A stretch of 57,261 nucleotides of DNA, taken from Pseudomonadota bacterium (GTDB lineage: Bacteria; Pseudomonadota; Gammaproteobacteria; Steroidobacterales; Steroidobacteraceae). Below are positions 1-57,261 of this stretch, one piece after another. The position numbers and the translations under genes are program-made. The notes beneath the pieces are model-generated. The model saw only the letters and a program-made list of their open reading frames with translations. It ran no database searches and was not told the DNA's origin. Each line of letters opens with the position of its first letter. Position 1 is the first letter of the stretch. The stretch lies in contig JAKARC010000014.1 in NCBI GenBank assembly GCA_021822385.1, positions 1 to 57,261 on the forward strand. Direction: 5' to 3'.

Positions 1-330
1 GGCTGGCGCCGCGCGGGCCGGTGCCTTGCGGGCTGGTGCCTTGCGAGCCGGTGCCTTGCGGGCCGGGGCCTTGCGAGCCGGTGCCTTGCGGGCCGGGGCC
101 TTGCGAGCTGGGGCCTTGCGGGCCGGGGCCTTGCGAGCTGGGGCCTTGCGGGCCGGGGCCTTGCGAGCTGGGGCCTTGCGGGCCGGTGCCTTGCGGGCCG
201 GGGCCTTGCGAGCTGGGGCCTTGCGGGCCGGGGCCTTGCGGGCCGGGGCCTTGCGGGCCGGGGCCTTGCGAGCTGGGGCCTTGCGAGCTGGGGCCTTGCG
301 AGCTGGGGCCTTGCGAGCTGGGGCCTTGCG
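1..330. repeat. 15-bp in-frame tandem repeat, 22 units, encoding RKAPA
   Basis: Twenty-two consecutive 15-bp units fill positions 1-330 exactly, in phase with the minus-strand VOC gene. Units are near-identical, varying mainly at two positions (ggcc/agct and ggg/ggt on the plus strand). The array is open at the left edge, so the copy number is a minimum. The strict 15-bp period, a multiple of three, keeps the reading frame under slippage. It is a coding minisatellite, not a CRISPR array: there are no spacers. Confidence 0.95.
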
Positions 331-1134
331 GGGAAGTGGGGTCGGCATCGGCTCGACCGGTGCAGCTTTGGCGCGCTCGTGCAGCGCAAGGGCACCGCCT
401 TGCGGGTCTACGATCTGGGCGACGCGGTCGCCGCCAGGGACGACGTGCGGGCCGTGCAGGATGCGCCCCCCGTGAGCGCTGACCGCCGCAAGCGCTTGCT
501 CCAGCGAGTTCACGTGTACGTAGCTCAGCCAGTGTGGCGGCTTCGATGGATCCTGAATGAGGTACATTCCGCCAATGGGCATGCCCGCATGTTCGATGAC
601 TTGATATCGGCCGCCGCTGCTCATCTCGTGGACGACCCCTACGGTCCAGCCGAACAACTGCGCATAGAACGCGAGCGCTCCGTGGGGATCGATGGTGGCG
701 AGCTCATGCCACGAGAATTGACCGGGGAGACCGGCCTGTGCGTCTTCGGGCAGCGGTAACACCGGCGCAAACACCGCGAATGCCGCGCCCTGGGGATCGG
801 ACAGCACGGCGAACCGTCCCATACCCGGAATTTCGGTCGGCGCCTTGAGCAGCTTGCCGCCGAGTTTCTGTGCGCTTGTCGCGGTCGCATCCACATCGGG
901 GGCGGCCACGTAGACCAGCCAGGTCGGAGGGGTGCTCTGTTCCCGCGACGCATCGGATTGGCTCATCACGCCGGCGACATCCCATGCGCCGCTCTTGCAG
1001 AGCGTGTAGCCGGGTACTGTCGAGGCCATGTGGGTCCAGGACAATACCCGAGCATAGAATTCGGCCGCTGCAGTCGCGTCCGAAGTCATCAACTCGTGCC
1101 AGATGAACGTGCCTCGAAGGTCGGCGTGACTCAT
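1..1134 (-). CDS. Double VOC-domain protein with RKAPA-repeat basic tail (partial, runs off left edge)
   Basis: An open frame runs without a stop from ATG at 1134 to the window edge (378 codons). Residues about 1-125 and 130-255 are two tandem vicinal-oxygen-chelate (glyoxalase/bleomycin-resistance fold) units: FIWHELMTSD starts the first and FSWHELATIDP the second, each with the usual FYAxxxxWT pattern. From about residue 269 the protein becomes an uninterrupted run of at least 22 pentapeptides of consensus RKAPA, with a few units having Ala for Lys, and it is still repeating at the edge. Two-VOC proteins of this kind are common and mostly uncharacterised, so the substrate is unknown. The tail resembles histone H1-like or AlgP-like Lys/Ala/Pro tails and is expected to be disordered and strongly basic. 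The domain call is secure. The combined architecture is the odd part. Confidence 0.85.
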   Translation of the reverse strand, partial: MSHADLRGTFIWHELMTSDATAAAEFYARVLSWTHMASTVPGYTLCKSGAWDVAGVMSQSDASREQSTPPTWLVYVAAPDVDATATSAQKLGGKLLKAPTEIPGMGRFAVLSDPQGAAFAVFAPVLPLPEDAQAGLPGQFSWHELATIDPHGALAFYAQLFGWTVGVVHEMSSGGRYQVIEHAGMPIGGMYLIQDPSKPPHWLSYVHVNSLEQALAAVSAHGGRILHGPHVVPGGDRVAQIVDPQGGALALHERAKAAPVEPMPTPLPRKAPARKAPARKAPARKAPARKAPARKAPARKAPARKAPARKAPARKAPARKAPARKAPARKAPARKAPARKAPARKAPARKAPARKAPARKAPARKAPARKAPARAAPA

Positions 1135-1257
1135 GGCCAGGTCCCCTGTGAATAGATCAGACTGCGGCGTGGGTCTTGGGTAATTGCCGGCGCGGGTGCT
1201 CAATCGATTGTTCATTGTGCGCTGCCACGCGCTGTTCTTCCAAGTCGATCGCGTGGT

Positions 1258-1779
1258 TCACAGGGACCTCGGCGTGGCCGGTGAGGTACCGAGCGCCACG
1301 AAGGCTCCCTCGAACTGTCCGGCCGGCCGGCCGAGGCAGCTCAGTTGCGCGGTGAGCATCAGCCGGGCCCGGCCACGACGGTGCAGCGTGGTGAGGAAGC
1401 GTCCCCAGGACACGACGTCATCAAAACGGCTTTCACTTTCGAAGTCGGCACGAATGGGCTCCAGGTACTCCATGCGGTTGCGCTGAATCACGGTCTGAGC
1501 CTGCAGGCCGCCGCTCGCCAGGCGCACATGCAGCAGCCCCCAGGCCGCGAGGGTCGCTACGGCGGCAGCGCTACCGCCGAACACCGAGCCGGCGTGATTG
1601 ATATTCGGAGCGAAGGGGGCCGTCAATCGCACACACTCCGGTCCGGCGTGCACGACACGTACCCCGAGGGCTGCGGACAGCGGAATCCGCGCATGCAGAT
1701 ACCGTTCGAGCGTCTCGGGCACCGCTCTTTCCGTGCGGCCGGCCGTTACCAGCTGCCGGTGTTCGGCATCGATAGCCAC
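1258..1779 (-). CDS. YiiD C-terminal-type thioesterase-fold protein
   Basis: This 173-aa protein matches the thioesterase-like domain found at the C-terminus of E. coli YiiD. The family pattern is visible as [12 protein letters not shown] near residue 31, then APFAPNINH and SVFGGS around residues 55-70, then an Ala/Leu-rich helix ([11 protein letters not shown]). Family members have a hotdog fold and are presumed acyl-thioesterases; the substrate is not known. The start at 1779 lies inside the 3' end of the glyoxalase gene (34-bp overlap), so the two are probably one transcript with ilvB upstream. No signal peptide or membrane segment is seen. The domain call is good and the reaction is inferred. 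Confidence 0.75.
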
Positions 1780-2165
1780 GGCTCGGCCGGGGGCAACGCC
1801 GCACCACGCTGCAACAGCTCGATTGAAATCTGATCCGGGGAGCGAACGAAGGCCATGCGCCCATCGCGCGGAGGGCGGTTGATCGTCACGCCGTGCTCGC
1901 GCAGCCGCTCGCAGGTGGCGTAGATGTTCTCGACGGCGTAGGCAAGATGTCCGAAGTTGCGGCCGCCCGCATAGACCTCCGGATCCCAGTTGTACGTCAA
2001 CTCCAATTGCGCGGATTCATCGCCGGGAGCGGCGAGAAACACCAGGGTGTAGCGTCCTTGCGCAGACTCCTTGCGCGACAACTCGTTCAGACCGAGTGCC
2101 CCACAGTAAAAGCGCAGCGAGGCGTCCAAATCGCTCACGCGGACCATGGTGTGCAGATATTTCAT
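1746..2165 (-). CDS. gloA: Lactoylglutathione lyase (glyoxalase I)
   Basis: The 139-aa product is a single VOC domain of the usual GloA length. It would convert the methylglyoxal-glutathione hemithioacetal to S-lactoylglutathione in the cytoplasm. The N-terminus [20 protein letters not shown] is characteristic, and the four expected metal ligands are present: His5, Glu55 (in QLELTYNW), His73 (GHLAYAV) and Glu116 (ISIELLQ). The start ATG at 2165 lies just 11 bases after the ilvB stop codon, so co-transcription with ilvB is likely. Some family members act on other substrates, so strict methylglyoxal specificity is inferred. Confidence 0.85.
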
Positions 2166-2176
2166 GGCATCTCTCC

Positions 2177-4024
2177 CTAGAACATCTCGGACGGGCCGGG
2201 CGGTTTGATCTGCACCTTGTGGCGCGAGGCGATGAACTCCCCGGTGATCATCTCCTCGTAGCTCTGTCCTGGGCCGACCATCGGGTACACGCCCGCGTCC
2301 GGATCGATCATCACCTCGAGAAACGCCGGTCCGTTGAAGCGCAGGAATTCCTCGATCACACGCGGCACATCCTGTTTGTGTTCCAGGCGCATGGCGAAGG
2401 GGAAGCCATCGGCCTGTGCGGCGCGGACGAAATCCTTCTTGTGCAGCGAGCGGTCGCTGGCAGAAAGTCGTCCTTTGAAGAAAAGCTTCTGCCACTGTTT
2501 GACCATGCCGTCACCGAAATTGTTGAGCACCACCACCTTGATCGGCAGGTCATAGGTGGTGACCGTCTCGAGTTCGCCGAGATTCATGCGGATGCTCGAG
2601 TCGCCGTCGATGTCGATCACCAGGGCAGCCGGATTCGCCAACTGTGCGCCGATGGCCGCCGGCAGGCCGAACCCCATCGTGCCCATGCTGCCGGAGGTGA
2701 GCCACAGCCGCGGCCGGCGGAAGTCGCAGTACTGCGCAGCCCACATCTGATGCTGGCCGACCCCGGTGGTGATGATGGCCTCCCCGCCGGCTATTGCGTT
2801 GATGTGCTCGATGACCGAGTACGGCTGAATGAGCGGGCTCTCCCGATCGTAGTTCATGGCGTGCCGGCGCTTGAGTTCGGCTACATGCGCGTGCCACGCA
2901 GCAAGATCCGATTTGAATCCCGTGCGCCGGCCCTGTGCCGTGAGCGCGCGCAATCCCTCGGCCAGCATCCCCACGTGGCTCCAGTCGACGCGCTTGACCT
3001 TGTTGATTTCAGCCCGATCGATGTCGAGGTGCGCGATGCGGCGTGCACCGCGCGCAAACTTGTCCGGCACGCCGGCGACCCGGTCATCGAAGCGCGCACC
3101 GACGGCAATGAGAAAATCACAGTCGTCGACCGCGTAATTGGCAAATGCGGTCCCATGCATGCCCAGCATACGCAGCGCAAGTGGATGCGTCGTGTCGATG
3201 GCGCCGATGCCCATCAGCGTGGTCACCACCGGAATGCCGAAGGTGGTCGCGAATTCGGTCAACGCCTCGGATGCGTTGCCATGAATGATGCCGCCGCCCC
3301 CGTAGATCAGAGGGCGCCGCGCCTCGCCCAGCATGGCGAAGAAGCGATCAGCGTCGGCGGGAGCCAGTTCGCGCTGCGCCAGCTCTTGCATCCGCCGCCG
3401 ATAGCCCGGAATGGGTAATGCGCCCGCGCCCTCGAATACACCTTCCCAGTTCTGCACGTCCTTCGGCACATCGACCACCACCGGACCCGGCCGCCCCGTG
3501 CGCGCCAGCTCGAACGCCGTGCGCATCGTCGCCTCGAGCCGGGTGGGATCAGTGACCAGGAACACGTGCTTGGCCACAGAGCCCATGATCGTGGTGACCG
3601 GTGCCTCCTGGAAGGCGTCGGTTCCAATCGATGCGCGTGCCACCTGGCCGCAGATGACGACAATCGGAACCGAATCGGCCATGCAGTCCCGCACCGGCGT
3701 GACCGTGTTCGTGGCGCCCGGTCCCGAGGTGACCAGGCACACGCCGACGCGGCCGGTCGCACGGGCGAAGCCGGCGGCCATGAAGCCCGCGCCCTGCTCA
3801 TTGGCCGGTACGATCAGAGGGATCTGCCGTCGACCGTGCAGCTGTTGCGCCTCGTTGTGCAGGAAAACGGCATCGTACGTGGGGAGGATGGCGCCGCCGC
3901 TGTAGCCGAAGATCGCTTCGACGCCCTCGTCCGCCAGGACCTGCACGATCATCCGGGCCCCAGACATTCTCTGGCCGGCGAGTGGATGAGCACTGTGCAG
4001 CGGTGCGGAGGCGGACTCAATCAT
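2177..4024 (-). CDS. ilvB: Acetolactate synthase large (catalytic) subunit
   Basis: A thiamine-diphosphate enzyme of 615 aa that condenses pyruvate with pyruvate or 2-oxobutyrate, the first common step of valine, leucine and isoleucine synthesis. The N-terminal PYR domain carries the conserved glutamate in [17 protein letters not shown]. The central FAD/DHAP-type domain includes [10 protein letters not shown]. The C-terminal PP domain has the metal/ThDP motif [11 protein letters not shown], then [10 protein letters not shown]. The open frame extends 36 codons upstream, but ATG at 4024 gives the normal start context and excludes a non-conserved leader. The regulatory subunit ilvN is nearby but on the opposite strand, an unusual divergent layout. 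Downstream genes on the same strand are gloA and a thioesterase. Confidence 0.93.
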
Positions 4025-4234
4025 GGGCGGACTCTCTTGCGTACGGCGCTGGCGATGTTCCGGGACGGGAAGATGCCACGAGCCTAGCAGGTCGATCCCC
4101 GGGCCGAAAGTCGGCGCCGAACGCGGGGCCATCGCGACCCGGTCGAGGAGCGCCGCGATCGGTACCGGCCGGCTCGCCCGGCGCCGGCGTGATCCAGTAT
4201 CCTTTCAGTCGTGGTCCAGCTTTGCCGAGGGCGC

Positions 4235-4735
4235 ATGCGTCACATCATTGCCATTTTGCTGCAGAACGAAGCCGGCGCCCTGAGCCGGGTCGCGGGCATG
4301 TTCGCCGCGCGTGGATATAACATCGAGTCGCTCTCGGTTGCCGCCACCGACGACCCGACCGTCTCGCGGCTGACGCTTGTGACCGTTGGGTCGCACGCGG
4401 TAATCCAGCAGATCGTCAATCAGCTCAATAAGCTCGTCGACGTGGTCACGGTCCAGGATATGACTGAAGGCGAGCACCTCGAGCGAGAGCTGATCCTGCT
4501 GAAGCTGCGGGTCCGCCCGGAGCAGATCGATGCGGTCAGGGGGTACGTGGTACGCACCGGCGGCCGGGTACTCGACCCGGCCGCCGACGGGTTCATCGTG
4601 GAACTCACGGCCAGCGAGGTGGAGATCAACGCCTTCAGCGCCGAGCTCACCCGCGGGGCGGAACTTCTCGAAGTGGTGCGCAGCGGTGCGCTCGGCATCG
4701 AGCGCAATCAGCGTCCGATGCGGGTGGTCCGCTGA
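4235..4735 (+). CDS. ilvN: Acetolactate synthase small (regulatory) subunit
   Basis: The 166-aa product has the typical length and begins MRHIIAILLQNEAGALSRVAG, the ACT domain that binds the feedback inhibitor valine. GYNIESLSVAATDD and the later LERELILLKLRV segment are diagnostic for the IlvN/IlvH family. A GTG 24 bases upstream would add eight non-conserved residues, so ATG at 4235, four bases after a GAGG, is preferred. The gene diverges from ilvB across about 210 bp instead of following it, so the two subunits need separate promoters. It converges with glnB, with only 18 bp between the stop codons. Confidence 0.93.
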   Translation: MRHIIAILLQNEAGALSRVAGMFAARGYNIESLSVAATDDPTVSRLTLVTVGSHAVIQQIVNQLNKLVDVVTVQDMTEGEHLERELILLKLRVRPEQIDAVRGYVVRTGGRVLDPAADGFIVELTASEVEINAFSAELTRGAELLEVVRSGALGIERNQRPMRVVR

Positions 4736-4753
4736 GGGTCGGGCAGAGTCGAT

Positions 4754-5191
<438 letters not shown>

Positions 5192-5248
5192 CTATTCATA
5201 TAACAGGCTGATTATAAAATATTTTTTCAATTGGGTGTGGGCGAGCCA

Positions 5249-5263
5249 GCACGCTTTTGGTGC
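5249..5263. promoter_or_regulatory. NtrC-like binding site upstream of the P-II sigma54 promoter
   Basis: GCACGCTTTTGGTGC has the GCAC-N7-GTGC dyad of the NtrC consensus (TGCACC-N5-GGTGCA), with one departure in the inner bases. Its centre is about 98 bp upstream of the inferred start, where enhancer sites for sigma54 promoters normally sit. Only one clear half-pair is seen; a second, weaker site was not found. Confidence 0.55.
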
Positions 5264-5325
5264 GTGTCGATGGCCCGTCGCTCCACGATAGTGCGCGCGA
5301 GACCGAAACTCCGTAAGCTACACGA

Positions 5326-6549
5326 ATGACTGAGCAGATCGTCATCGTGGGGGCCGGTCAGGCGGCCGTCCAGGCCATCGATACGCTGCGCAGGCAGCAC
5401 TTCGCGGGCACCCTCACGCTGATCGGCGCGGAGGCGAGTCCGCCGTACCCGCGGCCCCCGCTCTCCAAGGAATATCTGGCCGGCACCCTGAGCGCCGAGC
5501 GGCTCATGCTGCGCCCGCAAACGTTCTACGAGCAGCGTGCGGTCACGACACTGCTCGGGCGGCGCGTCGAGGAGATCTCACGGCGCGAACAGCGGGTGCG
5601 GCTCGATGACGGCCGCAGCCTCCCGTACGATGCGCTTTTGCTTGCGACCGGAAGCCGAGCGCGACCGCTGCCGGTGCCGGGAGCGGATCTTCCGACCGTC
5701 TTCAGCCTCAGAACGATCGAGGACGCCGACCGGATCCGCACGGCCTGTGACGGCGGCGGGCGCTTGGTCATCGTCGGCGGCGGATATATTGGACTTGAGG
5801 TTGCCGCCACCCTGAGCGAACGGGGTATGGCGGTAACGGTGCTCGAGCTCGCCGAGCGGATTCTCAGTCGCGTCGCCTGTCCACCGGTGTCAGCGTTCTA
5901 CGCGGCCGAACATGCACGGCGTGGCGTTCGGATCATCTGTGGCGCGCGCGTGCGCGAAATCGTGCCGCACCCGGATCAGAGGCGGGTGCGCGCCGTGATC
6001 ACGGAGGCCGGCGAGGTTTATCCGGCGGACGTGGTGGTGATCGGCGCCGGTGCCCAGCCGGTGATCGAGCTTGCCGCAGCCGCCGGATTGGCTTGCGGGG
6101 ATGGCATCGAAGTCGACGAGTACTGTCGCACGTCGGATCCTGCCATCTATGCTGCGGGCGACTGTACGCATCATTTGAGCCTGCATTACGGGCGGAAACT
6201 GCGCCTCGAGTCGGTCGACAATGCCTTCGAGCAGGGCGCAAGCGCGGCACTGAACCTCATGGGTCGTGCCGTGCCGCATGACAAGGTGCCCTGGTTCTGG
6301 TCCGACCAGTACGACTTGAAGCTGGTGATTGTCGGTATCGGCACCGACCATGATGACATCGTGTTGCGCGGCGATCCGACGCGGCGGTCGTTCAGCGCCT
6401 GCCATTTGCGGGGTGGAGAGCTGATTGCGATCGAGAGTATCAACGCGCCGAAGGATCAGTTGGCCGCGCGCAAGCTGATTGCCGCGCGGGCGCGACCCGA
6501 TCCGCTCCGTCTCGCCGATCCCGAAGTGACGTTGCCGGCGGCGTGCTGA
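5326..6549 (+). CDS. FAD-dependent NAD(P)H:ferredoxin (rubredoxin/putidaredoxin-type) reductase
   Basis: The 407-aa flavoprotein belongs to the class that passes electrons from NAD(P)H to small iron-sulphur proteins feeding P450s or oxygenases. An FAD Rossmann motif is at the N-terminus (IVIVGAGQAAVQA), followed by the PYPRPPLSKEYLAG signature. A second GxGxxG for NAD(P)H is near residue 145 (VIVGGGYIGLEVAA), and the FAD-binding YAAGDCTHH is near residue 270. The C-terminal dimer-type domain WFWSDQYDLKLVIVG is typical. No ferredoxin, P450 or oxygenase is adjacent, so the partner is unknown. It stands alone, converging with hutC. Confidence 0.88.
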   Translation: MTEQIVIVGAGQAAVQAIDTLRRQHFAGTLTLIGAEASPPYPRPPLSKEYLAGTLSAERLMLRPQTFYEQRAVTTLLGRRVEEISRREQRVRLDDGRSLPYDALLLATGSRARPLPVPGADLPTVFSLRTIEDADRIRTACDGGGRLVIVGGGYIGLEVAATLSERGMAVTVLELAERILSRVACPPVSAFYAAEHARRGVRIICGARVREIVPHPDQRRVRAVITEAGEVYPADVVVIGAGAQPVIELAAAAGLACGDGIEVDEYCRTSDPAIYAAGDCTHHLSLHYGRKLRLESVDNAFEQGASAALNLMGRAVPHDKVPWFWSDQYDLKLVIVGIGTDHDDIVLRGDPTRRSFSACHLRGGELIAIESINAPKDQLAARKLIAARARPDPLRLADPEVTLPAAC

Positions 6550-6613
6550 CGAGACTGCAGCCGAACCGATGCGTCCGGGTCGGCGGCCCGTGCCGGCTGC
6601 CGGTTGCGTCCGG

Positions 6614-7318
6614 TCAGGCCGGTCGGTAGCGGAAGCGCGCCACCAAGCGGTGTTGATCACAGGGATAGATGACCCGTACGTGCGTGATGCGCTCATCGCC
6701 GCGCCAGGTGTTGCGTTCGATGATCAAGCAGGCCATGTCCTGCCGGATGGCGAGCTGCCGCGCGATGCGTGCATCGGCATTCACAGCGGCGATCTGGTGC
6801 TCGGCCTCGGTCCAGGGAATTCTCTGCAGCAGCCAGCGGCCCGGTGAGATCACCGTGAACGGCTCGTGGCGCGCCTCCGGCACCGCCTGCAGATTGATCA
6901 GGCGCTCCTCGAGAGCATGCGGCCGGCCGCCGGCCCGATGCAGTCCCGTCAGCGCGAGTATCGGGGTGCCGCGCGCAACACCGAGCGCGGCGCCATCGGC
7001 GGCGTTGGCCCGCCGCGCCTGACGCGCGCGCAGCTGATACGTGTAGGCCACACCCGCGGCCACCAGCTCGGCTTCGATATCGTGAATCTCAAGCACCGAC
7101 TCCTGCGGTCGCGGCGCGTTCACGACAGTGCCGGCGCGGCGTCGCCGCGTCACCAGGCGTTGTTCCGCAAGCGCCCCTAATGCTTTGCCGAGGGTCATGC
7201 GGGCGCAGCCGAAGCTGCGCGCAAGCTCGTGCTCGGAGGGCAGACGGAAGCCGGCGGGCCATTCGCCCGAGACAATCTTGGCGCGCAGGGACGCGTAGAT
7301 TTCCCGGTAGCGGGGCAT
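6614..7318 (-). CDS. hutC: Histidine utilisation repressor (GntR/HutC family)
   Basis: A 234-aa regulator. The N-terminal winged helix-turn-helix of GntR type (PRYREIYASLRAKI, then GFRLPSEHELARSFG) occupies residues about 3-70. The rest is a UTRA effector domain, which in HutC binds urocanate. The open frame extends further upstream, but the ATG at 7318 begins the conserved DNA-binding domain and sits 34 bases after the hutF stop, so it is the second gene of a hutF-hutC unit and represses its own transcript. A matching palindrome lies in the hutF/hutI intergenic region. The assignment rests on family plus context. Confidence 0.9.
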   Translation of the reverse strand: MPRYREIYASLRAKIVSGEWPAGFRLPSEHELARSFGCARMTLGKALGALAEQRLVTRRRRAGTVVNAPRPQESVLEIHDIEAELVAAGVAYTYQLRARQARRANAADGAALGVARGTPILALTGLHRAGGRPHALEERLINLQAVPEARHEPFTVISPGRWLLQRIPWTEAEHQIAAVNADARIARQLAIRQDMACLIIERNTWRGDERITHVRVIYPCDQHRLVARFRYRPA

Positions 7319-7352
7319 ACCGCCAGGCGTGACATCGGCGCGACTGTCGCGA

Positions 7353-8723
7353 CTACTGCGCATCGAGCAGCTTGCGCAGCACCCGGCGGTAGGCCGCGTC
7401 GATGTGCGCTCGCTCCCTGTGGCGCCGGTTTCTAACAACCGTGCGGCCGCCAGCAATGACATCTCGTATCAGCGCCCGCCCTTGCGAAAAGATCCACGTG
7501 TCGAGGATCAGATCCCCCGTCCGGCTTTCGAGGTCGGGATGCTCCGCGTCGAGTACGAGGAAGTCCGCGCGCTGCCCGGGAGCAATGGCGCCGACCGGCA
7601 GCCCCAGAGCTTGCGCGCCGCCGGCCAGCGCCTCGCGAAAGAGGCTTGCACCCGTCGAGGGTTGATCCGCGTGCGCGAGTACGGTGCGCCGGCGTAGCAG
7701 CAGGCGTTGCGCATATTCCAACTGACGCAGTTCCACCGCCGCATCGAGGTGGATGTGCGAGTCGGTGCCAACGCCCCAGCGACCCTGCGCGGACCGATAT
7801 GCGGGCAATGGGAAAACACCGTCCCCGAGATTGGCTTCCGTCATCGGACACAGGCCCGCAACCGCGCCACTACGCGCCAGCGCAGCCGTCTCCGCAGCGC
7901 TGATCTGGGTCGCGTGTATCAGGCACCAGCGCGCATCGATGTCCGCATTGCGCAACAGCCACTCGACGGGGCGCAACCCGGTGAACGCCACGCAATCCTC
8001 AACTTCCCGCGTCTGCTCAGCAACATGGATATGAATGGGTCCGACGCGATGGCGCTCAAGCAGGGCGGCAAGATGTCCGGCGGTGACGGCCCTGAGCGAG
8101 TGCGGCGCCACCCCGACGGTGGCTGCGGCCGATGCGCCGATCGCCGAGCGCACCGCCGCCACGATCCGCTCGAAGGTTTCAAGATCCGTACAGAAGCGCC
8201 GTTGTCCCGCGGTCGGCGCCGCGCCGCCGAACCGACTCGACTCATAGAAAACCGGCAGGACTGTAATGCCGATGCCGGTGCGGTGCGCGGCCGCGATATG
8301 CCGCAGCGCGAGTTCGGCCGGGTTGGTATAGAGCGTGCCCTGGGTCGAGCGATGCAGATAATGAAACTCGCCGACGGAGGTGAACCCGGCCTCGAGCAGA
8401 TCGGCATACGCATACGCGGCGATGGCCTCGAGATCATCGGGCTCGATGTGGGCGAGAAACTGGTACATCACCTCGCGCCACGACCAGAAGTCATCGCCGC
8501 CGCCCGGCCCGCGCCGCTCGCAGAGACCGGCCAGGGCGCGTTGAAACGCGTGGCCGTGCAGGTTGGGGAGTCCAGGCACGACCAGGCGGGCGCGCACTGC
8601 CCGCGGGTCCGCCGGCGCGTCGGCGGTTACCGCCACGATCCTCCCCTCCTGCACGCTGACCGACACGTCGCGCCGCCAGCCATCCGGCAGCCACGCCGTA
8701 TCGAAAAAAAAGGTCGGGTTCAT
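7353..8723 (-). CDS. hutF: Formimidoylglutamate deiminase
   Basis: The 456-aa amidohydrolase converts N-formimidoylglutamate to N-formylglutamate and ammonia, the branch step of the five-step histidine pathway. The metal-binding NLHGHAFQRALAG is near residue 50 and GVAPHSLRAV near residue 205. The HVAEQ and GTDSHIHLD motifs supply further metal ligands, and the C-terminal APGQRADFLVLD closes the TIM-barrel/composite fold. ATG at 8723 directly precedes the conserved N-terminus; longer in-frame extensions run antisense through hutI and are artefacts. It is divergent from hutI and followed by hutC. Presence of HutG downstream of hutH supports the HutF-HutG route. Confidence 0.92.
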   Translation of the reverse strand: MNPTFFFDTAWLPDGWRRDVSVSVQEGRIVAVTADAPADPRAVRARLVVPGLPNLHGHAFQRALAGLCERRGPGGGDDFWSWREVMYQFLAHIEPDDLEAIAAYAYADLLEAGFTSVGEFHYLHRSTQGTLYTNPAELALRHIAAAHRTGIGITVLPVFYESSRFGGAAPTAGQRRFCTDLETFERIVAAVRSAIGASAAATVGVAPHSLRAVTAGHLAALLERHRVGPIHIHVAEQTREVEDCVAFTGLRPVEWLLRNADIDARWCLIHATQISAAETAALARSGAVAGLCPMTEANLGDGVFPLPAYRSAQGRWGVGTDSHIHLDAAVELRQLEYAQRLLLRRRTVLAHADQPSTGASLFREALAGGAQALGLPVGAIAPGQRADFLVLDAEHPDLESRTGDLILDTWIFSQGRALIRDVIAGGRTVVRNRRHRERAHIDAAYRRVLRKLLDAQ

Positions 8724-8748
8724 TGCGCCTGGGCCGGGGGCTTCCTCA

Positions 8749-8770
8749 ATATGTCTAGGCATATTATAAT
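8749..8770. promoter_or_regulatory. Divergent hut promoter with HutC-type operator
   Basis: ATATGTCTAGGCATAT at 8749-8764 is a near-perfect palindrome with the GT-N-TA-N-AC core typical of the HutC subfamily of GntR repressors. It abuts a TATAAT at 8765-8770; the surrounding attataat is self-complementary, so it also provides a -10 box on the minus strand. One repressor site would therefore cover both the hutF-hutC and hutIHGU promoters. No strong -35 is visible on either side. The operator identity is inferred from position and symmetry. Confidence 0.6.
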
Positions 8771-8798
8771 GTGCGCCGCCCCAAAAAGCAGGCCGGCC

Positions 8799-10001
8799 GT
8801 GCGATTCGACAGACTCTGGCGCCACGCCACGCTCGCGACACTCGCGCCCGAGCGCACCGGTGTCGGATTGATCGCCGACGCCGCACTCGCGGTAACGAAC
8901 GGCCGCATTTCTTTCGCCGGTCCGATGCGTGAGCTGCCTGCCGCGGCGTGTGCGCGCGAAGAAATCGATCTTGCCGGCCGTCTGGTCACTCCGGGTCTGA
9001 TCGACTGCCATACGCACATCGTGTTCGGCGGCGAGCGCGACGAGGAATTCGCATTGCGTCTGGCGGGGGTTGACTATGCCGACATCGCGCGCGCCGGTGG
9101 CGGGATTCTGGCGACGGTGCGTGCCACCCGAGCCGCAGCGGATGAGACATTGTTCGCGGCGGCCGCGCAGCGGCTGCGCGCACTGATGGCCGAGGGCATC
9201 ACCACCGTTGAGATCAAGTCCGGATATGGACTCGATGTGGCGAGCGAGCTGCGCTTGCTGCGCATTGCGCGCAGGCTCGGGCAGCGACTGCCGCTGGGAG
9301 TGGTTACCACCGCCCTGGTCGCACATGCGGTGCCGCCCGAAACCGATCGAGCCGCTCATCTGGCGGCGATGACCGGTGAGCTCATACCGCAGGCCGTGGC
9401 CGAGCGGTTGGCGGATGCGGTCGATGGCTTTTGCGATCTCATTGCCTTCAGCGCGGCCGAGATCCGCGCCGTGTTTCAGGTCGCACGCCGGCACGGCTTG
9501 CCGGTGAAGCTGCACGCCGATCAGTTCGCCGACGGCGGCGGTGCCGCGCTCGCAGCCGAGTTCGACGCGTTGTCGGCCGATCATCTGGAGTGGACCGGTG
9601 CGGCAGGCGTTGCGGCGATGGCGCGCGCCGGTACGGTCGCCGTGCTGCTGCCGGCCGCATTTCATTGTTTGCGCGAACACAACCGGCCACCAGTGGCGGC
9701 GCTGCGGCGTGCGGGCGTGCCGATGGCGCTGGCGAGCGACTGCAACCCCGGCTCTGCGCCCGTGCTGTCGCTGCTCACCGTGATGAACATCGGTGCGGTG
9801 CAGTTCGGCCTCAGCGCGGAGGAAACGCTGGCCGCGGTGACGCGCGAAGCGGCGCGCGCACTCGGTCGGTTGCATGACATTGGCACGGTGGAGGTCGGCA
9901 AGCGTGCGGATCTTGCGATCTGGAACGTCGAGCGGCCGGTCCAGCTGATCTATTGGCTTGGGCGCAATCCGCTGCATGCGCGTGTCTGGGGCGGGCAGTG
10001 A
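8799..10001 (+). CDS. hutI: Imidazolonepropionase
   Basis: The amidohydrolase opens the imidazolone ring to give N-formimidoylglutamate. Visible family motifs are [12 protein letters not shown] (zinc ligands), [21 protein letters not shown] and LASDCNPGS. The start is chosen at GTG 8799 (400 aa, the usual length), directly before [13 protein letters not shown]. ATGs at 8751 and 8769 are in frame but lie inside the palindrome/-10 region, so they are unlikely to be translated. The GTGA at its 3' end couples it to hutH. Confidence 0.92.
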
Positions 10002-11533
10002 GCGGTGTCATTCTCACGCCGGGCCGAGTCACGCTGGCCGCCTGGGCGGAGGTATACCGCGGCGCCGCAGTGACACTCGATGAGGCGTGTTTCGCGGCCA
10101 TCGCCCGGGGGGCCGCGGCCGTCACCCGCATTGCCGCCCGGGGCGAGGCGGTCTATGGCATCAATACCGGATTCGGCAAGCTCGCCAGCGTGCGCATCGA
10201 TCCCCTCGACAGCGCCCGCTTGCAGCGCAATATCGTGCTGTCGCACTGTGCCGGAGTGGGCGAGTCGCTGTCCCCGGCGGTGACCCGGCTCATGCTGGCC
10301 CTGAAGATCGCCAACATCGCGAGCGGCGCCTCTGGCGTCCGCCCGGAGACGGTGCGGCGACTGTGCCTGATGCTTGAGCGCGATCTGCTGCCGGTGGTGC
10401 CCGTCCAAGGCTCGGTGGGCGCTTCGGGAGATCTGGCGCCGCTGGCGCATCTGGCCGCGCCGCTGATCGGTGTGGGCATGATCCGCCTGCCGGACGGCGA
10501 GCAGGTCGCCGCCGATGCGGTGTTGCGGCGCGAGGGACTTCAGCCCCTGACCCTTGCGCCGAAGGAAGGTCTGGCGCTGCTCAATGGGACGCAGTTCTCG
10601 ACAGCCAACGCTCTGGCGGCGCTGTTTGACATCGAGACGGTGTTCCAGTCTGCGTTGATCACCGGCGCGCTCACCACCGAGGCAGCCAAAGGCTCCGACA
10701 CGCCGTTCGATGCGCGTATCCACGCGCTAAGGGGTCATGTGGGGCAGATCGAGACGGCGGCGACGCTGCGCGCGCTGATGGCGGGCTCATCCATCCGGGC
10801 GTCGCATCGCAACGGGGATCCGCGCGTCCAGGATCCGTACTGTCTGCGCTGCCAGCCGCAAGTGATGGGCGCGGTGCTGGATCTGCTGCGTCACGCCGTC
10901 GGCACGCTCGCGCGCGAATCCAATGGGGTCACGGACAACCCCCTGATCTTCCCCGACTCGGATGAGGCGCTCTCGGGCGGAAATTTCCACGCCGAACCGG
11001 TCGCCTTCAGCGCCGACCTCGCCGCGCTCGCGCTGTGCGAGATCGGTTCGCTTGCCGAGCGGCGCATTGCCATGCTCGTCGACCCGGCGCTCTCGGGCCT
11101 GCCGGCTTTCCTGACGCCGAACCCGGGGCTGAACTCCGGGCTGATGATGCCGCAGGTGACCGCCGCCGCTCTGGTTGCGGAGAACAGGCAGCGCGCACAC
11201 CCGGCCAGTGTGGATTCCATTCCAACTTCAGCCAATCAAGAGGACCATGTGTCGATGGCGGCGCACGCAGCGTACCGCCTGCATCACATGGTGGCCAACG
11301 CCGCGGCAATCGTCGGCATCGAGTTGCTGACGGCCGCGCAGGGCTGCGAGTTTCACGGCACGCTGCGTTCGAGCGCCGCGCTCGAGGCCGTGCGCCGCCG
11401 GGTGCGGGCGCGCATCGCCAGATTGACGGAGGACCGCTACCTGCACACGGATATCGCAGTGGCGGTCACGATGGTGCGCAGTCGCGAGTTGCTCGAGGCG
11501 GTCCGCGGTGTGCCGCTGCCGGCGTTGACGTGA
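9998..11533 (+). CDS. hutH: Histidine ammonia-lyase
   Basis: A 511-aa enzyme that deaminates histidine to urocanate, the first step of the pathway. The MIO cofactor is formed autocatalytically from Ala142-Ser143-Gly144 in [16 protein letters not shown]. The active-site [10 protein letters not shown] and the later FHAEP and EDHVSM segments are present. The GTG start at 9998 overlaps the hutI stop by four bases (GTGA), giving the expected N-terminus; the frame extends upstream only inside hutI. It overlaps hutG by the same device at its other end. Confidence 0.95.
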
Positions 11534-12369
11534 CAGCGACGAAGACATGGCTCGAGATCACGCGTGGGGAGCGGCCGTTGCTCGTCAGTTTGCCGCATAC
11601 CGGCACTCAGCTGTCGCCCGCGCTGGCGCCTCGCCTGGTGTCAGTGTGGCGCGCGCACAAGGACACGGACTGGTATGTGGACCGTCTGTATGCACTGGCC
11701 GTGGATCTGGGGGCGACCACCGTGCGTACTGCAATCAGCCGCACGGTGATCGATGTCAACCGCGACCCCTCGGGCGCTGCGTTGTATCCCGGGCAGGCGG
11801 GCAGCGCGCTCTGTCCGACCGAGACCTTCGACGGGGAGGCGCTCTATCGACCGGGCGAAGCGCCTGCTGAGGCGGAAATCTCCGCGCGGCGCGCACGCTA
11901 TTTCGAGCCCTATCACGCGGCGCTGCGCAGAGAACTTGAGCGGCTGCTGCAGCGGCATGGCCGCGTCGTCCTCTATGATGCACATTCGATCCGCTCACGA
12001 ATTCCGCGGCTGTTCGCCGGCGAATTGCCGCACCTGAACCTCGGCACCCACCGCGGTGCGAGCTGTGCGGCGGCGCTTGCCCGCTCGATCGAACGGGCAT
12101 GCGCGGACCGACGTTTCAGTCAGGTCACCGACGGCCGCTTCATCGGCGGTTGGATCACGCGGCACTACGGCGACCCATCCCGCAACCTGCATGCGGTGCA
12201 GATGGAGCTCGCGGCGCGCGGCTATCTCGATGAGCCGCAGGTTCCCGCAGCGCGGAACTGGCCGCCGCCCTATGACGGCGCACGGGCCGCGGCATTGCGC
12301 GCAATCGTGCACCGGGTGCTCACCGCCTGTCTGGAGTTTGCCGAACGTGACCAGAGGGTCATGCAATGA
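11530..12369 (+). CDS. hutG: N-formylglutamate deformylase (amidohydrolase)
   Basis: The 279-aa product belongs to the N-formylglutamate amidohydrolase family, which releases glutamate and formate in the last step of the HutF route. Conserved [41 protein letters not shown] and the [11 protein letters not shown] segment are all visible. The GTG at 11530 overlaps hutH's stop (GTGA), and the 3' end overlaps hutU by ATGA. The frame is open far upstream within hutH, which is shadow sequence. Co-occurrence with hutF argues for this deformylase function over the unrelated arginase-type formimidoylglutamase that carries the same gene name elsewhere. Confidence 0.92.
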
Positions 12370-14057
12370 GCTCAGCACCTATGCGCCTGGATGCCGCCCG
12401 CCGCATCCGTGCCCCGACCGGTACGCAGCGTAGCGCCAAGAGCTGGCTCACCGAGGCACCGTTACGCATGTTGATGAACAATCTCGATGCGGCGGTGGCG
12501 GAGCGGCCGGCCGAGCTGATCGTCTACGGCGGCATCGGGCGCGCAGCACGCGATTGGGCGTGCTACGACACCATTGTCGCCACCTTGCGGCGGCTCGAAG
12601 ACGATCAGACCCTGCTCATCCAGTCGGGCAAGGCGGTCGGCGTATTCACTACGCACGTGGACGCGCCGCGGGTGCTGATCGCCAACTCCAATCTCGTGCC
12701 GCGCTGGGCGACCTGGGAGCATTTCAATGCGCTCGATCGCAAGGGACTGATGATGTTCGGCCAGATGACCGCCGGATCCTGGATCTACATCGGCAGCCAG
12801 GGCATCGTCCAAGGCACCTATGAGACATTGGTCGAGATGGGCCGCCGCCACTATGGTGGCACGCTGGCCGGCCGCTGGCTGCTGACCGCCGGACTCGGCG
12901 GCATGGGTGGCGCGCAGCCGCTGGCCGCGACGATGGCCGGATTGTCCTGCCTCGCGATCGAGTGTCAGCGCGCACGCATCGAGATGCGCCTGCGTTCGGG
13001 CTATCTCGATCGGGCGGTCGAGCATCTCGACGATGCGCTTGAGCTCATCCGCAGCGCCTGCGCCGCACGGCGGCCGGTTTCGGTCGGTCTGCTCGGCAAC
13101 GCCGCCGCAGTGCTGCCCGAACTGCTGAGGCGCGGCGTGCGACCCGATCTGCTCACGGATCAGACCTCGGCGCACGATCCGCTGCATGGCTATCTGCCGA
13201 TCGGCTGGTCCGTCGAGCAGTGGGCTGAACTGCGTGCGCGCGATCCCAAGGCCGTGATGCAGGCGGCCCGGGCATCGATTGCAGTTCATGTGCGCGCTAT
13301 GTTGGCGTTTCACGCCGCCGGTGTGCCGACGGTCGACTATGGCAACAACATCCGCCAGGTGGCCCTCGAGGAGGGCGTGCAGAACGCATTCGATTTTCCC
13401 GGGTTCGTACCGGCTTACATCCGTCCATTGTTCTGCCGCGGCGTGGGGCCGTTTCGCTGGGTGGCCCTGTCCGGCGATCCCGAGGACATCTACAAGACCG
13501 ATGCCAAGGTCAAGGAACTGCTGCCCGGGGCCGCCCATCTGCATCAGTGGCTCGACATGGCCCGTGCGCGCATCCACTTTCAAGGACTGCCGGCGCGCAT
13601 CTGCTGGGTGGGTCTCGGTGACCGGCATCGACTGGGACTGGCGTTCAATGACATGGTTGCGCGCGGGGAACTGCGCGCGCCGGTGGTCATCGGTCGCGAT
13701 CACCTCGACTCGGGCTCGGTGGCCTCGCCCAATCGCGAAACCGAGGCAATGCGCGACGGATCGGACGCCGTATCCGACTGGCCGCTCCTCAACGCGTTGC
13801 TCAACACGGCCTCGGGCGCAACCTGGGTTGCGTTTCATCATGGTGGCGGTGTTGGTATGGGCTTTGCCCAGCACGCCGGCCTGGTCGTCGTCTGCGACGG
13901 CACTGCATCGGCCGCGCGCCGCATTGCCCGGGTGCTGTGGAACGACCCGGCGAGCGGTGTCATGCGCCACGCCGATGCCGGTTATCCCGAGGCCCTCGCC
14001 TGCGCGCGTGAACGAGGGCTCGATCTGCCGGGGATCCTCGGCGGTGATCCGCCCTGA
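12366..14057 (+). CDS. hutU: Urocanate hydratase
   Basis: A 563-aa urocanase converting urocanate to imidazolonepropionate with tightly bound NAD. The NAD-binding segment [17 protein letters not shown] is near residue 180. The family signature around [13 protein letters not shown] and the [15 protein letters not shown] segment containing the conserved Cys are intact, and the length is normal. The ATG overlaps hutG's stop (ATGA). It is the last gene of hutI-hutH-hutG-hutU. No convincing terminator follows; only a 12-bp palindrome lies at 14075-14086. Confidence 0.95.
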
Positions 14058-14074
14058 GGGGCGGGTGCCGCAGG

Positions 14075-14086
14075 CGACATATGTCG
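14075..14086. other. 12-bp perfect palindrome after hutU
   Basis: CGACATATGTCG lies 18 bases after the hutU stop and before the riboswitch leader. It has no T-run, so it is a poor intrinsic terminator. It could be an operator for the next transcript. No function is assigned. Confidence 0.3.
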
Positions 14087-14227
14087 TTGCGCTTTAGACA
14101 TAAGCGGTACGGCGCCGAGCATTCCCGCCGCGTCTTGTTCCTATGGGGTTGCGGTTGTTACGCACTGAGCAGTGCGCCGCAAAGTACCTCTTGACTCGCG
14201 CCCCTCCTGCCTCGAAACTGCGGACTG

Positions 14228-14312
14228 TGATAAGGGCAAACCCGTCGAAAGACGGGGACGCAAAGCCACCGGTCTTCGGGTTCATCCCATGACGGCGGGG
14301 CTGCCACGATTG
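14228..14312 (+). ncRNA. Cyclic-di-GMP-I riboswitch (GEMM)
   Basis: The aptamer core is clear. GGGCAAACCC leads into a perfect CCCGTC-GAAA-GACGGG hairpin with the GAAA tetraloop, then GGACGCAAAGCCACCGG, a variable arm, and GACGGCGGGGCTGCC closing the second helix. These are the conserved blocks of the GEMM-I class, in the right order and spacing. It lies about 80 bases upstream of the next start codon. A short inverted repeat (TTCAAC/GTTGAA, 14371-14387) sits just before that start with no U-run. This suggests control of translation rather than termination, though the stem is weak. Confidence 0.92.
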
Positions 14313-14392
14313 CGCCTCGGCGCATCGCTCGCTTCCCTCGCTGGCCTGAGATCTCCGTCGCGCCGGGGCGTTCAACCGAGCGTTGAAGCGAC

Positions 14393-15847
14393 ATGATACC
14401 AGCGGAAACTCTGGCGCCTCCGCCGATGGACGGCGCTGCATCAGCGGTGGAGCCCGCCGCCGAAGCGGGCCCCTATGTGATCAACCTGTGCTCCTCCAGC
14501 ACCCCCATGGCGTTGCCACGGGTGGACCTGCCGGAATTGAGCCGTTTCAACTTCTTCGTCAGTCGCCGCTTCGAAGAAGGGCGGGAGCGTTTCCGGCTGC
14601 ACATGGGTTTCTTCGCAACACAGGCCGAGGCCGAAAGTTGGCTCGGTCTGGTGCGCGAGGTGTATCCGGGCGCCTGGGCGGGCGAAGCGCCCGGGAAGAA
14701 GCTGCGCGCGCGCGCCGTAGCCGCCGCCGAGGCACAGGCTGCGCGGGCGTCGGGTCCGCAACCCTCGGCCGATGCGCCTGCGGGAAGCACCGCACCGCCC
14801 GTGGACGCTGATGCGCGTGCGTCCCGACGAGCCACGGCCGCCGTGCCCGCGAAGGTGGCCCAACCGGCAGTGCCGACCCTGCAACCGCCGGTACGCGCGA
14901 GCACGCCGCAGGTCGCGGCGACGCCGCCTGTCGTCACGAGCCCGACGGCCACGGAGGCGAGAGCCCGTGCGGGCGGTTTGCGCACCGATACGAATACGCC
15001 CGCCAAGCCTGTGCGCGCTGTGAAGACGACCGTGCCGGCGGCAGGCTCGAACATCAAGGAGGTACTGGCTGACTTGGATCGTCCGACGGACATCCTCAGC
15101 GTTGCCATGTCTGTACCTTTGCCGCCTGCGGAGCCGGCACTCAGTGATGCGCAGGCTTTGCAGTGCCTGGAGAACCGGGGTCCGGTAGAGGTGGCCAAGC
15201 CCGCCGCGTTCGCGGTACAGCTGCAATGGTCGGTTCAGCCGATCAGTACCGAGAAACTCCCGCCGCTCGCCATATTCAGCGCCTACAGTCTGTATTGCGT
15301 AGAGGGCAGCCGCGAGGGTCGCAAATGGTTTGGACTGCGGCTTGGATTCTTCAATGATCCGATCTCGGCCAAGCAGGTGGCCGCATATGTCCGCTCCGAA
15401 TTCGTGTCGGCCGCGGTGGTGCCGGTGAGTGCCGAGGAGCGCGAGCGCGTGAGCGGTAAGGCGGGGGTGATTGCACTGCGCGAGGCGACGCAGATGCAAC
15501 GGCAGGCAACCCAGGAGTTCAAGCTCTTCGATCCCCAGGAGACGGAGTCGAGCCAGTCAAAGCCGACGCGCGCAGCCGAACGTCCCAAAGCCCCGGTCCG
15601 CGCGTTGCGGCCGGCGTCGGCGTCGAAAACAGCCGCCGCCGTCACTCAGGTACAGGCCCGCGAACGGCGCAGTCCGCAGACGCTCGAGGAGACGCTCGAG
15701 ATTCTCGGCGCGAACGATCTGGCAATCGATGAGGGACGCGACAGTGCCATCGAGGGCCGCACCGGCGCGCAGCCGCCGCGGCCCGAGCGCAGTGCGCCGT
15801 TTACCCGGCTGCTCGAACGGTTGGGCGAGCGTGTCCGCAGGAATTGA
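14393..15847 (+). CDS. Protein with two SPOR-like segments, under c-di-GMP riboswitch control
   Basis: The 484-aa product is not a named family that I recognise. Residues about 40-105 (FNFFVSRRFEEGRERF, then LHMGFFATQAEAESWL) and about 290-350 (FSAYSLYCVEGSREGRKW, then LRLGFFNDPISAKQVAAYV) are two diverged copies of the same unit. The unit resembles a SPOR fold: a strand, an xRLGFF turn, then a helix reading AxxxAxxV. They are separated by a long Ala/Pro/Thr-rich linker that is probably disordered. No signal peptide or clear membrane helix is seen. The riboswitch just upstream implies expression tied to c-di-GMP, so a role in surface, biofilm or motility behaviour is inferred. The SPOR assignment is by eye. 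Confidence 0.7.
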   Translation: MIPAETLAPPPMDGAASAVEPAAEAGPYVINLCSSSTPMALPRVDLPELSRFNFFVSRRFEEGRERFRLHMGFFATQAEAESWLGLVREVYPGAWAGEAPGKKLRARAVAAAEAQAARASGPQPSADAPAGSTAPPVDADARASRRATAAVPAKVAQPAVPTLQPPVRASTPQVAATPPVVTSPTATEARARAGGLRTDTNTPAKPVRAVKTTVPAAGSNIKEVLADLDRPTDILSVAMSVPLPPAEPALSDAQALQCLENRGPVEVAKPAAFAVQLQWSVQPISTEKLPPLAIFSAYSLYCVEGSREGRKWFGLRLGFFNDPISAKQVAAYVRSEFVSAAVVPVSAEERERVSGKAGVIALREATQMQRQATQEFKLFDPQETESSQSKPTRAAERPKAPVRALRPASASKTAAAVTQVQARERRSPQTLEETLEILGANDLAIDEGRDSAIEGRTGAQPPRPERSAPFTRLLERLGERVRRN

Positions 15848-15889
15848 GTGAGCGCGGCTGTCGCGCCGCGATTTGAGGCGGCCGGCGGA

Positions 15890-16186
15890 TCATTTGAACA
15901 GCTGCTCGAGTTGCGCCCGCGAGTCGGCCGCCGCGCTCGTGTCGGGCGCCTGGTAGGCGCCCGGCCGCGGTTTGAAAAAATCACAGAAGTTCGCCCGATC
16001 CTTCTCCCGCACTTCCTCGGCGACCGGTTCCCGACACTGCTGCGCACGGCTGGTGTCGTACTCGAGGCACATGCGGCACACGTGCAGCTCGGCGCTGCAC
16101 CGCGGGCACTGCTCCAACCGGCGCAACGGCAGCGTTAACGCTGCGAGCGACGCGCCGCATTTCCAGCAAACCAGATCGTGCGCCAT
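15890..16186 (-). CDS. Small zinc-ribbon protein
   Basis: A 98-aa protein of unknown function. It has CWKCG near the start, a CPRC pair near residue 28, then CRMC, and single Cys residues in QQCREP and NFCDFFKP. Three CxxC knuckles and the spaced cysteines point to one or two bound zinc ions, and the C-terminal third is polar. It starts 14 bases after the uvrA stop on the same strand, so it is likely co-transcribed with uvrA. Proteins of this look are found in gammaproteobacteria without assigned roles. Confidence 0.7.
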   Translation of the reverse strand: MAHDLVCWKCGASLAALTLPLRRLEQCPRCSAELHVCRMCLEYDTSRAQQCREPVAEEVREKDRANFCDFFKPRPGAYQAPDTSAAADSRAQLEQLFK

Positions 16187-16200
16187 AATCCGAGTCTAAC

Positions 16201-21936
<5,736 letters not shown>

Positions 21937-22519
21937 TCATTCTCCTTGCCACCGGGTAGGGCGTTCGGGGGACGGCCCTGCGCAGCAGGCGCACGGGCAC
22001 AGCCATTCTAGCGGAAAGCGTCAGGGCGCGGCGTGGGGCGCGGCCCACGATCTCGGCCTGCAGATCCTGTGTGCAGTGTAGTCCGGTCCTCGGTCACTGC
22101 ATGGCCGGGTGACACCTGCCGGGCGCGGATTATGGCGATGCAAACGGCTGCCGTTGCGCCCAGGTGCCGACCGACCGGTGCGCGGCACAGGATGCCTATT
22201 TCCGGGTGTAGAGCGACGCAAATCGAGTCAATGGGCGCCTTTGGCTATATCCAGCGGGTGAGGATACGTCGCGCCGATTCTCATGGTCAAAAGCCCGCTC
22301 AACCGTCGACGGGCCCGGGTAGTACGGTTTTTGGCGGAAGCAGTTGCGAGGTAGTCGTACCTCAAGCGGTCCCAGGCGAACGAACTCCGTCTCACCGCGC
22401 TCGCAAGCAGATGCGTCCGGCGTTCCCTACGACCTGCACCGGTGCCTGCACCGCGCATTCTGACTGGACCATGCGTACGCCGGACAACGAGGGCACAGCG
22501 GGAGTCAACAGCCGTGCAC
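21937..22519. other. Intergenic stretch without recognisable gene
   Basis: These 583 bases separate uvrA from the lytic transglycosylase 3' end. Open frames on either strand here give Arg/Ser/Ala-rich translations with no family resemblance. It holds the uvrA promoter region, but no clear -35/-10 pair, tRNA or repeat was found. Confidence 0.6.
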
Positions 22520-23110
22520 TCAGATCTGCTGCGCCTTCTGCTGCAGCATCGCACTCAGACGCAGCACTCTGCGCGCGTATCCGAATTCGCCTCCAGAATA
22601 ACGCCACAGGGCATGCTTGAGGCGCGGGCCGGCGCGTGCTCCGGCCCTCGCGCCGTAGCGCACGAGCAGCGCCACACCGATGCGGATGTTCGACGTGACC
22701 CGAAACAGCCGACTGCGTCCGCCGGCCGCGGCTACTCGCCACTGGTGCGCCCGCACCTCAATCTGCATCAGTCCATAGGCGTCGCCACAGTGGCTTATCA
22801 CGCGGGGCCTGAAGCTTGATTCGATGGCGATCACCGCCAGAACGAGGTAGGGATTGATGCGATGCTCGCGCGAGACTCGAAATACGGTGTCAGTGATCTG
22901 GCGAGCACGCACCGGCGACACCTCGTAGTGACGTGCGATGAACCTCGCGGTGACCACCGCCGGCGGCGGGATACTCATGTGCAAAGCCGCAGGCTTCGGC
23001 CGGCTGAACTGCACGCATATCGCAGGGTGCACCCGCGCGCCAATTGCTGCCGCAACGAGCCCCGCCAGCGCGCAGTAAATCCACCTCACCGGTCGGTTCA
23101 TTAGACTCAT
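22520..23110 (-). CDS. Lytic transglycosylase, SLT domain
   Basis: The 196-aa product has one N-terminal hydrophobic segment (IYCALAGLVAAAIGARV), a signal peptide or anchor, placing it in the periplasm. The goose-lysozyme-like SLT domain follows: LVLAVIAIESSFRP holds the catalytic Glu-Ser pair, and GLMQI is present. The usual NI-x-G-x-x-LL segment (NIRIGVALLVRY) and ALWRYSGG come later. It would cleave peptidoglycan glycan strands with 1,6-anhydro product formation. ATG at 23110 overlaps the stop of a small upstream gene (ATGA), which decides the start over alternatives at 23128 and 23098. Confidence 0.82.
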   Translation of the reverse strand: MSLMNRPVRWIYCALAGLVAAAIGARVHPAICVQFSRPKPAALHMSIPPPAVVTARFIARHYEVSPVRARQITDTVFRVSREHRINPYLVLAVIAIESSFRPRVISHCGDAYGLMQIEVRAHQWRVAAAGGRSRLFRVTSNIRIGVALLVRYGARAGARAGPRLKHALWRYSGGEFGYARRVLRLSAMLQQKAQQI

Positions 23111-23301
23111 GTTCCGTGCTGGCTCCACTGCGCCACAGGGTCACGCCTGCCGGACTTGGCGCCCATCCTGAACTCGCTATCGAACACTCCGTGTTGTGCT
23201 TGGCACGCATCGCCGGAAAATCTGGTATCCGCCTTGTTGCGCTTCACGGCACAGAGCCGCGGCAGCGCCGGACCGAACAGCAGATTGAGCAGGCTCATCA
23301 C
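23107..23301 (-). CDS. Small protein coupled to the lytic transglycosylase, function unknown
   Basis: A 64-aa frame starting at GTG 23301 or ATG 23298 after a GAGG. It ends with TGA overlapping the transglycosylase ATG by four bases, the coupling style used by most genuine operons in this window. The product has a short hydrophobic N-terminus (SLLNLLFGPALPRLC) followed by a polar, basic tail with a second Cys; it resembles no family known to me. The start context contains a 14-bp palindrome. The overlap is the main support; chance remains possible. Confidence 0.4.
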   Translation of the reverse strand: MMSLLNLLFGPALPRLCAVKRNKADTRFSGDACQAQHGVFDSEFRMGAKSGRRDPVAQWSQHGT

Positions 23302-23315
23302 CTCGAGCGCTCGAG
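23302..23315. promoter_or_regulatory. 14-bp perfect palindrome at the small gene's ribosome-binding site
   Basis: CTCGAGCGCTCGAG lies immediately upstream of the start codon of the small gene at 23107-23301 and includes its Shine-Dalgarno-like GAGG edge. It could be an operator or an RNA hairpin hiding the ribosome-binding site. No regulator is known. Confidence 0.35.
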
Positions 23316-23515
23316 TAACGTACTTAAGCTACTGGCGCGAAAGTCAACGCCGGCGGGCGCTTCTCGGACTACGCGTGACCGCCATGAAAGTTGGCCTTCT
23401 GGAGGCCGGGTGAATGTAGCGCAACAACATCCCGCGCTCGTTGGCCAGCCGGCCGCCCTGGCCTCCGTGCGGCGATGCCATTGGAATTCAGAGCTGCGGC
23501 TGATCCAAATGGCTC

Positions 23516-23716
23516 TCATTGCTTGCTTGATGCGTGCGGGCAAGTTTGCATCCCCAACAACGCATAGGCCGGACAAAAACCGATGAGACCGGTCGCGAGC
23601 GGTACGACGCCGATGTATCCCCACCAACCGATTTCGTCGAAGGCGGCAAGCCCGATCAGCGTCAGTCCCGCAATACCGCGAATTGAGCGATCCAGCATTC
23701 CAACGTTGTGAGTCAT
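23516..23716 (-). CDS. DUF2892 (YgaP-type transmembrane domain) protein
   Basis: This 66-aa protein matches the two-helix membrane domain also found at the C-terminus of the rhodanese YgaP. It reads MTHNVGMLDRSIRGIAG, then a hydrophobic helix, then GVVPLATGLIGFCPAYALLG with the conserved FCPAY and a final TC. Stand-alone copies are widespread; their role is unknown, although sulphur or cyanide/thiosulphate links have been proposed from context. No rhodanese is next to it here. The start codon at 23716 gives the conserved N-terminus. Confidence 0.8.
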   Translation of the reverse strand: MTHNVGMLDRSIRGIAGLTLIGLAAFDEIGWWGYIGVVPLATGLIGFCPAYALLGMQTCPHASSKQ

Positions 23717-23806
23717 GATGTGTCATCTCCAGTCTTGAAAACGTTCGCTCTGGTTTTGGTATTTTGCGTGTCGTACGATATGCGCGTCCCGCGTCTGCCT
23801 GCACGA

Positions 23807-24343
23807 CTATTGCCGTTTTTGATCATTGTGTTTGTGCCGCTTCCATGTCCGTGCCGCCAATCGCGCATAGATGACTTTCTGTTCTCTACTGAGCACGCTG
23901 TAACTATCGAGGTGATATGGAACCATCTCCAACGCTAATCGCGTCTGCGCCTTTCCGATCCTGGTGATATCATCGTTCATGGTTGTCAGGGCTGGAGTTG
24001 CGACGGCTGCATCGCGCGCATATTCGTTGTACATTTTGTGCAAATCACCGTCTTCCGCGATCGTGCGCGCCGCCATCGCGTCTTTCAGGCGCTGTTCCTG
24101 CTTCAGCTGCCCCGCAGTCAAATGCAATGTGCGCCTGTTTTTCAGGATCCAGTAGGGCCCCGGATGATAGCGCTTGAAAAGCGTCGTAAATCCGAAGGAG
24201 TGGGCACGGAAATATTCCTGTGCCTGTTCTTTTTTGGCGGGGCTCATTTGCGCCAGGTGTACGCGTGAATTGTCGTGCGCGAGAAGGTTGCCGGACAGCA
24301 ACAGCGAAATGGCGAGAAACCCCAGAGAATGTGACGGATTCAT
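23807..24343 (-). CDS. Spy/CpxP-like periplasmic protein
   Basis: A 178-aa protein with an N-terminal signal peptide (SLGFLAISLLLSGNLLAHDN, cut after LLA). The mature part is helical and polar. LTAGQLKQEQRL and LSREQKVIYARL resemble the LTxxQ repeats of the Spy/CpxP/ZraP family, whose members are periplasmic chaperones or zinc sensors induced by envelope stress. The ATG at 24343 follows GGAGATAGCC, a good ribosome-binding site; an earlier in-frame start would bury it. The family assignment is by motif only. Confidence 0.6.
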   Translation of the reverse strand: MNPSHSLGFLAISLLLSGNLLAHDNSRVHLAQMSPAKKEQAQEYFRAHSFGFTTLFKRYHPGPYWILKNRRTLHLTAGQLKQEQRLKDAMAARTIAEDGDLHKMYNEYARDAAVATPALTTMNDDITRIGKAQTRLALEMVPYHLDSYSVLSREQKVIYARLAARTWKRHKHNDQKRQ

Positions 24344-25911
24344 GGCTATCTCCGTGATGAATACACAACACATCGCCGCTACGCGGAGTCAGTTCACTGC
24401 GCATTGGAACAGGCGAAAACAGAAGATCAGCGACGCACGTGAATCGCAAGCGTCTCGGTCCTGCCTGGGGAGGATCGCATAGCGATTGTTGCGGATCTGT
24501 GCGCTGACGTACTCACAGCGCGCTTTGTGCGCCAGTCTGTCGCTCCGGGCATCGCTGAGGAGCCAACAGGCAGGATGTCGTATGTGCAGGCTGGGTAGTA
24601 GCACGGGCCCTGCCGCAAGCGTGACTCTGGCCAGTGCCGGCCGGACCCGTTGCCGACGATCCTGGCGTACGAAAACCGATCGGTGACGTGCGCTTACGCC
24701 CACTCGTTCGAGCGCGCGCGGCGGCAGCGAGGGCAACTTCGACGGGCGTTGTCCGGTCTGCATCGACCCGTGGGCACACGCCCAGTTCTTCACAACGAGG
24801 TAGCCCGTTTCACCGACCATACTTATGCGGCTTGTCGGACTGACACGGATCCGGTGTTGTGGGCCCGAGCCACGGCGGACGGGTCCGAGCCGGGTTCCGA
24901 GAGCTTGGGTTCAAGTCACCCCCGACAGGCCCGATCGGCTGACTCCGGAGTTCGACGCCCGAGAACGCAGGGTCAATGTCATGCATCTGGTGCCGACTGG
25001 AGCTGACAGGTGCGGTCTTGAGTCGCTGCAAGCGTTCATCCCCTCGAGCACGCCAGTCGTGGGTGTGTGGATGCGCTGGAGCGAGGCGGAACCGATAGTG
25101 CGTGCACAGGATCACCTCCTGCGTGAGATTAGGTACGCTGCCCGCCCCTACGACCGTGACGGCGTGCAGTTCGAGACGCGCGTGAGCGTCGATTGCTCGA
25201 CGCTGCCGGCGCGGCGCTCCGACGCCAGGATCGACTTGCCGCATCGGCCAGGAATCCTACCCATGGTGGTGGAAGTGACGCTCAATGCGGGCATTCCATT
25301 CGGCTGTTACGGGCTGTCGCTGCACTACCCCGGCGCGCTCCGAGAGCGTCGCGTTGCCGGTGGCGAGCATCTCCGCTACCGTGAAGAGTCTGTTTTGGCG
25401 TGCTGGGCCGGCGCTCACTCGATCCTGTCCGGCTACTTAATCTCGGCGGTCTGCTGTTTGGACGTTCCGCCCTGCTCGTTGACAGCGGCGTGAAGCTGGT
25501 ACTGGTCCGCGAATCGCGGTTCTGCGGGATGCTCGGGTTTGCCTGCCTTGTCTCGCTGTTGCTGCGGTCGTGGTGCCGGGTGATGTTCTACGTTGGACAT
25601 TTCTTCGCGGCCGGTTCGGATCCGCCAAAGCGTGCGGCCTTCGATCGGCTCTGGCAGTATGAACACGTCCGGCGGGTATGACGCATCTTGACGCCGGTGC
25701 GAGGTCTGGTATTCGTTGAGGAAATTATGGTGCGTGTCGTATTGACCTATAGCGTCTCGCCGCCGATGGTTCTGGCGGTATCCCGCATCGTGCTGATCAT
25801 CGCGACGATACCGACCGCGCTGTGCACGCTCAGTTGTGCCGGGCGCGGTTTCGGGCGTGAGGTGAGCGTTATCGCATCGCGCGCCGCCGCAGCGAATTGG
25901 GTCGGCGCTGG
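24344..25911. other. 1.6-kb stretch with no recognisable gene
   Basis: Open frames on both strands here are short or translate to unfamiliar Arg/Ser-rich sequence lacking the codon bias of neighbours. A short hydrophilic frame at 25433-25600 is listed separately. No repeat ends, tRNA or phage gene was found. A gttcaagtc sequence near 24914 looks like a T-loop, but its stem does not pair. This may be decayed sequence. Confidence 0.5.
25433..25600 (-). CDS. Possible small hydrophilic protein
   Basis: A 55-aa frame starting MSNVEHHPAPRPQQQRD and ending KQQTAEIK. It is rich in Gln, Glu, Lys and Pro and lacks hydrophobic stretches. GAAGAA directly precedes the ATG and may serve as a ribosome-binding site. 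It is isolated in an otherwise non-coding stretch and resembles no family that I can name. It is reported because its composition looks more protein-like than the neighbouring shadow frames. Confidence 0.25.
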   Translation of the reverse strand: MSNVEHHPAPRPQQQRDKAGKPEHPAEPRFADQYQLHAAVNEQGGTSKQQTAEIK

Positions 25912-26511
25912 ATGACTGCGCACCCGCACTCGAGCGGACCCGGCGATGGGCCGCGCGTTCGTCTCGCCCCCCATCGCGATTCGGACGAAGGATCAGTGCA
26001 TCTCGTCGAAGTCCGGGCGGTGGCGTTGTGTCCGGACGTGATGGATGTCGAATTTACGCTGATCGGCGATCTGAGCGTCATCCGCATCCCTCCGTCCGGT
26101 CCCAGGCGTCGCGCCGAGGAGCTGTGGCGTCACACGTGCTTCGAGGCGTTCGTGCGCCGTGACGATGAACCCGGCTATCTCGAATTCAACTTCTCGCCGT
26201 CGGGCGCGTGGCAGGCGTATCAATTCAGCGGCTATCGCCAGGACCGGCAGCCGGCGGCGCTGCCGGCGCCGCCTGACCTCACCGTCCGACAGCCTGGGTC
26301 GGCGAGCCGCGCCGTCACCGCGCTCATCCTCGAGGCGCGGGTGCATCTGCCGGCGTCGTTTCGCACCGCTCCGGGCGGACTGCGCCTGGCCTTGAGCGCC
26401 GTGGTGGAGGCAGGAACGGGCACCCTGTCATACTGGGCACTGCGGCATGCGCCGGGGCGGCCGGATTTCCATCATCCGGACGCTTTCGCGCTCACGCTCG
26501 CGGGGAGTTGA
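25912..26511 (+). CDS. DOMON-like domain protein
   Basis: The 199-aa product matches a conserved proteobacterial family described as DOMON-like. Family signatures are ELWRHTCFEAFV, then GYLEFNFSPSGAWQAYQF near residue 90, LSAVVE, and the C-terminal LSYWALRHAPGRPDFHHPD. The DOMON fold usually binds haem or sugar, but the function of this cytoplasmic branch is unknown. The start at 25912 (MTAHPHSSG) is preferred over one five codons earlier. The NamZ-type gene begins 35 bp downstream on the same strand, so the two probably share a transcript. Confidence 0.8.
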   Translation: MTAHPHSSGPGDGPRVRLAPHRDSDEGSVHLVEVRAVALCPDVMDVEFTLIGDLSVIRIPPSGPRRRAEELWRHTCFEAFVRRDDEPGYLEFNFSPSGAWQAYQFSGYRQDRQPAALPAPPDLTVRQPGSASRAVTALILEARVHLPASFRTAPGGLRLALSAVVEAGTGTLSYWALRHAPGRPDFHHPDAFALTLAGS

Positions 26512-26546
26512 GTCCGTCCATCGCCCATCACCGGTCCTGACTGATC

Positions 26547-27752
26547 ATGAAATTCGGTATCGACCGCCTGCTCACCGAACCGGCCTTGCGCAGGCCGCTG
26601 GCGGACCGGCGCATTGCACTGCTCGCGCATCCGGCCTCGGTGACGCGGGCGCTGACGCACAGCCTCGATGCGCTGGCCGCACTCGGGCAGCTGCGCCTCA
26701 CGGCGGCCTTCGGCCCACAGCACGGACTGCGGGGTGACAAGCAGGACAACATGGTGGAATCGGCCGACTTCATCGATCCCGCCCACGGCATCCCTGTGTA
26801 CAGTCTATATGGTGAGGTGCGCCGGCCGACGGCGGCGATGATGGACACCTTTGATGTGCTGCTGGTGGATCTGCAGGATCTGGGCTGCCGGGTCTACACC
26901 TTCGTGACCACCCTGCGCTATGTGCTCGAGGCCTGCGCGCGGCATGGCAAGAGTGTGTGGGTGCTCGATCGCCCCAATCCGATCGGGCGGCCGGTGGAAG
27001 GTCTCAGCCTGCGTCCCGGCTGCGAAAGTTTCGTGGGCGCAGCCCCGATGCCGATGCGCCACGGGCTCACGCTGGGTGAACTTGCGCGTTGGTTCGTGCA
27101 GACGCTGCGGCTGGATGTGGACTGTCAGGTCGTCACCTTGGACGGCTGGGACCCGCATGCGGCGCCGGGTTACGGCTGGCCGCTCGGGACGCGCACCTGG
27201 ATCAATCCCAGCCCGAATGCCCCCAACGTGTTCATGGCGCGGTGCTACCCGGGCACCGTGATGCTCGAGGGGACCTCGCTCTCGGAAGGGCGCGGGACGA
27301 CCCGGCCGCTCGAACTGTTCGGGGCGCCCGATCTCGATGTCGCGGCACTGTTCGCGGAAATGCACGCGCTCGCGCCGGCGTGGCTGGCCGGCTGCCGGCC
27401 GCGCACGTGCTGGTTCGAACCGACGTTCCAGAAGCACGCCGGGACGCTGTGCGCGGGGCTGCACCTGCACGTCGAGGACCCGGGTCATTATGATCACCGA
27501 CGGTTCCGGCCGTGGCGGCTGGTGGCGCTGGCGTGCAAGGCGCTGCGGCGGATCCAGCCCGAGTATCCGCTGTGGCGCGACTTTCTCTACGAATACGAGC
27601 CGGATCGGCTAGCCATCGACGTCATCAACGGCAGTGATCTGCTGCGCCGCTGGGTCGATGACCCCGCGGCATCGGCGGCCGACCTCGATGCGCTCGCCAC
27701 AGCGGACGAAGAGGCCTGGCAGGACGAGCGGCGGCCCTTCTTGATATACTGA
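26547..27752 (+). CDS. DUF1343 / NamZ-type exo-beta-N-acetylmuramidase
   Basis: This 401-aa protein is a full-length DUF1343 member; the founding enzyme NamZ removes terminal N-acetylmuramic acid from peptidoglycan fragments. Conserved blocks include [53 protein letters not shown] and [16 protein letters not shown]. Several family members carry signal peptides, but this one starts directly at the catalytic domain (MKFGIDRLL), so it may act on muropeptides in the cytoplasm. Activity is inferred from the family. Confidence 0.85.
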
Positions 27753-27831
27753 CAGACCGGAGTTCAGGAGCGCCGCAGCGTCCGCTGGGGGCGCGTGCTG
27801 CCGTCACGCTCGACGCCTTTGCCTGCGCGCG

Positions 27832-30012
27832 GTGAGCCGTCCCCAGCCGCAGGCGCTTGACTGCGTAGATATGCAGACCGCACACGACATCACCGGTTAC
27901 CGCAAGCATTGGGCCGCACGTTTCGGCACCGCACCTTTCCTGCCGATGTCGCGCGCCGAAATGGACGAACTCGGCTGGGACAGCTGTGATGTCATCCTGG
28001 TCACCGGCGATGCTTACGTGGACCTGCCGAGCTTCGGCATGGCTATCATTGGACGTGTGCTCGAGGGACAGGGTTTTCGCGTCGGGATCATTGCGCAGCC
28101 TGATTGGCACAGCCCCGCGCCGTTTGACGCGCTCGGCCGACCGAACCTTTTTTTCGGCATCACTGCCGGCAACATGGACTCGATGGTGAACCGGTATACG
28201 GCGGATCGCCGCGTGCGCAGCGACGATGCGTACACGCCGGGCGGCGCGGGCGGTCGCCGGCCCGACCGGTCGGTGATTGTGTACGCGCAACGCGTGCGCG
28301 AGGCGTTCAAGGACGTGCCGGTGGTGATCGGCGGCATCGAGGCGTCGCTGCGGCGCATCGCGCATTTCGATTACTGGTCGGAAAAAGTCCGCCGCTCCGT
28401 ATTGCTGGATGCCAAGGCAGACCTGCTCGTGTACGGTAATGGCGAGCGTCAGGTCTGCGAGATCGCACATCGGCTGGCCGCAGGCGAATCCATTCAGGAT
28501 CTGACCGACGTGCGCGGCACCGTCGTTGTGCGCAAGTCCCTGCCGCAGGGATGGATTGAGATCGACTCGACCCATCTCGATGCGCCGGGGCCGCGCGAGC
28601 CGCATCCGGACCCGTATGCCGACTCGCCCCAGCGCTCGCCCGGGACGCAGGCCGCGCCGCACGATGCCCGCGCCGACACCGTCGTGCGTTTCGTGCGGCG
28701 CGTCAAGAACACCGACCGCGAACGCAGCGTCATCCGCATGCCCGCCTACGAGCAGGTGGCGCGCGATCCGGTGCTCTATGCGCACGCTTCGCGCATCCTG
28801 CATCTTGAGTCGAACCCGGGCAATGCGCGCGCGCTCGTGCAGCGGCACGGTGACCTCGACGTGTGGCTGAACCCGCCGCCGATTCCGCTCACCACGGCGG
28901 AGTTGGATTGGGTGTATGAGCGGCCCTATCAGCGCCGTCCGCACCCCAGCTACGGCGCGGCCAACATTCCGGCCTACAAGATGATCCGTTTCTCGGTGGC
29001 GATCCAGCGCGGCTGTTTCGGCGGCTGCTCGTTCTGCTCGATCACCGAGCACGAGGGACGCATCATCCAGAGCCGCTCCGAGCAATCTGTGGTGCGTGAA
29101 GTCGAGGCGATCCGCGATCAGGTACCGGGTTTCACCGGTGTGATTTCCGATCTGGGCGGACCGACCGCCAACATGTATCGACTGGCCTGTCGCAGCCGCG
29201 AGATCGAAAGCGCGTGCCGGCGGCCCTCGTGCGTCTTCCCGGACATCTGCCCGAATCTGAATACCGATCACGCGCCGCTGATCCGGTTGTATCGACAGGT
29301 ACGGGCGCTGCCCGGCATCCGCAAGGTGCTGATCGCCTCCGGAGTCCGCTACGACCTTGCCGTCGAGTCGCCCGAATACGTCAAGGAACTCGCCCAGCAT
29401 CATACCGGCGGCTATCTCAAGATCGCGCCCGAGGCCATTTCCGAGAGCCCGCTCGCGCTGATGATGAAGCCCGGTATCGGCGCCTATGATCGCTTCAAGG
29501 CGCTGTTCGACCGCTTTTCACGCGAAGCCGGCAAGGAGCAGTACCTGATCCCATACTTCATCGCGGCCCACCCCGGCACGCGCGATGAAGATATGCTCGA
29601 GCTCGCGCTGTGGCTGAAGCGCAATGGCTTCCGGGCGGACCAGGTGCAGGCATTCCTGCCGGGGCCAATGGCGAGCGCCACCGCCATGTATCACTCCGGC
29701 AAGAACCCCTTGAAGCGGGTGCGCCGATCGGGCGGCGACGTACACGTGCCGAAGGGGTTGAAAGTACGCCGTTTGCACAAGGCCTTCCTGCGCTACCACG
29801 ATCCGAACAATTGGCCGCTGTTGCGCGAGGCATTGCGCCGCATGGGACGTGCGGATCTGATCGGCAGCGGCAAGGATCAGCTCGTGCCGGCGTATCAGCC
29901 GGCCGGAACCGGCGGCAGTGTGCGCGGTCCGGGCAGCGGTGTTCGGCGCTCGGGCACGTCGCGACCGTTCCGTACTCAACACACGGGCTTGCCGCGCACC
30001 CCGTCCCGATGA
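27832..30012 (+). CDS. ygiQ: YgiQ-family radical SAM protein
   Basis: The 726-aa protein aligns along its whole length with the YgiQ family. The N-terminal domain starts [20 protein letters not shown] and continues [20 protein letters not shown]. The radical SAM domain has the cluster-binding [16 protein letters not shown] (CxxxCxxC) near residue 400. The C-terminal extension is Arg/Ser/Gly-rich and poorly conserved. The biochemical role of the family is not established. The GTG at 27832 gives the longest form; ATG at 27871 is an equally plausible start closer to the conserved region. Confidence 0.9.
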
Positions 30013-30109
30013 GTCCGCCGCAGCCGCGACGAGAGTCTCCGGGCGCGTGCGCGAGGTTCGCGCCGCGGATGAGTCTGGCTCGGGCAAAGGATGTCTGCGG
30101 GGAGGAACC

Positions 30110-30577
30110 ATGAACGATAACTTGTTGACGCTGCGGGTGGCGCTCGCGAGCGATGCGCCGGCGCTGGCCGAGCTCAGCGCCGAGCTCGGCTATCGAGTCG
30201 ATGCCGAGACGATGCGGCGGCGCGTGATTGCGCTCGGCGACCGGCCGGATCAGGCGGTTGTCGTGGCCGAACGCGAGACCGCGCTCGCGGAGCACAGCCG
30301 CGGTGTCGTGGGTTGGATTCATGTCGGTCGAACCGTTTCGCTCGAAGGCGGCGAGGCTGCGGAGATTTACGGGCTGGTCGTGCGTGCCGACACCCGTCGC
30401 GCCGGTGTGGGGCGGCAGTTGGTGCGGTACGCGCAAGAGTGGGGCCGGACGCAGGGTCTGGAGCGGATCGTCGTGCGCTCGAATGCGCTGCGCACGGACC
30501 CGCATTTCTTTTATCCGGCGCTCGATTACGTGCTCGCCAAGACGCAGCGTGTATACGTCAAGCCGCTGGGGCAGTAG
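30110..30577 (+). CDS. GNAT-family N-acetyltransferase
   Basis: A 155-aa single-domain acetyltransferase. The acetyl-CoA site is visible as LVVRADTRRAGVGRQLVRYA (motif A, RxxGxG/A) near residue 100, followed by the beta-strand RIVVRSNALRTDPHFFY and a C-terminal YVLAKTQRVYVKPL. The substrate is unknown. The ATG at 30110 follows GGAGGAACC, the strongest ribosome-binding site in the area, and excludes a long upstream open frame that overlaps ygiQ. It stands 97 bases after ygiQ and could be co-transcribed with it. Confidence 0.85.
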   Translation: MNDNLLTLRVALASDAPALAELSAELGYRVDAETMRRRVIALGDRPDQAVVVAERETALAEHSRGVVGWIHVGRTVSLEGGEAAEIYGLVVRADTRRAGVGRQLVRYAQEWGRTQGLERIVVRSNALRTDPHFFYPALDYVLAKTQRVYVKPLGQ

Positions 30578-30824
30578 CGCGTATTATCCGGCGCTGGCGG
30601 TTCGAGCGGGGTCACCCTTGAGCCGCGCCCGGGCAGACGCGGCAAGAGTGCAACAGCCGCAAACGTGATTCGGTGCGACGGGCCCAAGTGGCTGTCGATG
30701 CGGATCTTAAGCAGAATTGGCGGGGCCGCCTGCATTGCGCCCCTTGGACTCGCCCGCATGTGTTCGGCAAATGCCAAACCTTGTATAGTGCGGCGCCTAA
30801 GAACCATAAGAAGAGGGTCTGTCA

Positions 30825-31511
30825 ATGCAGAAGTTTCTGTCCTTCGTCTTCTGTGTCGCGGCCATGGTTGCCGGTCCGTCCGCCTTTGCCAATCTGCTCG
30901 TCAATGGGGACTTTACTCAAGGCGCACCTCAGTCCGGGTGCGCACCTGGAGTGACCTCATTTCCGGGCTGGACAGTCACGAGTGGAAACGTTGACCTCGA
31001 TTCCGCAGCCGCAGGCTGTTCCGGGATTGCGCCCGTTGTCGGCAGTTATTTCGTTGATCTCACCGGGTCATTCGCTCCTTATGAGAACGACGTGGGCACG
31101 ATCATGCAGACATTCACGACCATTCCACGCACCGAGTACAGCGTGAGCTTCTATTTTGGTGGCAACCCGCAGTGGCAGTATCTGCCCGAGTATCCAAACG
31201 ACAGCCCGATCAAGGCCATGAATGTCCTGATCAACGGCTCCGTCGTGGGACATTACAGCGTGAACACGACTGGAGTGGCACCGACGGATGCGCAATGGAC
31301 ACCGGAGACGTTCGATTTCATGGCGACCGGGTCGACCACGGCTCTGAGCTTCGCGAGCCTGAACGGGATGCGTTCGCCGTCGGATTTTGGCCCGCTTCTG
31401 GACGGTGTTGACGTGAACAGCGTTCCGGAGCCGGGCACGATGGGCTTGATGGGCGTGGGTCTGCTCGCCGTCGCGGCTTGGTCACTGCGCAGACGACGGG
31501 TATCAGCGTAG
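30825..31511 (+). CDS. PEP-CTERM-sorted DUF642-like secreted protein
   Basis: A 228-aa exported protein. It has a signal peptide (FLSFVFCVAAMVAGPSAFA), then NLLVNGDFTQG and a beta-rich domain of DUF642 or choice-of-anchor type (FPGWTVTSGNVDL). The C-terminal sorting signal VPEPGTMGLMGVGLLAVAAW ends in RRRR. Such signals are processed by exosortase, and carriers are linked to exopolysaccharide and biofilm surfaces. No exosortase gene is in the window. A TATAGT at 30784 is a likely -10 box, but the -35 region is poor. It is monocistronic. Confidence 0.88.
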   Translation: MQKFLSFVFCVAAMVAGPSAFANLLVNGDFTQGAPQSGCAPGVTSFPGWTVTSGNVDLDSAAAGCSGIAPVVGSYFVDLTGSFAPYENDVGTIMQTFTTIPRTEYSVSFYFGGNPQWQYLPEYPNDSPIKAMNVLINGSVVGHYSVNTTGVAPTDAQWTPETFDFMATGSTTALSFASLNGMRSPSDFGPLLDGVDVNSVPEPGTMGLMGVGLLAVAAWSLRRRRVSA

Positions 31512-31623
31512 GATCTGCTGGGCATGGCGGGCGCCGCCGGCCCGCCGCACAGCGCAGAGGCTGTGGTTGCGATGCCATTCGGTCAGTGCCGAATGGCTTG
31601 TCCGCGCGGCGCGCGAGAGGATA

Positions 31624-32973
31624 ATGCGTCAATCTATGAGAGCGCTGCTGCCCGCGCTGATGCTGTGCCTCGCAGGAGGGTTCGCAACGGTCCGGGCGAC
31701 CGTGCCCGCAGCGCCCGCGAGGCCTGTGGCCATCGGGCTCGATCTGAGCGGTGCCATTGGACCGGCGAGTGCGCGCTATGTGGTGCGCGGCCTGCACACG
31801 GCCGCCCGACGCGGCAGCCCCTTCGTCATTCTGCAGATCGATACGCCGGGGGGGCTCGAGAGCTCGATGCGCCAGATCGTCAAGGCAATCCTCGCCATGC
31901 CGGTGCCGGTCATCGGCTACGTGGCGCCGGAGGGGGCGCGTGCGGCGAGCGCGGGCACATACATTTTGTATGCCTGTCCGCTGGCCGCCATGGCTCCAGC
32001 CACAAATCTCGGTGCGGCAACGCCGGTCAGTCTCGGCGGCGGGACTCCCGCTGCGCCGACGCGGCATTCTGCGTCCGCGCGACCGATGAGTGCTGAGCAG
32101 CTTAAAATCCTTAATGATTCAGTGGCCTACATTCGCGCTCTGGCCGAGCTGCGGGGGCGGAATGTCCACTGGGCGCAACAGGCGGTGCGGGGCGCAGCGA
32201 GCCTCCCGGCGATGGATGCGCTGCATGCGCACGTCATCAACCTGATTGCGCCCGATGTGACGAGCCTGCTCACGCAGTTGAACGGCCGCACGGTAAGAGT
32301 CAACGGACGCACCGAGACGCTCGACACCACGGGGGTCCGTGTCCTGTGGCTGCGGCCTGGCTGGCGCACGCGCATGCTCGCGGTCATCACCGATCCGATG
32401 ATCGCCTACGGGCTGCTGCTGATCGGCATCGGCGGGCTGATCTTCGAGGGCTTTCATCCGGGCGGCGTCCTGCCCGGTGTGGTCGGCGTTCTTGCGTTGC
32501 TCGTGGCACTGTTCGCCTTCCAGTTGTTGCCCACGAATTTCGCCGGACTTGCGCTGATCGTCGTGGGTGTCGCAATGATGGCCGGGGAGTTCTTCCTGCC
32601 GACCTATGGCTCCCTCGGACTCGGCGGCCTGATCGGGTTCGTCGTGGGCTCGCTCATTCTCTTCGATGGGGGAGGACCGGGGCTGGCGATCAACCGTGCC
32701 GTAATCGGCGGGATCGCAACCGTGTGGGGCCTGGTCATTCTCGGCATCGTGTATCTGGCAACGCGTGCGCTGCGCCAGCCGCAAGCAAGCGGACTGCAAG
32801 CGATGATCGGCGGGACCGTGGAAGCACAGGAAGACATCACGGGTGGCGGTACGGGCCGGGTCCGCTACGGTGGCGAGCTCTGGCGTGCCGTCACCGCATC
32901 GCCCTTGCAGCGGGGCCAGCGCGCGCGCATCGTGAAGGTCGAGGGTCTGCAGCTGTGGATCGAGCCGTTGTGA
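31624..32973 (+). CDS. NfeD-family membrane serine protease (ClpP-class)
   Basis: The 449-aa product has a signal peptide, then a ClpP/SppA-like protease domain (QIDTPGGLESSMRQIV; the nucleophile is in AASAGTYILYA). The catalytic Lys is in LKILNDSVAYIRALAE. Four or five transmembrane helices lie between about 255 and 370, and a C-terminal OB-fold NfeD domain (GGTVEAQEDITGGGTGRVRYGGELW) ends the protein. NfeD partners with slipins and is thought to cleave stomatin-like substrates. The ATG at 31624 follows GAGAGGATA and starts the signal peptide. The slipin gene follows after 25 bp, the standard pairing. Confidence 0.92.
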   Translation: MRQSMRALLPALMLCLAGGFATVRATVPAAPARPVAIGLDLSGAIGPASARYVVRGLHTAARRGSPFVILQIDTPGGLESSMRQIVKAILAMPVPVIGYVAPEGARAASAGTYILYACPLAAMAPATNLGAATPVSLGGGTPAAPTRHSASARPMSAEQLKILNDSVAYIRALAELRGRNVHWAQQAVRGAASLPAMDALHAHVINLIAPDVTSLLTQLNGRTVRVNGRTETLDTTGVRVLWLRPGWRTRMLAVITDPMIAYGLLLIGIGGLIFEGFHPGGVLPGVVGVLALLVALFAFQLLPTNFAGLALIVVGVAMMAGEFFLPTYGSLGLGGLIGFVVGSLILFDGGGPGLAINRAVIGGIATVWGLVILGIVYLATRALRQPQASGLQAMIGGTVEAQEDITGGGTGRVRYGGELWRAVTASPLQRGQRARIVKVEGLQLWIEPL

Positions 32974-32998
32974 CCGGCGGCACCGCCGGGAGGGTCTC

Positions 32999-33763
32999 AT
33001 GCCAATCTTTCTGATCGTCGTCATCGTGCTGATCGCTTTGCTCGTGATCAGCTCCGTGCGGGTGCTGAACGAATACGAGCGGGCCGTCATGTTCACGCTC
33101 GGCCGCTTCACCGGCGTACGTGGACCGGGTCTCATCATCCTGTGGCCGGTGATCCAGCGCATGAGCAAGGTGGATCTGCGCGTGATCGTGCTCAACATTC
33201 CGAAGCAGGATGTCATCACGCGCGATAACGTGTCAGTGAAAGTGAATGCGGTGGTGTACTTCCGCATCGTCGATCCGAGCAAGGCCATCATCCAGGTCGC
33301 CAATGCCTGGGATGCGACCAGTCAGGTGGCGCAGACGACGCTGCGCTCGGTGCTCGGCCAGCATGAGATGGATGAGTTGCTTTCGCAGCGCGACAAGATG
33401 AATGCGGACATCCAGCTCATCCTCGACGCGAGCACGGAATCCTGGGGCGTAAAGGTCACCAGTGTGGAGCTGAAGGACATCGACCTCGACGACAACATGG
33501 TGCGCGCCATGGCGCGTCAGGCCGAAGCCGAGCGCAATCGGCGCGCCAAGGTCATCAATGCCCAGGGCGAGCTGCAGGCCGCGCAGACGCTGGCCGAAGC
33601 AGCCAAGACCCTGGCACAGCAATCGAGCGCCATGCAGTTGCGCTATCTCGAGACCCTGGCCGACATCGCGCACGACAAGTCGCAGCTCATCATCTTTCCG
33701 CTGCCGCTCGATCTGATCGGACCCCTGCTCAACCGCGGGGCCGCGCCGCCGGGCGTGGGCTGA
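32999..33763 (+). CDS. Slipin (stomatin/SPFH-domain membrane protein)
   Basis: A 254-aa member of the SPFH family. A single N-terminal membrane helix (FLIVVIVLIALLVISSV) is followed by the SPFH/band-7 domain (LNEYERAVMFTLGRFTGVRGPG; QDVITRDNVSVKVNAVVYFRI). The C-terminal coiled coil (RQAEAERNRRAKVINAQGEL, AAQTLAEAAKTLAQ) ends in ELI-like hydrophobics. It is the partner of the upstream NfeD protease and organises membrane microdomains. GGGAGGG just before the ATG gives a strong ribosome-binding site. The DUF423 gene starts 5 bp downstream. Confidence 0.93.
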   Translation: MPIFLIVVIVLIALLVISSVRVLNEYERAVMFTLGRFTGVRGPGLIILWPVIQRMSKVDLRVIVLNIPKQDVITRDNVSVKVNAVVYFRIVDPSKAIIQVANAWDATSQVAQTTLRSVLGQHEMDELLSQRDKMNADIQLILDASTESWGVKVTSVELKDIDLDDNMVRAMARQAEAERNRRAKVINAQGELQAAQTLAEAAKTLAQQSSAMQLRYLETLADIAHDKSQLIIFPLPLDLIGPLLNRGAAPPGVG

Positions 33764-33768
33764 ACGCG

Positions 33769-34188
33769 ATGGTGCAGAGCACAGCGCACGGGCAGCGGCT
33801 GCTCGCGTGCGCCGCGGGGCTGCTCGCCCTTGCGACCGTCGCCGGCGCGGTGGGTGCCCATGCACTCCCGCACGACTGGTCCGCGCTGCGCGTGCACGTG
33901 TACGCGGTCGCCGTGCGCTATCAGTTCTATCAGTCGCTCGGACTGCTCGGCATGGGGCTGTGGCTGAACTACCGGCCCTCTGTCGAGGGGCCTGCGGCGA
34001 CGCGGCGTATCGCAGCCTCGGGTCGATCGTCGGCGCGCACCCTGCTGTACGGCATCGTGCTCTTCTCCGGTAGCCTGTACGCGCTGTGTCTCGGTGCACC
34101 GCGGTGGGTTGGGGTGCTGACGCCCATCGGTGGCGGGCTGATGATCGTCGCGTGGCTCACCTTCGCGTTCGTTCTCTGGCGCAGCTGA
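33769..34188 (+). CDS. DUF423 small membrane protein
   Basis: This 139-aa integral membrane protein has the DUF423 pattern: an N-terminal helix with GAVGAHALP, VRYQFYQSLGLLGMG in the second helix, FSGSLYALCLGAPRW and TPIGGGLMIVAWLTF. Four helices are predicted by eye. Its function is unknown. The gene starts 5 bp after the slipin stop and ends exactly where the hrpB frame begins, so NfeD-slipin-DUF423-hrpB may be one transcript. The extra insert around RPSVEGPAATRR is a polar loop. Confidence 0.85.
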   Translation: MVQSTAHGQRLLACAAGLLALATVAGAVGAHALPHDWSALRVHVYAVAVRYQFYQSLGLLGMGLWLNYRPSVEGPAATRRIAASGRSSARTLLYGIVLFSGSLYALCLGAPRWVGVLTPIGGGLMIVAWLTFAFVLWRS

Positions 34189-36726
34189 TTGTTGGCGGCC
34201 GTGGAGCACGCGCGACTTCCCATCGAAGCGGTGTTGCCGGAGCTGCGCGCTGCGCTTGCCGCGCAGGGCGCGGCGGTGCTGACCGCTCCCCCGGGCACCG
34301 GCAAGAGCACCGGAGTGCCGCTCGTCCTGCTGACCGAGCCGTGGGCGCGAGGCAGGCGCATCCTCATGCTGGAACCGCGTCGGCTGGCCGCGCGCGCAGT
34401 CGCTCAGCGCATGGCGCAGACCCTCGGGGAGCCGGTCGGCGCCACCGTTGGCTATCGGATGCGCCGCGACACTCGGGTTTCCCGGGATACGCGTCTTGAG
34501 GTGATCACTGAGGGCGTGCTGACGCGCGTGCTGCAGAGCGATCCAGCCCTGGAGGGCGTCGCCGCCGTACTGTTCGATGAATTTCATGAGCGCAGTCTGC
34601 AGGCCGACTTGGGTCTGGCGCTCACACTCGATGCGCGCGCCACCCTCGCTTCGGATCTGAAGATCCTGGTGATGTCCGCCACGCTCGCTGCCGAAGGCCC
34701 GGCGGCTGTGCTGGGTGGCGCTCCGATCATTACGCTGCAGGGCCGGTCGTTTCCGGTCGAGACACGCTATGTGGGCCACGGCGCGCCACTGCTGCCGGAC
34801 GGGGCACGCACCGCCGCCGAGGTCGAGCGGAGTGTCGCACGGGTCATTCTGCGGGCACTGGAAGAAGCGGACGGTGACGTTCTGGCATTCCTGCCGGGTG
34901 CGCGGGAGATTGAGCGTGTGGCGGCGGCGCTGGGCGATGCGGGGATCGCGGCGCGCATCCTGCCGCTGTATGGCGATCTGCCACTCGCGGCGCAGAGCGC
35001 CGCACTGCGGCCGGTGGCCGGGCGCCGGCGGGTCGTGCTGGCCACCAACATTGCCGAGACGAGTCTCACCCTCGAGGGGGTGCGTGTGGTCGTCGATAGC
35101 GGGCTGGTCCGCCGCCTGCGCTTCGACCCGGCCAGTGGGATGAACCGCCTCGAGCTCGCGCGGATCTCGCGCGCCGCCGCCGATCAGCGGCAAGGCCGGG
35201 CCGCACGGCTCGGCCCGGGCGTGTGTTACCGGCTCTGGAGCGAAGCGGCACACCGCGCGCTCGCCCCATTTACCCTGCCAGAGATCGTCGAGGCGGATCT
35301 GGCACCTCTCGCGCTCGAACTGGCCGGTTGGGGAGTGCGTGATGCCGCGACGCTGAAATGGCTCGATCCGCCTCCAGCGGCGCTGCTCGCCAGCGCCCGT
35401 GACCTGCTCGGCCGCTTGGGCGCACTCGACCCTGACGGGCGCATCACCGCGCACGGTCGTGACATGGCGGGTTTAGCCGTACACCCACGCGTCGCGCACA
35501 TGCTGCTGCGGGCGCGTGAGCTTGGCGCGCTCGAACTCGCAGCCGAGCTGGCGGCCGTACTCGGTGAGCGCGATCTGCTACGCGGGATGTCCGGACGTGA
35601 TGCCGACGTGCGGACTCGTCTTGAGGCACTGCATGGCGAACGTGAATCGGCGGAGGTGGATGGCATTACTCGAAGCGCCATCCAAGAAACCGCGCGCGCG
35701 TTGACCCGTCAATTGCATCATCCCGGTACATCCGGGACAGATCCCGACCGGCACGTTTCAGTGGGGGCCCTGCTGGCCCTGGCCTATCCCGACCGTGTCG
35801 GTTTGCGGCGGGGTGACGTCGGTACGCACTACATACTGGCGAACGGACGGGGCGCCCATTTTTCACAGCCGCAATCCCTGGCGCGCCAGCCTCTCATCGT
35901 GGCGGTCGATCTCGATGACCGTGAGCGGGACGCCCGCATCCTGCTGGCCGCACCGCTCGAGCGCGCCGCGCTCGAGCGGCTGCAGAGTGAGCACCTGCTC
36001 TGGCGGGATACGGTCGAGTGGAGCCGTCTCGAGCACGCCGTGGTGGCGCGACGCGAGCTGCACTTCGGGCAATTGCTGCTCGAAACGCGTCCCTTGCGCG
36101 ATGTGTCCGCTGATCGGCTGCGCGAAGCGATGCTGGCCGGCGTGCGCGAGCTTGGCATTGGCGCATTGCCCTGGGATCGGGACACCCGCGATCTGCAAGC
36201 TCGGGTCGCCTTCGTACGCCGCCAGGCGGGCTGCAAGCTCTGGCCCGACCTGTCCGACGAGGCGCTCGCGGCGACCGTCGAGCAATGGCTCGCACCCTGG
36301 CTCGAGGGTGTGACCCGGCGCGATCATCTGCCACGTATTCCGCTCGCGCGGGCGCTGAGCGCGCATCTGGGGTGGGAGCGCGAACGACAGCTCGATGCGC
36401 TTGCACCCACACATCTGCCGGTGCCGAGTGGCGCGCGCATCCGTATCGATTATCAGGCGGAGAGCGCTCCGGTGGTTGCCGTGCGCCTGCAGGAGGTGTT
36501 CGGCCTGCACGCCACCCCGCGGCTCGCCGGCGGGAGCGTGCCGGTCACCTTCGAGCTCCTCTCCCCCGCACACCGGCCGGTGCAGGTGACCCGCGATCTG
36601 GCGAGTTTCTGGGCCCGGGGCTATGCGCAGGTGCGCAAGGATTTGCGCGGTCGCTACCCGAAGCATTATTGGCCGGATGATCCCTTGCATGCCGAACCCG
36701 TGCGGGGCGTGCGGCGGCGGCGCTGA
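34189..36726 (+). CDS. hrpB: ATP-dependent RNA helicase HrpB
   Basis: An 845-aa helicase of the DExH/HrpB family. The P-loop is APPGTGKSTGVPL, and the Walker B box reads DEFHERSL (the HrpB-type DEFH). Motif III is VMSATL. The second RecA lobe carries VLATNIAETSLTLEGV and QRQGRAARLGPG. The long C-terminal region (EHLLWRDTVEWSRLEHAVV, HYWPDDPLHAEP) is specific to HrpB. The physiological target is unknown. The start is uncertain: TTG at 34189 directly follows the previous stop, and GTG at 34201 is a likely alternative. Confidence 0.92.
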   Translation: MLAAVEHARLPIEAVLPELRAALAAQGAAVLTAPPGTGKSTGVPLVLLTEPWARGRRILMLEPRRLAARAVAQRMAQTLGEPVGATVGYRMRRDTRVSRDTRLEVITEGVLTRVLQSDPALEGVAAVLFDEFHERSLQADLGLALTLDARATLASDLKILVMSATLAAEGPAAVLGGAPIITLQGRSFPVETRYVGHGAPLLPDGARTAAEVERSVARVILRALEEADGDVLAFLPGAREIERVAAALGDAGIAARILPLYGDLPLAAQSAALRPVAGRRRVVLATNIAETSLTLEGVRVVVDSGLVRRLRFDPASGMNRLELARISRAAADQRQGRAARLGPGVCYRLWSEAAHRALAPFTLPEIVEADLAPLALELAGWGVRDAATLKWLDPPPAALLASARDLLGRLGALDPDGRITAHGRDMAGLAVHPRVAHMLLRARELGALELAAELAAVLGERDLLRGMSGRDADVRTRLEALHGERESAEVDGITRSAIQETARALTRQLHHPGTSGTDPDRHVSVGALLALAYPDRVGLRRGDVGTHYILANGRGAHFSQPQSLARQPLIVAVDLDDRERDARILLAAPLERAALERLQSEHLLWRDTVEWSRLEHAVVARRELHFGQLLLETRPLRDVSADRLREAMLAGVRELGIGALPWDRDTRDLQARVAFVRRQAGCKLWPDLSDEALAATVEQWLAPWLEGVTRRDHLPRIPLARALSAHLGWERERQLDALAPTHLPVPSGARIRIDYQAESAPVVAVRLQEVFGLHATPRLAGGSVPVTFELLSPAHRPVQVTRDLASFWARGYAQVRKDLRGRYPKHYWPDDPLHAEPVRGVRRRR

Positions 36727-36778
36727 GCCGGTACACTTCCGCCCTTCACAATCCAGACCAACGTCCACCGACGGATCC

Positions 36779-37528
36779 ATGACGACACAGAAAGCCGAGG
36801 CCGCACCCGGACCGGCCATCGACATTCGTTTCGGTCAGGTGGGGCTCATCCAGGTGCTCATCTGGACCACCGACCCCGGTGCCATTCTGGATGAGTTGAC
36901 GGGGCGTGTTGCGACGGCACCCAAGTTTTTCCAACGTACAGCGGTGTCACTCGATCTCGGCCCGCTCGGGCGTGAGCCCGCGGTGGCCGAGATGCAGGGT
37001 GTACTCGATGCGGTGCGGCGCGCCGGCATGTGTCCGGTCGGCCTCGCGAGCGGGGCTGCCGCGGCCGCGGCGCTGTCGCAGCCGCTCGATCTGCCGCTGC
37101 TGCCGCCGTTCCGGGAGTTCCATCCGCCGGCCGAGGCCGCCGATGCGCGGGCTCGCCGCGAGGAGCCGCGGCCGGAGCTGGCGGCTGCGGACGTCATGCC
37201 GGCGCTGCTGCATCAGCAGCCGGTGCGCTCCGGCCAGCAGGTGTACGCTCGCGGCCGGGATCTGGTGGTCGCCGCCATGGTCGGAGCCGGTGCCGAAGTC
37301 ATTGCGGACGGCTCCGTACACGTCTATGGAGCGTTGCGGGGACGCGTGATCGCCGGTGCCCGTGGGCAGAGCGCGGCACGCGTATTCTGTCAGGATTTTC
37401 ACGCCGAACTGGTATCGATCGCCGGCGTCTTTCGCGTCTTCGAGACGCTGCCCGCGGACCTCGCGGGCAAGCCGGTGCAGGCGTGGCTGGATGGCGACGC
37501 CTTGTGTTTCGGGCGCCTAGGCGCTTGA
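36779..37528 (+). CDS. minC: Septum-site inhibitor MinC
   Basis: The 249-aa product blocks FtsZ ring formation away from midcell, together with MinD. The N-terminal MinC domain spans about 14-115 (IDIRFGQVGLIQVLIWTTD is variable, as usual). The conserved right-handed beta-helix C-domain starts near VRSGQQVYARGRDLVVAAMV, then GAEVIADGSVHVYGALRGR and GARGQ. The ATG at 36779 gives the normal N-terminus. minD follows after 38 bp and minE after that: the usual min operon order. Confidence 0.93.
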   Translation: MTTQKAEAAPGPAIDIRFGQVGLIQVLIWTTDPGAILDELTGRVATAPKFFQRTAVSLDLGPLGREPAVAEMQGVLDAVRRAGMCPVGLASGAAAAAALSQPLDLPLLPPFREFHPPAEAADARARREEPRPELAAADVMPALLHQQPVRSGQQVYARGRDLVVAAMVGAGAEVIADGSVHVYGALRGRVIAGARGQSAARVFCQDFHAELVSIAGVFRVFETLPADLAGKPVQAWLDGDALCFGRLGA

Positions 37529-37566
37529 GTACGCACGACGGCAACCTAATTCTTGAGGAGTGAGCT

Positions 37567-38379
37567 TTGACTGAAATCATCGTGGTGACCTCCGGCAAGG
37601 GCGGAGTCGGCAAGACCACCAGCTCGGCCAGCATGGCCTGCGGACTGGCCCGCCGGGGCAAGCGCGTGGCCGTGATCGACTTCGACATCGGCCTGCGCAA
37701 TCTCGATCTGATCATGGGCTGCGAGCGGCGCGTCGTGTATGACTTCGTCAACGTCATCAACGGCGATTGCACGCTCAAGCAGGCGCTGATCAAAGACAAG
37801 CGCTTCGAGACGCTGCATGTGTTGGCGGCTTCGCAGACCCGCGACAAGGATGCGCTCACCGAGGAAGGGGTGCGGCGCGTACTCGATGAGCTCACCGCCG
37901 AACAGTTCGACTACGTGATTTGCGATTCGCCGGCCGGCATCGAAAAGGGCGCACACCTGGCGATGTATTTCGCCGACCGTGCCGTCGTCGTCGTCAATCC
38001 CGAAGTCTCTTCTGTCCGCGATTCGGATCGCATTCTCGGCCTGCTGGCCAGCAAGACGCATCGGTCCGCGAACGGCAACGGCGGTGTCAAGGAGCATCTG
38101 CTGTTGACGCGTTACAACCCGCGGCGGGTAGCCAATGGCGAGATGATGAGCGTCGAGGACGTCAAGGAAATTCTCGGACTCGATGTCATCGGTGTCGTGC
38201 CGGAATCGCCCGATGTGCTGGCCGCCTCCAACGCCGGCGTGCCGGTGATTCTGACCGAAGCCAGCGATGCCGCCGCCGCCTACGACGATGCGGTCGGACG
38301 CCTGCTCGGTGAGGAGCTGCCGCTGCGTTTCCTCGAAGAGCGTAAGCGCGGCTTCTTCGCCCGCATGTTTGGAGGCTGA
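37567..38379 (+). CDS. minD: Septum-site ATPase MinD
   Basis: A 270-aa deviant Walker ATPase that binds membrane, carries MinC to it and oscillates with MinE. The P-loop is [13 protein letters not shown], then [18 protein letters not shown] (MinD signature) and [11 protein letters not shown]. The C-terminal amphipathic membrane-targeting helix is [16 protein letters not shown]. The start is a TTG at 37567 preceded by TGAGGAG at correct spacing, so an ATG further in is not needed. minE follows with one base between stop and start. Confidence 0.95.
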
Positions 38380-38380
38380 T

Positions 38381-38638
38381 ATGGGACTGTTGTCCCTGTT
38401 TAAAAGCAAGCCTAACTCGGCGAGCATTGCCAAGGAGCGCCTGCGCATCATCGTGGCGCAGGAGCGCGGTAGCCGCGGCGGCCCGGATTATCTGCCTCTG
38501 CTGCGGCGCGAGCTGCTGCAGGTGATCCACAAGTACGTCAACGTGGATCCTGAAGCGGTGCAGATCAATCTCGAGCGCGACGCAGGCCACGAGGTTCTGG
38601 AGTTCAGCGTGGCGCTGCCGGAGAAGCCGCGTACCTGA
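38381..38638 (+). CDS. minE: Cell division topological factor MinE
   Basis: An 85-aa protein of the normal MinE size. The N-terminal membrane/MinD-interaction segment is [20 protein letters not shown], then [19 protein letters not shown], and the C-terminal topological-specificity domain contains [16 protein letters not shown]. It stimulates MinD ATPase and keeps the division block at the poles. Its ribosome-binding site GGAGGCTGAT overlaps the minD stop. Min genes end here, 72 bp before the converging edd. Confidence 0.95.
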
Positions 38639-38710
38639 GTCCCGGTGTCTGCGGCGGGCGCGTGGCGAGCGGTCACCGGCGCGAACGGGACGCCGGCGTC
38701 GCTGTCGGGA

Positions 38711-40534
38711 TCAGCACACGCCGCCGCCGTGCTCCGCCGACGCGGCCTGTGCGCGGAACAGCCCGAACAGCTCCCGTCCCATCCCGAAGGCATTGGTGCT
38801 GAGGTCCGCGTGGGCCGGTTCCCGCCGCGCCCACTCCTGTTCTTCGACCCGCGCTTCGAGCACACCGTGGTGACTGTCGATGCGTATGAGATCCCCATCG
38901 CGGATCCGGCCGATCGGGCCGCCACAAACGGCCTCCGGAGTCAGATGGATCGCCGCCGGCACGACCCCCGAGGCTCCGGACATGCGACCGTCCGTCACCA
39001 GCCCGATGCGATGACCTTGGTCTTGCAGCGAGGTGAGCGCCGGTGTGAGACCGTGTAATTCCGGCATGCCGTTGGCCCGCGGACCCTGGAAGCGCACGAC
39101 CACCACCACGTCGCGCGACAGCTGCCCTTGTTTGAAGGCGTGAATCACCTCGTCCTGAGTATCGAAAACGCGAGCGGGTGCTTCCACGTAACGATGCTCG
39201 GGCTTGACGGCAGAGACTTTGATCACCGCGCGACCGAGATTGCCGTGCAGCAGCTTCAAGCCGCCATCGGCGCTGAACGGATCGCTCGCGCCGCGCAGAA
39301 CCTCGCGGTCGGCACTGCGCGCGGGCGCATCGCGCCAGGCGAGCCCCGCGCTCGAGAGCCAGGGTTCCTGGGTGTAGCGCGTCAGGCCCTCACCCGCCAC
39401 GGTCAGCACATCCGCGTGCATCAGCCCGGCCCCCAGGAGTTCGCGTATCAGCAGGCCCATGCCGCCGGCGGCGTGGAAGTGGTTCACATCGGCACTGCCA
39501 TTGGGATAGATGCGCGCGAGCAATGGGACCACCGCGGACAGTGCACTGAAATCGTCCCAGTCGATGATGAGGCCCGCCGCCTTGGCAATGGCAACGAGGT
39601 GCAGGGTGTGATTGGTCGATCCGCCCGTGGCGAGCAGACCCACCACCGCGTTGACGATGCTGCGTTCATCGAGGACACGGGCCAGCGGCAGATACTGCTC
39701 GCCGATGGCGGTAATGCGCGCAGCGCGGTGCGCCGCGGCAGCCGTCAACGCATCGCGCAACGGCGTGTTCGGAGGCACAAAGGCGCTGCCCGGCAGGTGC
39801 AGTCCCATCACCTCCATCAGCATCTGATTGCTGTTGGCCGTGCCGTAGAATGTGCAGGTCCCGGGCGAGTGATAGCTGTCGACTTCGGCCTGCAGCAGCG
39901 CCTCACGGCCGACTTTGCCCTCGGCGAACAGCTGACGAATGCGTGCCTTCTCCTTGTTCGGCAGGCCCGAGGGCATGGGGCCGGCCGGGACGAACACCGT
40001 CGGCAGGTGTCCGAAGGCGAGTGCGCCGATCAGCAGTCCCGGCACGATCTTGTCACACACGCCGAGGCACAGCGCGGCATCGAACATCCCGTGCGAGAGC
40101 GCAATCCCCGTGGACATTGCGATCACGTCCCGGCTGAACAAAGACAGCTCCATGCCGGGCTGTCCCTGTGTGATGCCGTCGCACATGGCCGGCACGCCGC
40201 CGGCCACTTGTGCGGTCGCATGCACCTCGCGCGCAGCCTGGCGGATCAGCCCCGGAAAGCGCTCGAACGGCTGATGCGCCGAAAGCATGTCGTTGTACGC
40301 GGTGACGATGGCGAGATTTGCCCCCCGCAACGCCTTCAGGACTTGCTTGTCGGGCGCGGCAGCGGCGGCAAAACCATGGGCCAGATTGGTACACGAGAGA
40401 CGCGTGCGTGCGGGGCCGCTCGACTGGGCGCGCATGCGCTCCAGATAGGCGCTGCGCGTATCGCGGCTGCGCTCGCGGATACGTTCGGTGACCTCGGCGA
40501 TGCGAGAGTTGAGCGGTCTGGTTGTCTGCGTCAT
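38711..40534 (-). CDS. edd: 6-phosphogluconate dehydratase (Entner-Doudoroff)
   Basis: The 607-aa iron-sulphur dehydratase turns 6-phosphogluconate into KDPG. The family (IlvD/Edd) signatures are visible: [33 protein letters not shown] with a cluster Cys, [13 protein letters not shown] with another, [17 protein letters not shown], and [16 protein letters not shown]. The ATG at 40534 with GGAGGACTG upstream is preferred to a long 5' extension. It follows yggX by only 7 bp, so it may be the last gene of the hem-mutY transcript. Its partner eda is not in the window. Confidence 0.93.
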
Positions 40535-40541
40535 CGGCAAT

Positions 40542-40817
40542 TCAGTCCTCCTGGGGGGGCTGGTATCCATCCGGTCGGGTCGAGCCGGTTCCGAAGAAGA
40601 ACTTCTCCATCTCCGCTTCAAGGAACTGCCGGGCTTTCGGTTCAATCGGGCTCAGTCGATACTCGTTGATGAGCATGATCTGATGCTGCACCCAGCGCAT
40701 CCAGGCCTCGCGCGACACGTGCTCAAAGATTCGCTGGCCGAGAGGGCCCGGATAGGGCGGGCGATCGAGGCCGGGTGCCTCGCGCTTGAGCACCACACAC
40801 TGCACCATTCGGGGCAT
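40542..40817 (-). CDS. yggX: YggX iron-trafficking / oxidative protection protein
   Basis: A 91-aa YggX family protein of the expected length. It has the single reactive Cys7 ([17 protein letters not shown]), then [20 protein letters not shown] and [20 protein letters not shown]. It protects labile iron-sulphur clusters and limits oxidative damage. The gene lies 30 bp downstream of mutY, the same order as in other gammaproteobacteria, and is followed at once by edd, whose product is a cluster-dependent dehydratase. Confidence 0.93.
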
Positions 40818-40847
40818 GCCGTTCTCCGTAATTGTCAGAGACGTAAA

Positions 40848-41948
40848 CTAATCAAAGAGTTGTGGCTGGATCGCGTCCGACCCCAGGCGCTGTAGAAAGC
40901 GCTGAATGGGCGCCGGCAGACCGATCGCACCCGGCGAATCGGCCCGATGCCAGGCGTGTTGTGCCGCTTCCGGCGCGCCGCCAAGGCGCGAACAATGGGC
41001 CAGAAGTGGCGTAATGACAAGATCGAAGTGCGTAAAGGCATGCTCGATCGCTGCCAGCGGCCGCACGGGCGTACGCTCACCGAGCGTGGTGCGTAGATAG
41101 CGCCTGGCTTCGACAGGGCTTTCAAATTGCGGCAGGCACCACAGTCCGCCCCAGATTCCACGCTCAGGTCGGCGCTCGAGCCAGACCGCACCATCGGTGC
41201 GCCGAGCGGCCAGCATGAACACCTGGCGCCGCGGCCGCGGCGGCCGGCGCCGCGGTGTCGGCAGCTCGTGCTGACGCCCGCTGCGCTGCGCGGCGCACCC
41301 ACCGGCGAGCGGGCAGCGCCCGCATGCTGGATTGCGCCGTGTGCACACCGTGGCGCCGAGATCCATGATGGCCTGGGTGTAGACATCGACATGCCGGGCC
41401 GGCGTGCAGGCCTCGGACAAGGACCACAGGTGGCGCACGACCGCCGGATCCCCTGAATCGCCCTGCACCGCGAAGTAACGTGCAAGGACGCGGCGCACGT
41501 TGCCGTCGAGGATCGCATGCCGCTGCCTGCAGCTCAGCGCGAGAATGGCCGCGGCGGTGGATCGGCCGATGCCCGGCAGCGCCGCGAGCGCCTCGAACGT
41601 CTGCGGAAAACGGCCATCGTGCACCGTACAGACCTGGATGGCGGCCCGATGCAGGTTGCGGGCCCGGGCGTAATAGCCGAGCCCCGACCACAGGTTCAAC
41701 ACCTCGTCGAGGGGCGCGGTGGCGAGCGCGCGAACATCGGCAAAGCGGCCGACAAATCGATTGAAGTACGGAATCACCGTTGCAACCTGGGTCTGCTGCA
41801 GCATGATTTCCGAGATCCACACCCGATACGGCGTGCGGTCGCGTTGCCAGGGCAGATCGTGGCGCCCCTCGCGCAGGTGCCAGTCGATGAGCGCAGCGGC
41901 CACGGCACCGTCTGTTGGGGGCGCGCCCCGGCTCGATGCAGGGCACAT
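40848..41948 (-). CDS. mutY: Adenine DNA glycosylase MutY
   Basis: The 366-aa enzyme excises adenine mispaired with 8-oxoguanine. The catalytic Glu is in [19 protein letters not shown]. The helix-hairpin-helix is [15 protein letters not shown] with the Asp in [14 protein letters not shown]. The [4Fe-4S] ligands are in [17 protein letters not shown] (C-x6-C-x2-C-x5-C), and a C-terminal NUDIX-like recognition domain follows ([16 protein letters not shown]). The ATG at 41948 shares one base with the stop of the preceding lipoprotein gene (TGATG), which decides against the longer open frame. yggX follows. Confidence 0.94.
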
Positions 41949-42478
41949 CAGAGCTTCATGATCGCGCGTCGGCGACTGGTGGGGTCGATCGGCTTGAAGG
42001 CATGCGGCGAGCTCTGTGTCCAGTAGGTATCGGCCGCCGCGCTCCAGCCGCTTTGGTCGAGATGCGGCCACTGCTTGGGCGCAAATCCGGGCGCAGCCGC
42101 GAACCGTTTGGCGTCGATGATGAGAGCATGGCCATGGATATGCTTGATTGCGAGCCGCCACGGGATGGGCGTGAGCAGACCGGGGTGTCCGTCCCTGCGG
42201 CGGTGCGCCAGGATGAGGTGCGTCGCTCGGCCATTCGCGGCGAAGATGATGTCCCGCACGGAACCAAGCGTTTTGCCCGATTTGGAGCGCACCGGCAGTC
42301 CGATCAGCGTGGCGGCGCGTTGCGCCGCCGCCGGCAACGGGGCCGGCGGGCGTGCCGGCGGCGTGGGCGCAGCCGCAGTCGGTGCGGCCCCGGTCATGAA
42401 CGGCCCGTTTTGTTGACTGCAGCCCGCGAGCGCAAGGCCCGCAAGCGCGCAGCTCAGGAGCGTCAGCGCCCTCAACAT
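41948..42478 (-). CDS. Lipoprotein with a PRC-barrel domain
   Basis: A 176-aa exported protein. The signal sequence ends in the lipobox LAGC ([10 protein letters not shown]), so it is probably acylated at that Cys and attached to a membrane. After a Pro/Ala linker comes one PRC-barrel ([20 protein letters not shown], then ATHLIL). PRC-barrels bind RNA or proteins and also occur in photosynthetic reaction centres. Here the function is unknown. The start at 42478 is seven codons into the open frame and lies 14 bases after hemF; its stop overlaps mutY (TGATG). Confidence 0.78.
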
Positions 42479-42492
42479 TGGAGTGACACGTC

Positions 42493-43326
42493 TCACCATT
42501 TGACCAGCGGCGGCAGACTCATGAGATAGGCCTCGGGGTCCGCGTCGGTTTGAAAACCGAACCGGGTGCCGCGATCATAGACCAGGTTGAACTCCACGTA
42601 CCGCCCTCGCTTATACAGTAGGCGCTCGCGCGCCTGCGCATCGTACGGAATGTCTTTGCGGCGCGACACGAGCGTCGGGTAGATCCCGAGAAACGCCTCG
42701 CCCACTTGGCGGACGAAGGCAAAGTCCGCGCCGGTGTCACCGCTGGCGAGCTCATCGAAAAAGATGCCACCCACCCCGCGCGGCTCGCGCCGGTGCGGCA
42801 GGTAGAAATACCGGTCGCACCACGCCTTGTACTCCTCGTAGGCTCCGGGCCGATACGTCGCGCAGGCGCGGCGCAGTGCCGCATGGAACTGCTCCGTATC
42901 TTCATCGAAGGGAAAGGTCGGCGTGAGATCCGATCCGCCGCCGAACCATTCCCGACTGGTGCGCAGATAACGCAGGTTCATGTGCACGGTGGGCACGTAG
43001 GGGTTCGTCATATGCGCGACCAGCGAGATGCCGCTGGCGAGGAATCGTCCGCCCGACTCGGCCGCACCGGGGATCTGCGCACGCGCCTGTTCCGGGAACA
43101 CGCCCCAGACGTGGCTGAAGTTGACGCCGACCTTCTCGAAGACCTGCCCGCGCATGAGCTTCGAGGCGCCGCCGCCTTCGAGATGATGGCCGCTCGGGCG
43201 GCGCCAGTCGCGTGTCTCGAACCGAGCCTCGGGCTCAAATGCCTCGAATGCGCCGCAGATCCGTGCCTGCAGGTCGCGGAAATACGCTGCCGCTGCCGCC
43301 GCCCAATCCGTGCCTGCAGCGGTCAC
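42493..43326 (-). CDS. hemF: Oxygen-dependent coproporphyrinogen III oxidase
   Basis: The 277-aa enzyme makes protoporphyrinogen IX aerobically. Conserved HemF blocks are [49 protein letters not shown] and the C-terminal [19 protein letters not shown]. The GTG at 43326 overlaps the hemE stop by four bases (GTGA), giving a product of a typical length; earlier in-frame codons lie in hemE. It is the last haem gene of the block. Protoporphyrinogen oxidase and ferrochelatase are not in the window. Confidence 0.94.
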
Positions 43327-44369
43327 AGCCGATTGTCTCCGCGTGATGAGCGTTCGTGTACGATGTCCACGAGTCGCGCGACCGCATCCGGGTCGGTTTG
43401 CGGCCATATGCCGTGCCCCAGGTTGAAGATGTGCCCGGGTGCGCCGCCGGCTTCCTGCAATACGCGCCCGGCCTGGCGGGCGAGTTCGTCGGCCGGAGCG
43501 AACAGCGCCGCCGGATCCAGGTTGCCTTGCACGGCCTGCTGCGCTCCCAAGACGCGGCGGACGGCGCCGAGCGGCGCACGCCAGTCGACCCCGATCACAT
43601 CGGCCGGAAGGTTGGCGAGCCGATCGAGGAGCGCCGTGCCCTGATTGAGGTAGTAGATGAGCGGCACCCCGTGGTTGCGCAGGGCGGCCAGCGTGCGCAT
43701 CGCGCCGCGCAGCGCGAAGCGCTCGAACTCCGGTGGCGCGAGCAATCCGCCCCAGGATTCAAACAGCATCAACGCCTGGGCGCCGGCTTGCGCCTGCGCG
43801 CCGAGATAGGCGGCCATGGCATCGGCGAGCCGGTCCAACAGCCGTTCCGCCGAGCCCGGGCTTGCGTACAGAAACGCCCGCGCCGTTTCGAACTCCTTGG
43901 AGGGCCTGCCGCTCACCAGATAACACAGCAGTGTGAACGGGCCGCCGGCAAAGCCGATGAGCGGCACATGGCGCGGCGCCTCGGCGCGCACCCGGCGCAC
44001 GGTCTCGAGCACGAACGGCACGTCGCGGTGCGGTACCAGGGGCCGCAACGCATCGATGGCCGCATCGGTGCGGATGGGTTGGCCGATCACCGGGCCGGGC
44101 TCGAATGTCAGGTCGACGCCCATGCCCGCGAGCGGTGTCATGATGTCGCTGAAGAGGATGGCCGCATCGAGCGGGAAGCGCCGCAACGGCTGTAACGTCA
44201 CCTCGGCTGCCAGTTCCGGCGTTCGGGTGAGCGCTTCGAAGGATACGCGCGCGCGAATCTGACGGTACTCCGGCAGGTAGCGGCCGGCCTGACGCATGAT
44301 CCAGATCGGTGTGTAGGGCACCACCTGGCGCCGGCACGCGGCGAGAAATACCGCTGTAGGCTCGCTCAC
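43323..44369 (-). CDS. hemE: Uroporphyrinogen decarboxylase
   Basis: A 348-aa enzyme converting uroporphyrinogen III to coproporphyrinogen III. The signature PIWIMRQAGRYLPEYRQIR holds the active-site Arg. LIGFAGGPFTLLCYLV is the second signature, and the C-terminal NLGHGIWPQTDPDAV is typical. The start codon is GTG at 44369, directly abutting the hemB stop (TGAGTG), and its stop overlaps hemF. The order hemB-hemE-hemF follows the pathway order. Confidence 0.95.
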   Translation of the reverse strand: MSEPTAVFLAACRRQVVPYTPIWIMRQAGRYLPEYRQIRARVSFEALTRTPELAAEVTLQPLRRFPLDAAILFSDIMTPLAGMGVDLTFEPGPVIGQPIRTDAAIDALRPLVPHRDVPFVLETVRRVRAEAPRHVPLIGFAGGPFTLLCYLVSGRPSKEFETARAFLYASPGSAERLLDRLADAMAAYLGAQAQAGAQALMLFESWGGLLAPPEFERFALRGAMRTLAALRNHGVPLIYYLNQGTALLDRLANLPADVIGVDWRAPLGAVRRVLGAQQAVQGNLDPAALFAPADELARQAGRVLQEAGGAPGHIFNLGHGIWPQTDPDAVARLVDIVHERSSRGDNRL

Positions 44370-45350
44370 TCAGAGACTCCTCAGCCACCGCGCCACGGTG
44401 GGGGCGTAGTAGGTGATGATCAAATCTGCGCCGGCGCGGCGGATGCCGGTGAGGGACTCCAGCACCGCGGCCCGTTCGTCGATCCAACCGCGCTCGGCCG
44501 CGGCCTTGATCAGGCTGAACTCACCGCTCACCTGATAGGCCACAACCGGCACTGGCACCGCCTCGGACACCTGGCGAATGACATCGAGATATGGTCCGGC
44601 CGGCTTGACCATCACCAGATCGGCGCCTTCGGCCACATCGAGCAGGACTTCGCGCAGCGCCTCGCGGCCATTGCCCGGATCCATCTGATAACTGCGTCGG
44701 TCGCCAAAGGCCGGAGCAGATTCGGCCGCGTCGCGGAACGGCCCATAGAATGCCGAAGCGAACTTGGCGGCATAGGAGATGATAGGCGTCAGCGCAAACC
44801 CTGCACGGTCGAGCGTTTGGCGCATGCTCTGAACACGTCCATCCATCATGTCGCTCGGCGCGACGGCATCGGCTCCCGCGCGCGCGTAATTGAGCGCGAC
44901 CGCCGCCAATGTCTGCACCGAGGAATCGTTATCGATCACCCCACCCGGCAGCACGTGGCCGCAGTGGCCGTGGTCGGTTGCGCCGCACAGGCATACGTCC
45001 GCCCATACCAGGAGCTGCGGACAGGCTGCCTTCACCGCCCGGATCGCCTCGGCCGCGAGTCCGTGCGGATCGAGCGCCGCGCTCGCCTGGGCATCCTTGT
45101 GCGCAGGTGCCGCGAACAGCAACACGGCTGGTACTCCAGCCGCGAGCGCTGATTGCGCTTCGGCGACGGCCTCGTCCACCGAGAGCTGGCAGATGCCGGG
45201 CATGCTCGCGACGGGACGGCGGATTGCGCTGCCCGGGACGACGAACAATGGATAGACGAGCTGATCGGGGTGCAGGCGCGTCTCACGCACCATGCGCCGC
45301 CAAGGATCCGACTGGCGTGTGCGCCGAGGTCTAACTGAGGGAAAGTTCAT
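44370..45350 (-). CDS. hemB: Porphobilinogen synthase (delta-aminolevulinate dehydratase)
   Basis: The 326-aa enzyme condenses two 5-aminolevulinates. The zinc-binding cysteine cluster CLCGATDHGHCG is intact, so it is a Zn enzyme. The two catalytic lysines are in SYAAKFASAFYGPFR and VMVKPAGPYLD. The ATG at 45350 has AAAGG upstream and is chosen over a longer open frame; it lies inside the 3' end of hemD (20-bp overlap). hemE starts immediately after the stop. Confidence 0.95.
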   Translation of the reverse strand: MNFPSVRPRRTRQSDPWRRMVRETRLHPDQLVYPLFVVPGSAIRRPVASMPGICQLSVDEAVAEAQSALAAGVPAVLLFAAPAHKDAQASAALDPHGLAAEAIRAVKAACPQLLVWADVCLCGATDHGHCGHVLPGGVIDNDSSVQTLAAVALNYARAGADAVAPSDMMDGRVQSMRQTLDRAGFALTPIISYAAKFASAFYGPFRDAAESAPAFGDRRSYQMDPGNGREALREVLLDVAEGADLVMVKPAGPYLDVIRQVSEAVPVPVVAYQVSGEFSLIKAAAERGWIDERAAVLESLTGIRRAGADLIITYYAPTVARWLRSL

Positions 45351-46122
45351 CTGTGCAGCCTTTGGGTTGAGGGTCGTGCCACACGGCAAGGCAGGCGTGC
45401 GCGAGACCGCGCAAAGTCGCCGATGCGGCAACTGTCGATGGTATGCCGCGCGCTTCCAGAGCGCGGGCCGTTGTCGGCCCGATCGAGACCGCCGGGGCGG
45501 TTGCGAACAGGTGTTGGAAATATTCGGTGCCCAGGATATTTTCGAGCTCGGTCACCGCCGAGGGACTGGCAAAGGTGACCGCGCCCACCGCGTTGCGTCT
45601 GATCATGGTGCGGCAGCTGTCCGCGTCGAGAGTCGCCGGAACGGTACGATAAGCCACGAAGCGCACGACGTCGGCGCCGAGACGGGCGAGACCCTCCGGC
45701 AGCGTCGGCCGCGAGCGCGAGCTGGCCGGATAGAGTACACGCCGGCCCCGTAAGCCGACTTCCGCGAGCGCGTGCACCAGAGTCTCGGCGCCAGGTCCGG
45801 GGCCACACAGATCCACGCGCCAGCCGCGCTCGCGCAACAGGTCCGCAGTGCTCGAACCCACAGCAGCGATGCGCGTGCGCGCAGGCGGTCGCGGCAGCGT
45901 GTCGGTCACGGCTTCGACCGCGTGGGCGCTGGTGAACACGATCCAGTCGAATGTCGCGGTGGCACGGCGCAGCGCTTCCCATTCGGCCGCGTCGGTCCAC
46001 TCGATACCGATCACGGGCCAGTGGAGCGCGGTCAGGCCCAGACGCTCGAGCTCACCGCGCAGACCGCCGCCGCCGGACTCGGCGCGAGTCACGACCACGG
46101 GTTGGCCGGCGACGCTGCTCAC
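45331..46122 (-). CDS. hemD: Uroporphyrinogen-III synthase
   Basis: A 263-aa two-domain protein of the poorly conserved HemD family. The recognisable parts are PVVVTRAESGGGGLRGELER at the N-terminus, FTSAHAVEAV near residue 65, FASPSAVTELE in the second domain, and AVSIGPTTARALEARG near the C-terminus. It closes and inverts ring D of hydroxymethylbilane. The GTG at 46122 overlaps the hemC stop (GTGA). Position next to hemC supports the call. Confidence 0.92.
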   Translation of the reverse strand: MSSVAGQPVVVTRAESGGGGLRGELERLGLTALHWPVIGIEWTDAAEWEALRRATATFDWIVFTSAHAVEAVTDTLPRPPARTRIAAVGSSTADLLRERGWRVDLCGPGPGAETLVHALAEVGLRGRRVLYPASSRSRPTLPEGLARLGADVVRFVAYRTVPATLDADSCRTMIRRNAVGAVTFASPSAVTELENILGTEYFQHLFATAPAVSIGPTTARALEARGIPSTVAASATLRGLAHACLAVWHDPQPKGCTDELSLS

Positions 46123-47066
46123 GGCACGGATACCTGTTGCGCCGCGCGTTGTGCGGCGATCAGCTGCGCGGCGCCCTGTGCGAGGAGATTCTCCGCAAGG
46201 CGCTCACCCAGTTCGCGCGCGCCCGCGGCCGGCGCGCTACCTTCCGCGGACAGGCTGCGCGTGCCGTCGAGGCTGCAGACCACGGCCCGCAGATGGAGCA
46301 AGCCACCGGTCAGGTGCGCCAACGCGCCGAGTGGAACCTGACAGCCGCCCTCGATGCGTTGCAGCAGCGCCCGCTCGGCGGTGGCCGCGAGTCGTGTCGC
46401 GGCATGATCGAGCGGGTCGAGCCAGCGGGCGGTGACGCGGTCATTGCTGCGGGCGCAGACGCCGATCGCGCCCTGGGATACGGCCGGCGGAAATTGCACT
46501 GGCGAGAGTCGCTCGGTGATACGCGCCTCGAGCCCCAGGCGCTTCAGACCCGCCGCCGCAAGCACGATAGCGTCATAGTCGCCGCGCTCGAGCCGCGCTA
46601 GGCGCGTCGGCACGTTGCCGCGCAGCTCGTGCAGTTGGATATCGGGACGCAGACGTGCAATGAACGCTCGCCGGCGCACGCTGCTCGTACCAACGCGGGC
46701 ACCGGCCGGCAGGGTCGTCAGCGCACCACCGGCGCGACTGACGAGCGCATCGCAGGGGTCTTCGCGTGCGAGCACGGCAGTGAGCGCCAAGCCCGTTTCA
46801 AGCTCGGTGGGCAGATCCTTCAGACTGTGCACGGCCAGATCGATGCGCTCTTCGAGCAGCGCATGATCAAGTTCCCGGGTGAAAAATGCGCGGCCACCGA
46901 CGGTCCACAACGGTACCTGCGTCTGCACATCCCCCGCAGTCGTGATGGGCACGAGTTCGAGGACAGGCGCATCGGGCAGCGCGCCGATCAGTGCCTGAAC
47001 GTGCCGGGCCTGCCACAGCGCCAGTGCGGAGGCGCGCGTACCAATACGCAGGACAGTACGGGTCAC
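46119..47066 (-). CDS. hemC: Hydroxymethylbilane synthase (porphobilinogen deaminase)
   Basis: The 315-aa enzyme polymerises four porphobilinogens on a dipyrromethane cofactor linked to the Cys in EGGCQVPLGALA. The N-terminus RIGTRASALALWQA, DLAVHSLKDLP, and GTSSVRRRAFI are all typical. The GTG at 47066 overlaps the response-regulator stop (GTGA), fixing the start despite an open frame that runs on into the regulator gene. hemD follows in the same style. Confidence 0.94.
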   Translation of the reverse strand: MTRTVLRIGTRASALALWQARHVQALIGALPDAPVLELVPITTAGDVQTQVPLWTVGGRAFFTRELDHALLEERIDLAVHSLKDLPTELETGLALTAVLAREDPCDALVSRAGGALTTLPAGARVGTSSVRRRAFIARLRPDIQLHELRGNVPTRLARLERGDYDAIVLAAAGLKRLGLEARITERLSPVQFPPAVSQGAIGVCARSNDRVTARWLDPLDHAATRLAATAERALLQRIEGGCQVPLGALAHLTGGLLHLRAVVCSLDGTRSLSAEGSAPAAGARELGERLAENLLAQGAAQLIAAQRAAQQVSVP

Positions 47067-47788
47067 GATTCGGCCTCGATCAGGAAGCGGTAGCCCACAC
47101 CCCACACGGTGAGGAAGTGGCGCGGATTGGCGGGGTCGCGCTCGAACCGCCGCCGCAGTCGCAGGATGAAGTTGTCCACGGTGCGGGTGGAGGGGAAGAC
47201 ATCGTACCCCCAGACCCGTTCGAGCAAATCCTCGCGTGAGACGATCTGCCCGGGGCGTTCGGCCAGGACCTTCAAGATCATCGCCTCCTTCTCGGTCAGC
47301 TCCTGCGGCAGGCCGTTCCATGCGCGACCGCGGAAGGCGCGGAAGTCGACCTCGTTTTCTCCGAAGCGCAGCACGGCAGTTTCGGCCGCCGCACTCTGAT
47401 ACCACTCCCAGCGCCGCAGAATGGCCCGCACCCGCAGGAGCAACTCCTTCAGGTGAAAGGGTTTCGGCAGATAGTCGTCGCCCCCCGCCTCCAGTCCCCG
47501 GACCCGGTCCGCCGGATCGCCGCGCGCCGTCAGAAACAGGACGGGTGTGGTGTCGCCGCGCTCACGCAGGGTGCGGCACACGGTGAACCCGTCGACCTCC
47601 GGCAGCATGACATCGAGCAGCACCAACCGGTAGGTTTGCGCTGCAAGTTGCGCCAGTGCGGTGCGCCCGTCGCCGGCCTGATCGACGCTGTAGCCCTCGG
47701 CACGCAGGTTTTCGACCAGTCCGGCGGCGAGGTACGGGTCGTCCTCAACCACCAGGAGCGCGCGGGCAGTGTTGGCCGGTATGTTCAC
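47063..47788 (-). CDS. OmpR-family response regulator inside the haem operon
   Basis: A 241-aa regulator with an N-terminal receiver domain (LLVVEDDPYLAAGLVENL; phosphoacceptor Asp59 in LVLLDVMLPEVDG; Lys in YLPKPFHLKE). A C-terminal winged-helix DNA-binding domain of OmpR/PhoB type follows (LTEKEAMILKVLAERPG; STRTVDNFILRLRRRF; VWGVGYRFL). The GTG at 47788 overlaps the kinase stop (GTGA), and its own stop overlaps hemC in the same way. It is therefore translated with hemC and its partner kinase. The targets are unknown; autoregulation of the hem operon is an obvious hypothesis. Confidence 0.93.
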   Translation of the reverse strand: MNIPANTARALLVVEDDPYLAAGLVENLRAEGYSVDQAGDGRTALAQLAAQTYRLVLLDVMLPEVDGFTVCRTLRERGDTTPVLFLTARGDPADRVRGLEAGGDDYLPKPFHLKELLLRVRAILRRWEWYQSAAAETAVLRFGENEVDFRAFRGRAWNGLPQELTEKEAMILKVLAERPGQIVSREDLLERVWGYDVFPSTRTVDNFILRLRRRFERDPANPRHFLTVWGVGYRFLIEAES

Positions 47789-48903
47789 GAGGGATGGACG
47801 TCCAAGGCGGGCTGTTCGCCCCCGGGAGCCGCCGGCCACCGCAGCACGAAGCGGGCGCCATGGCCGATGCCGGCGCTCTCGGCGCTGACCCGTCCGCCCA
47901 TCAGGTGCATCAACCGCTGCACGATGTACAGACCGAGACCGGTCCCGTGATAGCTGCCGCCGCCGGGCTGCAAGCGCCGGAATTTCTCGAACAGTCGCGT
48001 CGCGTCGGTGGATTTGAAACCCACGCCGCTGTCACGCACCGCAAGCTCAATCGTGTCCGCAATGCGCCGGCCGCTGAAGACGATGCTGCCGCCGCCCATG
48101 GGCACGACCGCCGCCAGTGCGTTGTCGAGCAGGTTGCGCAGGATGACATCAAGCGCCATCGGGTCGGCGAGTACTTCGAGTCCGGGATCGACCTCGGTGC
48201 GGATGGCGATGTGTGCCTGGGCCGCGCGTTCCTCCACCGCGGCCGTCGTCCGGCGCACGGCGCCGGCCAAATCCACCGGTTCATGCTGCAGCTCGACCCG
48301 GCCACGGTCGAGTCGGGCGCTTTCCAGGATCCGGCTCACCATGCCTTCCATGCGCGCCACATCCATCAACATCCGGTCGGTCAGACTGCGAGTCTGTTCG
48401 TCCGAGAGCGTGCGCATCGTGAGGGTCTCGAGTGACAGCTGCAGGCTCGCGAGCGGAGTCTTGAACTGATGCGAGACCATCGCCAGGAAGTTGTCCTGCT
48501 CGATCATGGCCAGCGCCTCGGCGCGCAGGGCGCGGGCGATGACCACGATGCATGCGACCAGCGCCAGGAGGAAAAAACCGCCCTCCCACGCGAACTGGAC
48601 AATGCGCAGGTGTTCCTGGGCGAGCAGTGCGTGCTCGACCGCGGGCTTGATCCGGGCGCCGTCTGGGGTCAATTGCACCAAAGGCAACAGTGCCTGCACG
48701 CGCTTGACCGGCACGCCCGCCGCGAGCAGGGTGCGTGCGGCGGCGGCCTGTTGCGCGTAGGCACTCTGCAACTGCGTGACTTTTTCGACGGCATAGTGAT
48801 GCTCGTCGTACAGCCACCAACAGACTTGCACGGTACACACCGCCACCAGGGCCATGACGGTGATCTGCAGGATGCGCGGAACCCGGTTCGCCCGCGGTGT
48901 CAT
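47785..48903 (-). CDS. Membrane sensor histidine kinase inside the haem operon
   Basis: A 372-aa kinase. It has two membrane helices (about 11-32 and 103-125) enclosing a short periplasmic segment of about 70 residues rich in Gln/Ala. The HisKA phosphoacceptor is His145 in AMVSHQFKTPLASL, and the HATPase domain has LLDNALAAV (N box), DSGVGF (G1) and GTGLGLYIV (G2). The ATG at 48903 overlaps the hemL stop (ATGA). No PAS or HAMP domain is evident, so the signal is probably sensed by the short external loop or the membrane. Its position between hemL and the regulator gene is fixed by overlaps on both sides. Confidence 0.93.
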   Translation of the reverse strand: MTPRANRVPRILQITVMALVAVCTVQVCWWLYDEHHYAVEKVTQLQSAYAQQAAAARTLLAAGVPVKRVQALLPLVQLTPDGARIKPAVEHALLAQEHLRIVQFAWEGGFFLLALVACIVVIARALRAEALAMIEQDNFLAMVSHQFKTPLASLQLSLETLTMRTLSDEQTRSLTDRMLMDVARMEGMVSRILESARLDRGRVELQHEPVDLAGAVRRTTAAVEERAAQAHIAIRTEVDPGLEVLADPMALDVILRNLLDNALAAVVPMGGGSIVFSGRRIADTIELAVRDSGVGFKSTDATRLFEKFRRLQPGGGSYHGTGLGLYIVQRLMHLMGGRVSAESAGIGHGARFVLRWPAAPGGEQPALDVHPS

Positions 48904-50189
48904 GCGGCGCTCTCGAGAGCGCGCTCGAGAGCATGACCGAGCGTCTCGATGTCCGCCTCCCGGTGGGCGAGCGAGAGAAAGCAGGCTTCATACGCCGAGG
49001 GCGGAAAGTAGATGCCTTGCGCGAGCAGTGCATGAAACAGCCGGCCGTAGCGCTCGACTGCAGCGCTTGCAAGGGGCGCGGCGGCGCGCGGCGCCACCGG
49101 CTCGTGCAACGACAGCCAGAACAGCGAGCCCACCCGCACCAGGTGCACCGGGAATCGCGCGCGGGCCAACAGCGGCTGCACCACCGCCTCGACGTGTGCG
49201 CCGAGCGCCTCAAGGCGCGGCCATCCATCCTCGCGCGTGAGCACCTCGAGGGTGGCGAGGCCGCTCGCCATGGCGAGCGGGTTGCCGGAGAGCGTTCCGG
49301 CCTGATAGGCATCGCCATCGGGGGCAAGCCGCGCCATGATGGCGCGCGGGCCGGCGAAGGCCCCCACCGGCAGCCCGCCGCCGATCACCTTACCAAACGT
49401 GGCCATGTCCGGGGTGATGCCCAGGCGCTCGGCGGCACCGCCCGGCGCTAGGCGGAATCCCGAAATGACCTCGTCGAAAATTAACAGCGCTCCGTGTGCG
49501 CGCGTGAGCGCGCGCAGTCGGTCGAGGAACGTCTGGCGCTGCGGCAGCAGTCCGTGATTGGCGGGTACCGGCTCGATGATCGCCGCCGCGATGCGTTCGC
49601 CTTCCGCTGCGAAAAGACTTTCCAGCGCCGCCTCGTCGTCGAGCGGTAGCACCCGGGTACAGGCGGTGAAGGGCGCGGGAATGCCCGCCGAGGAAGGACG
49701 GCCGAAAGTGGCAAGACCGGAGCCGGCGGCCACCAGCAGATGATCGGCATGGCCGTGGTAGCAGCCGGAAAATTTCACGATCAGATCGCGGCCCGTCGCG
49801 GCCCGCGCAACGCGGATCGCGCTCATCACCGCTTCGGTCCCGGAGGAGACGAAGCGCACTTGCTCGATTCCGGGATAGGCGGACACCACACGCTCGGCGA
49901 GTGCCACCTCCCCGGCGCAGGGGGCGCCGAACGTGGTGCCGTCGCGGCATGCCGCCGTGATCGCTGCAACGACGGCCGGGTGCGCGTGGCCCAGGATCAG
50001 TGGGCCCCAGGAACCGACGAAGTCGAGGTAACGTTGGCCGTCGGCGTCGATGATATGCGCGCCCTCGGCGCGAGCGATGAACAGCGGCGTGCCGCCGACG
50101 GCGCGAAAGGCCCGCACGGGGGAGTTCACACCCCCGGGGATCACCGCGCGTGCACGCGCGTAGAGTTCATCGGAACGTGGATGTCGCAT
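48900..50189 (-). CDS. hemL: Glutamate-1-semialdehyde 2,1-aminomutase
   Basis: The 429-aa PLP enzyme makes 5-aminolevulinate from the product of HemA. Motifs are GVNSPVRAFRAVGGTP, VSSGTEAVMSAIRVARA, KFSGCYHGHADHLLVAAGSG, and the PLP region LLIFDEVISGFR. The PLP lysine is in FGKVIGGGLPVGAFAG. The length is normal. It starts three bases after hemA and overlaps the kinase gene. Confidence 0.95.
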   Translation of the reverse strand: MRHPRSDELYARARAVIPGGVNSPVRAFRAVGGTPLFIARAEGAHIIDADGQRYLDFVGSWGPLILGHAHPAVVAAITAACRDGTTFGAPCAGEVALAERVVSAYPGIEQVRFVSSGTEAVMSAIRVARAATGRDLIVKFSGCYHGHADHLLVAAGSGLATFGRPSSAGIPAPFTACTRVLPLDDEAALESLFAAEGERIAAAIIEPVPANHGLLPQRQTFLDRLRALTRAHGALLIFDEVISGFRLAPGGAAERLGITPDMATFGKVIGGGLPVGAFAGPRAIMARLAPDGDAYQAGTLSGNPLAMASGLATLEVLTREDGWPRLEALGAHVEAVVQPLLARARFPVHLVRVGSLFWLSLHEPVAPRAAAPLASAAVERYGRLFHALLAQGIYFPPSAYEACFLSLAHREADIETLGHALERALESAA

Positions 50190-50192
50190 GCG

Positions 50193-51512
50193 TTACCGGT
50201 CCGCCTGTTCGGAGGGCAGAGTGGTGCCTGGAGGGCCACGGCGCTGCAGCTGCGCCGCGCGGAAAAATGTATCAAGCACATCCGCAGTGGTCTGCGCCGC
50301 CGCGGCGCGCAGCCCACGGATGGGCAGATGCACCAGACTATGCGCAACTCGCTCGGTCAGACGGCGCACGGCCGCCTGCTGCACGGCATCGAGCGTGCGC
50401 AGTTGCGAGGCCAGGGCCCGTTCGAGTTCCTCGGCGGCAATGTGCTCGAAGGTCTCGCGCAGCTCGGCCAGGTGCGGCCCGATCGCCCGGCTTGCCATCT
50501 CGGTGCGCAGCCGGGCGAGCCGATCGTCGATTGCGGCACGCACCGGCGCGAGCCGCAGCAGCTCATCGAGTCGCCGGTCTTCGACAGCGCGCACGAGATC
50601 GTTCATGCCGATGTATTCGATGCGCGCGCGCTGCGCAGCCGCCGGCTCGAGGTTGGGAGGGACACCGAAATCCACCGCGAGAGGCCGGCGCTTACCCGGC
50701 CGTCCGGCGATGCGCTCGAGCGTTGCCGCGCCGAGCAGCGGTGCTCCGCCACCGGCAGCCAGCACCATCGCCGCCGCGTGTTCGGGAGTCTCGCGAAACG
50801 TTTCGAGGGTTACGACTCTGGCGGAGACTTCCGCTGCGAAGGACTCGGCGGCGGCAAGCGAACGGTTGACGATCAGGAGCGGCACTCCGGCGCGGGCAAG
50901 CGCAAGCCCGCACCGGCGAGTCATGGGCGAGACGCCAATCAGCACGACCTGATCAGATGGGTCGTGCTTTCCGCCGAGATGCGCGAGCACACGGTCGACC
51001 GCGAGGTCCGCGAGCGACCGATGGGGGAGCCCGGAGCGCAGACGCTGCACTCGACTGGCCATGCCGAGCGCCTCGCCGAGCAGACGGTCGAGCTTCGGAC
51101 CACAGGTCCCGGCCTCCCGGGCGCTTTCCCAGGCCAAGCGCAGCTGCGCGGCAATTTCCCGCTCGCCGGCTTGCGCGGAATCGAGTCCGCAGGCAACCAG
51201 CAAGACATGTTCGACCGCCGATTCGCCCGCCCACGCGCGCAGCAGGCGCGGCGCCTGTTCGGGCTGCGGTGCGCGTCCGGTGAGTTCGGCCAGCACAGCG
51301 GTGCGCAGATCCGCGGCCGGCCGACCGCTGCCGGAGACGTAGAGCAATTCGACACGATTGCAGGTGCCCAGATAAACCAGTTCCGCCACGGCGAGCGCCT
51401 CGCGCAGCGCCGGCAGCCGTTGCGCGAGACTGGCACGGTCGAGGGAAAGACGTGCGACCTCGTCCACGCCCGCATGACGGTACGAGGCGCCTACGACACC
51501 GAACTGTTCCAT
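50193..51512 (-). CDS. hemA: Glutamyl-tRNA reductase
   Basis: The 439-aa NADPH-dependent enzyme commits glutamyl-tRNA to haem synthesis. The catalytic Cys is in YLGTCNRVELLY, with GASYRHAGVDEVARL at the N-terminus. The NADPH domain carries VVLIGVSPMTRRCGLALARAG in place of the more usual GAGEM-type motif, and the C-terminal dimerisation helix region ends SLVHLPIRGLR. ATG at 51512 follows GGGGG. The upstream open frame is not conserved. It is the first hem gene of the train, 74 bases after the NarL-type regulator. Confidence 0.93.
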   Translation of the reverse strand: MEQFGVVGASYRHAGVDEVARLSLDRASLAQRLPALREALAVAELVYLGTCNRVELLYVSGSGRPAADLRTAVLAELTGRAPQPEQAPRLLRAWAGESAVEHVLLVACGLDSAQAGEREIAAQLRLAWESAREAGTCGPKLDRLLGEALGMASRVQRLRSGLPHRSLADLAVDRVLAHLGGKHDPSDQVVLIGVSPMTRRCGLALARAGVPLLIVNRSLAAAESFAAEVSARVVTLETFRETPEHAAAMVLAAGGGAPLLGAATLERIAGRPGKRRPLAVDFGVPPNLEPAAAQRARIEYIGMNDLVRAVEDRRLDELLRLAPVRAAIDDRLARLRTEMASRAIGPHLAELRETFEHIAAEELERALASQLRTLDAVQQAAVRRLTERVAHSLVHLPIRGLRAAAAQTTADVLDTFFRAAQLQRRGPPGTTLPSEQADR

Positions 51513-51586
51513 GCCCCCAAGCACATCATGATCGACTGTCCGAGGTGTCACAGAACGGTCACCGGGTTTGGCGTCGCGGGTCTGCC

Positions 51587-52222
51587 TTAGAGGCGAATGA
51601 GACCGCGCTTGTGCGCTACGGCCACTGCCTCGGTCCGACTGATGGCATCGAGCTTGGTGAGAATGGATTTCACGTGAGTCTTGGCCGTGCCTTCGGTGAT
51701 TGACAGGCGTCGGGCGATGTCCTTGTTGCTTCGGCCCTGGGCGACGAGCTCGAGGACGTCGAGCTCGCGCTCGGTCAGGCTTGGCTTTGCCATCCGCTGC
51801 AGGGCCTTGGCTGCGACCGTAGAGGACGTATACGGCCGATCTTCGCTGACGGCGCGGATCGCCGAGAGGATTTCCTGGCGGGGCACATCCTTGAGGATGT
51901 AGCCTTTGGCGCCGTGCGAGAGGCACTGGAAGATGTCCTCGTCTCCATCATAGGTCGTCATGATCAGCAGACGCGCTTTAGGGTTGATTTCCATCACCCG
52001 CTGGACCACGGCCAACCCATCGCGTTTGGGCATGCGCAAATCGAGCACCATGACGTCGGGTTGCCGCTCCTCGTAGAGGGCAATGGCGGCATCGCCATCG
52101 CCGGCCTCGGCCACCACTTCCATGTCAGGCTGCTGATTGACCATGGCGGCGAGTCCATCGCGCACGACGGGATGATCGTCCGCGAGAATGACGCGTATCT
52201 TCTTGTGTATCTCGGCCGACAT
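51587..52222 (-). CDS. NarL-family response regulator
   Basis: A 211-aa regulator. The receiver domain has VILADDHPVVRDGLAAMV with phosphoacceptor Asp61 in VMVLDLRMPKRDG, and KGYILKD follows. The C-terminal LuxR-type helix-turn-helix is LTERELDVLELVAQGRSN, then KDIARRLSITEGTAKTH. The ATG shares one base with the stop of the kinase gene (TGATG). hemA begins 74 bases downstream on the same strand, and no terminator hairpin is evident between them. Confidence 0.92.
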   Translation of the reverse strand: MSAEIHKKIRVILADDHPVVRDGLAAMVNQQPDMEVVAEAGDGDAAIALYEERQPDVMVLDLRMPKRDGLAVVQRVMEINPKARLLIMTTYDGDEDIFQCLSHGAKGYILKDVPRQEILSAIRAVSEDRPYTSSTVAAKALQRMAKPSLTERELDVLELVAQGRSNKDIARRLSITEGTAKTHVKSILTKLDAISRTEAVAVAHKRGLIRL

Positions 52223-54039
52223 CAGGTCCTCCGCTTGTGCATGCGTACGCTGACGCGGGTGCCGGCTCCGGGCCGGCTCTCGATGCGCCATTCGCCACCG
52301 ATGTCGGTGGCGCGTTGACGCATGCTGGTCAAGCCGAAGCCCTGGCGCTCGTGACGTTCCGGACTCTGGCCCATGCCCTGACCGTCATCCTCGATGGCCA
52401 TCACCCAATGGGCGTCCTCGTTCGTGATCGTGATCCGGACTGTCGTGGGGCGTCCGTGGCGTACCGCATTGCTGACCGCCTCCTGGGCAATCCGCAGCAG
52501 CTCATGCTCCTGCTCGGGCGGCAAACCCGTGTCGATCGTGTCGCCGCTGAAGGTGCAGGTGACACCACCCGGCACAGTGGAACGTTCGGCAAGCTGGCGC
52601 AGCGCGAGCTCGAGTCCCGTGCGGCGCGTCTGATCGAGTCTGAGCGCCATGACCGAGCGACGGGCCTCGGCAAGTCCGTCCCGGGCCAGATCGCGGATGC
52701 GCGACAGGGTGATGGCGAGGTCCGAACCCTTCTCCCGGCAGGGCGGGGATTCCTCCAGTGCCCCGAGCTGCATCAGGATGCCGGTGAACGCCTGCGCGAG
52801 ACCGTCATGTATCTCCTGGCCGATGCGTGCGCGCTCGACGAGAACGGCGGCTTCCTTGGCTTGGTAGGCGAGCCGCGTCAACTGCACCGCCAGAGTAGCT
52901 TGCTGCGCCAGGGCGACCAGCAGCTCGCTGTGCGGTACGTCTTCGGCCTTGTGACGAAAGCGCAGGAGCAGAAAGCCGACGTTGCGCGAGCCGAACACCA
53001 GCGGGTAGACCACTTTGCCGATGTGACCCTCGCGCCGGTCGAACGCGAGCATGCCGGGCCAGAATTCCTGGTGCTGCTGCGCCACGTCGAGATACATCGG
53101 CTCATGGGGCTGGCCGAAGCGGTAGCCGAACGGCGAGTCAACCGGCACGCTGATCGGGTAGGGCGGCTCTTCGAGCTTGCCGGCATTCACGTGCGCGGCG
53201 ATACGCCACTCCTGCAGGCTATCGCGCGATACCACCACCGCTCCCGATACGGCGTCAAACTGGCGGGTCGCCTCGAGCAGCAGATGGCCGAGGAAGCTGT
53301 TCAGGTCGGGTTCGCTCGCCAGCCGCTCGAGGTTGCCCCGAATCACCGCATTGGCCTTGGCGAGCTCGGCAACGCGTTCCTCGGCCGCCCGCTCGCGCGT
53401 GCGGCGCATGTCATCGAGCAGCCGCTGGCGGTGCAGCGCCGCGCCAATCACGCTGGCTGCCGTCTCGAGCGCCGCCAGCTCGGCAGAGTCGATGGCCCGC
53501 CGCTTGCGCGTATTGTCGAGGCTGATAGCGCCGATGAATTCTCCGGCAATGATGATCGGCACAACGGCCTTGCTCTGCGTTCCGATGCCCTCGAAGCTGG
53601 TCGAGCCGGACATCGGCCGCCCCGTCTCCCCGGGATTGATGCACAGCGTGTGGCCGAGACGCAGCTCTGCGCAGATCGCCGGTAAATCGCGCTCATCACA
53701 GGAGCGTGCCGCCACGTCGTCCAGATGCGAGGGCACGCCCTCGGCGGTCCATTCCGCGACCACGATCAGCAGCGGCTCGTCATTCGGGCCGCGGCGGGTC
53801 CGCATCACGTTGACCCGGTCAACCTGCGCGGCTTGACCAATCAACCGTAGAACTTCCGGTATTGCCCCCCGCACGTCCGGAGTCTCAAGCAGCATGCGGC
53901 TGGCTTTGGCGGAGGCGGCCAGCAGCCCCTCCTGGCGCTGCAGCGATTCGTTGACGTGGGTCAGTTCATCGCTGCAGGGAACGATGTCTCCGGCCGAAGC
54001 CACCCGGCTTTGGAGGCCAGTGTTGGCCGCTGTGCTCAT
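52222..54039 (-). CDS. GAF-domain sensor histidine kinase (NarX/DegS-type, HisKA_3)
   Basis: The 605-aa kinase has no membrane segment. It has two GAF-like sensor domains, about residues 40-190 (TRRGPNDEPLLIVVAEWT; AVVPIIIAGEFIGAISLDN) and about 235-385 (GAVVVSRDSLQEWRI; VVYPLVFGSRNVGFLLLRF), joined by a coiled coil. The HisKA_3 phosphoacceptor is near residue 406 in ARIGQEIHDGLAQAFTGI, and the ATPase domain follows (RIAQEAVSNAVRHG; EDDGQGMG; GFGLTSMRQRA). The start at 54039 is the first plausible ATG with GAGAGAC upstream. A soluble signal is expected, but the ligand is unknown. Confidence 0.9.
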   Translation of the reverse strand: MSTAANTGLQSRVASAGDIVPCSDELTHVNESLQRQEGLLAASAKASRMLLETPDVRGAIPEVLRLIGQAAQVDRVNVMRTRRGPNDEPLLIVVAEWTAEGVPSHLDDVAARSCDERDLPAICAELRLGHTLCINPGETGRPMSGSTSFEGIGTQSKAVVPIIIAGEFIGAISLDNTRKRRAIDSAELAALETAASVIGAALHRQRLLDDMRRTRERAAEERVAELAKANAVIRGNLERLASEPDLNSFLGHLLLEATRQFDAVSGAVVVSRDSLQEWRIAAHVNAGKLEEPPYPISVPVDSPFGYRFGQPHEPMYLDVAQQHQEFWPGMLAFDRREGHIGKVVYPLVFGSRNVGFLLLRFRHKAEDVPHSELLVALAQQATLAVQLTRLAYQAKEAAVLVERARIGQEIHDGLAQAFTGILMQLGALEESPPCREKGSDLAITLSRIRDLARDGLAEARRSVMALRLDQTRRTGLELALRQLAERSTVPGGVTCTFSGDTIDTGLPPEQEHELLRIAQEAVSNAVRHGRPTTVRITITNEDAHWVMAIEDDGQGMGQSPERHERQGFGLTSMRQRATDIGGEWRIESRPGAGTRVSVRMHKRRT

Positions 54040-54458
54040 ATCGATTATGTCTCTCGCGATCCGGATGAACCAAGGGGCGAGGCTGTACGAGCACGGTCTG
54101 GAGCGCTCTTGCGCGGCATCGGCGCGACAGTCGCGACCGGGCTCGAGTCTCATGTGGGCGACATATCCGTATCGGCGCCACCACAAAGTGTAACGCTTCG
54201 TGCGGTCTTGGAAGTAGGCATCCCTCGGTTTCCGGATACGCACCTCTCCCTATAGAGAGAGGAATGACCGGCGCACCGGGCGAGCGCAGAGGTAAAGTCC
54301 GCAGCGACGGAATATTGGCCTACTTCGATGCCCCGGATGAGCGCACAGGCCGCAAAACATAAGGAACTCCATGTGCCGAGTTCAGCTTCCTCCGACAGCT
54401 TCCCATCGCCTTGACGCCTCCTGCGGCGGCCGGTCTAATAGCCCGCTACTCCTGCGAT
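54040..54458. other. Intergenic stretch between kinase and tRNA-Phe
   Basis: The 419 bases hold the upstream region of the GAF kinase, a short inverted repeat CCTCTC/GAGAGG at 54243-54262, and the tRNA promoter at 54411-54439. A 32-codon frame at 54264-54362 has a purine-rich leader but no other support. No larger gene is visible. Confidence 0.6.
54411..54439 (+). promoter_or_regulatory. Promoter of tRNA-Phe
   Basis: TTGACG at 54411-54416 and TCTAAT at 54434-54439 are separated by 17 bp, near-consensus sigma70 elements. Transcription would start near 54446, followed by a GC-rich discriminator typical of stable RNA genes, about 13 bases before the mature tRNA. Confidence 0.75.
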
Positions 54459-54534
<76 letters not shown>

Positions 54535-54650
54535 CTAACTCATTGAATATCAACAACATTCTCATCGAGCAATTTTAGGAAGCTCGGCGGGTCTGCCAGG
54601 AATGTGCCATGGATTTGCGCATGTCCCGCTGTGGTCCGCAAGAATTTGAG

Positions 54651-55731
54651 TCACGCGGCAGCAAGCCGGTATTCGTGATGGAGTCCGCCGAGAATGGGTT
54701 CAGCTTTCACGGCATAGGACTCTGCGCGACGGTGTCGTGAAGCGGATTTCGGGATAGTGGCGAGCGGAGGATCTGGAATACCGGGTCCCAAGGCCATATG
54801 CGGACGACCGCGGTTGTAGTGCTGGATCCATGCTCTCAAGAGAGCGCGAAGATGCGACTCAGACAGCGGCACCAGCCAGTCGAGACACTCCCTGCGCAAC
54901 GTGCCGATCACGCGCTCGCAGATAGCATTCATCTTCGGACAGTGAGGGGCGGATTTGAGTACGCTGATTCCGAGCGCCTCGATCGACTCATCGAGCTGTC
55001 GGGAGAAGATGCAGTCGAGGTCATGGAGCAGGAATTTATACCGGTGCTCCAGACCGCTCACCTCGCGCAGCTGTTGCAACGTCCAGGCGGCACTCGGATG
55101 AGCTGTGGCGTTGCAGTGGATCAGGCGCCACGTTCCGTGCTCGATGACCACGAAGACGTACAGCATGCGAAAGCTGGCCGTGATCGCGAGGCAGAAATCG
55201 CAGCTCAGCATTCCCTGGGCATGTAGGCGCAGGAAGGTCGACCACCGCAGATCCCCTCGCGGGCGGCCAGGTGGATGCCGAGGCATATACTTGCGGACCG
55301 TTCGGGGAGAGACCCGGATATCCAGCTTCAATAGCAGCTCATTAGCGATGCGTTCCTCACCCCAGCGGGGATTCTCGAGGGCCATGCGTCGAATGAGGCG
55401 TTGCAGTTCACCTGGAATAGGCGGTCGGCCCGGCCGGGACTTCAGACGCCACAGCAGCTTCCAAGCCTTGCGATGCCAGCGAAGCAACGTTTCCGGACGC
55501 ACGACGACCAAGGCACGCCGCCAATCGAAGAGGTGGGACAGCAGCACCAGTCGAACTCGCGTGACCGGGTCGATTCGGCGCGGCTTGACGCCGCGCTCGA
55601 TACTAGAGACTCAGTTGCCGTCGCAGGAAGAGATTCTCCGCTTTGAGCGATCGACTCGATCGCACCGCCAGTCGCAACCACTGGAGCGCATCACAAATCA
55701 GGGCGAGGAGGACAGTGAAGCCGGTGCGCAT
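54651..55731 (-). pseudogene. Frameshifted DDE integrase-core transposase
   Basis: Two frames together form one transposase of the integrase-core family related to IS3/IS481. The N-terminal part starts at ATG 55731 and reads to AENLFLRRQLSL, then a TAG at 55603-55605. The continuation lies one frame away and picks up directly as IERGVKPRRIDPVTRV, then LVVVRPETLLRWHRKAWK. One extra base near 55600-55606 accounts for the break. The catalytic core after that is intact to the stop at 54651, with Asp in LSCDFCLAI and HDLDCIF and the Glu in ICERVIGTLRRE. It lies 117 bp beyond tRNA-Phe. Terminal inverted repeats were not resolved. Confidence 0.85.
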
Positions 55732-55850
55732 GGCCGGATCGTGCCGCGCAGTCAGCACTTCGTCATCATCTTGACCAATTGCATCCGGTATCGAAATAAT
55801 TGCGGACTACAGGGGCTGCTCGCAAGAGCAGTCTCTACCGCAAACGGTCC

Positions 55851-56026
55851 GTGAGAACCAAGAGCGCGAACAAGAGCAAGGTCTTCAACAGGAATCCGAA
55901 GCTCGCTGCGCAAGTCGAGCGTGCACCACTGCGAACTGGCGAGAGCGCTCAGCGTACCGCGCGGATGTATGGGACGCCGCTCTATATATCTGGGAAAACG
56001 GCAAGGTCGTCGCCAAACGCCCGTGA
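55851..56026 (+). pseudogene. Small hypothetical gene broken by a 2-nt slip
   Basis: From GTG 55851 the frame reads VRTKSANKSKVFNRNPKLA and continues to RTARMYGTPLYI. The sensible continuation, WENGKVVAKRP and a stop at 56026, is in another frame. Removing one TA from TATATA near 55983-55988 restores a single frame of about 58 codons. Small proteins ending in a similar YxWENGKVV pattern occur in other bacteria, but I cannot name a family. It converges on the VapC-type gene. Confidence 0.5.
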
Positions 56027-56035
56027 GCGCCAAGG

Positions 56036-56455
56036 TTACTTCCAGGGATTGAGGAGAGACTTGACGGATCCCTGGAAGTCCGCCGTGTTCCTGGTCACCA
56101 CTGTGAGGTCGTGCACCTGCGCCGAGGCGGCGATAAGCGCATCCATCGCATGGATGGGTCGGCCGCGCGCCTCGCGGCGGGCCACCACCCTTCCCCATTC
56201 GTCGGCGATGGCCCCATCGATCCCAATGATCCGCTCCTCGAACCGTAACGGCAGCTCGCCGCACAACCACTCATTGAGTCGCCGGCGCCGGCCACCGACG
56301 TGCAGCCGCTCGATACCGTGGCGCAGCTCCGCGAAGGTCACGACGCTGAGGAAAACCTGATTCTCATCGACCTGGGCGAGCCACTCGACGACACCCGCGT
56401 TGGGCTGCGGTTTCGTCCATTCGGAGACGACGTTCGTGTCGAGCAGAAAGCTCAC
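56036..56455 (-). CDS. PIN-domain toxin (VapC/FitB-type)
   Basis: A 139-aa PIN-domain ribonuclease toxin. The acidic residues are Asp6 (FLLDTNVVSE), Glu43 (FAELRHGIERL), Asp105 (HAMDALIAASA) and Asp126 (TRNTADF), so the active site looks intact. It starts with GTG at 56455, overlapping the antitoxin stop by four bases (GTGA). The pair is the only apparently intact gene set in this mobile tail. The cleavage target, probably a tRNA or rRNA, is not predictable. Confidence 0.92.
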   Translation of the reverse strand: MSFLLDTNVVSEWTKPQPNAGVVEWLAQVDENQVFLSVVTFAELRHGIERLHVGGRRRRLNEWLCGELPLRFEERIIGIDGAIADEWGRVVARREARGRPIHAMDALIAASAQVHDLTVVTRNTADFQGSVKSLLNPWK

Positions 56456-56706
56456 AATGTGGGCGCGCGCAGCCGACCCTTGGGGCGGCAGACTTTAAGA
56501 CCCGAGCCACGAAGCGGCGAGGCCTTGAAGAAATCGACCAGCGTGCCGCTGCGCTGGGTCTTACGCTCCCATTCCTCGGCATCCACGACGACGGCTGTCC
56601 GCTTGCCGTTGCGGGTAATCGTTTGCGGGCCCTGCGTGCGAGCGTTCTCAATGACCTCGCTCAGCTTTGCCTTGGCCTGAGCGACGGTCCAGATGTCGTT
56701 GTCCAT
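56452..56706 (-). CDS. Phd/YefM-family antitoxin
   Basis: An 84-aa antitoxin. The N-terminal DNA-binding domain is of Phd/YefM type (WTVAQAKAKLSEVIENART, then QTITRNGKRTAVVVDAEEWE). The C-terminal part (TLVDFFKASPLRGSGL) is the toxin-binding tail. It precedes and overlaps the PIN toxin and would repress their shared promoter. A good sigma70-type promoter lies upstream. Confidence 0.92.
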   Translation of the reverse strand: MDNDIWTVAQAKAKLSEVIENARTQGPQTITRNGKRTAVVVDAEEWERKTQRSGTLVDFFKASPLRGSGLKVCRPKGRLRAPTL

Positions 56707-56739
56707 GACACTCGCCTAGCCTAGATGGTCAAGGTGGTC

Positions 56740-56767
56740 ATTATAGTCATAATCGGGTCCTGCGCAA
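56740..56767 (-). promoter_or_regulatory. Promoter of the toxin-antitoxin operon
   Basis: On the minus strand TTGCGC and a perfect TATAAT are separated by 16 bp, placing the start near 56733, about 27 bases before the antitoxin ATG. TGAC/TGACC motifs recur around the -10 box and start, and may form the antitoxin operator. Confidence 0.65.
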
Positions 56768-56959
56768 TCCCGCTCATGCTCGAGGACATCTGCTTGGCGC
56801 ACCGCGTGGGAAAGAAAGAAGGGCTCGACAGTAATCGAGACCTCATCAGCCGCCCTGTTGGCGGGGGCGTAAATCCGCGCAATTTTGGAGTTGAGAGGCG
56901 GATTTGGCGCGAGCGACTTCGCGTCGCCGGCGGAGATGGCGACTGCGGGTGTCGCTAAG

Positions 56960-57136
56960 GTTTAGAGTCCCCCGTAGGGATCCGTAAACCCCTCGCCTTT
57001 AGGCGACGGGAAGGTCGGCTGGATATATCATCAAGACGATGAAGGACTACAAGAGCAGCAGCCATGCGGTTTGGGACTGCAAGTACCACCTAGTGTGGAT
57101 TACGAAGTACCGGTACCCAGTCTTGGTAGGGGATGC
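56960..57136 (+). mobile_element. IS200/IS605-family element, left end and truncated tnpA
   Basis: A subterminal hairpin CCCCTCGCC-TTTA-GGCGACGGG at 56989-57010 is the imperfect palindrome expected at the left end of IS200/IS605 elements. tnpA starts at 57039 (MKDYKSSSHAVWDCKYHLVW, then ITKYRYPVLVGD), the N-terminus of the Y1 single-strand transposase. After about residue 32 the sequence switches abruptly to another transposase on the opposite strand, so the HUH and catalytic Tyr parts are absent and the element is dead. Confidence 0.8.
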
Positions 57137-57261
57137 CTCTTGGCCGCCCCGGTGGGCGAGGGGGAAGATATTTCCGTACGGTGCGCGGCGAGATCTGTAT
57201 TCCGAGCTTCAGAAAAAGCTCATTGGCGATCCGTTCCTCGCCCCATGTGGGATTCTCGCTC
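57137..57261 (-). pseudogene. Fragment of a second integrase-core transposase (runs off right edge)
   Basis: On the minus strand the sequence reads SENPTWGEERIANELFLKLG, then SPRTVRKYLPPRPPGRPRG. This is the same family as the transposase at 54651-55731 but clearly diverged from it. It stops at the IS200 junction, so the C-terminal catalytic part is missing. Its N-terminal part lies beyond the window. Confidence 0.85.

Follow-up and report, generated by a model that had tools for sequence, protein, structure and literature searches.

The window, that is, the whole stretch of 57,261 nucleotides that was analysed, carries a train of haem biosynthesis genes on its minus strand, with a HisKA kinase and an OmpR/PhoB-type response regulator placed between hemL and hemC. 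The first hem gene is hemA (glutamyl-tRNA reductase, 50193–51512), the only GlutR_N match in this 85%-complete genome. It is followed by hemL (48900–50189), the sensor histidine kinase (372 aa, 47785–48903), the response regulator (241 aa, 47063–47788), hemC (46119–47066), hemD (45331–46122), hemB (44370–45350, with the ATG start taken at 45350), hemE (43323–44369), and hemF (42493–43407, start uncertain). Pfam matched hemA, L, C, D, B, and E, and hemF was identified via NCBIfam, so that the hemA-L-C-D-B-E-F train read in a preliminary description of this DNA was recovered in full. The four-base overlaps on which that description relied were present at all three junctions of the pair: ATGA between hemL and the kinase gene (48903–48900), GTGA between the kinase and regulator genes (47788–47785), and GTGA between the regulator gene and hemC (47066–47063). 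The hemC/hemD junction is likewise GTGA (46122–46119).

Two further features upstream of hemA are absent from the preliminary description. One is a hem-box in the hemA promoter region, TGACCGTTCTGTGACA (51546–51561, minus strand), which was located by motif scan and has one mismatch to TGACA-N6-TGACA. This conserved element is a putative site for the embedded regulator, and its end is separated from the hemA ATG by 33 bases. The other is a second two-component pair (54039–51587, minus strand) directly upstream of hemA, consisting by Pfam of a GAF-domain HisKA_3 kinase (52222–54039) and a NarL-type regulator (51587–52222). As a partner of the embedded pair it was set aside and treated as a neighbour outside the mechanism, because its regulator lies upstream of hemA in only 13 of the 26 loci of family f1 with hemA (among the other 13, L070 is truncated by a contig end; the gap in L078 is about 600 bases), and because the hem-box sits between this second pair and hemA.

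The order hemL-kinase-regulator-hemC was found in 25/25 f1 loci (L019–L043). In f6, a sister family of the same order (21 genomes), hemL adjoins the kinase gene in 20, the contig of the remaining one starting at the kinase, and hemE follows the regulator gene in 19, two contigs ending before that point. L. interrogans has the order hemB-hemL-kinase-regulator-hemE-hemN. The search across genomes that had been proposed thus revealed an arrangement that is not unique to this genome. At strict cut-offs, a profile search of 369 genomes of the class (A1, 1e-50) and a sensor profile search of 398 genomes of the phylum (A2, 1e-15), the two samples overlapping in part, each matched the own genome only. 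In f1, 29 related rows representing 27 distinct loci were compared: the four-base overlap was kept in all 29 at the kinase/regulator junction, in 28 at the regulator/hemC junction, and in 22 at the hemL/kinase junction; the kinase/regulator overlap was also kept in 17 of 22 further rows (21 from f6 and L086). Because they are kept across both sets, the overlaps are more than chance, and the claimed tie of the pair to the hem operon holds in the relatives as well. Some rows represent the same contig twice (L020 and L009, L021 and L011, L044–L048 and L092–L096), and the 58-row sensor set described below therefore comprises 51 distinct loci.

The kinase contains HisKA and HATPase_c domains (Pfam) and two transmembrane helices, with phospho-His H145 and the predicted phosphatase residue T149 (HxxxT); S replaces T at this position in 25/58 rows, mainly in f6. 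It had been described as having no known sensor domain, and Pfam at E 0.001 indeed matched neither a HAMP nor a sensor family. L. interrogans HemK is annotated 'HAMP domain-containing' in its record. The sensor alignment revealed one motif in each membrane helix: W29-W30 in TM1 (48814–48819, minus strand) and E107-G-G-F110-F111 in TM2 (48571–48585, minus strand). W30 and the E, F, and F of TM2 were invariant in a 29-row alignment that included Leptospira HemK, and across the 58 rows TM1 had WW in 45 and YW or FW in 12. The distance from the TM2 E to the phospho-His was exactly 38 residues in 57/58 rows, Leptospira included (50/51 distinct loci), and the pattern E[GS]xFF was found in 0/18 background kinases. 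Loop length was approximated by the W-to-E spacing, which was 75–79 in 53/58 rows; four single rows had 36, 41, 46, and 54. A PDB fold search with the AlphaFold kinase model (pLDDT 79, pTM 0.51) gave no informative sensor match; the best 50 matches were kinase or other signalling proteins, aligned mainly via the catalytic core. The preliminary description had suggested a feedback or redox sensor of tetrapyrrole demand. A feedback role in supplying tetrapyrroles fits the present data best, but no evidence for redox sensing was found: the kinase matched neither PAS nor any other sensor family, and the invariant alignment columns contained no cysteine.

The regulator consists of Response_reg and Trans_reg_C domains (Pfam). 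Its phospho-acceptor D59 was assigned by position, and its recognition-helix stretch is FPSTRTVDNFILRLR (47153–47197, minus strand). The regulator is 38% identical to Leptospira HemR over 225 positions and the kinase 32% identical to Leptospira HemK over 278 positions. With L. interrogans HemK as query, the embedded kinase was the best match in the genome (5.8e-19; next 3.0e-9). Each tree combined 20 of the 50 hem-linked rows with 13 comparison proteins from E. coli and the own genome; in the kinase tree, the E. coli PhoQ core, which the motif missed, was taken by position. HemR (98/90) and HemK (99/96), both on long branches, grouped with the hem-linked proteins. In only 12% of bootstrap trees did a branch separate the hem-linked rows from all other proteins, and a pair away from hem genes (L086), beside a fatty-acid desaturase gene and without the sensor motif, fell inside the hem-linked/HemKR group. 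A separate pair (L051/L001) grouped with E. coli PhoB and PhoR. The embedded proteins fell below the NCBIfam cut-offs for PhoB (regulator, 170.9 bits vs. 296.2) and PhoR (kinase, 119.8 bits vs. 334.2).

The hem-box proved to be conserved in position. Within 200 bases upstream of hemA and on the hemA strand, it was exact in 14 of 41 relatives carrying the pair, present with at most one mismatch in 39/41 and with at most two in 41/41, compared to a shuffle expectation among the 41 of 0.01 exact sites and 0.15 at one mismatch. These 41 relatives contain no duplicate contigs, and the window is an additional locus. In L. interrogans, the box upstream of hemA is exact. As controls, 23 genomes of order relatives without a kinase match were searched for hemA; 14 were matched and scanned, and nine had no match at 1e-20. 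A box with at most one mismatch was found at 0/14 of these control loci (300 bases, either strand, as against 200 bases on the hemA strand for the relatives). With two mismatches, a site was found in 4/14 on either strand and in 2/14 on the hemA strand.

The −35 promoter hexamer is TTGACA, part of which TGACA resembles, and the box ends close ahead of the hemA ATG, so the conserved TGACA could simply belong to a constitutive promoter, as its −35 element. We regard this as very improbable because conservation extends to both half-sites, which are spaced 11 bp apart. Moreover, a TAnnnT sequence was found within 32 bases past the box in 19/41 loci, 18–21 bases beyond it (raw count), and was absent there in the other 22, including close relatives of the window; this distance is long for an ordinary promoter and suits an activator bound over the −35 region.

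Raw motif counts were rejected as evidence. A two-mismatch scan of the window gave fewer sites than expected by chance (14 found, 27.8 expected), and a generic one-mismatch scan of the genome gave 53 sites vs. 39 for a reversed-pattern control. The site is therefore convincing only by its position and conservation. In 21 whole genomes, a pattern derived from f6 had 13 occurrences, of which 12 lay immediately upstream of hemA. The refined genus pattern was absent in 6/31 genus genomes, all under 90% complete, and 30 of its 38 listed sites were examined as loci: 16 lay at hemA, 6 at pstS-like genes, and 8 at neither. Since hemA sites served to build both patterns, finding hemA again is partly circular, but this does not apply to the rarity of hits elsewhere.

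The hem-box corresponds to a Pho box in reverse orientation, which makes PhoB the main rival for the hemA site: haem synthesis would be tied to phosphate, and the embedded pair would regulate something else. At phoA and pstS of E. coli, the Pho box is reported as TGTCA-N6-TGTCA, the reverse complement of the hem-box (PMC10294691), and the pstS-like loci of the genus include one in this genome. The two kinds of site, however, face opposite ways: the gene downstream on the TGACA strand is hemA at 16/16 hemA loci, whereas the pstS-like genes lie on the other strand at 6/6. Besides, the site with at most one mismatch was absent at hemA in 14/14 order relatives that were chosen for having no kinase match, regardless of PhoB, and the same site is the reported target of phosphorylated HemR in Leptospira (PMC11426443). 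Control of hemA by PhoB is therefore unlikely, and the pair probably regulates hemA via the same DNA site as the Leptospira switch.

It could also be argued that the operon structure simply retains the pair as a passenger, and that the pair responds to an envelope or other signal and has its target genes elsewhere. The related pair L086 does lie away from hem genes, next to a desaturase gene, and in Pseudomonas aeruginosa algZR is reported to be cotranscribed with hemC and hemD and yet to control virulence phenotypes (PMC5790918). Against this, hemL stays next to the pair even though the gene on the far side differs, being hemC in f1 but hemE in f6 and Leptospira, and sites other than those at hemA or pstS-like genes made up only 8/30 of the genus loci and 1/13 of the f6 occurrences, with patterns that were derived from hemA sites. 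AlgZR itself differs from the embedded pair: AlgR is a LytTR-type regulator, whereas the output domain here is Trans_reg_C and not LytTR, and to our knowledge AlgZR has no link to hemL. We consider the passenger explanation quite unlikely.

The preliminary description could not match the pair to a described system. HemKR of Leptospira (Hklep/Rrlep) does match it, in gene order, trees, sensor-helix motif, and hemA DNA site (PMC2266917, PMC11426443). Both systems are adjacent cognate pairs of an OmpR/PhoB-type regulator and a HisKA kinase with two transmembrane helices, no typical sensor domain, the WW and EGxFF sensor-helix residues, and the HxxxT phosphatase residue. In L. interrogans the pair likewise directly follows hemL, and TGACA-N6-TGACA lies upstream of the hem operon. 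The HemK loop is reported to be replaceable without loss, while a form without the transmembrane segments and loop fails to complement (PMC2266917); here, the loop varies in length across rows. Unlike Leptospira HemKR, the pair described here resides in a gammaproteobacterial host, is only 32–38% identical, precedes hemC and not hemE (which follows in f6), has a longer loop in this lineage, and is associated in f1 with hem-boxes having one or two mismatches. Repression of the haem oxygenase hmuO is a further feature of the Leptospira system.

The pair is thus likely to be a HemKR-type two-component system of gammaproteobacteria that lies within the operon under its control. In the proposed mechanism, the phosphorylated regulator would bind the two TGACA half-sites just upstream of hemA and activate the hemA-L-kinase-regulator-C-D-B-E-F operon, presumably read as a single transcript. 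Since the pair lies inside the operon driven by its own regulator, it would also determine its own abundance. Tetrapyrrole or ALA sufficiency is most likely what the kinase senses, using the conserved aromatic-W of TM1 and E-G-x-F-F of TM2, positions in its two membrane helices that would be near the outer membrane surface. When the product is plentiful, the kinase may turn into a phosphatase (HxxxT), lowering hemA. In Leptospira, ALA is reported to switch on HemK phosphatase, and the signal and site of sensing are given as still open in that work (PMC11426443). A mechanistic model for the proposed sensor is HssRS of Staphylococcus, also with a HisKA kinase, where haem is reported to be sensed at the interface of membrane and outer surface via conserved Phe and Arg (PMC11237747). 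The likeness is put forward for mechanism only; HssRS has a larger extracellular domain and governs haem efflux (hrtBA), not haem synthesis. HrrSA and ChrSA of Corynebacterium, with NarL-type regulators, are reported to exert a similar haem-responsive two-component control of haem homeostasis. More tentatively, the aromatic-W/E-G-x-F-F helix pair may be an intramembrane haem- or porphyrin-sensing site that requires no periplasmic domain and is common to spirochaetes and gammaproteobacteria. Together with hemL and the hemA box, it would move as a self-regulating haem-synthesis cassette, which would have replaced native hemA in these lineages; we find this possible but rather doubtful.

The embedded pair is a known kind of haem-control switch in a new branch of bacteria. 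Among the studies found in the literature, experimental work on HemKR concerned Leptospira only, and a Bdellovibrio case is given in PMC2266917 as data not shown. With the present locus, a Gram-negative example becomes available of a two-component system that apparently governs the initial step of haem synthesis, and 42 binding sites are predicted, one in the window and 41 in relatives. In this distant set of kinases, the membrane-helix motifs are retained with constant spacing although the loop varies in length, which also singles out specific residues to test.

The embedded kinase and regulator genes lie within a hem operon on the minus strand, in the order hemA (51512-50193), hemL (50189-48900), histidine kinase (48903-47785), response regulator (47788-47063) and hemC (47066-46119), with hemD, hemB, hemE and hemF beyond hemC on the same strand. 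The three stop/start overlaps reported in the preliminary description were confirmed (ATGA for hemL/kinase, GTGA for kinase/regulator and GTGA for regulator/hemC). The only Pfam families matched by the kinase were HisKA and HATPase_c; the regulator matched Response_reg and Trans_reg_C. NCBIfam cut-offs were reached neither by the kinase (25 models listed of 73) nor by the regulator (25 listed of 98). The hemA of the window was the sole GlutR_N match found in its genome (85% complete). A second two-component pair, consisting of a GAF-domain HisKA_3 kinase and a NarL-type regulator, is located immediately upstream of hemA (54039-51587). Its regulator was found upstream of hemA in just 13 of the 26 loci from the family of the window's genome (f1), with 93-97% identity where present, which exceeds the values for the embedded pair at those loci.

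A search of 296 genomes of the order with the kinase gave matches at 1e-40 in 47: the window's own genome, 22 others from its genus, three from further f1 genera and 21 from another family (f6). No same-genus genome was among the 20 non-matching genomes listed (229 further genomes did not match). Among 369 class and 398 phylum genomes, only the window's own passed strict thresholds. The close relatives L009-L013 are metagenome-assembled genomes labelled Proteobacteria or Gammaproteobacteria. The gene-order search proposed in the preliminary description recovered hemL-kinase-regulator-hemC in 25/25 f1 loci (L019-L043). The remaining f1 genome (G158, locus L086) carries a related pair with no recognised hem genes beside it. 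The f6 order, where the contig permitted, was hemA-hemC-hemD-hemB-hemL-kinase-regulator-hemE, with hemD undetected in some loci; hemL adjoined the pair in 20/21 and hemE in 19/21, the exceptions being contig ends. In one relative, the hemL frame extended beyond its usual end (L037:198-2576), which suggests a frameshift or assembly error. The f1 kinases comprise 358 to 407 residues with a variable C-terminal tail (L030, L009-L012 and the window), and the four-base kinase/regulator overlap is kept despite this variation.

The pair was compared with HemKR of Leptospira. Mutants of L. biflexa HemKR (Hklep/Rrlep) are described as requiring hemin or ALA, and the L. interrogans genes as lying between hemE and hemL (PMC2266917). 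Phosphorylated HemR binds TGACA-N6-TGACA and is proposed to activate hem genes and repress hmuO, and the HemK phosphatase is switched on by ALA (PMC11426443). The fetched L. interrogans locus reads hemB-hemL-kinase-regulator-hemE-hemN. Its order around the pair (hemL-kinase-regulator-hemE) is identical to that of f6, whereas the window pair is flanked by hemC instead of hemE. The window regulator was 38% identical to HemR, and the kinase 32% identical to HemK across the aligned part. A HemK search of the window's genome returned the embedded kinase as best match (5.8e-19; next 3.0e-9). Regulator and kinase trees were built from 34 rows apiece, made up of 20 hem-linked proteins, L086, and 13 proteins from E. 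coli and the window's own genome. In these trees, HemR and HemK grouped with the hem-linked proteins (98/90 and 99/96, respectively), although on long branches and with L086 also inside.

The AlphaFold model of the window kinase showed a single long helix through TM1 and a TM2 helix continuous into the phosphotransfer helix, with no HAMP-like break seen between the latter two. In a 29-row alignment including HemK, the sensor-part residues conserved in every row were W30, E107, F110 and F111. The spacing from this Glu to the phospho-His was 38 residues in 57/58 rows (50/51 distinct loci), HemK among them, with L086 as the sole exception. The E[GS]xFF pattern occurred in 0/18 background kinases. 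The Trp-to-Glu distance spanned 36 to 79 residues (although 75-79 in 53/58 rows); loop length is therefore variable, in contrast to the constant helix motifs. For L. biflexa HemK, the loop is reported to be replaceable without loss, whereas complementation failed with a form from which both the loop and the TM segments were missing (PMC2266917). Staphylococcus HssS reportedly binds haem at the interface of membrane and outer surface via Phe and Arg (PMC11237747). By analogy with HssS, we infer that the embedded kinase would sense its signal at the TM1/TM2 helix pair. The L086 pair (L086:5144-7927) falls in the HemKR tree group, lacks the E-G-x-F-F motif, and lies beside a fatty-acid desaturase gene and a gene that on visual inspection resembles a TonB-dependent receptor. 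The pair also has a hem-box-like site with one mismatch, on the desaturase side near the end of the regulator gene. This pair may be a membrane-sensing sister system.

If the regulator corresponds to HemR, its binding site (hem-box) is expected before hemA, and it was present there. The window hem-box, TGACCGTTCTGTGACA (51561-51546), lies between the NarL-type regulator and hemA, 33 bases from the hemA ATG, and the window contained no other site at ≤1 mismatch. Among 41 relatives with sequence upstream of hemA (200 bases, hemA strand), a box reading towards hemA was exact in 14, within one mismatch in 39 and within two in all 41. Shuffles, which covered the first two levels, gave expectations of 0.01 (exact) and 0.15 (one mismatch) of 41. 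At 14 hemA loci of order relatives without a kinase match, no box at ≤1 mismatch occurred within 300 bases on either strand; two mismatches gave 4/14 on either strand and 2/14 on the hemA strand. An exact box also precedes, by 37 bases, the L. interrogans gene at the hemA position, which is annotated as hypothetical and shows weak similarity to two HemA proteins of f6. The f6-derived pattern occurred 13 times in 21 genomes, 12 times directly upstream of hemA; the other site (L196:1501-1516) has no recognisable hemA downstream. Of 31 genomes of the genus, 25 carried the refined pattern, including all 11 with completeness of at least 90%.

The reverse complement of the hem-box, TGTCA-N6-TGTCA, is the Pho box of E. 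coli phoA and pstS (PMC10294691), so the hemA box may instead be bound by PhoB. Indeed, the refined pattern also adjoins pstS-like genes (PBP-type solute-binding protein) in the genus: of 30 loci examined, 16 were at hemA, six at pstS-like genes and eight at neither. However, hemA lay on the TGACA strand in 16/16 loci, the pstS-like genes lay on the other one in 6/6, and no site at ≤1 mismatch occurred at the 14 hemA loci of order relatives without a kinase match. Because of this orientation and absence, the sequence evidence favours the embedded regulator over PhoB as the probable user of the hemA box. The other refined-pattern site of the window's genome (L121:1501-1516; G000:C25:48363-48378) is Pho-box-like and reads towards a pstS-like gene, as in five further relatives.

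The hemA of f6 was 35-39% identical to that of the window in 13 loci (23-25% in the two most divergent), versus 25-32% for relatives without the kinase. These identities suggest joint movement of hemA and the pair but do not prove it. No report of a gammaproteobacterial HemKR was found in the open-licence literature searched; the only related mention found, from 2008, was of a Bdellovibrio linkage (PMC2266917). The earlier view that the pair matched no described system did not hold, as HemKR of Leptospira matches it in adjacency to hemL, trees, sensor motif and hem-box. The embedded pair is probably a HemKR-type system in Gammaproteobacteria, set in a rearranged operon.
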